From an uncultured Gammaproteobacteria bacterium (GTDB lineage Bacteria > Pseudomonadota > Gammaproteobacteria > UBA4575), in assembly GCA_937922735.1 (NCBI GenBank), contig CALAJL010000025.1:1-45626 (forward strand): DNA of 45,626 bases, given 5' to 3'. How positions within the stretch are numbered: position 1 is the stretch's first letter; each line of letters opens with the position of its first letter. The translations under genes and the position numbers were made by a program. Positions 1-45,626 of this stretch are shown here, one piece after another. The notes under the pieces are model-generated. The model ran no database searches. It had not been told where the DNA came from and saw nothing but the letters and a program-made list of their open reading frames with translations.

Positions 1-284
1 GCATCTAAAAATTTGAATTGCAAGGTGTTGTTAAATGCAACACCCACGTCCCCGAGATTAGAAAAGAAATTATGCACACCCTTCTCGGCTATATCTGGGG
101 TTACTGCACGATAACTTGCGGCTGCAGGAACTAAAAAGGCCTGATCAAGCGCATTATTGAAGCTATACACACTGCGATTAAAACCTTGCCATGGATCTCT
201 CGCGTCAGCTTCGTAGTCTGGTGAGGTTGCACAACCACTGCTGAGCAATGCAATTAAAGTTAATAATGTAAGATATTTAGCCAT
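1..284 (-). CDS. mlaA: MlaA (VacJ) outer-membrane lipoprotein, N-terminal part
   Basis: Partial gene: the start codon is at 284-282 and the gene runs off the left edge after 94 codons. The product begins with a short hydrophobic signal and a lipobox ending in SSGC (Cys at about residue 18), so it is a lipoprotein. The mature part has the MlaA signature, with DPWQGFNRSVYSFNNALDQ followed by a VPAAASYRAVTPD-type segment. MlaA sits in the outer membrane and, with the OmpC-type porin and the MlaC/MlaFEDB system, returns mislocalised phospholipids to the inner membrane. It lies 44 bases downstream of argG on the same strand and may be co-transcribed with it; no terminator is visible between them. 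The family assignment is firm, but nothing can be said about the missing C-terminus. Confidence 0.88.
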   Translation of the reverse strand, partial: MAKYLTLLTLIALLSSGCATSPDYEADARDPWQGFNRSVYSFNNALDQAFLVPAAASYRAVTPDIAEKGVHNFFSNLGDVGVAFNNTLQFKFLD

Positions 285-328
285 AATTAAGTACTATAAA
301 TTAATTGTAGTTGATGTTTTAAAGTGAA

Positions 329-1549
329 TTAGCCACGATGTCTAGAAGATTTTGCCGCTATACGCATACGTAAGGCATTCAGTTTAATAAACCCTTCTGC
401 ATCTTGTTGATTATACGCACCTTCATCGTCTTCAAAGGTGGCGATATTAGCATCAAATAAACTATGCCCATCAGACTTACGTCCCGCTACCGTAACATTC
501 CCTTTATATAACTTAATTCGCACAGAACCGGTTACATTTGCTTGAGTTGCATCGATGAGCTGTTGCATCGCAAGCCGCTCCGGACTCCACCAATAGCCAT
601 TATAAATAAGCTTCGCATAACGTGGCATCAATTCATCTTTCAAATGCGCAAGCTCACGATCCATCGTTAAGGACTCCATTGCGCGATGAGCTTTGAGCAA
701 AATTGTGCCACCAGGTGTTTCATAACACCCACGAGATTTCATACCGACATATCGATTCTCAACAATATCTTGGCGTCCCACACCGTGCTCACATGCAATA
801 GTATTTAAGGCAGTTAATAATGATGCTGGAGTTAAGTCTTTCCCATCGATAGCTTTTGCATCACCTTGTTCAAATTCGATTTCAATATAAGCCGGAGCAT
901 CAGGAGCCTCTTCAGGTGAGCAACTCAGTTTCCACATATCATCTTCTGGCTCACACCATGGGTCTTCTAATGGACCACCCTCATATGAAATATGCAAAAG
1001 ATTTGCATCCATAGAATAAGGAGATTTTTTACCGCGCTTTTGTTCAACAGCGATATTATGCTTGTCTGCATAGGCCAGTAATTTTTCGCGGGAATTCAGA
1101 TCCCATTCTCTCCATGGCGCGATAATTTTTATATCCGGATTTAAGGCATAAGCACCTAACTCAAATCGCACTTGATCATTACCTTTCCCTGTTGCGCCAT
1201 GCGACACTGCATCTGCTCCGGTTTCAGCTGCAATTTCAACTAAACGTTTAGCAATCAACGGTCTTGCAATTGAGGTGCCTAATAAATATTCACCCTCATA
1301 AACGGTATTGGCACGAAACATAGGAAACACATAATCTTTAACAAAGTCTTCCGTGAGGTCTTCGATATAGATTTCTTGAATACCTAGTGCTTGAGCCTTA
1401 GCACGCGCAGGCTCTACCTCTTCGCCTTGGCCAATATCAGCAGTAAAAGTAACGACTTCACAGTTATAAACTTCCTGCAACCACTTAAGAATGACAGAAG
1501 TGTCTAAACCACCCGAATAGGCGAGTACAACTTTACGAACTGATGACAT
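329..1549 (-). CDS. argG: Argininosuccinate synthase
   Basis: Catalyses ATP-dependent condensation of citrulline and aspartate to argininosuccinate, the penultimate step of arginine synthesis. The 406-residue product has the usual length of the short (non-E. coli) ArgG class. The N-terminal PP-loop reads [12 protein letters not shown] (SGGLDTS at residues 12-18). Further family blocks include [13 protein letters not shown] and [16 protein letters not shown]. The ATG at 1549 directly precedes the conserved N-terminus. argD and argF lie about 4 kb away on the other strand, so the arginine genes are clustered but not in one operon. A convincing ArgR palindrome was not found upstream: TGAAT motifs there are in direct orientation, not inverted. 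Confidence 0.97.
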
Positions 1550-1669
1550 AGTATGTATTTGATTGATAGGCGTAATGCGCGTTTAAATGAATGTTGAATG
1601 ACAACTCGATGCTAAACATTAACATGACATGACCCTTCAAGTGAAAATATATGGGCAAAATAAAACCAA

Positions 1670-2308
1670 GTGAGTGAAGAAAAAGAGCAAGAAATAACCC
1701 CATTCGCCAATCTATTGCGTGGCTTTTGTCCAGTTGTGGTGGATGTAGAAACCGGTGGTTTCAATTCCCAAACTGATGCCCTGTTGGAAATAGCGGCCGT
1801 TTTAATCAGCATCAATCAGGATGGCGAGCTATATAGAAAAGAAACCATCTCCACTCATGTAAAACCATTTGAAGGCGCAAACCTAGAACCCGCCTCGATG
1901 GAAGTTAATGGCATTGATCCAGATCATCCACTTCGGCTTGCATTAGATGAAAAACAAGCCTTACCTGAAATATTCAAACCTGTTCGCAAACATACAAAAG
2001 AAAATAAATGCACTCGCGCAATATTAGTCGGACATAACGCATTTTTTGACCTAGGTTTTCTCAACGCAGCGGCTACTCGCACGGGCATTAAAAATAGCCC
2101 TTTCCATCCTTTCAGTTGCCTTGACACGGTAAGCCTTGGCGCAATGGCCTATGGGCAGACCGTATTATCTAGAATAGTCGAAGCTGCAGAAATTGAATGG
2201 GACGGTAGTAGTGCGCATTCGGCAGTTTATGATGCAGAAAAAACGGCCGATGTATTTTGCAAAATAATGAATATGCGCAATCAACTACCTACTATAAAAA
2301 ATGGTTAG
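1670..2308 (+). CDS. rnt: Ribonuclease T (DEDDh 3'-5' exoribonuclease)
   Basis: Trims 3' ends of tRNA and other stable RNAs. The 212-residue product has all DEDDh exonuclease blocks: [11 protein letters not shown] (Asp and Glu of Exo I), [12 protein letters not shown] (Exo II Asp), and [14 protein letters not shown] (Exo III His and Asp). RNase T is essentially limited to gammaproteobacteria, which helps place the organism. The start is GTG at 1670: the frame upstream is closed by TAA at 1661, and no ATG lies before the conserved [19 protein letters not shown] block. A nine-codon ATG frame starting at 1651 ends across this start (TGA at 1675), which could couple translation but may be chance. 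The gene converges on grxD with only nine bases between stop codons. Confidence 0.95.
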
Positions 2309-2317
2309 CCGTTTGGT

Positions 2318-2641
2318 TTAACTTTTTTGAGCGACTGCTTCGCTCACCATGGTTTGCAACTCACCTTTTTCATGCAATTCCAACGTAATATCGCACCCCC
2401 CTACCAGCTCACCGTTAATGTACAACTGAGGAAATGTCGGCCAATCAGCAAACTTAGGTAAGTTTTCAAAAACTTCAGGGTCCATTAATACATTTACATA
2501 CGCAAACTCATGTCCGCATGACTTAAGTGCTTCAGCCGTTCTACTTGAAAAACCACATTGCGGCATTTGCGGGGTACCTTTCATATAAAGAACTACTGAG
2601 TTTGATTCAACCTGTTCTTTGATGCGTTCTAATACGTCCAT
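2318..2641 (-). CDS. grxD: Monothiol glutaredoxin (Grx4 type)
   Basis: A 107-residue monothiol glutaredoxin that carries and delivers [2Fe-2S] clusters in the cytoplasm. It shows the diagnostic active site CGFS (within MPQCGFSSRTAEAL, about residues 29-32) and the family blocks VLYMKGTPQ, DWPTFPQLYINGELVGG and CDI. It lies 55 bases downstream of the amidotransferase gene on the same strand and is probably co-transcribed with it. A start region TTGAAAT... is not needed, as the ATG at 2641 directly precedes the standard MDVLERIKEQV N-terminus. Confidence 0.96.
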   Translation of the reverse strand: MDVLERIKEQVESNSVVLYMKGTPQMPQCGFSSRTAEALKSCGHEFAYVNVLMDPEVFENLPKFADWPTFPQLYINGELVGGCDITLELHEKGELQTMVSEAVAQKS

Positions 2642-2696
2642 TTCACCTTGCTCCGTTGTGTTTGGATTATCTTGATATTATTTTACTGTGCTCATT

Positions 2697-4484
2697 TTAA
2701 CTCGCAATAGCTGTATCCACATTGCGCTGTAACCACAGTTCCAATAAGGCTAAATGCCATAATTTGCTACCTCGCAATGGAGTCATAAAGGCTTCAGGTT
2801 CCGACAACAACTTATTTATGTATTCAGGCTGAAATAACCCACGCTGCCTGCATGCCTCTGAGCTCAAAATCTCACGCATAAATCCTAAAAACTCACCTCG
2901 CACATACTTCAATGCGGGTACAGGGAAATATCCTTTTTTACGATCAATCACTTTATCCGGCAACAATCCTCTAGCGATATTTTTTAACAGGAACTTGCCT
3001 CCATCTTTAGTTTTATATTCTGTCGGTGCACGCATAGCTAATTCTACAAGTTCATGATCTAAGAAAGGTACTCGTGCCTCCAGCCCATAAGCCATTGTCA
3101 TATTATCTACTCGCTTAACAGGATCATCGACAATCAAAGTCGTAACATCCATATGTAATACTGCAGCTAGAAAGTTTTTTGTGTTTGCATCGTCAAGCAA
3201 CTGCATAACTTTATTAGAAGTGAAGTCTTCTGAAATTAAATCAGGATGTAATGTTTCTGCCATTTCAGCATGTGTGCGATCGAAATAATGCTTAGCAAAA
3301 CTTTCTACTGAAAAATTATTTTCCGCTTGCATAAGTGGGTACCAAAAATAACCACCAAACACTTCATCAGCACCTTGGCCAGACTGGACCACTGATATGT
3401 GTTGACTAACTTGTTCCGCTAGCAAATAAAAAGCCACTGCATCCTGCCCCACCATCGGCTCTGCCATATGGCCAATGGCTTGGGGAAGCCTTTGCATCAC
3501 TTCATTATTTTGAATATAGAACTTGTGATGTTGTGTAGAGAATTTATCCACTACTGCGTCGGAATATTCGAATTCATTACCCCGCTCTTCTGGTTGATCT
3601 TCAAAACCCACTGAATACGTTTGGATATTTGGCACCCCAGATTCAGCCAATAACCCAACCAACAAACTTGAATCCAAGCCACCCGAAAGCAACACACCTA
3701 CTGGAACATCTGCAATATGCAAACGCCTTTCTACCGCCAGACTTAATGCAACATGAATATCATGCAGCCATTCTTCCTCATCACGTTGAGAATCAACATC
3801 ATCTGCACGCAACTCCCAATAACGCTCTGTAAAGACTTTGCCATGTTTATTAACTACCATGTAATGAGCGGGCGGTACTTTACGTATACCTTTAAGAATG
3901 GTCGTCGGAGCTGGCACGACAGCATGCAAAGTTAAATGATGATGTAGTCCAATCGCATCAAGCTCTGTATTTACATCACCCGCAGCAAGCAACGCTTGCG
4001 TATTGGATGCAAAACGAAAGTGTTTTTCAGTTTGACTGTAATAAAGAGGTTTTATCCCTAAACGATCACGCGCTAAAAACAATTCTTGTTTGCTATCATC
4101 CCAAATCGAAAACGCAAACATGCCCACCAATCTTTTTACACAGCCTTTCCCCCACTCTGCAAAAGCTTTAAGAATAACTTCGGTATCGCCGGTTGATGAA
4201 AAACGATGGCCTCTTTGTATAAGTTGTTCACGTAGTTGCGGGTAGTTATATATCGTGCCATTAAAAACAATGGTGAGATTTGTATCATTATCTACCATCG
4301 GTTGATTTGCGTTGTCAGACAAATCAATGATCGAGAGTCTCCGATGCCCCAAACCAACACTTTTAGATCGATATACACCTTCATTATCGGGCCCACGACT
4401 TTTAAGTGGAAGCAACATACGGTGCAATGTTTGCAAATCTACTTCATTGCTATCAAATCGAAATTCACCGCACACGCCACACAT
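2697..4484 (-). CDS. Asparagine-synthetase-family amidotransferase, N-acetylglutaminylglutamine type
   Basis: A 595-residue class-II glutamine amidotransferase fused to an ATP-pyrophosphatase synthetase domain. Cys2 (MCGVCGEFRF) is the glutaminase nucleophile; RGPDNEG and FNGTIYNY are glutaminase blocks; the synthetase PP-loop is LSGGLDSSLLVGLLA. The MCGxCGE start and the segment LHAVVPAPTTILKGIRK match, from memory, the subgroup that makes the osmoprotectant N-acetylglutaminylglutamine amide better than housekeeping AsnB. In known NAGGN loci the amidotransferase is next to a GNAT/ATP-grasp dipeptide synthetase; here the neighbours are grxD and a PuuD-like gene, and no such partner is in the window. 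Housekeeping asparagine synthetase remains the alternative. Enzyme class is certain; the substrate is inferred. Confidence 0.72.
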   Translation of the reverse strand: MCGVCGEFRFDSNEVDLQTLHRMLLPLKSRGPDNEGVYRSKSVGLGHRRLSIIDLSDNANQPMVDNDTNLTIVFNGTIYNYPQLREQLIQRGHRFSSTGDTEVILKAFAEWGKGCVKRLVGMFAFSIWDDSKQELFLARDRLGIKPLYYSQTEKHFRFASNTQALLAAGDVNTELDAIGLHHHLTLHAVVPAPTTILKGIRKVPPAHYMVVNKHGKVFTERYWELRADDVDSQRDEEEWLHDIHVALSLAVERRLHIADVPVGVLLSGGLDSSLLVGLLAESGVPNIQTYSVGFEDQPEERGNEFEYSDAVVDKFSTQHHKFYIQNNEVMQRLPQAIGHMAEPMVGQDAVAFYLLAEQVSQHISVVQSGQGADEVFGGYFWYPLMQAENNFSVESFAKHYFDRTHAEMAETLHPDLISEDFTSNKVMQLLDDANTKNFLAAVLHMDVTTLIVDDPVKRVDNMTMAYGLEARVPFLDHELVELAMRAPTEYKTKDGGKFLLKNIARGLLPDKVIDRKKGYFPVPALKYVRGEFLGFMREILSSEACRQRGLFQPEYINKLLSEPEAFMTPLRGSKLWHLALLELWLQRNVDTAIAS

Positions 4485-4707
4485 GTATATATCCTTTGAT
4501 TAATTAGGGGGAAATTCTTACACACTACAACCACTCATACCCCATGCAAATATCTTTAATTGCACAGGATTCATACACTTATAATAATAGTTAAGTTTAT
4601 AGATTGGGTTGGTTATAATCAGGTCAATTTAGAACTATGTCAAAATGACATGTTCGATAATAATTATTCTAATAATAACGATTTTTCAGTCTAGAGAGGC
4701 GCACCTA

Positions 4708-5301
4708 ATGAATCCTTTAAATTCTATACTCGGCACAATCATTGCGGGTTTTATTTTAGCTATTGCCATTGCATTGTTTTTTGATCCGAATGCACTTAAT
4801 TCATGGTCACTTGTAGTGTGGTTACACGTATTATCCGGTATCACTTGGATTGGACTTCTATACTACTTCAACTTTGTACAAGTTCCCGCATTAGGCGAAG
4901 CCGCAGCGGACAGCAGTGGACCAGGTCCAGCTGCTATCGGTAAATATGTTGCACCACGTGCACTAGCATGGTTTCGCTGGGGTGCTCTAGCTACCTGGTT
5001 AACAGGTGCAGCAGCGCTTATGTATATAGGAGGTTTTTCAACCCACTTCTTTGCAACCGACGGCATTACCGTAATGAGTGTAGGTGCTTGGCTTGGTACC
5101 ATCATGCTGCTTAATGTATGGGGTTTAATCTGGCCCAATCAAAAGAAAGTGCTTGGCATTAAGCAAGCTAGTGATGATGAAAAAGCGAAAGCCAAAAAAG
5201 TTGCTTTCATCGCTTCTCGAACGAACACCTTGTTATCCATACCCATGTTAGCTTGCATGGTCGCTTGGGGGCATGGAGGAAATGCTGGGCTGTTTTTCTA
5301 G
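4708..5301 (+). CDS. PuuD-like integral membrane protein
   Basis: A 197-residue protein with about five hydrophobic segments and the block VVWLHVLSGITWIGLLYYFN. It resembles the membrane part of PuuD-type urate hydroxylases; such proteins in marine gammaproteobacteria are often mislabelled 'antitermination protein NusG'. There is no cytochrome c CXXCH motif, so the haem domain of full PuuD is absent. Conserved His and Trp in the first helices could bind a haem or quinone, but that is inference. I chose ATG 4708 because AGAGAGG lies 7-8 bases upstream and the following MNPLNSILGTIIAGF gives a clean first helix; the frame is open upstream to 4645 without a ribosome-binding site. The gene is monocistronic and followed by two hairpins. 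Confidence 0.7.
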   Translation: MNPLNSILGTIIAGFILAIAIALFFDPNALNSWSLVVWLHVLSGITWIGLLYYFNFVQVPALGEAAADSSGPGPAAIGKYVAPRALAWFRWGALATWLTGAAALMYIGGFSTHFFATDGITVMSVGAWLGTIMLLNVWGLIWPNQKKVLGIKQASDDEKAKAKKVAFIASRTNTLLSIPMLACMVAWGHGGNAGLFF

Positions 5302-5341
5302 TATCCCTATTTAAGTAACAAAACAGACAACTGCTACATTT

Positions 5342-5386
5342 AATACACCCATCTCTACCTTTAATTAGGTGCTGGGTGTATTTTTT
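5342..5386 (+). terminator. Rho-independent terminator after the PuuD-like gene
   Basis: The inverted arms AATACACCCA (5342-5351) and TGGGTGTATT (5373-5382) pair perfectly, with a possible inner ACCT/AGGT extension, and are followed by a T-run to 5386. This is a classic intrinsic terminator about 40 bases after the stop codon at 5301. Confidence 0.88.
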
Positions 5387-5412
5387 GCTTATTATTTAAT
5401 CAGCAGTATAAT
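5385..5412 (+). promoter_or_regulatory. Candidate sigma-70 promoter for argD-argF
   Basis: TTGCTT (5385-5390) and TATAAT (5407-5412) are separated by 16 bases, starting immediately after the terminator T-run. Predicted transcription start is about 5419. The perfect -10 box is the main support; the -35 is weak. Confidence 0.45.
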
Positions 5413-5420
5413 TAGACGTT

Positions 5421-5451
5421 CGGCAGCTTTTTAGCTGCCGTTTTTATTTTT
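5421..5451 (+). terminator. Second hairpin with T-tract in the argD leader
   Basis: CGGCAGCT (5421-5428), loop TTTT, AGCTGCCG (5433-5440), then T5-A-T5. The hairpin has full intrinsic-terminator form. It lies either as a tandem backup terminator for the upstream gene or, given the promoter-like TATAAT at 5407-5412, at the extreme 5' end of the argD transcript as an attenuator. The sequence does not decide between these. Confidence 0.82.
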
Positions 5452-5477
5452 AGAGTTTAATTAAGCATGTAATTTTA

Positions 5478-6668
5478 ATGTCCAAATTCGAGAACACACT
5501 AATGCCAACCTACGCTCGCAAGGATGTAACCTTTGTGAGTGGTGATGGCGTGTGGCTGATATCAGACAAACAAGAAGAATACTTGGATGCATTAGCCGGT
5601 ATAGCTGTTTGTGGACTGGGTCATGCCCACCCCGATGTGAGCAACGCGATTGCAGATCAAGCTGCAACATTAACGCATACTTCTAATATTTATCGAATTG
5701 GACTACAGGAAGAGCTCGGCCAAAAGCTATGTGAATTATCCGGCATGGAAAAAGTGTTTTTTGGAAATTCGGGCGCTGAAGCCAATGAAGCCGCTATTAA
5801 GTTAGCACGATTGCACGGGCACTATAAAAACATTAGTGAACCTGCGATTATTGTCATGGAGAACAGCTTCCATGGCCGCACAATGGCAACGCTTACCGCA
5901 ACGGGAAACAGAAAAGCTCACGCTGGCTTTGAACCACTTGTTCCTGGGTTCGTAAGAGCAGCATATAATGACGTAGAGTCTGTAGAAAATATTTTGCAGA
6001 ACAATACTAATATTTCTGCAATTTTAGTAGAACCTATACAAGGTGAAGGTGGAATTCGCCTACCTGAGTCAGACTACCTACCTAAACTAAAATCTTTATG
6101 TGAAAAACATGAAATTTTACTCATGCTAGATGAAGTTCAGACCGGTAATGGCAGAACAGGAAAATGGTTTTGTTTTCAACATACCACTATTCATCCTGAT
6201 GTATTAGTGACTGCAAAAGGTCTTGGTAATGGTATGCCCATCGGCGCTTGTCTTGCAAAAGGACATGCTGCTACTTTATTTGCACCTGGCTCACACGGAT
6301 CCACCTTTGGCGGCAATGCATTAGCATGCAGAGCGTCTCTAAGCACACTCAATACTATTGAGAAAAATAAATTGCTTACTAATGCTACAGATATAGGGAG
6401 TTACATAGTAAAAGAGTTGCAGAAAAAACTTTCAGAAAATACATTGGTAAAAGAAGTAAGAGGTAAAGGTTTAATGATAGGCATAGAAATGAAAGTGCCT
6501 TGTTCACAACTAGTAGATAATTGCCTTGATAACAAATTACTCATTAATGTTACAGCTGAAAAAGTAATTAGACTTTTGCCACCATTGATATTTAACAAAG
6601 CGAATGCAGACTCTATGATTGAAATACTCACTAAATGTATTAATGAGCTTTCAACTGCACATGCATAA
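5478..6668 (+). CDS. argD: Acetylornithine aminotransferase
   Basis: A PLP-dependent class-III aminotransferase of 396 residues that converts N-acetylglutamate semialdehyde to acetylornithine in arginine synthesis. It often also serves as succinyldiaminopimelate transaminase in lysine synthesis. Family blocks are FFGNSGAEANEAAIKLAR, SFHGRTMATLTATG, VEPIQGEGG, LMLDEVQTGNGRTG and the PLP-lysine block TAKGLGNGMPIGA. The start ATG at 5478 (MSKFENTLMPTYAR) matches the standard N-terminus. argF follows after 33 bases, forming an argDF operon. Expression may be influenced by the hairpin in the leader. No ArgR operator was recognised with confidence. Confidence 0.96.
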   Translation: MSKFENTLMPTYARKDVTFVSGDGVWLISDKQEEYLDALAGIAVCGLGHAHPDVSNAIADQAATLTHTSNIYRIGLQEELGQKLCELSGMEKVFFGNSGAEANEAAIKLARLHGHYKNISEPAIIVMENSFHGRTMATLTATGNRKAHAGFEPLVPGFVRAAYNDVESVENILQNNTNISAILVEPIQGEGGIRLPESDYLPKLKSLCEKHEILLMLDEVQTGNGRTGKWFCFQHTTIHPDVLVTAKGLGNGMPIGACLAKGHAATLFAPGSHGSTFGGNALACRASLSTLNTIEKNKLLTNATDIGSYIVKELQKKLSENTLVKEVRGKGLMIGIEMKVPCSQLVDNCLDNKLLINVTAEKVIRLLPPLIFNKANADSMIEILTKCINELSTAHA

Positions 6669-6701
6669 ACCAGAACGATAATAATTTGATAATAATATTA
6701 C

Positions 6702-7604
6702 ATGAGCACACGACACTTCCTTACCTTGTTAGATTACAGCCCAGATGAATTAAGGGCATTATTAGCGCGCGCGATAGAGTTAAAAAAATTACTTAAAAGC
6801 GGACAAAACCCTACGCCATTGCAAAATAAAACTTTAGCAATGATATTTGAAAAATCTTCTACGCGAACCCGAGTTTCTTTCGAGACGGGAATGGTGCAAC
6901 TTGGTGGCCACGCACTCTTTTTGTCGCCCCGAGACACACAATTTGGTCGCGGTGAACCTATCGAAGATAGTGCGCGTGTACTGTCGCGCATGGTTGACGG
7001 TGTAATGATTAGAACCTTTGAACACGAAAATGTAGAAAAATTTGCAGCACATTCTTCTGTTCCGGTTATCAACGGCCTCACAGATTTAGTTCATCCATGC
7101 CAGTTACTAGCAGATATGCAAACCTGGTTCGAGCATCGAGGAGATATCAAAGGCGCTACCGTTGCCTGGATTGGCGATGGCAATAATATGTGTCACTCAT
7201 ATATGAATGCGGCTATGCAGCTTGATTTCCAGTTAAACATCGCGTGCCCAGAAACCTATAGCCCCCACCCTAAGTTTGTAACACAAACCAAAAGTAAAAC
7301 GATGGTTACACATGAAGCTAGCGAAGCAGTGAAAAATGCTGATTTAGTAGTTACAGATGTGTGGGCAAGCATGGGTCAAGAAGAAGAACAACTAGAAAGA
7401 CAAAAAGTTTTTCAAAATTTTCAAGTAAATAAAGAGCTACTTTCTCTAGCAAATAAAGATGCCCTGTTTATGCACTGCTTACCGGCACATAGGGGTGAGG
7501 AAGTTACTGCAGAGGTAATTGATGGACCACAAAGTGTTGTTTGGGATGAAGCAGAAAATCGTTTGCATGCACAAAAAGCATTAATGGAAAACCTTTTATC
7601 TTAG
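6702..7604 (+). CDS. argF: Ornithine carbamoyltransferase
   Basis: Transfers the carbamoyl group from carbamoyl phosphate to ornithine, giving citrulline for ArgG. At 300 residues it is the normal length. The carbamoyl-phosphate motif STRTRVSFE lies near residue 54, the ornithine-side block [11 protein letters not shown] near 130, and the C-terminal [11 protein letters not shown] near 263. It is the last gene of argDF and is followed by a hairpin with four T residues. Confidence 0.97.
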
Positions 7605-7625
7605 TCAGCACTTTGCCTGACTTTT
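7604..7625 (+). terminator. Probable terminator of argDF
   Basis: GTCAG (7604-7608) pairs with CTGAC (7617-7621), with a possible CA/TG inner extension, followed by TTTT. It overlaps the argF stop codon. The stem and T-run are short, so efficiency is uncertain. It lies between the converging argF and egtD stops. Confidence 0.55.
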
Positions 7626-8606
7626 CTAGAGTGTCTTTTGAGCTAACACTAAGGAAAAGAATTTATTGGCGGGCTCAAAATGAGCTACTTCTTCTAGATC
7701 GCTTTTTTTAAGTAAGCTACAGATATCCGGCTTAGTATATTTTCGACTCACTTCTGTAAGAATTCTTTCACCCTCCTCCAAAGCCATCTTTTTACCAAGC
7801 GTAGGGAAATCAATTTCTTGGTCACAAATAGATATTAAATACATTTCTATTTGCTGCTGTTGCTCGTTATAAATCGCTTTATGCGTGAAGTTATCTAAAC
7901 TAAAATTTGTACCTAATTTGCTATTTAATACATTAAGAACATTCAAATTGAATTTAGCGGTAACGCCATCACTATCATTATAAGCTCGCTCAAGTATTTC
8001 GTGATCTTTTACTCGATCCATACCAATCAATAAATAGTCAGCCTCATCCATTTTATTTGCAACTTCTGAGAGAAGCTCTATCGAATCTTGCTCAGAAAAG
8101 TTTCCTATAGAACTACCGATAAATAGATAAAGTGTTTTATTAGTATATTTGGGCGCCACCTGTATTGAAGGAATATATTCCCCAGCAACGGACTCAATAT
8201 ATAAATTGTTGTATTTTTTGAGCAATCGATTTGCAGAATCAATTAACACCTCTTTACAAACATCGATACTTTGGTATGTAAAAGTATCGTTATTCGCACA
8301 TAACATAGCTAACAATATTTCTGTTTTTGTAGAACTACCAGCCCCTAATTCAGTACATATTTTTGGATTGACTAATTCAATAATTTCAGCAGAATATTGA
8401 TTCAACAAATCAGCTTCTGTTCGAGTCGGATAATAATCTTGTGTGCTACATATTTGATCAAAAAGCTTAGAACCTACATCATCATAAAAATACTTTGGCG
8501 GGAGACTACGCGGATACGCAAATAGACCTTCCACAACATCTTGTTGTAACGAATCTATAGCATCCTGAAAAGATAGACTTTTTATCTTAAAACGCTTACT
8601 ACTCAA
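7626..8606 (-). CDS. egtD: EgtD-like L-histidine N-alpha-methyltransferase
   Basis: A 326-residue SAM-dependent methyltransferase of the EgtD family, which trimethylates histidine to hercynine, the first step of ergothioneine synthesis. Visible blocks are LPPKYFYDDVGSKLFDQIC, YYPTRTEADLL, the SAM-binding ELGAGSSTKTEILL and GSSIGNF. The TEVS motif at about residues 286-289 appears to hold the Glu and Ser that grip the histidine in mycobacterial EgtD; that residue mapping is from memory. The usual partner EgtB (sulfoxide synthase) is not adjacent and is not in the window, so the gene is locally orphaned. It may work with a distant egtB, make hercynine only, or methylate another amine. It diverges from the symporter gene. 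Confidence 0.82.
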   Translation of the reverse strand: MSSKRFKIKSLSFQDAIDSLQQDVVEGLFAYPRSLPPKYFYDDVGSKLFDQICSTQDYYPTRTEADLLNQYSAEIIELVNPKICTELGAGSSTKTEILLAMLCANNDTFTYQSIDVCKEVLIDSANRLLKKYNNLYIESVAGEYIPSIQVAPKYTNKTLYLFIGSSIGNFSEQDSIELLSEVANKMDEADYLLIGMDRVKDHEILERAYNDSDGVTAKFNLNVLNVLNSKLGTNFSLDNFTHKAIYNEQQQQIEMYLISICDQEIDFPTLGKKMALEEGERILTEVSRKYTKPDICSLLKKSDLEEVAHFEPANKFFSLVLAQKTL

Positions 8607-8712
8607 AAAGTGAACCCATTAGATATCATGCTTAAATCAGAGTAGCATTACGAGTTGAACCTGTCTAACAAACAGTTTATTCAAGACAATTAAACTCTTT
8701 GAAATTACAGCA

Positions 8713-8758
8713 TTTTAAAAAGCTATAAAACTAGAAATACAAATCATGCTTTTTAAAA
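8713..8758. repeat. 11-bp inverted repeat in the egtD/symporter divergent region
   Basis: TTTTAAAAAGC (8713-8723) and GCTTTTTAAAA (8748-8758) are exact inverted copies separated by 24 bases. It lies about 60 bases before the symporter start, in either its leader or its promoter. It could be an operator or an RNA hairpin. The T-run is inside the stem, so it is not a normal terminator. Confidence 0.6.
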
Positions 8759-8819
8759 ATGTCCTGAATAATTTATATAAATTTAATCAACCAAAGTAAA
8801 CCACTATGGGGGAAAGCCA

Positions 8820-10154
8820 ATGGAAGCATTAACATCGCTTTTAAAAACGCTGAGTAACTTTATCTGGGGGCCAATAATGTTGGCCTTATTACTTGGCGTA
8901 GGTATCTATTTAACCATTGGCTTAAAACTAATGCCATGGCGAAGAATTGGACATGGCTTTAAGTTGCTGTTTTCAAAGCAAGCCGATAAAAATCATGGAG
9001 ACATTAGCCCCTTTCAAGCATTAATGACTGCACTATCCGCAACGATCGGCACCGGAAACATTGCAGGTGTTGCCACGGCAATTTTCTTAGGTGGGCCCGG
9101 TGCAATATTTTGGATGTGGGTAACGGCTTTATTTGGCATGGCGACCAAATATGGGGAAGCAGTCTTAGCTGTAAAATATCGGGAAGTGGATTCACGTGGC
9201 AAGCGCCAAGGTGGACCTATGTACTACATTAAGAATGGCTTGGGTGAAAATTGGAAATGGCTAGGATTTTTATTTGCACTTTTTGGCACTGTTGCAGCTT
9301 TTGGAATTGGCAATATGGTGCAGTCAAACTCAGTAGCCGACGCTCTACATAGCAACTTTAACGTTGACCCTATGATCACAGGCATTGTACTAGCAATTCT
9401 CGTCGGCTTGGTGATTATTGGTGGAGTGACTCGAATTGGTGAAGTTGCAGGTAAATTAGTTCCCGTTATGGCGATAGCGTATATCACTGGCTCATTACTC
9501 GTAATTTTTGCTAATTTTGATCAAGTAGGAAACGCCTTTAGTTTAATATTCTCCAGCGCATTTAGTGGTACAGCGGCCACCGGTGGGTTCGCAGGCGCAG
9601 CAGTTTGGGCTGCCATTCGCTTTGGTGTAGCACGTGGCGTATTTTCAAATGAGGCAGGCTTAGGCAGCGCCCCAATTGCGCATGCTGCTGCACAAACAGA
9701 TGATCCGGTTCGCCAAGGCATGATTGCGATGCTAGGAACTTTTATTGACACTATTCTAATTTGCACTATGACAGCATTGGTAATTATTTTAACTGGCGCT
9801 TGGACGAGTGGTGAAACCGGAGCTTCGCTTTCTACCTTAGCCTATGGCCAAGGAATCACCGGTGGAAACTATATTGTAACAATTGGTTTAGTTATCTTTG
9901 CATTCACAACACTAATTGGTTGGAGTTATTATGGAGAACGTTGTGCAGAATTTATTTTTGGCACCGCTATTATTATTCCATACAGAATAGTTTGGGTAGT
10001 AGCAGTTATGACTGGCGCACTGATCAAACTTAATTTTGTTTGGCTACTTGCAGATGTAATGAACGGCTTTATGGCAATACCTAACTTAATTGCACTTGCA
10101 TTATTAAGTCCAGTTATCTTCAAAATAACTAAAGAATATTTAAATAAAAACTAA
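8820..10154 (+). CDS. Sodium:alanine/glycine symporter (AGCS family)
   Basis: A 444-residue inner-membrane protein with about eleven hydrophobic segments, of the AlsT/DagA (AGCS) family, which imports alanine or glycine with Na+. Family blocks include ALSATIGTGNIAGVATAI, GGPGAIFWMWVTALFGMATKY, QGGPMYYIKNGLG and GVARGVFSNEAGLGSAP. The start ATG at 8820 has GGGGGA eight to ten bases upstream; an earlier ATG at 8806 is out of frame. The leader holds an 11-bp inverted repeat, but no glycine-riboswitch motif was recognised. Alanine versus glycine cannot be told from the sequence. Confidence 0.9.
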   Translation: MEALTSLLKTLSNFIWGPIMLALLLGVGIYLTIGLKLMPWRRIGHGFKLLFSKQADKNHGDISPFQALMTALSATIGTGNIAGVATAIFLGGPGAIFWMWVTALFGMATKYGEAVLAVKYREVDSRGKRQGGPMYYIKNGLGENWKWLGFLFALFGTVAAFGIGNMVQSNSVADALHSNFNVDPMITGIVLAILVGLVIIGGVTRIGEVAGKLVPVMAIAYITGSLLVIFANFDQVGNAFSLIFSSAFSGTAATGGFAGAAVWAAIRFGVARGVFSNEAGLGSAPIAHAAAQTDDPVRQGMIAMLGTFIDTILICTMTALVIILTGAWTSGETGASLSTLAYGQGITGGNYIVTIGLVIFAFTTLIGWSYYGERCAEFIFGTAIIIPYRIVWVVAVMTGALIKLNFVWLLADVMNGFMAIPNLIALALLSPVIFKITKEYLNKN

Positions 10155-10168
10155 ATTTTCAATCGTAC

Positions 10169-10192
10169 AAAGTAATACAGAAAGTAATACGG
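10169..10192. repeat. Two tandem 12-bp repeats before nadC
   Basis: AAAGTAATACAG and AAAGTAATACGG lie head to tail, ending directly at the nadC start codon (10194). They span its ribosome-binding region. This may be a small duplication or a double operator half-site. Confidence 0.55.
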
Positions 10193-10193
10193 A

Positions 10194-11048
10194 ATGAATT
10201 TATCTAATCATAGCAAGGATGCTCTAATAGTCATCAACCATTCAGTCAACACAGCATTAGAGGAAGACATTGGAACTGGAGATGTCACTGCTGCCTCATT
10301 CAATAACCATGAAATAGCTTCCGCTCAAGTAATTTGCAGAGAAGATGCCGTGCTATGTGGGCAGAAATGGTTCGAGCTAGCTTTCCATAAACTTGATCCA
10401 AATATAGAGATTGCATGGCATGTAAACGATGGTGGATTACTTCACAAAGATATAACAGTCTGCACGTTAAGTGGGAGTGCACAAGCTATCTTGACTGGTG
10501 AAAGAACTGCGCTAAATTTTTTGCAAACATTATCTGGGACTGCCACAAAAACCAAAACCTATGTAGACCGAATATCCGGCACAAACGTAAAAATATTAGA
10601 CACAAGAAAAACATTACCTGGTATGCGCTATGCCCAAAAATACGCGGTACGTTGTGGAGGTGGCACTAATCATCGCATGGGCTTATACGATGTAATACTT
10701 ATCAAAGAAAATCATATTGCTACGGCAGGCTCAGTATCAAAAGCCGTAAACGAAGCCAAACAGCAATACCCTTCTATCAAATTAGAAGTTGAAGTAGAAA
10801 ATGTTAAGCAATTAAAAGAAGCACTTAACACTGCAGCTGATGTGATATTGCTTGATAACTTTTCTTTATCCGAGTTGGAGAATGCTGTTGCATTTACAGA
10901 TGGCAAGAAGAAACTCGAAGCTTCAGGCAATATGACTTTAGAAAATATTCGTGAAGTAGCTAAAACAGGTGTGGATTTTATTTCTATAGGTGCCATTACT
11001 AAACATGTGCAGGCAGTAGACTATTCGATGCGCTTTAAGAACGAGTAG
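10194..11048 (+). CDS. nadC: Nicotinate-nucleotide pyrophosphorylase (quinolinate phosphoribosyltransferase)
   Basis: Converts quinolinate and PRPP to nicotinate mononucleotide in de novo NAD synthesis. The 284-residue product shows the type-II phosphoribosyltransferase blocks EEDIGTGDVTAA, GERTALNFLQTLSGTAT, LDTRKTLPGMRYAQKYAVRCGGG, NHRMGLYDVILIKENHI and the C-terminal FISIGAITKH. Its end overlaps the convergent mazG gene by 14 bases. The ribosome-binding site is poor, since the 12-bp direct repeat occupies that position. Confidence 0.96.
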   Translation: MNLSNHSKDALIVINHSVNTALEEDIGTGDVTAASFNNHEIASAQVICREDAVLCGQKWFELAFHKLDPNIEIAWHVNDGGLLHKDITVCTLSGSAQAILTGERTALNFLQTLSGTATKTKTYVDRISGTNVKILDTRKTLPGMRYAQKYAVRCGGGTNHRMGLYDVILIKENHIATAGSVSKAVNEAKQQYPSIKLEVEVENVKQLKEALNTAADVILLDNFSLSELENAVAFTDGKKKLEASGNMTLENIREVAKTGVDFISIGAITKHVQAVDYSMRFKNE

Positions 11049-11832
11049 CTTGCTTGGCCTTTTGCCAAAGCCTCTCTAATTCTTCCTGATTGTAATTCTC
11101 AATATCCCCACCTTCAGATTGTATTTGTTGCTCTAAATATTGAAATCGGTTTATAAACTTTTTATTGCCTTTGCGTAGTGCCTCTTCAGCATTAACACTA
11201 ATATGTCTACTAAGATTCACTACAGAAAATAATAGATCACCCAGCTCTTCCTCTAACGCCATTTGATTATTACTTGTATTTATAACCTCTTTTAATTCAT
11301 TTAGCTCTTCTTCAACCTTACCAATTACTTCATTGGTTTCTTTCCAATCAAAACCAACATTAGAAACACGCTTTTGTATTTTTTTCGCTCGCAACAATTG
11401 TGGCATTGCTACAGGAATATCGTTCAATAAACTATTTGAATTGGATCCATTTTTTTCATTACGCTCCTGTTGTTTGACTCGTTCCCAGGTTTTATTAGCT
11501 TGCTTTAGATCTCCTTGAATCTCATGCTTGCCAAACATATGTGGGTGACGGCGGACTAACTTGTTACAAATTGCTCTTGCTACATCTTCAAAATCAAATA
11601 AGTTTTTCTCTCTTGCCATTTGAGTAAAATAAACTACCTGTAATAACAAGTCTCCAAGCTCATCCTTCAATTGTTCAAAATCTTGTTGGTCAATTGCATC
11701 CGCAACCTCGTATACCTCTTCAATGGTATAAGGAACGATGGAATCAAATGTCTGTTGAATATCCCAAGGGCAACCGTCTTCAGGGTCTCGCAGCATTTGC
11801 ATAATGTTGAGTAACCGTAGCAAGTTATCCAT
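11035..11832 (-). CDS. mazG: MazG nucleoside triphosphate pyrophosphohydrolase
   Basis: A 265-residue all-alpha NTP pyrophosphohydrolase with two MazG repeats. The first half has CPWDIQQTFDSIVPYTIEE and the EExxE/ExxD metal motif EELKDELGDLLLQVVYF-like block (about residues 52-68). The second half repeats it as ALEEELGDLLFSVVNLSRH (about 192-210). It hydrolyses non-canonical or excess NTPs to NMPs. Length and order match E. coli MazG (263 residues). No mazEF or relA gene is adjacent, unlike in E. coli. It converges with nadC and overlaps it by 14 bases. Confidence 0.95.
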   Translation of the reverse strand: MDNLLRLLNIMQMLRDPEDGCPWDIQQTFDSIVPYTIEEVYEVADAIDQQDFEQLKDELGDLLLQVVYFTQMAREKNLFDFEDVARAICNKLVRRHPHMFGKHEIQGDLKQANKTWERVKQQERNEKNGSNSNSLLNDIPVAMPQLLRAKKIQKRVSNVGFDWKETNEVIGKVEEELNELKEVINTSNNQMALEEELGDLLFSVVNLSRHISVNAEEALRKGNKKFINRFQYLEQQIQSEGGDIENYNQEELERLWQKAKQATRS

Positions 11833-12005
11833 CTGTAATTTGAGTAGTCATATGAGTGGAGAGGTGATCATTAATAAGAGAATCCTAATATACTGATATA
11901 CTGTGAGTTCACCTCTGATATTTATAATGCTTCTTTATTTATCAGTACGTTCCGAGATCTTCTCAAACCACTTTTTTTGTATAGTTATGAGAAGTTTGTC
12001 ATACT

Positions 12006-12030
12006 ATTATCATGATATTCGAATGATAAT
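12006..12030. promoter_or_regulatory. Inverted repeat at the start of the ribbon-helix-helix gene
   Basis: ATTATCAT (12006-12013) and ATGATAAT (12023-12030) are exact inverted arms around a 9-base spacer, ending three bases before the ATG at 12034. Ribbon-helix-helix proteins commonly bind palindromes at their own promoter, so this is a candidate auto-operator. It could also fold in the mRNA over the ribosome-binding region. Confidence 0.45.
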
Positions 12031-12033
12031 GAA

Positions 12034-12219
12034 ATGACATCACCACAAGAGAAAAAACCACAAAATTCAGCCCTATTACAAGTAAGAATTTCACGTGATT
12101 TACGTGATGAATTCATGCGTATGGTGAAAGATGAGGACGATAGTGCTTCTCGACTAGTAAGACAATGGATTCGGCAATATGTAAAAGCCAGCTCACAGGA
12201 AGATTTATTTAACACGTGA
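12034..12219 (+). CDS. Ribbon-helix-helix DNA-binding protein
   Basis: A 61-residue protein with one ribbon-helix-helix (CopG/Arc-like) fold: strand ALLQVRISRDL (about 14-24), helix RDEFMRMVKDED, turn, then helix ASRLVRQWIRQYVKA. Such proteins dimerise and insert the beta ribbon into the DNA major groove, usually as repressors. Its TGA stop (12217-12219) overlaps the GTG start of the downstream GGDEF-EAL gene (12216), so the two are translationally coupled. A toxin-antitoxin role is unlikely because the partner is a large signalling enzyme. The inference is a transcription factor tied to c-di-GMP turnover; its targets are unknown. Confidence 0.72.
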   Translation: MTSPQEKKPQNSALLQVRISRDLRDEFMRMVKDEDDSASRLVRQWIRQYVKASSQEDLFNT

Positions 12220-14804
12220 TTCGAACAATCGACAAACGCTTTAAAGATAAAGCTAGCGCAAATCATGCGCATGACGTTGTGGATACTAGCCAATACTCAA
12301 GCATGGCAGTTAAAGTATCCTTAGTTAATGTTGGCAAAGATTTGTGGACATACCTATGTCGGCATACACCGCCTCCACTTGCTATTTCAAATTTAGCAAG
12401 TGAACAACAGCTCACTGACATCCAACATGATAGCCACATAGATAGTAAAGCTATTGTACTTGGACACCATATAAAAGAACCATTACAAGTTATCAATTGG
12501 ATCATTGAACATGATTCAACGATAAAAATATTCTTATTACGCAAACCTACAGACTTTGATCTTATGGATCAAACTATTCAAGCTTCACCTTTGCTTGCAA
12601 AAATCGTAGATGTTTGGTCAACCGCAAATATAAAATCATTACCAACTGCCTTAAAAAGCTCTTTAGATGATTTAAATCTAAATAAAGATAATTTAATTGA
12701 ATTTGACAACACGCCATCACCCGAGCCAGAAGTCGTAACAATTAAAACTCAAGATGAGTCAGAACATAAGTTGGATACCATCATGCAGGTCGCTGCTATT
12801 GGTCTACTAAATGTAGACGAAGAAGATACTATTGTTGAGTTAAATAGCACTGCGGCTAAGATGCTTAATTTAGATGAGCATGACTCATTAGGAACACCGC
12901 TGCCATTAATTTTCAAGCAATCTGAAATAATCAAGTTACACCATATTATCAACACATGTCATGATAATTCAGAAGAAATTAATCCTGAAATTAAATTTAT
13001 CGGCTTAGACAATACAATTAAATACTTTAAAGTCTCTGCATATAATGACGAGAATGATCAAACTGTTTTTAGTTTAATTTTACAAGACATCACCACAACC
13101 TCTGTTACGGAAAACAAGCTCGAGCAAGAGCAACAACGCAATCGTATTACATTAAAGTTACTTAAAGATGGTGTGATTGCAACTGACATGAAGTGCCAAG
13201 TTGAAACAATGAACCCAGTTGCCGAAGGTTTAACTGGCTGGCCCAGTTATGAAGCAAAAGAAAAACATGTTGATAATATTCTTAAACTAATCGACGCAAC
13301 CACGAGAGAGCGGGTCACTAATTTGGCTAAAGACAGTTTAGATTCAGGCAAGCCAATAGAGTCAAGAAACAACTTAATTTTATTAGATCGCTTCAATAAT
13401 GAACATCCTATTGAGCTATCTATAACACCTAGCAGCTCACTTGATATAGAAACTGGTGGCTTGGTTTTAATTTTCAAAGATTCATCTGAAACGAATCGAC
13501 TTACACAAAAGATAAGCCATCAAGCATCACATGACTCCTTAACTGGTTTACTTAATAGAAAAGAATTTGAACTGCGTTTAGAGGGCGCTATATCCAGTGC
13601 AGCAACTCATGATGTGCAGCATGTTTTATGTTACCTGGATTTAAATCAATTTAAGATAATAAATGCTCAAGCGGGCCATACTGCTGGCGACATAGTGCTC
13701 AAACAAGCTGCTGATCATATGAAGCAGCATATGCGCAGTATTGATATTTTTGCCCGTCTAGGAGGGGATGAGTTTGCTTTACTACTTGTAAACACTACAG
13801 CAGAACAAGCCAAAACACTGGCACAGAATCTTATTAATACTATCCGTAATTCTACATTTAAATGGCGTGACCAACACTTTGAAATTGGTATTAGTATCGG
13901 GTTAATTACAATAGACAAACATTCACAAGATCCTGCTCATATGCTGACACGAGCAGAACTTGCTTGTTTTACAGCTAAGGATCAAGGACGAAATAAGTTA
14001 CATATTCATAGAAAAGAAGATGATGAATTAACGCGCCGACATACTGAAATGATGCGAGCTGCAGGTGTTACTGGCGCGCTGCAAGAAGATCGATTCAGAA
14101 TCTATTGCCAACCAATAGTAGCCCTCTCTCCTAATAATAAAGAATCATTACACTATGAGTTATTGATTCGATTAACAGACCCTCAAGGCGACTTAATTAT
14201 GCCTGCTAGCTTCATTCCAGCAGCTGAGCGTTACGGATTAATGACTAGTCTGGATCGCTGGATGATTAGTACCGCATTCAATTGTTATAACGATACGTTT
14301 GGCGAACACTCTGGTGTACAAATTGCCATAAACTTATCAGGCAATTCACTCAATGACGATTCACTACTAGATTTTATTAAAGACGAAATCACACGAACAG
14401 GCATTGAGCCAACAAACGTATGCTTTGAGATTACTGAGACAGCAGCAATCAGTAATTTAGACCAAGTCAGTCAATTAATTTTAGAACTCAAACGAATTGG
14501 TTGCCGATTTGCTTTAGACGATTTTGGTAGCGGACTTTCATCTTTCACCTATCTAAAGAATTTACCGGTTGATTATTTAAAAATAGATGGAAGCTTCGTA
14601 CATGACATGATTGATGACTCAATTGATCACGCTATGGTTGAAGCGATCAATCAAGTTGGGCATATCATGGGGATTGGTACTATTGCTGAATGCGCTGAAA
14701 GCGAAGAAGTGGTAAACATGTTGCGCGAACTAGGTGTTGATTATGCGCAAGGTTACGCAATGGGCTCACCTGTTCCTATTGAAGGCTTAAAGCAACCAAG
14801 TTAA
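12216..14804 (+). CDS. PAS-PAS-GGDEF-EAL cyclic-di-GMP signalling protein
   Basis: An 862-residue cytoplasmic protein with no transmembrane helix. Residues about 25-160 look like a degenerate receiver-type alpha/beta domain. Two PAS-like domains follow (about 185-295 and 300-425), then GGDEF (about 435-600) and EAL (about 615-860). The cyclase site GGDEF is intact (about 516-520) with an RSID inhibitory site five residues before it. The phosphodiesterase side has ELL in place of EAL, NLSGNSL, FEITETA, DDFGSG and DYLKIDGSFV, so catalytic acids appear present. It is potentially bifunctional. Start is GTG 12216, overlapping the upstream stop. The next gene begins two bases after its stop. Confidence 0.93.
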   Translation: MIRTIDKRFKDKASANHAHDVVDTSQYSSMAVKVSLVNVGKDLWTYLCRHTPPPLAISNLASEQQLTDIQHDSHIDSKAIVLGHHIKEPLQVINWIIEHDSTIKIFLLRKPTDFDLMDQTIQASPLLAKIVDVWSTANIKSLPTALKSSLDDLNLNKDNLIEFDNTPSPEPEVVTIKTQDESEHKLDTIMQVAAIGLLNVDEEDTIVELNSTAAKMLNLDEHDSLGTPLPLIFKQSEIIKLHHIINTCHDNSEEINPEIKFIGLDNTIKYFKVSAYNDENDQTVFSLILQDITTTSVTENKLEQEQQRNRITLKLLKDGVIATDMKCQVETMNPVAEGLTGWPSYEAKEKHVDNILKLIDATTRERVTNLAKDSLDSGKPIESRNNLILLDRFNNEHPIELSITPSSSLDIETGGLVLIFKDSSETNRLTQKISHQASHDSLTGLLNRKEFELRLEGAISSAATHDVQHVLCYLDLNQFKIINAQAGHTAGDIVLKQAADHMKQHMRSIDIFARLGGDEFALLLVNTTAEQAKTLAQNLINTIRNSTFKWRDQHFEIGISIGLITIDKHSQDPAHMLTRAELACFTAKDQGRNKLHIHRKEDDELTRRHTEMMRAAGVTGALQEDRFRIYCQPIVALSPNNKESLHYELLIRLTDPQGDLIMPASFIPAAERYGLMTSLDRWMISTAFNCYNDTFGEHSGVQIAINLSGNSLNDDSLLDFIKDEITRTGIEPTNVCFEITETAAISNLDQVSQLILELKRIGCRFALDDFGSGLSSFTYLKNLPVDYLKIDGSFVHDMIDDSIDHAMVEAINQVGHIMGIGTIAECAESEEVVNMLRELGVDYAQGYAMGSPVPIEGLKQPS

Positions 14805-14806
14805 CT

Positions 14807-15916
14807 ATGCCAACCATACCTCACATAGAAGAAGAGCTAACTGAAATACAAGCACTGCGCAATAAATTGCAGTCATTAGTACATGATGCCCGTAGAAATG
14901 AGGCAACCTTAAGAAAATTTCAGAACCTAGAATTAAGATTGCTCAGCTGTAGCTCTCTTGCAGAGTTAATGCAACTAGTTGCACATAAAAGCAAATCTAC
15001 GTTTGGTTGGGATGTGTTAACTATTATATTGCATGATGAACACCAAGATATAAAACGATTATTACGTGATGTAGGTGAAGATACGAGTCGCTACCCAGAG
15101 CTAATTTTTACAAATGATATCTTAAAGCTTAAAAAGTTTTATGGTCGTTTCAAAAAACCACTATTAGGTTCTTTTGATATTAATTTGCATGATGATTTGT
15201 TTTTGACAGATCGAAAGTATCCTCGTAGCGTGGCATTATTACCACTATTTCGTAAAAACAAATTACTTGGCAGTCTAAACTTAGGCAGTTTTCAATCAGG
15301 AAGATTTAACAAACAGGATGCCACAGATTTTCTTGAGCATTTAGCTGCAGTATTAGCCACCTGCCTTGACACAACCATGGCACAGGAAAAACTTAAACAA
15401 GCAGGATTAACTGATTCACTAACCGGCGTTAATAATCGCAGATTCTTTGATCAGCGCCTTAATGAAGAGATTTCTCGAGCACAGCGTTTGCAATCATCCG
15501 TAAGTTGCCTGTTTATAGATATCGATCACTTCAAAGTTGTAAACGATAGTTTTGGCCATGAAACCGGTGACAGTGTGTTAACCAAAGTTGCTGAACTAAT
15601 TCGCGCTCAATTAAGAAATATTGATGTTGTGGCACGTTATGGTGGCGAAGAATTTGCAGTGCTTTTAGAACAGTCTGGACAAGATTGGGCGGAAGACGTA
15701 GCGGAAAGGATTCAACAAAGTATTGCAGAAACAACTTTTGTGAAAGGCGAAGACTGTAACCTAACAGTTTCTATCGGAGTTTCCACTATTGAGCAGCCCA
15801 ACACAAATCAAAACACTTTCGATTTGGGTCGCGAGTTACTTCGCCGTGCAGATAAAGCACTTTATCAAGCCAAGCAAGATGGACGAAATAAAGTAGTTCT
15901 TCACAGTACTTTATAA
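14807..15916 (+). CDS. GAF-like/DUF484-like plus GGDEF diguanylate cyclase
   Basis: A 369-residue cytoplasmic protein. Residues about 5-40 are a probable coiled coil. About 45-195 is a GAF/DUF484-like sensor domain with SVALLPLFRKNKLLGSLNLGS. Residues 200-369 are a GGDEF domain with GLTDSLTGVNNRRFFD, FIDIDHFKVVNDSFGH and an intact GGEEF active site preceded by the RNID inhibitory site. It should make c-di-GMP from two GTP. It starts two bases after the upstream stop, so three genes form one operon. Immediately downstream is a c-di-GMP riboswitch, so its product is likely read by neighbouring RNA. Confidence 0.92.
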   Translation: MPTIPHIEEELTEIQALRNKLQSLVHDARRNEATLRKFQNLELRLLSCSSLAELMQLVAHKSKSTFGWDVLTIILHDEHQDIKRLLRDVGEDTSRYPELIFTNDILKLKKFYGRFKKPLLGSFDINLHDDLFLTDRKYPRSVALLPLFRKNKLLGSLNLGSFQSGRFNKQDATDFLEHLAAVLATCLDTTMAQEKLKQAGLTDSLTGVNNRRFFDQRLNEEISRAQRLQSSVSCLFIDIDHFKVVNDSFGHETGDSVLTKVAELIRAQLRNIDVVARYGGEEFAVLLEQSGQDWAEDVAERIQQSIAETTFVKGEDCNLTVSIGVSTIEQPNTNQNTFDLGRELLRRADKALYQAKQDGRNKVVLHSTL

Positions 15917-16375
15917 ATTACTCCAAAGGGTACTTGGCTATAAATCCAGGCTTGTCTTACCGCTTTTATCTAGAGCGCTTCATTACTATTAATATGGAAA
16001 TAAAATTGTATGCGCCTTCTGGCTTAAACCAGATTCAAAATTACAATTACTTTTGAAATTACCCTGCATTTTTCTATATCAATCATTCAACAACACCTTA
16101 ATTAAAAAGCTTAATTTAATTAATGATTCTTGCAAAGTCGCATAGAGAACTAAATACTGAACTCTCTAAATTGTAATAATTTACCTAAAATAGTGTTATC
16201 TAAGATAATGATTAGGTTATGCAGCATTCATAACCATCAGAATAATCGAGAGATTTCATATAAAAAATAATTACAAATAGTTCTTATAACAATAATACTA
16301 ATTAAGAGAACTAATTCACACGAAACCAGGATTTAAAACTCAACTTTAGTACATATCAGCCGATACGTTGAAATG
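15917..16375. other. AT-rich intergenic leader region, no gene seen
   Basis: About 460 very AT-rich bases between the diguanylate cyclase and the riboswitch. No open frame of note and no intrinsic terminator was found. A small hairpin TCTGG/CCAGA lies at 16018-16033 without a T-run. The riboswitch transcript should begin in the last part, but no convincing -35/-10 pair was identified. Confidence 0.5.
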
Positions 16376-16487
16376 TATAAAAAGGCAAATCCAATGAAAA
16401 TTGGAGACGCAAAGTCACCGGTCTAAGGTAATTCTGCAATTATATTTGAAATCATTGCAAAAATTCTATGATAGCGGGACCGCCAGT
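16376..16487 (+). ncRNA. c-di-GMP-I (GEMM-I) riboswitch aptamer
   Basis: Near-consensus GEMM-I aptamer. GGCAAA (16384-16389) is followed by a 6-bp stem TCCAAT/ATTGGA closed by a GAAA tetraloop (16396-16399), then GACGCAAAG (16406-16414), CACCGGTCTAA (16416-16426), and at the 3' side ATAGCGGGACC (16471-16481). This is the same order and spacing as the Vibrio Vc2 aptamer. The second stem carries a long arm with TGCAAT/ATTGCA (16435-16440 / 16454-16459). The G preceding CAAA, which contacts the ligand and separates c-di-GMP from cGAMP sensors, is retained. It lies 85 bases before a secreted-protein gene and directly after two c-di-GMP enzyme genes. Confidence 0.93.
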
Positions 16488-16530
16488 AATTATTAATATA
16501 TTTATCAAGCATAGATTCATGTTTGGCTGA

Positions 16531-16574
16531 GTGGTCCTGTTCATCCGTGTGATTTGTAAACGGATATAATAATG
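16531..16574 (+). promoter_or_regulatory. Putative riboswitch expression platform
   Basis: Bases 16531-16541 can pair with the aptamer 3' strand 16473-16483 in eleven contiguous pairs (three G-U), competing with aptamer folding. Next, ATCCGT (16543-16548) and ACGGAT (16560-16565) form a hairpin holding GGA (16562-16564), the only plausible Shine-Dalgarno before the ATG at 16572. In addition CTGTTC (16537-16542) can pair with GAACAG (16600-16605) inside the gene. No T-run terminator is present, so control is more likely at translation. Direction (on or off) is not decided. Confidence 0.55.
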
Positions 16575-17132
16575 CAACACGACTCAATCAACATAACAAG
16601 AACAGTGAAGTATAAATGCTTATCCAAGCATATACTTTATTGCATCATGGCCGTTCTAGCATACAATCCTGTTTACGCAGCCTCTCAAGGAAAACTTGGC
16701 ATACAATCTACAGCAACCACTGAAATTTCAGTAACAGTACATCAATCCCTAAATGCCATTAGTCCTAATGAAATATTACTAGGTAAGAAAATTGAAAACA
16801 GCTTAACTGCTAGCAAACCATTCTGTATCGCTAACAATGGTTATAAAAAAAATGTGAATGTTCCTTATGAACTTATCGTAGATAGAATTGAATCATCAAA
16901 CACTGGTATAGATAGACTTCCATTCAGCATCTTCTTAGAAGATAAATATACAAAAAAGCGTCTAACCAAAGGAACAAAAATTGTCAAAAGAAGTAACTTA
17001 AAAACAAATCGAAATATATACAATGACTGCATGGATACAGGCGCGAAACTTTCGATCAAAAGTAATCATTCCAAAGATACGCTAAAACCAAATACTGCAG
17101 GGCTTTTACTTCTATTAGTAAGCCCATACTAA
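16572..17132 (+). CDS. Secreted protein of unknown function, under c-di-GMP riboswitch
   Basis: A 186-residue protein with a long basic N-terminus and a hydrophobic segment ending in VYAAS, a probable Sec signal cleaved near residue 36. The mature part starts GKLGIQSTATTEISVTV and continues with NAISPNEILLG and FCIANNG, a beta-rich pattern loosely like small periplasmic or spore-coat-U-like proteins (GxLGxxSxxxxxISVTV followed by an FCI/N-G block). Two cysteines (about 84 and 153) could form a disulfide. The C-terminus is hydrophobic (GLLLLLVSPY). I do not recognise the family with confidence. It is transcribed alone; the next gene converges on it. The riboswitch makes it a direct c-di-GMP output, probably at the cell surface. 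Confidence 0.75.
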   Translation: MQHDSINITRTVKYKCLSKHILYCIMAVLAYNPVYAASQGKLGIQSTATTEISVTVHQSLNAISPNEILLGKKIENSLTASKPFCIANNGYKKNVNVPYELIVDRIESSNTGIDRLPFSIFLEDKYTKKRLTKGTKIVKRSNLKTNRNIYNDCMDTGAKLSIKSNHSKDTLKPNTAGLLLLLVSPY

Positions 17133-17197
17133 AATATTTATTTCTAGATTAGACTATAACAATAAGTAAAGCTTATGAGGTTGATTTATATCATCAC

Positions 17198-19990
17198 TCA
17201 TGGACATGAAACAATTGGACCAGAGCTAAAGCCAATAGTGCCAGTATTTATGCCCGTAGAACGACATGCTACTCCACTATTAATAGCACCACCCACTACA
17301 TTACCAATACCTGATACATCAGAACGAATAACTTGGATAGCATCATCACTGCTATCACCATCACCAACATCACGAATAGTTGAATTATTTAATGATGCAG
17401 TACTTAAATTTATTAACACTCCATCTCTTGCTGTGTTATATACAAATAGATCTTGTATCGCCGCATTACTTCGTAATACATAAACACCAAAACGCCCACT
17501 ATTAGTAACGGATGCACTATTTATATTCAAGTCACCTCTGTTTACCAATATTCCATCAAATACAGAATTTGATATTGACGCTCCGTTTATACTGAGAGCA
17601 CCTCGAGTAGTAATTACACCGTAACGCCCTGCATCAGAGATACTAATATTGTTGGCTATAACTGTAGGAGTAAGTACCGCAGTACCATGCACCTGCAAGC
17701 CATCACCTGTCACATTTGAAACATCTACCGAGTTCAGTGTTACATTTGAGTCACGATAGATAAAGATACCATCTCGATTAGCAGAGGCTGAAATATCTGA
17801 AATTGATGCATTACTTATCACCAAATCTGAATCTCTTACATATAAACCTTCTCTTGCAGATCCTCGGATTACAGCATCATTAATCACTGCATCAGAATTT
17901 CTATTAAGATAAATTCCTTGCTGCCCTGCTCCAATTACATCGACACCATCAATAGTGGCTGTTGTATTGGATAGATATGCACCTTGCCTACTTGCATGAT
18001 TAATACTCACATTAATCATATCCAGAGTTGCGTTATTACTATAGAGCCCTTGTCGCCCAGCGCTATTAATTTCAACCTCTTTGAGGCTTGAAGTTGAGTT
18101 GCCTGAAAAATATAGCCCTTGATGACCTGTATTACTAATTTTTGTATTACTAATTATGGAAGTTGTATTATTAGTAGTAATAATTCCCTGGCTAGTTACA
18201 TTATCAATTATAATATTGTCTAAGTTTAAAATTGAATTGTTTGTAGCATATATACCATCACGATTTGCATTAATATCAATATCCTTAATAACCGAATTAC
18301 TTAGATTTAATTCAGAATTATTAACTTCAATAGCTTCGAAGCCAGTTTTACTAATAGTTATACCTTCTACATTCACCGCAGATCCATTTCTAATTCGCAA
18401 TCCTTCTCTACCACTATTATTGATATCTGCATTATTAATAACCGCATTGGATGCAACAATTTCAAATCCTTCGTTAACAGAATTAGAGATAGAAAGACCA
18501 TTAAACATAGATGATGTATTATTTGTTAGGTACACACCTTCTCTTCCTGAGTTATCAATCTTTAAGTTGGTAAATGTGCCTGTAGAATTTGACGTCATCA
18601 GCAGACCTTGCCTGCCTGTATTATTTATTGAAACATCTTCAAAGTTCACAGAAGAGCCATTGTGTATATATGCCCCTTGCCGATTAGACGCTGAATTCAG
18701 TACACGTGTATTAATTACATCAATATTTTGAGAATTATTAATACGAATTGGTCTGCCACCCTCAAGATCAATACCCGCAATAGTCACATCATCATCATTA
18801 TTTACATAAACGAGCTCACCACTACCTGAACGACTAATATTGCCTCGCTGCCCCAAAGGGGTGTAAGACATATCAATCACACTGCCGTTTGGTTTTAGAG
18901 CCTGTAATGTTATTTGCTGACCTCCACCCACAATAATCTGCCCAGGAGACGTGTTAATGGTTAAAGTGCCAACATTAATATCACCTTGACTACCATCTGC
19001 AATAATCAAGCTATTCTGACCTGCCGTGGCAACTTCAGCTGCTACATTTGCAGTTGATGCATTGATTGTTTCAACTACATTAATTACCTGACCTGTCTTA
19101 GGATTAAGCAGTGGCATTACAATGTCGCCTTGGCGCTCATTAGTAATAATGTCATCATCACGCTGAACGGTTTCCATCATTCTTTTTTCTAAAGAAGACA
19201 GCTTCCTTTTACTATTACTGGCGCTCCCACCAAACGGAATTCTAAGTTGTATTAATCCAAAAGATTCACTCCCGCGCACACTGTCTTCTGTATATTCCGC
19301 TCCAAGTGTTAATCGCGAACCTTTTGATATAGACGAGAACAACGGCAAATCATTAAATCGCATCTCTAATCGTAGCTTTGGTCCGCTTACTTTTTCATAT
19401 CCACTTTCATCATAATGATATCCACCAGCAAAGAAGCGCGAGTCCTCCAAGAATGGTAATTTTTTGCCCACCTCAAAATCTACACCAGATAATGCCCGTT
19501 CTTCACCTAACCTTGCTTGTATTTGATTTCCATTTAATTCAATAACGCTAGCGCGATCAGAATCTTTAATTTTATTCTCTGCTATATATGCATTGGCGCG
19601 AATATCCCAGTCATTACTTAGAAACTCACCCCCGAGTGTCATTTGATCAAAGGTATTCCCAGTTGACGATTCTTTCCAATCATAGAACACCCAACTACCC
19701 ACTATCCATTCTTCATATATTTTCCGTGCACCTATTCCTGCATTACCTTCTTTATAACTACGGTCATCAAAATTTACTTTTAGATTTCCAAACAAAAGAG
19801 AGTCCTCGTCTTGTTGAAGAGGAATAAATAGATCACCTTTAGCAATAGAACGATCGCTTCCAGGCTTTGCACTGAATTCAATATAGCTAGTCCACTTATC
19901 TTGGTCTTGAGCGGAAGCAATACCAAGCAGCAGCGTAAAAATCATAGCTGTATATACTACTTTTATGGATCTTTGCCGTAATAACATCAT
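17198..19990 (-). CDS. Inverse autotransporter with a parallel beta-helix passenger
   Basis: A 930-residue outer-membrane protein. A signal peptide (about 1-27) is followed by an intimin/invasin-type inverse-autotransporter barrel (about 30-255) with DLFIPLQQDEDSLLFGNLKV, AGIGARKIYEEWIVGSWVFY, STGNTFDQMTLGGEFLSND and WDIRANAY. A short linker leads to a passenger (about 300-930) built of about twenty repeats of 20-25 residues of the form INNTGRQGLLMTSNST, with hydrophobic and Asn positions typical of right-handed parallel beta-helix rungs. Type Ve passengers are usually Ig-like and C-type-lectin domains, so this is atypical. The end has two Cys. AAGGAAG lies seven bases before the ATG; MM at the start leaves a one-codon ambiguity. 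A surface adhesin or polysaccharide-binding role is inferred. Confidence 0.88.
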   Translation of the reverse strand: MMLLRQRSIKVVYTAMIFTLLLGIASAQDQDKWTSYIEFSAKPGSDRSIAKGDLFIPLQQDEDSLLFGNLKVNFDDRSYKEGNAGIGARKIYEEWIVGSWVFYDWKESSTGNTFDQMTLGGEFLSNDWDIRANAYIAENKIKDSDRASVIELNGNQIQARLGEERALSGVDFEVGKKLPFLEDSRFFAGGYHYDESGYEKVSGPKLRLEMRFNDLPLFSSISKGSRLTLGAEYTEDSVRGSESFGLIQLRIPFGGSASNSKRKLSSLEKRMMETVQRDDDIITNERQGDIVMPLLNPKTGQVINVVETINASTANVAAEVATAGQNSLIIADGSQGDINVGTLTINTSPGQIIVGGGQQITLQALKPNGSVIDMSYTPLGQRGNISRSGSGELVYVNNDDDVTIAGIDLEGGRPIRINNSQNIDVINTRVLNSASNRQGAYIHNGSSVNFEDVSINNTGRQGLLMTSNSTGTFTNLKIDNSGREGVYLTNNTSSMFNGLSISNSVNEGFEIVASNAVINNADINNSGREGLRIRNGSAVNVEGITISKTGFEAIEVNNSELNLSNSVIKDIDINANRDGIYATNNSILNLDNIIIDNVTSQGIITTNNTTSIISNTKISNTGHQGLYFSGNSTSSLKEVEINSAGRQGLYSNNATLDMINVSINHASRQGAYLSNTTATIDGVDVIGAGQQGIYLNRNSDAVINDAVIRGSAREGLYVRDSDLVISNASISDISASANRDGIFIYRDSNVTLNSVDVSNVTGDGLQVHGTAVLTPTVIANNISISDAGRYGVITTRGALSINGASISNSVFDGILVNRGDLNINSASVTNSGRFGVYVLRSNAAIQDLFVYNTARDGVLINLSTASLNNSTIRDVGDGDSSDDAIQVIRSDVSGIGNVVGGAINSGVACRSTGINTGTIGFSSGPIVSCP

Positions 19991-20121
19991 TCGCCTACTT
20001 CCTTGTATGGCTAATTTTGTTCAATAAATATTTAGCCCATATCTTCCTGAATTGGCCTAAATTAATTATGTACGGTATTTAGAATATCTTGAGGCTATTT
20101 ATCGGGAAATTTAACCAATAA

Positions 20122-20271
20122 ATGCTCAAAATGCTGGAATATAGCACTCCATCATTAGCAAATCTTATGGATATTAAGGTTAGAAAAGTAAGCAGATTAA
20201 AGGCTTTATCTGAAAGCCTACTATATCAAGAAGATCTAATTGCTAGGTCTTACGCAACCCCTAAGGCTTGA
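20122..20271 (+). CDS. Possible small protein (49 residues)
   Basis: An open frame from ATG 20122 (further in-frame ATGs at 20131 and 20167) to TGA 20269-20271. Its product is basic and amphipathic, with segments like VRKVSRLKALSESLLYQEDL, and no membrane helix. It ends inside an inverted repeat. No convincing ribosome-binding site is present and no family is recognised. It lies antisense to nothing, between two minus-strand genes. It may be chance. Confidence 0.28.
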   Translation: MLKMLEYSTPSLANLMDIKVRKVSRLKALSESLLYQEDLIARSYATPKA

Positions 20272-20281
20272 AATGCCTTAG
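20261..20281. repeat. Short perfect hairpin CTAAGGC/GCCTTAG
   Basis: CTAAGGC (20261-20267) and GCCTTAG (20275-20281) flank a 7-base loop. There is no T-run on either strand, so an intrinsic terminator is doubtful. It lies in the 335-base gap between the Rap1a-like gene and the inverse autotransporter, and overlaps the end of the possible small frame at 20122-20271. Confidence 0.5.
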
Positions 20282-20325
20282 AGTGTATACAAGCAATTAA
20301 TTTTGGTTATGTGGTGAACACTAAT

Positions 20326-20679
20326 TTAAGTACAAGAATATTTTTTGTATAAAGCTTTTTCAACCAAGATTGATCCAGAGTACTTAAGCCCTTTCTTGTT
20401 ATTCTTTAAGTATCCTGTAACAACTTCAAGCACTTGGTTTTTAGAGATTTCATCTGGTGCACATATATGTTGTTTTTCTGACAAATGATCAAACATTGCG
20501 CCAACATAACCTGCAAACTCTGTAACCAGCAACAAATCTGAATCTTTAGGATGAGTTCTAGATTTTTCCCACTCTAAAGCTGCTTCAGACAACTTCTCTC
20601 CATTAAAAAAATTATACACCGCTGCATTGGATGCAGGGGCCATAAATAATAATACTAGTAGAATATATAACTTTCTCAT
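20326..20679 (-). CDS. Rap1a/Tai-like small periplasmic protein
   Basis: A 117-residue protein with a signal peptide (about 1-19, ending SNAAV) and a mature domain resembling the Rap1a/Tai family. Signs are LLLVTEFAGYVGAMFD, a conserved Cys in HICAPDEIS, then NQVLEVVTGYLKNN and the terminal VEKALYKKYSC, giving the usual Cys pair. Founding members neutralise type VI secretion amidase effectors in the periplasm. Many family members occur without such effectors. No T6SS gene or effector is nearby, so immunity is not implied by context. Family call is by pattern only. Confidence 0.65.
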   Translation of the reverse strand: MRKLYILLVLLFMAPASNAAVYNFFNGEKLSEAALEWEKSRTHPKDSDLLLVTEFAGYVGAMFDHLSEKQHICAPDEISKNQVLEVVTGYLKNNKKGLKYSGSILVEKALYKKYSCT

Positions 20680-20947
20680 TCATTCCTCCGGATGCTTTAG
20701 ACCCAATAAAACTGCATCATTTGACCCAGCAAATATAAAAACCAAATCTATAACCATTTAATGGAGTACAACTATAAAAGATAGTTCCCAGCATGGCAAA
20801 ATCTTCAGTTAGCTTCTTAAGTTTTTTACCATTTTATAATTTAAAAAAACATATGGATACATGTTTCTGTATAGTCTGATTCTTTATAATGCAATCTAAC
20901 TATCCTTACTAGAATTTGCTACGCAAGCTGAGTACATTACACATCAT

Positions 20948-22132
20948 ATGCATTTAAACTTACTGATATTCCTTATCCTTGTTTCCGTCTCTGGTTGCGC
21001 AACTTCTCTAATTCATACCCCTGTACCGGAACAATTCTCATCAAAAGCTAACGTCATGAATTCACCTTCTATTCGATTTTGGGGTGACGAAGAAACTGAA
21101 AATTATCGTGAAACACATAACGTTAAAGAATGGCTTACACAACGATCACAAAATACTAAATTTGATCACTCAAATCCCACTATCAATTTTCTAGCACTAT
21201 CTGGTGGCGGTGAAGACGGCTCATTCGCAGCAGGCATTATTACAGGCTGGACACAGAATGGTGACCGTCCTGAGTTTGATGTAATTACCGGTGTTAGCGC
21301 AGGCGCACTTGCCGCACCTTTTGTATTTCTAGGACCTGACTACGACAAAGTTCTTTTTGATGTGTATACAAATCTTGGTCATGAAGACATATATAGAACC
21401 CAAATTTTCAGCGGTATTTTTGGAGGAAGTGCAATCCTGGATACCCGCCCACTAAAAAACCTAATAAGCAGCTATGTAACCGTCGATGTGCTTGATCAAA
21501 TAGCACAACAACATTTACAAGGACGACGCCTTTGGATAGGTACCACAAATCTTGATGCTGGCAGACCAGTAATTTGGGACATAGGCGAAATAGCATTGAG
21601 CGGCATCCCCAATGCCCTTGATCTAGTACACAATATTTTATTAGCTTCATCTGCAGTACCTGGAATATTCCCACCAGTAATTATTAATGTAACGGTAAAC
21701 GATCAAAATTTTACCGAACTACATGTAGATGGAGGAGTCACCAGGCAAGCTTTTCTTTATCCACCACAATTAATTGAAACTGATTTAATACAAGAACTAG
21801 ATAACAAGATACAACGCAAACTTTTCATTATTCGTAATGGCCGCAGTCAAGCTATATATGAGCCCGTAAACACTAATCTATATTCAATTGCACTTAAATC
21901 TCTAAGCATGACGATTGAAAATAAAGCGATAGGGGATTTATATAGAATATATGAAATTACATCACGAGACGGTATTGAATATAACTTAGCTATAATACCG
22001 AAATCATTTATTTTAAAACCCAAACGATCCTTTGATCCAGACTATACAAAAGCATTATTTGATGTTGGTTATCAACTAGCTAAAGATGGCTATCCATGGG
22101 AAAAAGCGCCACCAGAAAGTAAAACTAGATGA
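20948..22132 (+). CDS. Patatin-like phospholipase, lipoprotein
   Basis: A 394-residue protein with a lipoprotein signal (VSVSGC, Cys17). The patatin fold shows the oxyanion block LALSGGGEDGSFAAG (about 82-96), the nucleophile elbow GVSAG (Ser about 117) and the catalytic Asp in VDGGV (about 264), forming a Ser-Asp dyad. It is likely an acyl hydrolase tethered to a membrane leaflet on the periplasmic side. It lies 10 bases before the alpha/beta-hydrolase gene, probably in one operon. The substrate is unknown. Confidence 0.87.
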   Translation: MHLNLLIFLILVSVSGCATSLIHTPVPEQFSSKANVMNSPSIRFWGDEETENYRETHNVKEWLTQRSQNTKFDHSNPTINFLALSGGGEDGSFAAGIITGWTQNGDRPEFDVITGVSAGALAAPFVFLGPDYDKVLFDVYTNLGHEDIYRTQIFSGIFGGSAILDTRPLKNLISSYVTVDVLDQIAQQHLQGRRLWIGTTNLDAGRPVIWDIGEIALSGIPNALDLVHNILLASSAVPGIFPPVIINVTVNDQNFTELHVDGGVTRQAFLYPPQLIETDLIQELDNKIQRKLFIIRNGRSQAIYEPVNTNLYSIALKSLSMTIENKAIGDLYRIYEITSRDGIEYNLAIIPKSFILKPKRSFDPDYTKALFDVGYQLAKDGYPWEKAPPESKTR

Positions 22133-22142
22133 CTGAATTGAT

Positions 22143-22892
22143 ATGAACATCACCTTCAAGAACAGTCAGGGAAACATCTTATCGGGAACGATAGATCAAG
22201 TAGAAAACCCAATCGCGCAAGCAGTATTCTCACATTGCTTTACATGCTCTAAAGATCACATCTCAAGTTATCGCATTTGCAAAGCTTTGACGAACCAAAA
22301 TATTCAGGTACTCCGCTTTGACTTTACAGGACTAGGAAAGAGCGAAGGTGATTTCACTTCAACAGACTTTTCTAGCAATATAGACGATATTAAATCAGCT
22401 GTAGAATATTTATCGGCTAGAGATATGCCACCGCAATTATTAATAGGACATAGCCTAGGTGGTATCGCAGCAGCAGCGACAGCATGCGAATTAAGCGAAA
22501 TACAAGCAGTAACAACCATAGCCTCACCCAGCCGACCCGCACATGTATTAGATCATTTTGAAAAGCATATCCCAAAAATCATAAAAGATGGTTTTGATGA
22601 TGTGACAATATTTAATCGCTCATTCAGATTTACAAAAGAATATGTATTAGATTTAAAAGATTATGATGAACGCCATTTTATCAGTAAGTTGAATAAACCT
22701 ATTTTGGTTTTCCATTCGCCATTTGATAACATTGTATCGATTAATGAAGCGGCCAAAATTTTTGCTGAAGCTAAGCACCCAAAAAGCTTTATATCACTTG
22801 ATGACACCGACCATTTAATCTCAAAAAAATGTGATGCTGAATATATCGCAGAAAACATCGCTAGTTGGGCAAGACGATATATTAAAAAATAA
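22143..22892 (+). CDS. Alpha/beta hydrolase
   Basis: A 249-residue cytoplasmic protein of the alpha/beta hydrolase fold. It has an oxyanion region SHCFTCSKDH, the block LRFDFTGLGKSEGDF, the nucleophile GHSLGG (about residue 102), an Asp in FHSPFDNIV and the catalytic His in DDTDHLI. The sequence resembles the hydrolase half of hydrolase-OsmC fusion proteins, but the OsmC half is absent here. It follows the patatin gene after 10 bases; the pair may act in lipid or ester turnover, which is inference. Confidence 0.85.
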   Translation: MNITFKNSQGNILSGTIDQVENPIAQAVFSHCFTCSKDHISSYRICKALTNQNIQVLRFDFTGLGKSEGDFTSTDFSSNIDDIKSAVEYLSARDMPPQLLIGHSLGGIAAAATACELSEIQAVTTIASPSRPAHVLDHFEKHIPKIIKDGFDDVTIFNRSFRFTKEYVLDLKDYDERHFISKLNKPILVFHSPFDNIVSINEAAKIFAEAKHPKSFISLDDTDHLISKKCDAEYIAENIASWARRYIKK

Positions 22893-22978
22893 ATCTAAAA
22901 AAATGAACTTTATCGCTGAAAAATGGTTTAACTTAGTACACTAGCAATCTAATTCTTTTCATAATCTAGGTCTATATT

Positions 22979-23659
22979 ATGCATATGCGTCTACTTCAAA
23001 GTTTGATATTCACATGTTTCATATTTTTCACATCTTCCCAATTGGCAGCAAACGAAGCAACAGCTGAAGCATTAGTGGATGCGTCCACCAACTCTGTCAA
23101 CACATTTACCGTCGACCCCGACATGAAATGGTTTCGAGATAACATGAGCAATGCGAAAGGTGTGCTTATCGTGCCTCAGCTAATAAAAGGTGGCTTAATA
23201 TTCGGCGGCTCTGGTGGGAGTGGTGTTCTATTGGTTAAAGGTGAAGGCAACATCTGGAGCGACCCTGCCTTCTACACTATGGGGTCAGGAACAGTTGGCT
23301 TTCAGATCGGAGTCGAAGTATCAGAAATCATCTTAATGATCATGACGGAGAGAGGGGTCGATGCCATGCTTACCTCATCCTTCAAGTTAGGTGGTGACGT
23401 GAGTATTGCTGCTGGGCCAATTGGCGCAGGAGCTAAAGCACAAACTGCAGATATTTTAGCATTCTCAAGAACTAAAGGAATTTACGGCGGAGTGAACATT
23501 GAAGGTGCTGTACTTAAAACTCGTGATGACTGGAACCATGATTATTATGGTAATCAAACAGCTCCTCGCGAAATTTTAATCAATAGAAGCAAAACAAACA
23601 CTCATGCCGATGAGCTTAGAAGTGCAGTTGCTAACTTAGCAATTAAAAGTGGTGGATAA
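22979..23659 (+). CDS. SYLF (Ysc84) domain lipid-binding protein, secreted
   Basis: A 226-residue protein with a signal peptide (about 1-24, ending QLAAN) and one SYLF domain. Blocks are AKGVLIVPQLIKGGLIFGG, GVLLVKGEGNIWSDPAFYTMG, and near the end GIYGGVNIEGAVLKTRDDWN. SYLF domains bind phosphoinositides in eukaryotes; in bacteria they are periplasmic proteins of unclear role. It is transcribed separately from the hydrolase, with an 86-base AT-rich gap. Confidence 0.88.
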   Translation: MHMRLLQSLIFTCFIFFTSSQLAANEATAEALVDASTNSVNTFTVDPDMKWFRDNMSNAKGVLIVPQLIKGGLIFGGSGGSGVLLVKGEGNIWSDPAFYTMGSGTVGFQIGVEVSEIILMIMTERGVDAMLTSSFKLGGDVSIAAGPIGAGAKAQTADILAFSRTKGIYGGVNIEGAVLKTRDDWNHDYYGNQTAPREILINRSKTNTHADELRSAVANLAIKSGG

Positions 23660-23676
23660 CTATAGTGCTCGCACTA

Positions 23677-24096
23677 CTATCTTGTTGTCTTTAACAATCT
23701 AGCGAGTGCTATCGGTGCATCAGTATTGTTATCTTTATGCCATGACATTGATGAGTTATAACCCGTCTCTATGCCCCACTGCATACTTGGATCTTTAGCT
23801 TGCTGTTCGATAATTCTTGATTCCATTCCGGCTTGTTTATCAGAAAAACTTTGGCGCTTTAAATAGGCAATTAGCACTAAACTTAGTTCTTGCTCTGGAA
23901 GGTTATGTGCTTCACAGAAATATACTAACGAGCCGTAAATATACATTGTCATCACAGCTTGCTGTGGTGGAGTAAAATTACGTATTGAAGCCTGCGATTT
24001 ACTTTCGATCATAAACTTTTGCAATAAGTCTAAGATCAAATCGTATGAATCAAATTTTGGTTTTCTTTTACCGATTATCGTCTCAAGAACAGACAC
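23677..24096 (-). CDS. Hypothetical cytoplasmic protein
   Basis: A 139-residue soluble protein with no signal peptide or membrane helix, mainly helical by composition. Segments include FDSYDLILDLLQKFMIES and FTPPQQAVMTMYIYGSLVYF. I do not recognise the family. It converges on the SYLF gene with 17 bases between stops. The following minus-strand gap before the outer-membrane gene is 180 bases without features apart from short AT palindromes. Confidence 0.6.
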   Translation of the reverse strand: MSVLETIIGKRKPKFDSYDLILDLLQKFMIESKSQASIRNFTPPQQAVMTMYIYGSLVYFCEAHNLPEQELSLVLIAYLKRQSFSDKQAGMESRIIEQQAKDPSMQWGIETGYNSSMSWHKDNNTDAPIALARLLKTTR

Positions 24097-24278
24097 AAAT
24101 ACTTCCCTAAATACTTTCTTTGAATTAGTTGAATAGTTATTATTCTATTGAAATTCAATTGTTTATATAGGGTAGTGTGTGGTCAAGCCATGCATACCAG
24201 CATGTAGCAAATAGCCGATAAACATAGCTTCTAATAACCATTTAATTTCATTATTAAATCACTTTTAACCAACTAGCT

Positions 24279-25397
24279 TTAAAAGGCTTTTTGATATCCA
24301 AGAGTGAAAGTCCAATCGGTTTCTAGTTGTGGGCCATTCAAGTCTTGATAAACCGGAGCACCAAACTCAAACGCAACCCTGTGACCTGCTAAAGCACCAG
24401 CTTGCCCGATCAAATTTACACCCAATAAAAGATCAACACGCTCACCACCTTGATTATCAGGATCAGCCGTTTGCACGGGAGCTACTATATCAGGATTCTG
24501 TCCATCAATTTTATCAATCGTTTGACCAGCAATTCGTGCAGAAGTACTGATCCATGGTTTCCATAAATAACTACCCCATGCAGTAATTCGATGCTCATCA
24601 CCTAAGCTATAATCTTCATGGTTTTCATCTTCCAACCTAATCACTCCTGTGTACTGAGCTCCCCACCCTACTTTTCCAGATTTTGCGGTGTACGTTATAC
24701 CTGGAAGAAAATCAACGGTTCCTGACCCAAGCTGCATAGGGTAAGGAAGATTAACTGTGGGCCTTGCACCAGTAGGCGTAAGTACATCATCTGTTTCTGT
24801 AATCGAACCTGTTGGCAAACTAAAGCCAGCATTTAAATGAAAATGATGTGTTTCATCATCATACAAACGAATTAATCCACCAATTTTTGTATCACCAATT
24901 CCACTTGTACGTGTTGTGAACCCTCCACGCACTGTTGTACCCGCTGGCCCCATAAAGGTTAAGTGATCCATATCTTTTTTCAAATAAGAACCCATGACCA
25001 TCAATGTTAACCAGTCTGTTGGCGCATACATCGCTCCAAACATATGCATATCCATAGTCATCTGTGTAGGCACCACTCTAAGAGTGGGTGGTTGCATGGG
25101 TTGTCCGAAAAATGGATTGGCAACAGTCGTTGCAATTTCTTCAGCACTTATGCCACTAGTGCCATCGCGGCTATTTTTCATTTCCATACGCATATAACGA
25201 TAGGAAAGCATCCATTCACCCTTGGCATGCATATGATCACCCATCACACCTATCGGTGCGTGCCCATCAGCATTATGTGCACCATGTTTGCCTATATTGA
25301 TGCCTATTGGCTGATGCTGCTCATTATCTGCATAGACAATGCCTATAGCGAAAAACAAATAGACGGTAATTAATCCTAATGAAAATATACGCACCAA
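24279..25397 (-). CDS. Outer-membrane 'transporter' family protein (MetA-phenol-degradation type)
   Basis: A 372-residue protein with a signal peptide (about 1-23) and a His/Met-rich N-terminal mature part with HAPIGVMGDHMHAKGEWMLSYRYM. Next come about 300 residues of alternating beta strands ending in an aromatic, WTFTLGYQKAF, as expected of an outer-membrane barrel. It belongs to the PF13557-like 'transporter' group seen near metal and aromatic-compound genes. The Met/His-rich start suggests a link with copper or other metals, but that is inference. The gene is transcribed alone, divergent from the redox sensor. Confidence 0.72.
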   Translation of the reverse strand: MVRIFSLGLITVYLFFAIGIVYADNEQHQPIGINIGKHGAHNADGHAPIGVMGDHMHAKGEWMLSYRYMRMEMKNSRDGTSGISAEEIATTVANPFFGQPMQPPTLRVVPTQMTMDMHMFGAMYAPTDWLTLMVMGSYLKKDMDHLTFMGPAGTTVRGGFTTRTSGIGDTKIGGLIRLYDDETHHFHLNAGFSLPTGSITETDDVLTPTGARPTVNLPYPMQLGSGTVDFLPGITYTAKSGKVGWGAQYTGVIRLEDENHEDYSLGDEHRITAWGSYLWKPWISTSARIAGQTIDKIDGQNPDIVAPVQTADPDNQGGERVDLLLGVNLIGQAGALAGHRVAFEFGAPVYQDLNGPQLETDWTFTLGYQKAF

Positions 25398-25640
25398 ACT
25401 TTCTCCATATAATCAGTGTTAATGCTGATATCTTATAGGTTCTAAGCAATGCTGTAGTGTGACAAAGTGACGCAGTAGCTCTAAGAGGATAACGTTTGCT
25501 GCTGCATTTCTATACAATATTATTACTAAATAAATCGATTAACAGCAAAGTCATTAAGGTAATAAATATTTTCAAATAGCAAGAGCATTTAATGACATAT
25601 AATTTATGCATTAAACATATAATTTTTCCTGTTTTCAAAA

Positions 25641-26891
25641 ATGAATAAATCACAAGAACATCGTATAAATTTGCGTTTGCTGGTTTGGCTGCGAGTAATC
25701 GCAATTGTTGGACAATATGTAGCGGTATACTTTGCCAGTAACTTACTCAACATCAACCTGCAAACACACCATTTATATTTATGGATTGGTATTTATGCTC
25801 TTATTAATCTACTGACTTATTTTCGTATTTCTCGCAACTTTGCTATTCAGCGCTGGGAATTTTTTATACATCTTCTTGTTGATATATTTATCTTAACCAT
25901 ACTTTTTAAATATTCAGAGGGTGGCGCAAATCCTTTTGTCTCACTTTATTTAGTACCACTAACGATATCAGCAATTACCTTGCCTGCTATTTTCACATGG
26001 CTACTCGCAACCATAACAATTGCTTGCTATGGCTTACTTGTGTGGGTGTTAAATCCTATGAATGAGCATAGTTCTCATGCACATAATTTCGAACTACATG
26101 TAACAGGAATGTGGTTGGGATTTGTTATAAGCGCAATATTAGTTTCATTCTTTGTAGTCAGGATGGGTCGCACAATACAGTTACAACAAAAAGAACTTGC
26201 AGAACAAAAAACGAATGCCTTGCAAAACGAACAGTTAGTTAGACTTGGCACAATTGCTGCAAGCACAGCACATGAGTTAGGTACACCACTAGGTACAATG
26301 CAGTTAGTAGTAGAAGACTTAGAAGAAAACGACTTAACAGAGGGGGAAAATAAACAACTCGATACACTAAAAGATCAAATTAAACGTTGCAAAGAAGCAT
26401 TATCGGTTTTATCTGCTTCAGTGGGGAGTGCACCTTTAGAAAAAGGTGAACCTATGCCACTACATAGCTTTATCAATGAATTATTGGATGACTGGAAAGC
26501 AGCACGACCAGAAGTCAATATTGAGACTACGTGGAAAGGTAACACACCTGGCCCAGAAATTATTGCAGAACGTTCCTTAAAGCAAGCTATTAAAAATATT
26601 TTAGATAATGCAGCAAATGTTTCACCAGAGCATGTATGTTTTGATACTGTATTTGAACCCCAAGCACTTACATTATTAATTTCAGATCATGGCCCAGGTA
26701 TACATCTAAATGATTCTGAATTGATTGGCCAACAGCCACTGACTGATAAACGCAAAGGCTTAGGCTTAGGGCTGTTTCTATCTCATAGCATCATTAAGCG
26801 TTTTGGCGGCAAAGTTTCACTAAAAAATAGAGCTGAAGGTGGATTAGTTACCACCATATCCTTGCCTCTCGATGCATTAATGATTAAATGA
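25641..26891 (+). CDS. regB: RegB/PrrB-type redox sensor histidine kinase
   Basis: A 416-residue inner-membrane kinase. Six hydrophobic segments (about 12-175) include the family's quinone-site motif EGGANPFVSLYLVPL. The H-box is STAHELGTPLGTM (His about 210). A Cys in QIKRCKEAL (about 253) lies where RegB has its redox-active cysteine. N-box DNAANVSPEH and G-boxes DHGPGI and GLGLGLF complete the ATPase domain. It senses quinone-pool and thiol redox state and phosphorylates RegA. The regA start overlaps its stop (ATGA), so the pair is coupled. Assignment to the RegB branch is from motifs. Confidence 0.9.
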   Translation: MNKSQEHRINLRLLVWLRVIAIVGQYVAVYFASNLLNINLQTHHLYLWIGIYALINLLTYFRISRNFAIQRWEFFIHLLVDIFILTILFKYSEGGANPFVSLYLVPLTISAITLPAIFTWLLATITIACYGLLVWVLNPMNEHSSHAHNFELHVTGMWLGFVISAILVSFFVVRMGRTIQLQQKELAEQKTNALQNEQLVRLGTIAASTAHELGTPLGTMQLVVEDLEENDLTEGENKQLDTLKDQIKRCKEALSVLSASVGSAPLEKGEPMPLHSFINELLDDWKAARPEVNIETTWKGNTPGPEIIAERSLKQAIKNILDNAANVSPEHVCFDTVFEPQALTLLISDHGPGIHLNDSELIGQQPLTDKRKGLGLGLFLSHSIIKRFGGKVSLKNRAEGGLVTTISLPLDALMIK

Positions 26892-27427
26892 ATCCAGACA
26901 ATAAACACTTACTGATTATAGAAGATGATGAGGCTTTTTCTTCTGCCTTAACAAAAGCTCTAGAGAAAAAAGGTTTCAAGGTATTTAGCGCCAGCTCAAT
27001 TGACACAGCCATTGACTTGTCAAAACAATGTAAGCCTGAATTTGCTTTAGTAGATTTACGCATAGGTAGTGAATCAGGGCTAAAAGTCATCCCCATATTA
27101 AAGGAATTATATTCAGAAATTAATATAGTTGTGCTTACTGGATATGCAAGTATAGCGACTGCAGTTGAAGCCATTAAGTTAGGAGCAACTCAGTATCTAA
27201 CCAAACCCGCAAGTAGTGAAGAAATCTATCATGCTTTTTTCAAACCTGAAGGAAACATCAAACAAGAACTTGAACCTAACCCCATGTCTGTTAGACGCTT
27301 AGAGTGGGAACACATTCAAAAAGTGCTTAGTGAAAATGAAGGCAATCTTTCTGCTACAGCACGTGCTTTAGGCATGCATAGAAGAACGCTACAAAGAAAA
27401 CTAAGCAAAAGACCATCCAAAACTTAG
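26888..27427 (+). CDS. regA: RegA/PrrA/ActR-type response regulator
   Basis: A 179-residue regulator with receiver domain 1-120 (acidic pocket EDDE near 13-16, phospho-acceptor Asp in FALVDLRIG about 57, Lys in YLTKPAS about 106) and a Fis-type HTH at the C-terminus. The HTH WEHIQKVLSENEGNLSATAR followed by MHRRTLQRKL is almost invariant in RegA homologues. It controls respiration, carbon and nitrogen genes in response to redox in other proteobacteria. It overlaps regB by four bases and the convergent endonuclease-family gene by 27 bases. Confidence 0.92.
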   Translation: MNPDNKHLLIIEDDEAFSSALTKALEKKGFKVFSASSIDTAIDLSKQCKPEFALVDLRIGSESGLKVIPILKELYSEINIVVLTGYASIATAVEAIKLGATQYLTKPASSEEIYHAFFKPEGNIKQELEPNPMSVRRLEWEHIQKVLSENEGNLSATARALGMHRRTLQRKLSKRPSKT

Positions 27428-28138
27428 TTCTGCTGAAATTGGGTTGTGATCTGAAGACTTTACATTATAGGTACCTGTGCTTTCGGGCTTTAATGCTCGC
27501 ACATAAACATGATCTAACACCTGCCCAAACACAACTTTGCGATGGTCTTCTTGAAAAGATAATGCATCAAGCCCATGCTCTAATGCTAATGCATCAAGAA
27601 TTTTCATGCGCTTTTTTCGCCAAGTATTAAAATCACCAGATAAAATAATTGGGCCATTGTGTTTTGATAATTCTTTACGAACTTTATCAATTTGCTTGCG
27701 AAATGATTTAAGCCCTAGCGTAAAATTAATAGCGTGAATATTGACAACAATCAATGTTTCATCCGTATCAGACAATGCATATTCCGTTATATTGGTACAC
27801 TTAGGTGTAGCTAACCATGGCTCCCAGCATGTCAACTGACGTTGCCTTACAGGCTCATGCTTGCTAATCGTCATAACACCTGTTGTATGTTTTTTTGTTT
27901 TGTAGCCTTTAGCAAAAGTCCAATGCACAGACTTATCAAACACTTCAGTTAGATCTGTATGCAGTACAGCTTCTTGAATAATGACTAAGTCTTTACCTTG
28001 CACCAAATTAGACAGGTCGTCTTGCCAATTGGACTTCAGACCTTTTTGTATATTCCAACAAAGAAAATTGATTGTAGATGCGTTTAAGATTGAGTCTTTT
28101 GGCTTAAATGCAGCTATTGATTGATTAGCTTGATACAA
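27401..28138 (-). CDS. Endonuclease/exonuclease/phosphatase family protein
   Basis: A 245-residue protein of the EEP fold. Metal and catalytic blocks are CWNIQKGL (Asn, start), VIIQEAVL (Glu), SGDFNTW (Asp and Asn), and the terminal SSDHNPI (Asp-His). No signal peptide is apparent. The frame has no early ATG; TTG at 28138 with GGA six bases upstream is the likely start. Substrate could be DNA, a phosphoester or a lipid headgroup; the family is broad. Its 3' end overlaps regA by 27 bases. Confidence 0.8.
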   Translation of the reverse strand: MYQANQSIAAFKPKDSILNASTINFLCWNIQKGLKSNWQDDLSNLVQGKDLVIIQEAVLHTDLTEVFDKSVHWTFAKGYKTKKHTTGVMTISKHEPVRQRQLTCWEPWLATPKCTNITEYALSDTDETLIVVNIHAINFTLGLKSFRKQIDKVRKELSKHNGPIILSGDFNTWRKKRMKILDALALEHGLDALSFQEDHRKVVFGQVLDHVYVRALKPESTGTYNVKSSDHNPISAELSFGWSFA

Positions 28139-28171
28139 GTGATGTCCATATCGATTTTATATTATTAAAGT

Positions 28172-28239
28172 CTAAACTTCCCTAGTTTAGGCTGGACTGA
28201 ACCAAACAGAACCAAACAGAACAGAACAGAACAGAAACC
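28172..28239. repeat. Hairpin and tandem ACAGA repeats in a 335-base gap
   Basis: CTAAAC/GTTTAG arms at about 28172-28190 are followed by two copies of ACCAAACAGA (28201-28220) and then further ACAGA units, giving four contiguous ACAGA (28216-28235). The gap 28139-28473 lies between a minus-strand gene start and the DUF1538 gene start, so it must hold both promoters. Apart from this repeat nothing was recognised in it. Confidence 0.65.
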
Positions 28240-28473
28240 TTAACGCAGTAATATTTGAATTAATGCTATGAACTGTATGTTTGGACAAATATAAGGAATA
28301 TATGGCAAAAAGCTATCGAGCTTTAATTATTCTAACCAGTTAACCATTCATATCCCAAAGTAGACCAGTCTTCGTAAAATCTCGATCTGGATATTTCACC
28401 AAACATCATAGACAGGTTAAGGAAAACACTCCTCCGCCGATATAACTCTTTATCTCAACAAGTGTTTTAGAAA

Positions 28474-30420
28474 ATGAATACACCAAATACTCCAGAAAGT
28501 CCTCGTTTTCGCTTAGGCCTACAAGATACCTTTAGACTTTTATGGCCGTATGGAAAACGAAATTTTATGAGCCAAATTGAAGGCATTTGGTTTATTGTAT
28601 TTTATCTCATTATATTTCAACTACTCGTTTTACAACTTCCAATTGTATATGCAGCAATGATTGCAGTAGGCATATTCATTGTAGCAATCGGTTTAATGTT
28701 TTTTATGGAGGGTTTACGTTTAGGCTTAATGCCTTTGGGGGAAATTATAGGCAGTATATTGCCACGCAAAAGTGGTATGCCAATCATATTACTATTTGCC
28801 TTTCTTCTCGGTGCAGGAGCAACATTTGCTGAACCAGCTATCGCCGTATTAAAAGCTGCTGGTAGCGGAGTACTACCAGATCAATCACCACTACTCTATA
28901 GCTTATTGAATGATTTCTCTGGCCAACTTGTTAGTAGTGTAGGTGTAGGTGTGGGACTTGCAGTAATGTTAGGTGTGTTACGTTTCTTTTACGCATGGCC
29001 ACTAAAATTTCTTGCCATACCTGCTGTTCTTGTTTTACTTACACTATCTTTTTATTTTAGTCAGACACCAGAATTGCGTGACGTACTTGGCCTTGCTTGG
29101 GATTGCGGCGCAGTGACTACTGGCCCGGTTACCGTTCCTTTGGTACTGGCTCTTGGCTTAGGTGTTTGCAGAGTAGTAAGTAGTGGAAATGGTGGGGGCG
29201 GGCATTCTGGCTTTGGCATTGTTACGCTAGCATCATTATTTCCCATACTAGCCGTCTTATTATTATCATTATATCACTACACTAATAATGATTATTATGG
29301 TGCCTCCAATTATAAAGGTTCTGTTGTAGTAGCTACTCAATCAGAAACAAAAAATACTAGTACCACAGAAGCTGGTGTTAAGTTAGTAGCCATTTCTGAG
29401 AATGAATTTAACGAATATTTAAAATCTGGCTCACTACCTGATGACTATAAATTAGACTTCAATGGTGGCAAAGCTGAGTTAGTAGATGGAAAGATCATTG
29501 TTACCGATCCTAATTTAATTGTTAAGAAAGTTTACTCTCGTGATTTTAAAGTTATTGATGACAAAACCTGGGATACAGAATCTTCTGTATTTGAGCAATT
29601 TAAAGAAGCATTTATTGGAGCACTACGTGCAATTATCCCTCTTTGTTTGTTCCTATATTTTGTTCTTCGACTAGTCCTAAAACAGCGATTAGATAAAGGA
29701 AATGATGTTGGTATAGGAGTCACTTTTGCATTAGTTGGCATGGCACTTTTCAGCTTAGGCATAACACTTGGTTTAACCCCTCTCGGCGGACAACTTGGAA
29801 GTAATGTTCCACTAGCCTTTGCAGAAGTTGTACCTTGGGGTTCTGATTATTCAGAAGGCCCGCTGTTTGGTGATGGCCACACAGGCAAACTTGTAGCAAT
29901 TGGTTTTGCATTCTTCTTAGGGTACGGCGCCACACTAGCAGAACCTGCTCTTAACGCTCTAGGAGACACAGTAGAACGTATCACCGTTGGCGCTTTTCGC
30001 AAAAAACTACTTATGCAAGCCGTTGCTATAGGCGTAGGGTTAGGAATCGGTGCAGGTATTGTAAAAATGGCATATAACCTACCCCTCATTTGGATGCTAA
30101 TTCCACCTTATGCATTAGTACTGCTTTTAACCTGGCGCGCACCGGATAGTTTTGTAAATTTTGGTTGGGACAGCGCCGGTGTAACCACTGGACCAATTAC
30201 AGTGCCACTTGTATTAGCAATGGGTCTTGGTGTAGGCGCCAATGTACCGGGCGTAACTGACGGTTTTGGCATTCTTGCACTAGCCTCCGTAGGGCCGATT
30301 ATGACCGTACTAACTGTTGGTCTCTATACACAAAGAAACGAGAGAATAGCTGAACAAAATAATCTGCCTGACCCGTCAATTGAACTCGATAGTGAAACTA
30401 CAGAATTAGGAAGAACATAA
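28474..30420 (+). CDS. DUF1538 membrane protein, two-repeat
   Basis: A 648-residue polytopic inner-membrane protein with two homologous DUF1538 halves. The first carries GAGATFAEPAIAVLKAAG and CGAVTTGPVTVPLVLALGLG. The second carries GYGATLAEPALNALGDT and SAGVTTGPITVPLVLAMGLG. About 100 hydrophilic residues (roughly 275-380) separate them. The repeated AEPA and TTGPxTVP motifs sit in membrane segments and look like paired re-entrant or substrate-binding elements of a transporter. Function is unknown. The next gene starts two bases after its stop and encodes a PII-like protein, as PII proteins often regulate channels or transporters. Confidence 0.9.
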   Translation: MNTPNTPESPRFRLGLQDTFRLLWPYGKRNFMSQIEGIWFIVFYLIIFQLLVLQLPIVYAAMIAVGIFIVAIGLMFFMEGLRLGLMPLGEIIGSILPRKSGMPIILLFAFLLGAGATFAEPAIAVLKAAGSGVLPDQSPLLYSLLNDFSGQLVSSVGVGVGLAVMLGVLRFFYAWPLKFLAIPAVLVLLTLSFYFSQTPELRDVLGLAWDCGAVTTGPVTVPLVLALGLGVCRVVSSGNGGGGHSGFGIVTLASLFPILAVLLLSLYHYTNNDYYGASNYKGSVVVATQSETKNTSTTEAGVKLVAISENEFNEYLKSGSLPDDYKLDFNGGKAELVDGKIIVTDPNLIVKKVYSRDFKVIDDKTWDTESSVFEQFKEAFIGALRAIIPLCLFLYFVLRLVLKQRLDKGNDVGIGVTFALVGMALFSLGITLGLTPLGGQLGSNVPLAFAEVVPWGSDYSEGPLFGDGHTGKLVAIGFAFFLGYGATLAEPALNALGDTVERITVGAFRKKLLMQAVAIGVGLGIGAGIVKMAYNLPLIWMLIPPYALVLLLTWRAPDSFVNFGWDSAGVTTGPITVPLVLAMGLGVGANVPGVTDGFGILALASVGPIMTVLTVGLYTQRNERIAEQNNLPDPSIELDSETTELGRT

Positions 30421-30422
30421 CC

Positions 30423-31622
30423 ATGTTTAATAGCACACATGATATATCATTAATCACTGCTGTATTACCTACTCTATCAGCAAATAATGTTGTAGATACT
30501 TTAACTTCACAAGAAGTAACAGATGTTTTAGTTTCACAAGCACGTGGAACTATATTGCACGATCATTGGTGGAAATCTTGGGTGCCACCAATCAGCCCTT
30601 CGAAAACTATGTTAAGGATGATTGTTCCAGGTCATGACGTAGACCGAGTGGTGGGAGTAATTATTGAAGAAGGGAAATTAGATTTACAATCAGCTGGCGC
30701 AGTTTTCAGCACACCATGTGAAAGTGCTTATGTAGGTTCAAAATTCCATAACCTACGTACTACAGAAACATTAAACACAAAAAATGATTCACATAAACTA
30801 TCAGAAGATTTAAGTGCGATTTTTTGCAGCATTAGTCATAAATTAAGTGACCGCATTGCTAAAGCAGCAATAAATTCTGGCGCACATGGACCAGTTGTAT
30901 ACTATGCTGAAGGCAAAGGCTTACGCGATCGATTAGGATGGCTTCGAATCACAAAAGACAGTGAACAAGAAGTTATGTTAATCCTTGCAGATAGTACTGA
31001 CGTAGAAGAAATTTTTACTGCAATTGCAAAAGCTGGAGAGTTTCATTTACCAGGTCGTGGATTTATGTATTGCTTACCAGTTGACAAAGGTATGTTTAAT
31101 TTACCTAGTAGAATTGCTAATCCTCATTACCCTGCTAATACTCAACAAATCATACATGCAATTGATCACCTAACAGGCCATACACATTGGCGAGATCAAG
31201 CTGTTTTTAATGTAGGCGGACAAGGTAAAGGAAGTGGCTTAAATTTCTTACAAAAAGACAAAGAAACATTAACCAATCAAGTATGCTTTTCAGCTATTGT
31301 AAATCGCGACGAATCACAAGCATTTATGGATCTAATACTTGATGCGGGTGCGCCAGGCTTAAACGTAAGTTATTCACGGTTTGTTGCAATGGGTGATGAT
31401 GATTACGAACTAGCACATGCAAATATCAATCAAGAATATGCAACGATACGTTGCATAACTAATCAGAATACAGCGGAAGTGATAACACAAGAAGTTGAAT
31501 CTAAAGCTGAGCAAAAAGGTATTCAAGATGTATGTGTATTAGCTCATTCTGTTTCACGCATTGCGAAATATATTCCTGGAACTAAAGATCATCGCAAAAA
31601 ACCCAAACTTGCCGCAGCATAA
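30423..31622 (+). CDS. Tandem PII-like protein paired with DUF1538
   Basis: A 399-residue soluble protein in which three PII-like (ferredoxin-like beta-alpha-beta) segments can be traced: about 7-100 (DISLITAVLP ... RMIVPGHDVDRVVGVIIEEG ... AGAVFSTP), about 130-222 (LSAIFCSISHKLSDRIAKAA ... VMLILADSTDVEEIFTAIAK ... GRGFMYCLPVD) and about 285-386 (QVCFSAIVNRDESQAFMDLI ... ATIRCITNQNTAEVITQEVE ... QDVCVLAHSVSRI). Classical PII is a 112-residue trimer; this chain could form a pseudotrimer. The GlnB T-loop tyrosine context is not seen, so uridylylation is unlikely. Tight linkage to DUF1538 implies it gates that protein in response to a nucleotide or metabolite; this is inference. Confidence 0.75.
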   Translation: MFNSTHDISLITAVLPTLSANNVVDTLTSQEVTDVLVSQARGTILHDHWWKSWVPPISPSKTMLRMIVPGHDVDRVVGVIIEEGKLDLQSAGAVFSTPCESAYVGSKFHNLRTTETLNTKNDSHKLSEDLSAIFCSISHKLSDRIAKAAINSGAHGPVVYYAEGKGLRDRLGWLRITKDSEQEVMLILADSTDVEEIFTAIAKAGEFHLPGRGFMYCLPVDKGMFNLPSRIANPHYPANTQQIIHAIDHLTGHTHWRDQAVFNVGGQGKGSGLNFLQKDKETLTNQVCFSAIVNRDESQAFMDLILDAGAPGLNVSYSRFVAMGDDDYELAHANINQEYATIRCITNQNTAEVITQEVESKAEQKGIQDVCVLAHSVSRIAKYIPGTKDHRKKPKLAAA

Positions 31623-31738
31623 GTAACCATAAAGTTTATTTTCAAATAAATATTTAAGTCAGTTAAGTAGTAGAAAAATGGTCTGACTGAATAACCCCCA
31701 GAGCTTTATTTCAATGATGCTATAGCACCATACCAACT

Positions 31739-31873
31739 TTAGTATTTGATGCTGACCCCAAATTTAGCGCTAATTCCAGGCAATGGAACACACTCTGCAT
31801 TAAATGAAGTATGCTTGCGTGCATCTTCATCTAGCAAGTTTTCACCTCTTGAAATTAATTTAACATTTTCTAC
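31739..31873 (-). pseudogene. C-terminal remnant of a TonB-dependent receptor
   Basis: A 44-codon frame ending in TAA (31741-31739) and closed upstream by TAA (31876-31874). It reads VENVKLISRGENLLDEDARK then HTSF...LPGISAKFGVSIKY. It aligns with the last 40 residues of the intact receptor at 32504-34531 (RGENLLDEDARQHTSF...LPGIGATLGVSLEF) and has the same strand. It is what is left of a second receptor, lost by deletion or recombination. It lies in the 389-base gap 31623-32011, where nothing else was recognised. Confidence 0.85.
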
Positions 31874-32011
31874 TTAAAAACTAGAATACTAAATGAATTC
31901 TCTCTAGTCGAAAAGAGAGAAAAAGCGAACTGATATCACGTAGAGTTACCAATTTAGTTTATAAAGATTTATTAATTAAATAAATTTATTGAATTAAATC
32001 CCATCATCACT

Positions 32012-32413
32012 TTACTTTGCACAGGCACATATATTTTGATATTGGCATAAACGATAATTCCTTATATGTGCTATAGCAATAATTAACGCACCTATGGCAG
32101 TTAAGGCTTTTTCTAGCACTTCACTCAATAAATCATGACCAAAAAAAGCAGCTACACTTAGAATTAACATTCCTATGCCACCTAAATACAGCACTTGGTG
32201 TCGTTTATGGTTTTTGCAACCCATTGTTAGCGCATAAAAAGAAATCGGCACAACACCAATAATCATCCAAATATGAAAAGCTTCATCTGACATGGGTAAC
32301 GCAAGAATGGATGGGGTCAAGGCCATCATAAGAGGCAAAACTAAGCAGTGTAACAGGCATAATATAGACATACTTATTGCCACTTTATCTGCAGTTGGTT
32401 GTAAGTTTTTCAT
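32012..32413 (-). CDS. MerC-domain membrane protein
   Basis: A 133-residue inner-membrane protein with four hydrophobic segments and the MerC-type first-helix motif SMSILCLLHCLVLPL with a Cys-His pair. The C-terminus is Cys-rich (CQYQNICACAK). MerC proteins import mercury in mer operons. Chromosomal relatives occur beside TonB receptors of the zinc type, where they are thought to handle metal uptake. It follows the receptor gene by 90 bases on the same strand, probably in the Zur-controlled transcript. Zinc as substrate is inferred from context. Confidence 0.8.
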   Translation of the reverse strand: MKNLQPTADKVAISMSILCLLHCLVLPLMMALTPSILALPMSDEAFHIWMIIGVVPISFYALTMGCKNHKRHQVLYLGGIGMLILSVAAFFGHDLLSEVLEKALTAIGALIIAIAHIRNYRLCQYQNICACAK

Positions 32414-32434
32414 TTGAATAGAAGCTCTTTAAGC

Positions 32435-32458
32435 AGTAGCAACATCCTTATTGCTACT
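32435..32458 (-). repeat. 8-bp inverted repeat between receptor and merC-like genes
   Basis: AGTAGCAA (32435-32442) and TTGCTACT (32451-32458) flank an 8-base loop. No T-run follows in the direction of transcription, so the hairpin may tune mRNA stability between the receptor and the merC-like gene rather than end transcription. Confidence 0.5.
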
Positions 32459-32503
32459 TACTATATGTTTAGTCACTGAACAACTTCGCATAATTATAGA
32501 AAA

Positions 32504-34531
32504 TTATTCAAACTCTAGTGAAACACCAAGAGTTGCACCTATACCTGGCAACACAACACGGTCTTTTGTAAAAGAAGTGTGTTGGCGTGCATCTTCATCC
32601 AATAAGTTTTCACCCCTGAGAAACACTTTTATATCAGAGTTACCGGCATAAAATATTTTCGATACACTCGCGTTCAACATGGTGTAACTATCGGTATCGG
32701 TTTCTAAGTCAGCTTCATTATTTGAGTCATCTACATATATGAGATCAATGGTTCCATTCCAGGTATTACGATAACCGTCCAAACCTAAGCCTATGCGACC
32801 AGTAGGTATACGTGGCACATCACCTGCATCGCTATCATCAAACTCAGCACGAACATAGTCACCAAAAATGCGACCACGTAAATCATATGCACTATTACTA
32901 GCCAGTTGTTTCACAAACTCTGCTTCAATGCCATAAAATTCTGCATCTTCATTTTCATACACACCTGTAAGCAACTCACCATCAAGCTCAAACATACCAT
33001 CTTCATCTGAACGATCAGCGATGCCATCATTATTAGCATCTACACCTGCAAGATAAATAAAATCATCAATGCGATTGTAGTAAGCGTTCACTGCCCAAGT
33101 GTAACTACTCTTTTTTTGCTCAAGTCCAAATTCAATATTGTAAGAGGTTTCCTCATCAATATCGGTTGAGCCGGTTTCAAAAGTGAGAGTTGCTAAATGA
33201 GGACCGTCTGCATATAAAGCTGTTTCTTGTGGCGCACGTTCAGTTCGAGCAACAAATACATTAAATTGCATATCATTCTGCAACTTACGTTGTGCACCAA
33301 ATGAAACTGAGTACACACTAAAATCCTCATCATCACCATTGTCAGGATCAAACTCATCACGATCAAAGCGAAGACCGCCTTCCATATCCCAATGGTCATT
33401 GTGGTAATGACTTACTGCAAATAGTCCATAGCGCTGTTGATCCAGTGGTTGAATAAAGGCTTCTTCGCCTACTGCAGCAAACTCACGATCGTTATATTGC
33501 ACACCATAAGCATTTTTCCAACCGTCATTGATAACATGAATTAACTCGAGCCTGGATTCAAGCTCCTCATTATCAAATGCTGTGGCAACTTCTCCATCTT
33601 CTTCAACTTCAAAATGACGATAGTTATTGTAAGTCGAGCGTAATGTAATTTTCTCAATGCTATCAAAAGGGTTAAACAATTGTGCAAGCATATCGTATCT
33701 GTATTGTTTAAGATCGATACGAATATCACCTTCCTCTGCACCCGGCACACCAAAATCAGTATCAAAGCGATTATAAGCAAAGCCAATCATGCCTTTATCC
33801 GTAATATAACTCGCCCCAAAACCATGGTTGTCCGCTTCTACATCACTATTGGCTAATTTTCCTCGATTCTCTGGCTCTTCATCATTTGCAAAGCCATCAA
33901 TATCATAATCTTCAGTATCTCTGGTTAATCCATCGAAATGCCATGCAAAAGAATTATGTGCACCATTGAGTTCTAAAGCGGCTGTTTCACCATCTGATAC
34001 AGTGTCATGTTCTACAGCTGCTTTTAATTCAAATGGACTAGTTTTCAAAGTTTGTGGAATTCGATTATTAATCACATTCACTACTCCACCAATTGCACCC
34101 GGCCCATAGCGCAATGTAGCTGGCCCACGGATAATTTCAATTTGTTCGGCAAAGTATGGTTCGATCGAAACAGGATGATCTTCACTCAGACTGGACGCAT
34201 CTAATGCACCAGTACCGTTCTCAAGTACCCGTACTCGGTTGCTACCTAACCCACGAATAATAGGACGACTGGCACCGGGTGCAAAGTATGTAGAGTTTAC
34301 ACCGAGTTCATTTTTGACAGTTTCTCCAATTGAATTAGATTTTTTACGCTCCAATTCATCATCACGCAAAACTTCTATTGACTGAGCAAATTCATCCGGT
34401 TGCTTGCCATCAAACCATGATGATTCAATCACAATTTCTGGTAAATCTATGGTTCCTGTTGCAGATTGATCATCCGCATGTGCATTCATGCTTAAAATAA
34501 GCATACATGCGATTATAATACGAGCATGCAT
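32504..34531 (-). CDS. TonB-dependent receptor, ZnuD-like (zinc)
   Basis: A 675-residue outer-membrane receptor. It has a signal peptide (about 1-20), a TonB-box-like IEVLRDDEL region, a plug with GVNSTYFAPGASRPIIRGLG and RGPATLRYGPGAIGGVVNVI, and a 22-strand barrel ending RGENLLDEDARQHTSF...GVSLEFE with terminal aromatic. Loops are His/Asp/Glu-rich (HYHNDHWD). I start at ATG 34531, with TGGAGT five bases upstream, rather than the TTG four codons earlier. The Zur box upstream of the preceding gene argues for zinc or a zinc complex as ligand; siderophore is less likely. Confidence 0.85.
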   Translation of the reverse strand: MHARIIIACMLILSMNAHADDQSATGTIDLPEIVIESSWFDGKQPDEFAQSIEVLRDDELERKKSNSIGETVKNELGVNSTYFAPGASRPIIRGLGSNRVRVLENGTGALDASSLSEDHPVSIEPYFAEQIEIIRGPATLRYGPGAIGGVVNVINNRIPQTLKTSPFELKAAVEHDTVSDGETAALELNGAHNSFAWHFDGLTRDTEDYDIDGFANDEEPENRGKLANSDVEADNHGFGASYITDKGMIGFAYNRFDTDFGVPGAEEGDIRIDLKQYRYDMLAQLFNPFDSIEKITLRSTYNNYRHFEVEEDGEVATAFDNEELESRLELIHVINDGWKNAYGVQYNDREFAAVGEEAFIQPLDQQRYGLFAVSHYHNDHWDMEGGLRFDRDEFDPDNGDDEDFSVYSVSFGAQRKLQNDMQFNVFVARTERAPQETALYADGPHLATLTFETGSTDIDEETSYNIEFGLEQKKSSYTWAVNAYYNRIDDFIYLAGVDANNDGIADRSDEDGMFELDGELLTGVYENEDAEFYGIEAEFVKQLASNSAYDLRGRIFGDYVRAEFDDSDAGDVPRIPTGRIGLGLDGYRNTWNGTIDLIYVDDSNNEADLETDTDSYTMLNASVSKIFYAGNSDIKVFLRGENLLDEDARQHTSFTKDRVVLPGIGATLGVSLEFE

Positions 34532-34580
34532 TATTAACTCCAATATATGTTAAAACCCCTTGAATTAGGGCTATAAAAAA

Positions 34581-34892
34581 TTACAAAAAATAACTAAGAA
34601 GGATTTCGTACGGAGGAGCATGGGATTGAAATGGTTTATTGAGCGTTTGGTAATTTTCAACCAAAAATAAACTTGAATTTCGATAATCACTAATGATATA
34701 CAAAAAGGCAAAATTTGAATGCAGCACAGCATCTTGCCCAATCTTCTTTTCTGTTATACAGATTTCACATATATCATTAACTTCATCATCATGACCCGCA
34801 TCCAAATGTTCGATTTGATGCATTGCCATCAAATGCTGATTGCTTAACAGCGCAAGCAGTAGAAAGGTAAACGCAAGATTTTTGAACTTCAT
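34581..34892 (-). CDS. Small secreted His/Cys protein, first gene of the zinc operon
   Basis: A 103-residue protein with a signal peptide (about 1-24) and a short mature part. That part begins HQIEHLDAGHDDEVNDICEICITEK: a His/Asp-rich start followed by a CEIC pair, plausible metal ligands. No known family is recognised; it resembles the DUF2946-like small proteins found next to metal receptors. It starts 36 bases from the Zur palindrome and is followed after 49 bases by the TonB receptor, so it leads a Zur-controlled operon. Confidence 0.7.
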   Translation of the reverse strand: MKFKNLAFTFLLLALLSNQHLMAMHQIEHLDAGHDDEVNDICEICITEKKIGQDAVLHSNFAFLYIISDYRNSSLFLVENYQTLNKPFQSHAPPYEILLSYFL

Positions 34893-34927
34893 GAGCGAGT
34901 CTGGTTATCGGAACAACTGAAAAGTGA

Positions 34928-34954
34928 TATAATGTTATATTATAACATTATATA
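34928..34954. promoter_or_regulatory. Zur box (zinc uptake regulator operator)
   Basis: A perfect 13+1+13 palindrome centred on 34941. Its core AATGTTATA-T-TATAACATT (34932-34950) matches the enterobacterial Zur consensus GTTATANTATAAC with flanks. It overlaps the likely promoter of the minus-strand small-protein/receptor/merC operon. The Zur-Zn repressor would bind when zinc is plentiful. The divergent zrg-like operon begins 530 bases away, so a second effect there is possible but unproven. Confidence 0.9.
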
Positions 34955-35483
34955 AAGCAACCAAGATCTGTTCTTATAATGATCAATTATAAGTGGGTAA
35001 TCTCATATAAAACAGATATTTAGTATTATCTGTAGCGAGTGATGATCAGAAATTGTGAACATAGCAAGGTCATACTGAGGTCATATTAGGTGACTGCTAT
35101 GAGCGGACGTTAACCATCAAACTCAGCAAGATGTATACGATGAACAATGTAAATTAATATTTATTATATTGTTAGGATTTTTCAATCTTTCCTAGATATT
35201 GTTGTCATATCAATATGATTCCTGCACTCATTACTTCGCAGTGATTGATTTTATTTATTTTGACTACAACTTATGTTGATAGATGAATGACTAATTACAC
35301 AATTACTCATAAAATTACCGACAAAGTTAAGCATAGTTGACTATTTTGGCAAATTAATTCATTCAGTAGGTGATTTTTTTAATCTCTGATGGCAACAACT
35401 AAACCTAAACACAGATACCTATACACCGAGACAAGTACCTCACTGAATAGTAATTATATTTACTCGTAACAAGGATCAAACCT
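34955..35483. other. Long AT-rich gap, no gene recognised
   Basis: About 530 bases between the Zur box and the zrgA-like start. No open frame, tRNA or RNA motif was recognised. An imperfect palindrome AGTAA-N6-TTACT at 35449-35464, 20 bases before the ATG at 35484, is a weak operator candidate. Near 35070-35100 a repeated AGGTCATA/TGAGGTCATATT stretch is a diverged direct repeat. Confidence 0.4.
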
Positions 35484-36080
35484 ATGATATTAATATTCAA
35501 AAAACCAATGGCTATATTTCTATTTTTAACTTGCGTACCGGTAGGCGCCTCAGAAAAATTACACTCACATGATCAAGAAAATATGTTTGTTGAACATACC
35601 GCTCATGAGCACGGTCATGCCAGCGCACAAATTACTTTCATCAATAATACACTTAAACTAGCTTTATCATTTCCCTCGATAAACATCTATGGCTTTGAGC
35701 ATAACCCTAGAAACGATGAAGAGCATGAAATAATCTTACAATCACAATCAATACTTAATGAAGCTGGAAAAATCATAACGATACTTCCCACTACCATATG
35801 CAAACTTAAGTCAGTCAAACTTGAAAATGGTATGCTTGATTCAATGGATAATGAGCATACAGCACACGACCATCATGAATCAGAAGCACATGATGAAGAA
35901 CATAGTGATGTAACCATTCATTATGATTACATCTGTGAAAATGAAAGTCTTCAATCAATCGAATTTGGTATATTTGATTACTTCTCTACCATTGAAGAAA
36001 TTGAAGCACAGTTCATATCTAACGAAAACCAGAAGCTCTTCACCATTACACCTAAAACTCGTTCTTTTTCATTGAAGTAG
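35484..36080 (+). CDS. zrgA: ZrgA-like (DUF2796) His-rich periplasmic zinc protein
   Basis: A 198-residue secreted protein with a signal peptide (about 1-23). Two His-rich stretches are visible, VEHTAHEHGHAS (about 36-47) and EHTAHDHHESEAHDEEHSD (about 124-142). The block NTLKLALSFPSINIYGFEH is typical of DUF2796/ZrgA. In Vibrio, ZrgA belongs to the zrgABCDE zinc-uptake system. Here it heads an operon with an ABC ATPase, an FtsX-like permease and a DUF3299 protein, the same neighbours. It probably binds periplasmic zinc and delivers it to the transporter. The start ATG has AAGGA ten bases upstream. Confidence 0.87.
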   Translation: MILIFKKPMAIFLFLTCVPVGASEKLHSHDQENMFVEHTAHEHGHASAQITFINNTLKLALSFPSINIYGFEHNPRNDEEHEIILQSQSILNEAGKIITILPTTICKLKSVKLENGMLDSMDNEHTAHDHHESEAHDEEHSDVTIHYDYICENESLQSIEFGIFDYFSTIEEIEAQFISNENQKLFTITPKTRSFSLK

Positions 36081-36102
36081 AATAGATAAAAGCACAAGTT
36101 AT

Positions 36103-36801
36103 ATGTCAAGCAATACATGCATTGAGATTTCTAATGTTGAGTTTAGCTGGAATAATCAGCTACAGCCTTTATTAAGCATTGAGTCACTGATACTTAAGAA
36201 AGCCGAAAAGCTATTTATCCACGGGCCAAGTGGCTGTGGAAAAACGACCTTGTTGAATTTAATCTCTGGAGTCCTGAAGCCTTCTCGCGGTGAAATTGAA
36301 GTATTGGGAAATAATCTTTTTTCCGAAAAACAAAAACTGCGAGATCAATTTCGTGTTGATCATATGGGAATCATTTTTCAGCAGTTTAACTTAATACCCT
36401 ATTTAAATGTATTAGAAAATATCACGTTACCTTGTTTATTTTCGACACGAAGACGTGAAATGTTGTCTATACAAAAACGCAACACTTTTGATGAAACATC
36501 AAGGCTATTAGACGCACTTGGCCTAGAAGACAAAGATATTATTCAAAAGAATGTCACCCAGTTAAGCACAGGGCAACAGCAACGTGTGGCAGCAGCGCGA
36601 GCACTAATTGGTTCACCTGAAATAATTATTGCTGACGAACCTACATCAGCTTTAGATCAGGATGCTAAACAAGGTTTTTTAGAACTATTATTTGAAGAAG
36701 CCAATAGAACCAACAGCGCGCTGCTATTTGTTAGCCACGACCTTACTTTAACAAAGTTATTTGATCGTTCAGTATCTTTAAATGATTATCGCATTCAATA
36801 A
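36103..36801 (+). CDS. zrgB: ABC transporter ATP-binding protein of the zrg operon
   Basis: A 232-residue LolD/MacB-type ATPase. It has Walker A GPSGCGKTTLLN, Q-loop IIFQQFNLIPYL, signature LSTGQQQRVAAARAL, Walker B IIIADEPTSALDQ and a switch His in FVSHDLT. It lies 22 bases after the ZrgA-like gene and five before the permease. It should drive the FtsX-like permease; by context it is part of zinc handling. Symbol follows the Vibrio order from memory and is tentative. Confidence 0.88.
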   Translation: MSSNTCIEISNVEFSWNNQLQPLLSIESLILKKAEKLFIHGPSGCGKTTLLNLISGVLKPSRGEIEVLGNNLFSEKQKLRDQFRVDHMGIIFQQFNLIPYLNVLENITLPCLFSTRRREMLSIQKRNTFDETSRLLDALGLEDKDIIQKNVTQLSTGQQQRVAAARALIGSPEIIIADEPTSALDQDAKQGFLELLFEEANRTNSALLFVSHDLTLTKLFDRSVSLNDYRIQ

Positions 36802-36806
36802 TATTT

Positions 36807-38075
36807 ATGAATACTAAGATTTTTTTATTAGCTTTAAAAAGTCTACGTTTTCGAAAACTTACTGTAAGCTTAAGTATTTTCTCATTAGCTATTAGCGTGG
36901 TATTGCTTCTTGGCGTAGATATTATACGTGTACAAGCGAAAGAGAAATTTGCTAATACAATTAGTGGCACAGACTTGATTGTAGGATCTCGAAGTGGTTC
37001 TGCACAGTTATTGTTATACAGTGTTTTTCACTTAGGAAATGCAACAAATAATGTTTCTTGGGACAGTTATAATAAGATCATCAAGCATCCACGCGTAAAT
37101 TGGAGCATACCCATATCGTTAGGTGATTCACATAAAGGCTATCGAGTCGTTGGCACGACAAGTGACATATTCAAATATTACCGATATGGTAAACGGACCA
37201 AATTATCCTTCTTAAGCGGAGAAGGATTTACAGAAATCTTTGATGTAGTCCTTGGCGCAGAAGTTGCAAAAACCCTTAATTATCGTCTCGATGATAAAAT
37301 CATTCTGGCTCATGGAATGGGAAATGTAAGTTTTGCTGAACATAAAAACTTACCTTTTACTATAACTGGCATATTAAAACCAACTGGGACCCCCATAGAT
37401 CGATCTGTATTAATATCATTAAAAGGGTTAGAAGCCGTGCATATCGGTTGGGAGCAAGGTGTTCCCAGCCAGCAATCCATTCAGGCAGATAACTTAAAAC
37501 AGGATGATTCTAGACTTCAGACCAAATCCATAACAGCATTTTTATTAGGGCTTAAGAACAAACATGATATCTTCTCGATTCAACGCGGAATCAACAACTA
37601 TAAATCTGAACCTCTCCTCGCGATCCTCCCAGGGATTGCTCTCATGGAACTATGGAAAGTTATAGGTGCAATTGAAAAAGTAATGTTGATCATTGCTGCA
37701 CTTGTTGTGGTAACAGGCTTGCTAGGAATGTTAGCGATCATATTAACAAATTTAAATGAGCGACGGCGTGAAATTGCGGTACTTCGTTCAGTTGGCGCTT
37801 CACCAAAGACAATATTTTCACTAATGGTAATCGAGTCTGAGATATTGGTGATACTTGGCATACTATTAGGCTTAATCATTTTGTATGCTTCACTGACACT
37901 TATTAATCCTTTTTTGTTTAATACTTATGGATTAAACATAGAACTTAATTCACCAACCAAGTTCCAATGGCTCATACTGCTAACAATTATTATTGGCGGA
38001 CTGATCGCTGCTATATTCCCAGCGATAAGCGCTTATAGGAAAACATTACAAGACGGATTAACCATACGCACATGA
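36807..38075 (+). CDS. zrgC: FtsX/MacB-like ABC permease of the zrg operon
   Basis: A 422-residue permease with MacB/FtsX topology: one N-terminal helix (about 18-38), a large periplasmic domain (about 40-285) and three C-terminal helices in the FtsX domain, with LNERRREIAVLRSVGASPKTIF between the first two. This class often acts as a mechanotransmitter or lipoprotein extractor, not a channel for ions. Its role in zinc uptake may be to move or dissociate the ZrgA protein. It overlaps the DUF3299 gene by four bases (ATGA). Confidence 0.86.
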   Translation: MNTKIFLLALKSLRFRKLTVSLSIFSLAISVVLLLGVDIIRVQAKEKFANTISGTDLIVGSRSGSAQLLLYSVFHLGNATNNVSWDSYNKIIKHPRVNWSIPISLGDSHKGYRVVGTTSDIFKYYRYGKRTKLSFLSGEGFTEIFDVVLGAEVAKTLNYRLDDKIILAHGMGNVSFAEHKNLPFTITGILKPTGTPIDRSVLISLKGLEAVHIGWEQGVPSQQSIQADNLKQDDSRLQTKSITAFLLGLKNKHDIFSIQRGINNYKSEPLLAILPGIALMELWKVIGAIEKVMLIIAALVVVTGLLGMLAIILTNLNERRREIAVLRSVGASPKTIFSLMVIESEILVILGILLGLIILYASLTLINPFLFNTYGLNIELNSPTKFQWLILLTIIIGGLIAAIFPAISAYRKTLQDGLTIRT

Positions 38076-38662
38076 GTGTATTTTCAAATAAACATTTTTA
38101 TTTTGCATTGAGTTTTTTGGTGATTATATCTATTACAAGCTCAAGCTTACTAGCGAAGGAAGCTAAAGAGTTAACCTGGGATGACCTAGCACCTGAAGGT
38201 TACTTTGAAAGTTTGCAACAAGAACAGCATTCAACATTAAGTGGCATCTTTGATAACTTTGGTGATGATCTTAGTTATGATGAAATTGAAGATGATTCTG
38301 AACAAGCACAACGAGCCTATGAAGAATTACAAGCATCGTTACGCGCAGCACCTATAGTGCCTGAATTAAATGGTCAATTTATAAAACTTGCAGGTTTCAT
38401 AGTGCCTTTAGAGTATGATTTTGAAAATGGTACCTTTAGCGAATTCTTGTTAGCTCCTTACTTTGGTGCATGCATCCATGTACCGCCGCCACCATCTAAT
38501 CAAATGGTATATGTGAAGTCGACCAAACCATTAGATCAAAAGTGGCTGGACAATGCTGTCTGGGTTGAAGGCACTATGACGACAGAAATTGTTAATAGTG
38601 AATATGGATCCGCCTCATACAGTATGAAAGAAGTTAAATTAGATATTTATACCGAAGAATAA
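38072..38662 (+). CDS. zrgD: DUF3299 periplasmic protein of the zrg operon
   Basis: A 196-residue secreted protein with an N-terminal signal or anchor (about 9-28). Its DUF3299 core is IKLAGFIVPLEYDFENGTFS then EFLLAPYFGACIHVPPPPSN, whose Cys-Ile-His-Val-Pro motif is the family hallmark and a possible metal site. It is translationally coupled to the permease. DUF3299 proteins recur in zinc-regulated ABC operons; molecular function is unknown. Confidence 0.86.
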   Translation: MSVFSNKHFYFALSFLVIISITSSSLLAKEAKELTWDDLAPEGYFESLQQEQHSTLSGIFDNFGDDLSYDEIEDDSEQAQRAYEELQASLRAAPIVPELNGQFIKLAGFIVPLEYDFENGTFSEFLLAPYFGACIHVPPPPSNQMVYVKSTKPLDQKWLDNAVWVEGTMTTEIVNSEYGSASYSMKEVKLDIYTEE

Positions 38663-38685
38663 GAACGCTGTAATAAACCTGAAGG

Positions 38686-39195
38686 TCACTGCTGAAGAAC
38701 GACAACAGGGTCTGTAAATAGCTTTGAGTTTGGGATGAGCACCTTATCCCCTTCAGAATCAAGCTGTGTGTATCTCAGGTCAACAGAAATTACAGTCCCC
38801 TTATAACTAGATACCTTAATCAGGTTACCTATCTTGAACGGTCGATACAACAATATAAGAACACCAGAAAGCAGATTGGAAATTGAATCTTTCAATGCAA
38901 AGCCAAGCGCAAATCCTGTCAACCCTAGCCCTGCTACTAGAGCCGACACATTAATACCTAATGTACCAAGTGCAGTGACTATACCAAAGATTGTTAGAGT
39001 TATACTGCTAGTGCGAGCAAATAACGAAGCGAGATCTCTATCAAATCTTAATCGTTCAGCAGCGCGAATAATGATTCTTTTGATTATCTTCGAGAGAATA
39101 AAGAATACTACAACAATAACCACGACCCCTACTACTCTCGGCACCCAAAGAGTCGCCTCGTCAAAAAAATACTGCACTAAACTTTCCATACCCAC
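38686..39195 (-). CDS. Minimal MscS-type mechanosensitive channel
   Basis: A 169-residue MscS protein, far shorter than E. coli MscS (286). It retains a first helix (about 17-40), a pore helix with VSALVAGLGLTGFALGFAL (about 88-106), and the beta domain with DSISNLLSGVLILLYRPFKIG and LRYTQLDSEGDKVLIPNSKL. The C-terminal alpha/beta vestibule is missing. The end LFTDPVVVLQQ is a natural stop with no sign of frameshift nearby. It converges on the zrg operon with 23 bases between stops. Likely a small-conductance osmotic channel. Confidence 0.82.
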   Translation of the reverse strand: MGMESLVQYFFDEATLWVPRVVGVVVIVVVFFILSKIIKRIIIRAAERLRFDRDLASLFARTSSITLTIFGIVTALGTLGINVSALVAGLGLTGFALGFALKDSISNLLSGVLILLYRPFKIGNLIKVSSYKGTVISVDLRYTQLDSEGDKVLIPNSKLFTDPVVVLQQ

Positions 39196-39310
39196 TAACC
39201 TTGTTAGTTTAATCTTAATTAATAACTTCTAATCAAACAGCATCTTTATATGAAGTGTGAATTTGAACACGCACGATTTTGGTCAAATGAAAATATCATT
39301 AACCCAAAGA

Positions 39311-40324
39311 TTATGTAGTCTGTTCAGAATCAAAATCATCTAGACTTTGCACTACTTTCTTCACATTTTTAAAGTATGCAACGTGAAACAGTGGATCCCC
39401 TTCATAAACCAAAGGAATATCCGACTGACCTATAATTATGCCATCATCAGATGCGATTACTTCTTCTTGATTATGGTAATCACACACATCTTCAATAAAC
39501 CCAATAACCTGGTCTTTTTTAATTTCTTTTCCTAAGCGAGTTTTAGTTCTAAAAATACCGCTCACAGGTGCACGCATCCAACTACTTGATTGTGCAACAT
39601 ATGGAATACTTTTAATGAATGAGTTTTTAGTTAGAGGCGGAAGCATATTTACATGTCTCATCACATTTAATATTCCAGTTAGCCCCGCTTTAATTCCTGA
39701 TTCACTAAAACGCATTGCCTCACCCGCTTCATAAACCAGTACTTGCACATTCTCAACTCTTGCGGCTTCACGCAAAGAACCGTCACGTAGTTTTGAATTA
39801 ACAATTACGGGAACACCAAAAGCATTAGCTAATTCTGTAATTTTTTCATCACTTAAATCTGCTCGTATTTGGGGCAAGTTGTTGCGATTCAGTGCAGCAG
39901 TGTGAAGATCTATCCCATAAGTGCATTTGGATACGATCTCATTCATAAACAAATATGCCAATCGTCCGGCTAGAGAGCCCCGCAAAGAACCTGGGAAACA
40001 ACGATTTAGATCCCGTCGATCAGGCAGATACCGAGAATGCTGTAACATTCCATAAATATTTACCGCGGGTACAGCAATCAAAGTCCCAGCAAGCCTTTTA
40101 ACTGATACTTTTTTTATTAGCCTTCTTACTATTTCAATACCATTTAATTCATCACCGTGTATTGCGGCACTGACAAATAATCTTGGTCCATCATACTTAC
40201 CTCGAATCACATGCACAGGCATAGTTAGAGGTGTATTAGTATATAAAGGTGGGAGCTCTAATTGTAAGACTGAACTCGTTGCGGGCTTTATTTCGTTACC
40301 AGCAATTAATAATTTTTCTATCAC
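39311..40324 (-). CDS. Succinylglutamate desuccinylase/aspartoacylase-family protein
   Basis: A 337-residue zinc carboxypeptidase-like deacylase. Zinc ligands are HGDELNGIE (His, Glu) and the His in GIDLHTAAL. Other blocks are AVPAVNIYG, DRRDLNRCFPG and a C-terminal beta domain with APVSGIFRTK. Standing third after rimB-like and rimK genes, it recurs with RimK as a possible processing enzyme for glutamate tails or N-acyl glutamates; that role is inference. A 43-base gap separates it from rimK, so it is probably in one operon. Confidence 0.85.
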   Translation of the reverse strand: MIEKLLIAGNEIKPATSSVLQLELPPLYTNTPLTMPVHVIRGKYDGPRLFVSAAIHGDELNGIEIVRRLIKKVSVKRLAGTLIAVPAVNIYGMLQHSRYLPDRRDLNRCFPGSLRGSLAGRLAYLFMNEIVSKCTYGIDLHTAALNRNNLPQIRADLSDEKITELANAFGVPVIVNSKLRDGSLREAARVENVQVLVYEAGEAMRFSESGIKAGLTGILNVMRHVNMLPPLTKNSFIKSIPYVAQSSSWMRAPVSGIFRTKTRLGKEIKKDQVIGFIEDVCDYHNQEEVIASDDGIIIGQSDIPLVYEGDPLFHVAYFKNVKKVVQSLDDFDSEQTT

Positions 40325-40367
40325 GTTATTTCAACTACAATCTTATATTCAGTAACAAAATATGTAA

Positions 40368-41276
40368 TCAGCCTTTACCGCGAGTTTTAGTTTTATGTGG
40401 TTTTGCGTTTTTAGCAATAAAATCAATAATCATGCCAGCAACATCTTTTCCTGTCGCGGTCTCAATCCCCTCAAGTCCGGGTGATGAATTTACCTCCATG
40501 ACCACTGGACCATGACTTGAACGCAATAAATCGACTCCTGCAACATTTAAACCCATTTTTTTTGCAGCTTTTACTGCTGTTGCACGCTCTTTAGGAGTTA
40601 GTTTTACTAGTGACGCAGTGCCGCCCTGATGAAGATTAGAACGAAATTCACCCTCAGCGGCTTGGCGCATCATGGCTGCAACTACTTTTTCACCAATCAC
40701 AAAACAACGAATGTCTGCACCACCCGCTTCCTTAATAAATTCTTGAACCAAAAAATTTGCACCCAACTGCCTGAACGCATCAATAATCGTTTCTGCAGCC
40801 TTATTTGTCTCAGCCAAAACAATCCCTTTACCCTGAGTACCCTCAATAATCTTTACTACTAAAGGCGCTCCATTTACCAATTTAATGAGATCTTTCGTAT
40901 TTTTGGTGGAGTTAGCAAAACCTGTAAGTGGTAAACCAATTCCTGCGCGAGAAAGAATTTGCAATGATCGTAATTTATCCCTAGATCGTGTAATAGCTAC
41001 GGACTCATTCAATGGATATGTACCCATCATTTCAAATTGTCTTAAAACTGCGGTGCCATAGAATGTTATCGAAGCCCCAATACGTGGTATCACTGCATCA
41101 TATCGTTCTAGCTCTTTTCCTTTTAAATGGACACTTGGTTCATCTGTCGCTATATCCATATAACAGTCTGTTGTATTAACCACATCTATTTGATGACCAC
41201 GCTCACGTGCGGCACTAATTAGACTTTTATTTGAATATAGTCTTGTGCCGCCTTTACTTAATAAAGCAATCTTCAT
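40368..41276 (-). CDS. rimK: RimK ATP-grasp glutamate ligase
   Basis: A 302-residue ATP-grasp enzyme that adds glutamates to the C-terminus of ribosomal protein S6 in E. coli and Pseudomonas. Blocks are [73 protein letters not shown] and [15 protein letters not shown] start at ATG 41276, matching the 300-residue E. coli protein, not nine codons earlier inside rimB. In Pseudomonas, RimK activity is controlled by RimA, RimB and c-di-GMP. With c-di-GMP enzymes elsewhere in the window this is relevant but not proof. Confidence 0.92.
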
Positions 41277-41283
41277 TTCAGGC

Positions 41284-41730
41284 CTACTTTTTCTTTTTGC
41301 CAATCAAGTATGATCTTGCAGGATTGACGATGAATTGTTTTTTTATAGCATCACGTCCCAATAACATTCTAAATGTCATGCTGTCACGATTGGTTAGTGT
41401 AACCTCTGTCTCTAATTCATGTTGACCTATTTTTAATCGTGTTAAGATCACATACCTTGTTTCACGATGCCCGCCAGAGTCTGTAATCACACGCTGATCT
41501 GCTACCTTACTAGTGCATACAACTTCTTTTTTTATACTTTTTTGTAATGGATGTAGACCGAATCGCACGTATTCAATGCCTGCTTTTTTATATGGCTCTA
41601 TGAAATAAGCATGTAATGCTGATGTTTTTGCACCCGTATCTACTTTACATTTAATTTGATCTATTTTTAGGCTTGGTAATGCTACCCACTCACGCCAGCC
41701 GATTATGTTCAATTCCTTTGATTTAGCCAT
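41284..41730 (-). CDS. rimB: RimB-like ATP-dependent zinc protease family protein
   Basis: A 148-residue retropepsin-like protein. It shows the aspartyl-protease block [14 protein letters not shown] (about 28-41), a second hydrophobic [13 protein letters not shown] block, and the family's basic C-terminus. In Pseudomonas rimBAK this protein accompanies RimK and was described as a protease acting on the glutamated S6 tail. No rimA gene is visible here. rimK begins seven bases after its stop. Confidence 0.88.
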
Positions 41731-41903
41731 TGGATGTATATAATTTATTGGTATGAATGCGCCCTGTCCTCATACATTCTTATAACACTAACTAGGAAAA
41801 AAACAATAAGAATCCTTCATTATCTAGAATTATTTAATTAGCCTCTCCAATTGAATCGAATCACCAATTGATCAACAAGCACTTCTTGATGCACACTTGC
41901 AAA

Positions 41904-42866
41904 ATGATAAAAACTGCATTATTCAATGAAGACACTGGACTTATCGATAAGGGCCAGATTGAACTGGTCGATCATTGGAAAGAACAGGGTGACTCATTAA
42001 TTTGGGTAAATCTTACTGATCCTACCAGCCATGAAGATGAACAAATTGCAAAGCTGTTTGAATTTAATGAACTGGAAATGGGGGACGCTACAAGGCTTCG
42101 CCACCCGCCAAAAATAGAATATTTCGATGATCATTTTCTAATGATTCTACGAACTATAGATACAAATAATATCGCACAAGACATACAATATTCTCAATTG
42201 GCCATATTCGTATCAGAGCATTACATTGTTACGCGAGTTATCAATACTAATAAATGCATAGATAAAATATGGGACAACTTAATTAACAGCAAAATCAGCT
42301 ACATGTACGGCACGAGTCGTATTGCATACCTAATCTCTAGAAATGTTGCTGATAATTATTTTACTACATTAGAAAAACTGGAAGATCGACTTGAAGATCT
42401 TGAAAATCTATTAACAACAGACCTAAATGACGACCACTTAGCTGAGCTATCTAGATACAATGGCACACTTCGAAAAATCAATAGAGCGATGACTTACCAT
42501 AAAAATATATTTACCTCGCTCTTACGTACAACAACAAATAGCTTTATTCAAAAGAACCTCCATGAATTTAATGATGTTTATGAGCACATGGAAAGAAGTG
42601 CAAGCCTTTCGCTCATGCACCAACAATTGAGCTCAGATTTAGTAAACAACTATTTGGCTTTAACATCACATAGAGTAAATAAAATAGTCAAAACATTAAC
42701 TATTTTTACAGTGCTATTTGTGCCGCTTTCATTTATAGCAGGTCTATACGGAATGAACTTTGAATATATACCAGAGCTGAAAGTTAAATATGGCTACTTT
42801 TATGTACTTGGATTTATGGGAGTTGTTATTACCGTTTTATTAGTATTTCTTAGGAAAATGAAGTGA
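41904..42866 (+). CDS. CorA/ZntB-type divalent cation transporter
   Basis: A 2-TM CorA superfamily protein of about 320 residues. A large cytoplasmic domain includes DATRLRHPPKIEYFDDHFLM and the coiled helix EKLEDRLEDLENLL. The end has TM1 with the GMN motif (LYGMNFEYIPEL) and TM2 (FYVLGFMGVVITVLLVF). The homopentamer carries Mg2+, Co2+ or Zn2+. The frame is open back to a TTG at 41868; I prefer ATG 41904 because MIKTALFNEDTG resembles the family start, with ATG 41889 possible. Neither has a strong ribosome-binding site. It overlaps the MscS-like gene by four bases. Confidence 0.86.
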   Translation: MIKTALFNEDTGLIDKGQIELVDHWKEQGDSLIWVNLTDPTSHEDEQIAKLFEFNELEMGDATRLRHPPKIEYFDDHFLMILRTIDTNNIAQDIQYSQLAIFVSEHYIVTRVINTNKCIDKIWDNLINSKISYMYGTSRIAYLISRNVADNYFTTLEKLEDRLEDLENLLTTDLNDDHLAELSRYNGTLRKINRAMTYHKNIFTSLLRTTTNSFIQKNLHEFNDVYEHMERSASLSLMHQQLSSDLVNNYLALTSHRVNKIVKTLTIFTVLFVPLSFIAGLYGMNFEYIPELKVKYGYFYVLGFMGVVITVLLVFLRKMK

Positions 42867-45061
42867 ATAATATCTGGAATATAGTGCTTCTAATATGTCT
42901 TGTTAATTTTGTTCCTGTAAACCTTTGGGCCCAAAATGAAGACATAGAAACTATCATTGAGGATGCAATAGCAAGCGACGATCAAAATAATATTATTTCT
43001 GAACCAAATCCATTCGATCTACAGCCTTATTGGTGGAATTATTTTGATAATTCTGAAGATAAATTAGCCTCTAAAACGAATAATTTTCTCTCTAATTTAA
43101 ACAAACTCAAAGACGCAATCAGTGATGAATATAAGGAAGATTCAAAAGTATATATCCGAAAAATTAGCTCAAGCTTAAAAGCTCTATCAAATATAAGTAA
43201 AACCACAAAACCCGAATCAATAGAAGCACCTTTCAAAGACACATATTCATTAGACGAGTTATTAGAATTAAATAGGTCACTTTATAAATTAGAGACAATC
43301 TTCTTAACAGAATTACCAGCATTTAAAGAAGAGCAAAAAACAACGAAAGATTTAGCTAAAGAAATTGATACATTAAATGTTTCCTATAAAAAAATTGATG
43401 CAGCAAATCAAGAAAAATTAATAAGTGGGCTTGAAATCATCTCAAATAGATTAGCTTGGTTTGTTGCAACAAAAAAAGAACCTATACAAAGAGAATTACT
43501 AGATCATCAAGAAAAGAGAATAAATAAATTAACCAAAGAAATTGAAATTGCTCAATTTAATCTATCTGTAAATAATAACGACCTAGACTCAATTGATAAT
43601 GAAATTAATAAGCAACAATTAGCATATAAGGATAAACAAAAATCATATCTTGAAGCACAAAGTCTTTCTCTAGAGAGTATAGAAGATGATCTATCTGATT
43701 ATTTGAAGTCTAGTTTATTAAAACAAAAAGCTTTACTTGCAAAAATTCAGTCGTCAAGCGAAGAAACTAAGCTAAATTTCCTGAAAGCTAAAAAAGCAGT
43801 CGCACTGCTATCGCAATTAGATACTGACAAGCCTAGCAATGAATCAGTTGAACAATACAAAAAACTCGAATCATTTTCTAAACAAGTATTAAAGAAAAAA
43901 GATGAGTGGAACAATTCCTTAATGGGGGAGATTAGTTCGCTTATTGAGATTAATTTTGGTGATAAAAATGCTTCCGAAATTAAAAATGCAGCTCAAATAT
44001 CAAAAAGCTCAAGCGACACTGTCAGAGATATAGCAAAATCTTTGCAAAAATTAGATACATCTCTCAATGATCTTCGTTTTCTTAATAACATAACAGAATC
44101 CTATCTTGCAAAAACTCAAGGACCACTCTTCAAGATTCGCTCTGACACCACCTATACCTTTAGTGAATTATGGAAAGGGACAAAGATTCTATTTGGTAAA
44201 AGTTTATTCAGCGTAAGCGATGTACCTGTAACACTATTAAATATACTAAGCGCTTTACTTATTGTGGTGATTGCTTATGTGATCTCGAGAATTGTACGAA
44301 ATATAATTACTAGAATTAGCGCATCTAGCGATGGCCGCACATCTCCAGTATTTTACACTCTCGCTAGGTTGTCCCATTACATAATAATAATAGTGGGAAT
44401 AATACTTGCTCTTGCCTCGATAGGTTTAAACTTTACTAATCTAGCTATAGTTGCGGGAGCACTAAGTGTTGGAATTGGTTTTGGACTGCAATCCATTGTC
44501 AATAATTTTGTATCTGGAATCATCGTATTATTCGAACAAAATATTAAAGTCGGTGATTTTGTTCAACTAGATTCTGGAATGACTGGCGTTGTTAAAGGCA
44601 TTCATGTTCGAAGCACTGTTATAACAACATTAGATAATCTAGATATTATTGTCCCTAATTCAGAGTTGGTTACTGCAAAGGTTGTTAATTACACTATGAA
44701 TGAGCCTATGTTTCGAATTCATGTTCCCTTTGGAGTCGCCTATGGATCCGATAAAACCATAGTTGAAAAGGCAGGTCTCGAGGCAGCAAGAAAAGTTGAA
44801 GTTACATACGATGATGGTGCAAAAAGAAGGCCTCAAGTATGGCTAACTGGATTTGGAGATAGTAGCCTCGATTTTGAGCTAATAGTTTGGGTGGTAAACA
44901 AGTTAGGTACACACGCGACCCCAGGCTCGTGGAAAGCTTTATATATATGGGAAATTGAAACTGCACTACATAAATATGGTATTGAAATTCCATTCCCTCA
45001 AAGAGATTTACATATTAAGAGTGGATTCACTAGCACAACTGAAGCAAAGCCTGATTTCTAA
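42863..45061 (+). CDS. Large MscS/MscK-type mechanosensitive channel
   Basis: A 732-residue protein. Signal peptide (about 1-23, ending LWAQN); a long Lys/Glu/Gln-rich coiled-coil periplasmic domain (about 60-420); about three TM helices (about 448-540); the pore helix LAIVAGALSVGIGFGLQSIV; MscS beta domain VSGIIVLFEQNIKVGDFVQL and a C-terminal alpha/beta domain ending IPFPQRDLHI. It should open under membrane tension in osmotic down-shock. The start is GTG 42863, overlapping the CorA-like stop. Coupling of a CorA-type transporter with an MscS channel suggests a shared role in ion homeostasis. Confidence 0.88.
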   Translation: MNNIWNIVLLICLVNFVPVNLWAQNEDIETIIEDAIASDDQNNIISEPNPFDLQPYWWNYFDNSEDKLASKTNNFLSNLNKLKDAISDEYKEDSKVYIRKISSSLKALSNISKTTKPESIEAPFKDTYSLDELLELNRSLYKLETIFLTELPAFKEEQKTTKDLAKEIDTLNVSYKKIDAANQEKLISGLEIISNRLAWFVATKKEPIQRELLDHQEKRINKLTKEIEIAQFNLSVNNNDLDSIDNEINKQQLAYKDKQKSYLEAQSLSLESIEDDLSDYLKSSLLKQKALLAKIQSSSEETKLNFLKAKKAVALLSQLDTDKPSNESVEQYKKLESFSKQVLKKKDEWNNSLMGEISSLIEINFGDKNASEIKNAAQISKSSSDTVRDIAKSLQKLDTSLNDLRFLNNITESYLAKTQGPLFKIRSDTTYTFSELWKGTKILFGKSLFSVSDVPVTLLNILSALLIVVIAYVISRIVRNIITRISASSDGRTSPVFYTLARLSHYIIIIVGIILALASIGLNFTNLAIVAGALSVGIGFGLQSIVNNFVSGIIVLFEQNIKVGDFVQLDSGMTGVVKGIHVRSTVITTLDNLDIIVPNSELVTAKVVNYTMNEPMFRIHVPFGVAYGSDKTIVEKAGLEAARKVEVTYDDGAKRRPQVWLTGFGDSSLDFELIVWVVNKLGTHATPGSWKALYIWEIETALHKYGIEIPFPQRDLHIKSGFTSTTEAKPDF

Positions 45062-45167
45062 AAAACATATTGTTGGTCTTTTGCCTGACTTGTTGTGCTT
45101 TGTTTGGAACAAAAATGAAGTAAAGCATTACGGGTTCCCAGTGCGTTTCATTACTTAACTTTGATAA

Positions 45168-45212
45168 TGGTGGCAATAGGTGGACTTGAACCACGACCCC
45201 AGCATTATGATC
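45168..45212 (-). pseudogene. 3' half of a tRNA-Met-like gene
   Basis: Read on the minus strand: CATAATGCTGGGGTCG, then GTGGTTCAAGTCCAC, then a 7-base acceptor strand TATTGCC, A and CCA. The T-loop TTCAAGT is in a 4-5 bp stem, and the CATAAT...GGGGTC part matches elongator tRNA-Met from the anticodon onward. The D arm and 5' acceptor strand are absent from the preceding 60 bases. So only a half remains, ending at a TGATCA (45208-45213). This is typical of an attachment-site remnant. Confidence 0.6.
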
Positions 45213-45225
45213 AAGCACTTTAAAT

Positions 45226-45315
45226 TTAAACTTTAGTAGGCATTCTTTCTTTCGACGTACCACTGCATTCTGGACAAGTAAGCGTAGAATTTAATTTAAG
45301 TGTTTTGTCAGTCAC
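45226..45315 (-). pseudogene. Truncated GDCCVxC-type protein, N-terminal 29 residues
   Basis: Starting at GTG 45315 the frame reads KLNSTLTCPECSGTSKERMP then TKV and a stop. This matches the N-terminus of the small GDCCVxC-domain proteins (STLTCPxCG...MPTDACQFFYEC...) found beside heavy-metal RND pumps. Homology stops at MPT, where the normal protein continues for about 40 residues. So the gene was cut, close to the tRNA-like half. It lies downstream of the cusA-like gene on the same strand, its expected neighbour. Confidence 0.68.
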
Positions 45316-45337
45316 AAGTAAGAGCCTATTTGATCTA

Positions 45338-45626
<289 letters not shown>

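Follow-up and report, generated by a model that had tools for sequence, protein, structure and literature searches.

The bacterium whose DNA is described here probably uses c-di-GMP to control one subunit of a surface fibre. The stretch that was analysed (45,626 nucleotides, referred to below as the window) carries a c-di-GMP-I riboswitch in the 5' leader of a gene for an exported, chaperone-usher (CU) pilin-like protein, and we consider it quite probable that this riboswitch controls the single-gene mRNA and that the protein is a subunit assembled in the class-5-like manner. The riboswitch class is already well known. What is new here is the CU pilin as its target, together with the sigma-28-like promoter box in front of it; in the literature searched, no report of a c-di-GMP riboswitch ahead of a CU pilin was found. 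If true, the arrangement would be a direct connection, made by RNA, between c-di-GMP and a fimbrial subunit, and would suggest that the messenger can set the composition of a pilus, beyond its amount. It fits, and would extend rather than overturn, the established pattern of GEMM riboswitches at genes for adhesion and motility, and an uncharacterised, uncultured gammaproteobacterial group would gain a testable switch. The two central features are the following.

16374-16487 (+): c-di-GMP-I (GEMM-I) riboswitch aptamer, RF01051 at 68.7 bits, with compensatory pairs among four genomes.
16572-17132 (+): orphan CU pilin-like subunit of 186 aa, assigned by profile, genome context and fold.

The riboswitch at this place is real. 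The first-pass annotation of this DNA had described a near-consensus GEMM-I aptamer and proposed a check with the RF01051 covariance model, and the check bears the description out: the match covers the entire model (1-87 of 87) with an E-value of 1.7e-11, its score is well above the gathering threshold of 35, and it is the sole Rfam match of the window. All the motifs named in the annotation were located (GGCAAA, a GAAA-capped 6-bp stem, GACGCAAAG, TCTAA and AGCGGGACC), while its start at 16376 falls 2 nt inside the model match. Features that the annotation had not picked up are a conserved sigma-28-like promoter box, a conserved switching strand and a second, gene-less GEMM-I RNA elsewhere in the genome, all described below. 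An alignment of the aptamers of four genomes, that of the window (G000) and three relatives (G002, G003 and G006), further showed that the GAAA-capped stem varies in a compensatory manner (U-A/C-G, A-U/U-A and U-A/C-G) and that the receptor stem has one such change; pairing fails only at a single A-C pair and a single gap. The covariation, seen in both stems across the four genomes, supports the two-stem architecture of the RF01051 aptamer. A decayed or chance element without a regulatory role is a very improbable source of such a match, given a score nearly twice the gathering threshold, the compensatory changes and the same gene downstream in two genera.

Orthologues of the pilin gene were found in three of 93 related genomes: G002 (54%), G003 (42%) and G006 (42%), the last belonging to a second genus. 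A GEMM-I match precedes the orthologue in each of them, and these 3 of the 93 relatives also keep the whole set: promoter-like box, aptamer, switching strand and pilin. The co-occurrence of orthologue and aptamer and the compensatory changes go far beyond chance, which shows that riboswitch and gene have been kept together. G001 stands outside this count, its contig ending just past the GGDEF gene and the adjacent small gene. A wider scan of contigs added just two loci, and both are the G003 and G006 records.

The target was first described as a monocistronic secreted protein of an unrecognised family, possibly a new envelope factor. The first part of this description is right: the protein has a signal peptide (approximately residues 1-36), and its gene is monocistronic, with the next gene (17198-19990) convergent to it. 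The second part has given way to a more specific assignment. It is true that the 186-aa protein matched no Pfam or NCBIfam family and that a PDB sequence search gave chance hits only. A homology search with the protein, which contains two conserved cysteines (C85 and C153), returned weak matches to paired secreted proteins of the same genomes, located beside usher and chaperone genes. When a profile of the four orthologues was compared with that of CU subunits (hhalign), the match had a probability of 96.8% and an E-value of 2.2e-10; in the reverse search, a profile made from CU-operon subunits only recovered the window protein with an E-value of 7.3e-10. Many of the matches of this CU-subunit profile in other families also adjoin chaperone or usher genes. 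The sequence identity between the protein and CU subunits is only about 20%. The convergent gene (17198-19990, -) encodes an inverse autotransporter of the intimin/invasin type (IAT_beta) whose passenger is a right-handed beta-helix; a longer relative lies near the pilin gene in G002 (L042 9142-12327) and is absent there in G003.

A structure model of the mature protein built with 22 sequences reached a pLDDT of 80.8 and a pTM of 0.71, superseding an earlier model from 12 sequences that was too weak for use (pLDDT 54.6). The first 20 residues or so of the model are placed outside the domain, and the predicted fold is that of an incomplete-Ig pilin with an N-terminal donor strand. The best match in a structure comparison (VIA) was the pilin domain of CfaE (Z 8.1, rmsd 3.4, 117 residues), followed mainly by FimG (Z 7.1), FimH, FimF, FimA, CfaB (Z 6.4) and CsuA/B. 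Foldseek agrees on the pilin fold with weak E-values, the best being 3e-3. For a predicted model, a Z near 8 could by itself reflect a common arrangement; it is the combination of fold, sequence and context that makes the CU pilin assignment firm, and the target is a divergent, orphan member of this family.

There are no chaperone or usher genes in the window, so the pilin gene is an orphan. The same genome does hold a CU operon, on another contig (C77; L047 969-5972), which by its encoded proteins is class-5-like: the usher, of 820 aa, has TcfC and CooC_C domains, and the chaperone is similar to TcfA and, among solved structures, to CfaA. The same operon arrangement is also present in G001, G003 and G005, and its three subunits in L047 match no Pfam or NCBIfam family. 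Membership of the fold family does not require a place in such an operon, but the orphan position weakens the case for incorporation of the window subunit into that pilus. This position would also suit a working riboswitch whose subunit stays outside any pilus, as an Ig-like protein, periplasmic or secreted, of CU-pilin descent and with a newly acquired role, and so would the strong divergence of the sequence and the usual C-terminal pattern GxYxGxLTLxV, which is kept only in part. We nevertheless find such a role unlikely, since the signal peptide, an AASQGxxG N-terminal stretch, the cysteine pair and the last strand are all kept, the predicted fold is that of a pilin, and the same genome, like G001 and G003, has a CU operon with the capacity to handle subunits of this kind. 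We prefer assembly into a pilus. After export the subunit would fold as an incomplete Ig-like pilin with an N-terminal donor strand. The chaperone and usher most likely to assemble it are the class-5-like (CFA/I, TcfC) ones that the genome encodes at another locus, and within the fibre it would serve as a tip, minor or terminating subunit whose dose is set by c-di-GMP.

Several known systems share some of these elements. The genome resembles those with class 5 or alpha CU fimbriae (CFA/I, CS1, Tcf) in its TcfC/CooC_C usher, its CfaA-like chaperone and a pilin fold closest to CfaE; unlike the subunits of those fimbriae, the window subunit belongs to a family absent from Pfam, is encoded alone and lies under a riboswitch. 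GEMM-I aptamers are found before adhesion genes in V. cholerae (Vc1/gbpA) and B. thuringiensis (Bc2/cap) (PMC6366702, PMC4933901). These are alike to the window in having the same aptamer class on a surface adhesion gene, but the target here is a CU pilin subunit. Bc2 acts by termination, which is not seen in the leader of the window, whereas the V. cholerae class I riboswitches work without termination, and apparently so does the one in the window. In C. difficile, the riboswitch Cdi-2-4 controls the type IV pilin gene pilA1 (PMC6366702). This is again a c-di-GMP riboswitch on a pilin gene; it differs in the aptamer, which is of class II, in the type of pilin and in its use of transcription termination.

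How the aptamer could act on the pilin gene is suggested by three elements of the leader.

16473-16486 (+): aptamer 3' strand AGCGGGACCGCCAG, also one side of a competing helix (duplex z -4.5 against shuffles).
16527-16541 (+): expression-platform strand CTGAGTGGTCCTGTT, able to pair with the aptamer 3' strand, its core GTGGTC invariant in four genomes.
16543-16565 (+): small hairpin ATCCGT/ACGGAT over a weak Shine-Dalgarno-like CGGAT, from sequence and folding.

A search of the leader for an intrinsic terminator found no terminator-like site between the aptamer and the pilin gene. Intrinsic termination is thus not supported as the mode of control, and the riboswitch probably acts at the level of translation. 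Compared with 500 shuffles, the duplex of CTGAGTGGTCCTGTT and AGCGGGACCGCCAG had a z of -4.5 in G000, -4.4 in G002 and a moderate -2.5 in G003; in G006, with a z of 0.5, it was no better than chance. A 7-bp core is possible in nearly all four genomes, with a G-U to A-U change occurring once opposite GTGGTC. The small hairpin is not constant between species. Pairing of the two strands would take away the aptamer strand required for ligand binding. With c-di-GMP bound, the aptamer 3' strand AGCGGGACCGCC would be held within the aptamer; without c-di-GMP, it would be free to pair with the downstream CUGAGUGGUCCUGUU, and this pairing would alter the structure ahead of the start codon and, with it, translation. 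When the aptamer was forced in folding, the unpaired fraction of the start codon rose from 0.39 to 0.61 in G000 and from 0.45 to 0.76 in G002, and was hardly altered in G003 and G006. Given this inconsistency among the four genomes, no direction of switching is claimed here. We have a weak preference for ON with c-di-GMP, in which the general role of this messenger in promoting adhesion was also counted.

The leader has one more conserved element, lying immediately upstream of the aptamer.

16340-16366 (+): sigma-28 (FliA)-like box TCAACTTT-N11-GCCGATAC, 7 nt 5' of the aptamer, with 2 mismatches to TCAAGTTT-N11-GCCGATAA.

In all four genomes the box stands at the same place and its spacing is 11 nt; the pattern directly 5' of the aptamer reads TCAA(C/T)TT(T/A)-N11-GCCG(A/T)TA. 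This exact pattern occurs seven times in about 12 Mb (five genomes); four of the seven occurrences are these leaders, from which the pattern was itself partly drawn. The sigma-28 consensus of E. coli is TAAAGTTT-N11-GCCGATAA (PMC2859248). Against this consensus the spacing fits, the -10 element fits at 7 of 8 positions, and the -35 element TCAACTTT deviates. In front of flagellin genes in this genus the sequence is TAAAG...-N11-GCCGATAA, so the box differs from the genus's own flagellin promoter in having TCAAC in place of TAAAG at -35. FliA and flagellin are encoded in G000-G003, while G006 has the promoter-like box although no FliA above the cut-off and no flagellin were found in it. A sigma-28 promoter upstream of the aptamer is plausible on this evidence, and it would start the transcript just 5' of the aptamer. 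One could imagine, as a speculative extension that we hold to be possible but doubtful, a gate with two inputs: FliA would make the pilin mRNA in motile cells, the rise of c-di-GMP upon surface contact would let the riboswitch release its translation, and the orphan subunit would be swapped into a pre-existing class-5-like pilus at the change from swimming to sticking.

Two enzymes of c-di-GMP metabolism are encoded directly upstream, on the same strand.

12216-14804 (+): PAS-PAS-GGDEF-EAL protein, from Pfam and motifs.
14807-15916 (+): DUF484/GAF-GGDEF protein, from Pfam and motifs.

Their sites had been called intact, and the catalytic and inhibitory-site motifs are indeed complete: the two GGDEF domains read GGDEF and GGEEF, both have an RxxD I-site, and the EAL domain has ELLIR, NLSG, EITE, DDFG, LKID and AQG. 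The gene order from the enzymes to the riboswitch is kept in G002 and G003, and probably also in G006, where the genes fall on two contigs (C177 breaks off within the GGDEF gene, and C176 begins within the small gene that precedes the leader). With every active-site motif intact and the order conserved, the pair might be taken for a dedicated, private input of the riboswitch, and the first-pass annotation had pointed to maker, possible breaker and reader of the messenger in a single block. The nearness of the intact enzymes stands; the proposed functional meaning is weakened. The genome encodes 20 GGDEF domains, of which the window pair makes up two, c-di-GMP is a diffusible molecule, and the same enzyme pair is found beside mazG in G005 and G007, genomes of sister genera, which have neither a GEMM-I match nor a pilin orthologue. 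Because the pair occurs there without the riboswitch-pilin unit, it appears to be older than the riboswitch gene. The conserved adjacency is no evidence of a private circuit, and we judge a local signalling module of this kind, with enzymes and riboswitch coupled, to be distinctly unlikely. It has also been described that c-di-GMP riboswitches rarely control genes of c-di-GMP metabolism and usually precede motility or adherence genes (PMC6366702), which fits the present case. G001-G003 and G006 carry one gene that the window lacks: placed between the riboswitch and the GGDEF gene (L042 5681-6022 (-); L045 8352-8678 (+)), it encodes a divergent secreted protein of 108-129 aa.

The likely ligand of the aptamer, to judge from its conserved positions, is c-di-GMP. 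The G that separates c-di-GMP from cGAMP sensing, previously reported as retained, is present within GGCAAA in all four aptamers; we take it to be the equivalent of Vc2 G20, by our own alignment to Vc2. Both neighbouring GGDEF domains, the two that were examined, keep the canonical GHxxGD aspartate, at what is presumably, with PleD as the reference, the position relevant to Hypr enzymes. There are indeed cGAMP sensors among the GEMM-I aptamers (PMC8835794), and according to a 2022 study the Cd1 equivalent of Vc2 G20 is a selectivity factor and no hard filter (PMC9262584). Still, with the G kept in every aptamer of the alignment, and an aspartate in both adjacent enzymes where the Hypr (cGAMP) enzymes have a serine (PMC6456294), there is only a slim chance of a promiscuous aptamer or of one for 3',3'-cGAMP, and we retain c-di-GMP as the likely ligand.

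The genome (2.1 Mb, 149 contigs) contains one further match to RF01051, on contig C120.

L001 1430-1594 (-), corresponding to G000 contig C120:40338-40498: second GEMM-I RNA, 85.7 bits, also in L005, L006, L007 and L017.

Relatives of this second RNA were found in G001 (two), G002 and G003 only. About 165 nt of it are conserved in the genus; this stretch ends at CCTTGCTTCC, which is perfectly complementary to the GGAAGCAAGG of the aptamer. In G000, G002 and one of the G001 sites, the gene that follows lies on the other strand, the neighbours vary, and in most genomes there is no ORF behind the aptamer. It looks like a candidate for a standalone, gene-less c-di-GMP RNA, with a pyrimidine-rich linker CTCTCTCTCC that could pair with Shine-Dalgarno sequences. 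In the merRNA of Bdellovibrio bacteriovorus, too, no conserved ORF follows the c-di-GMP riboswitch (PMC3627812); the two RNAs differ in length (about 165 nt against 445), in sequence and in host. Behind an extra copy of the gene-less RNA, on contig C5 of G001 (L041 3055-3639, -), come a 131-aa ORF, which has GAGGAG as its ribosome site, and next a transposase-like ORF. A more distant relative has two GEMM-I aptamers in tandem, 139 nt apart (L009 and L019; G071 contig C36:975-1279).
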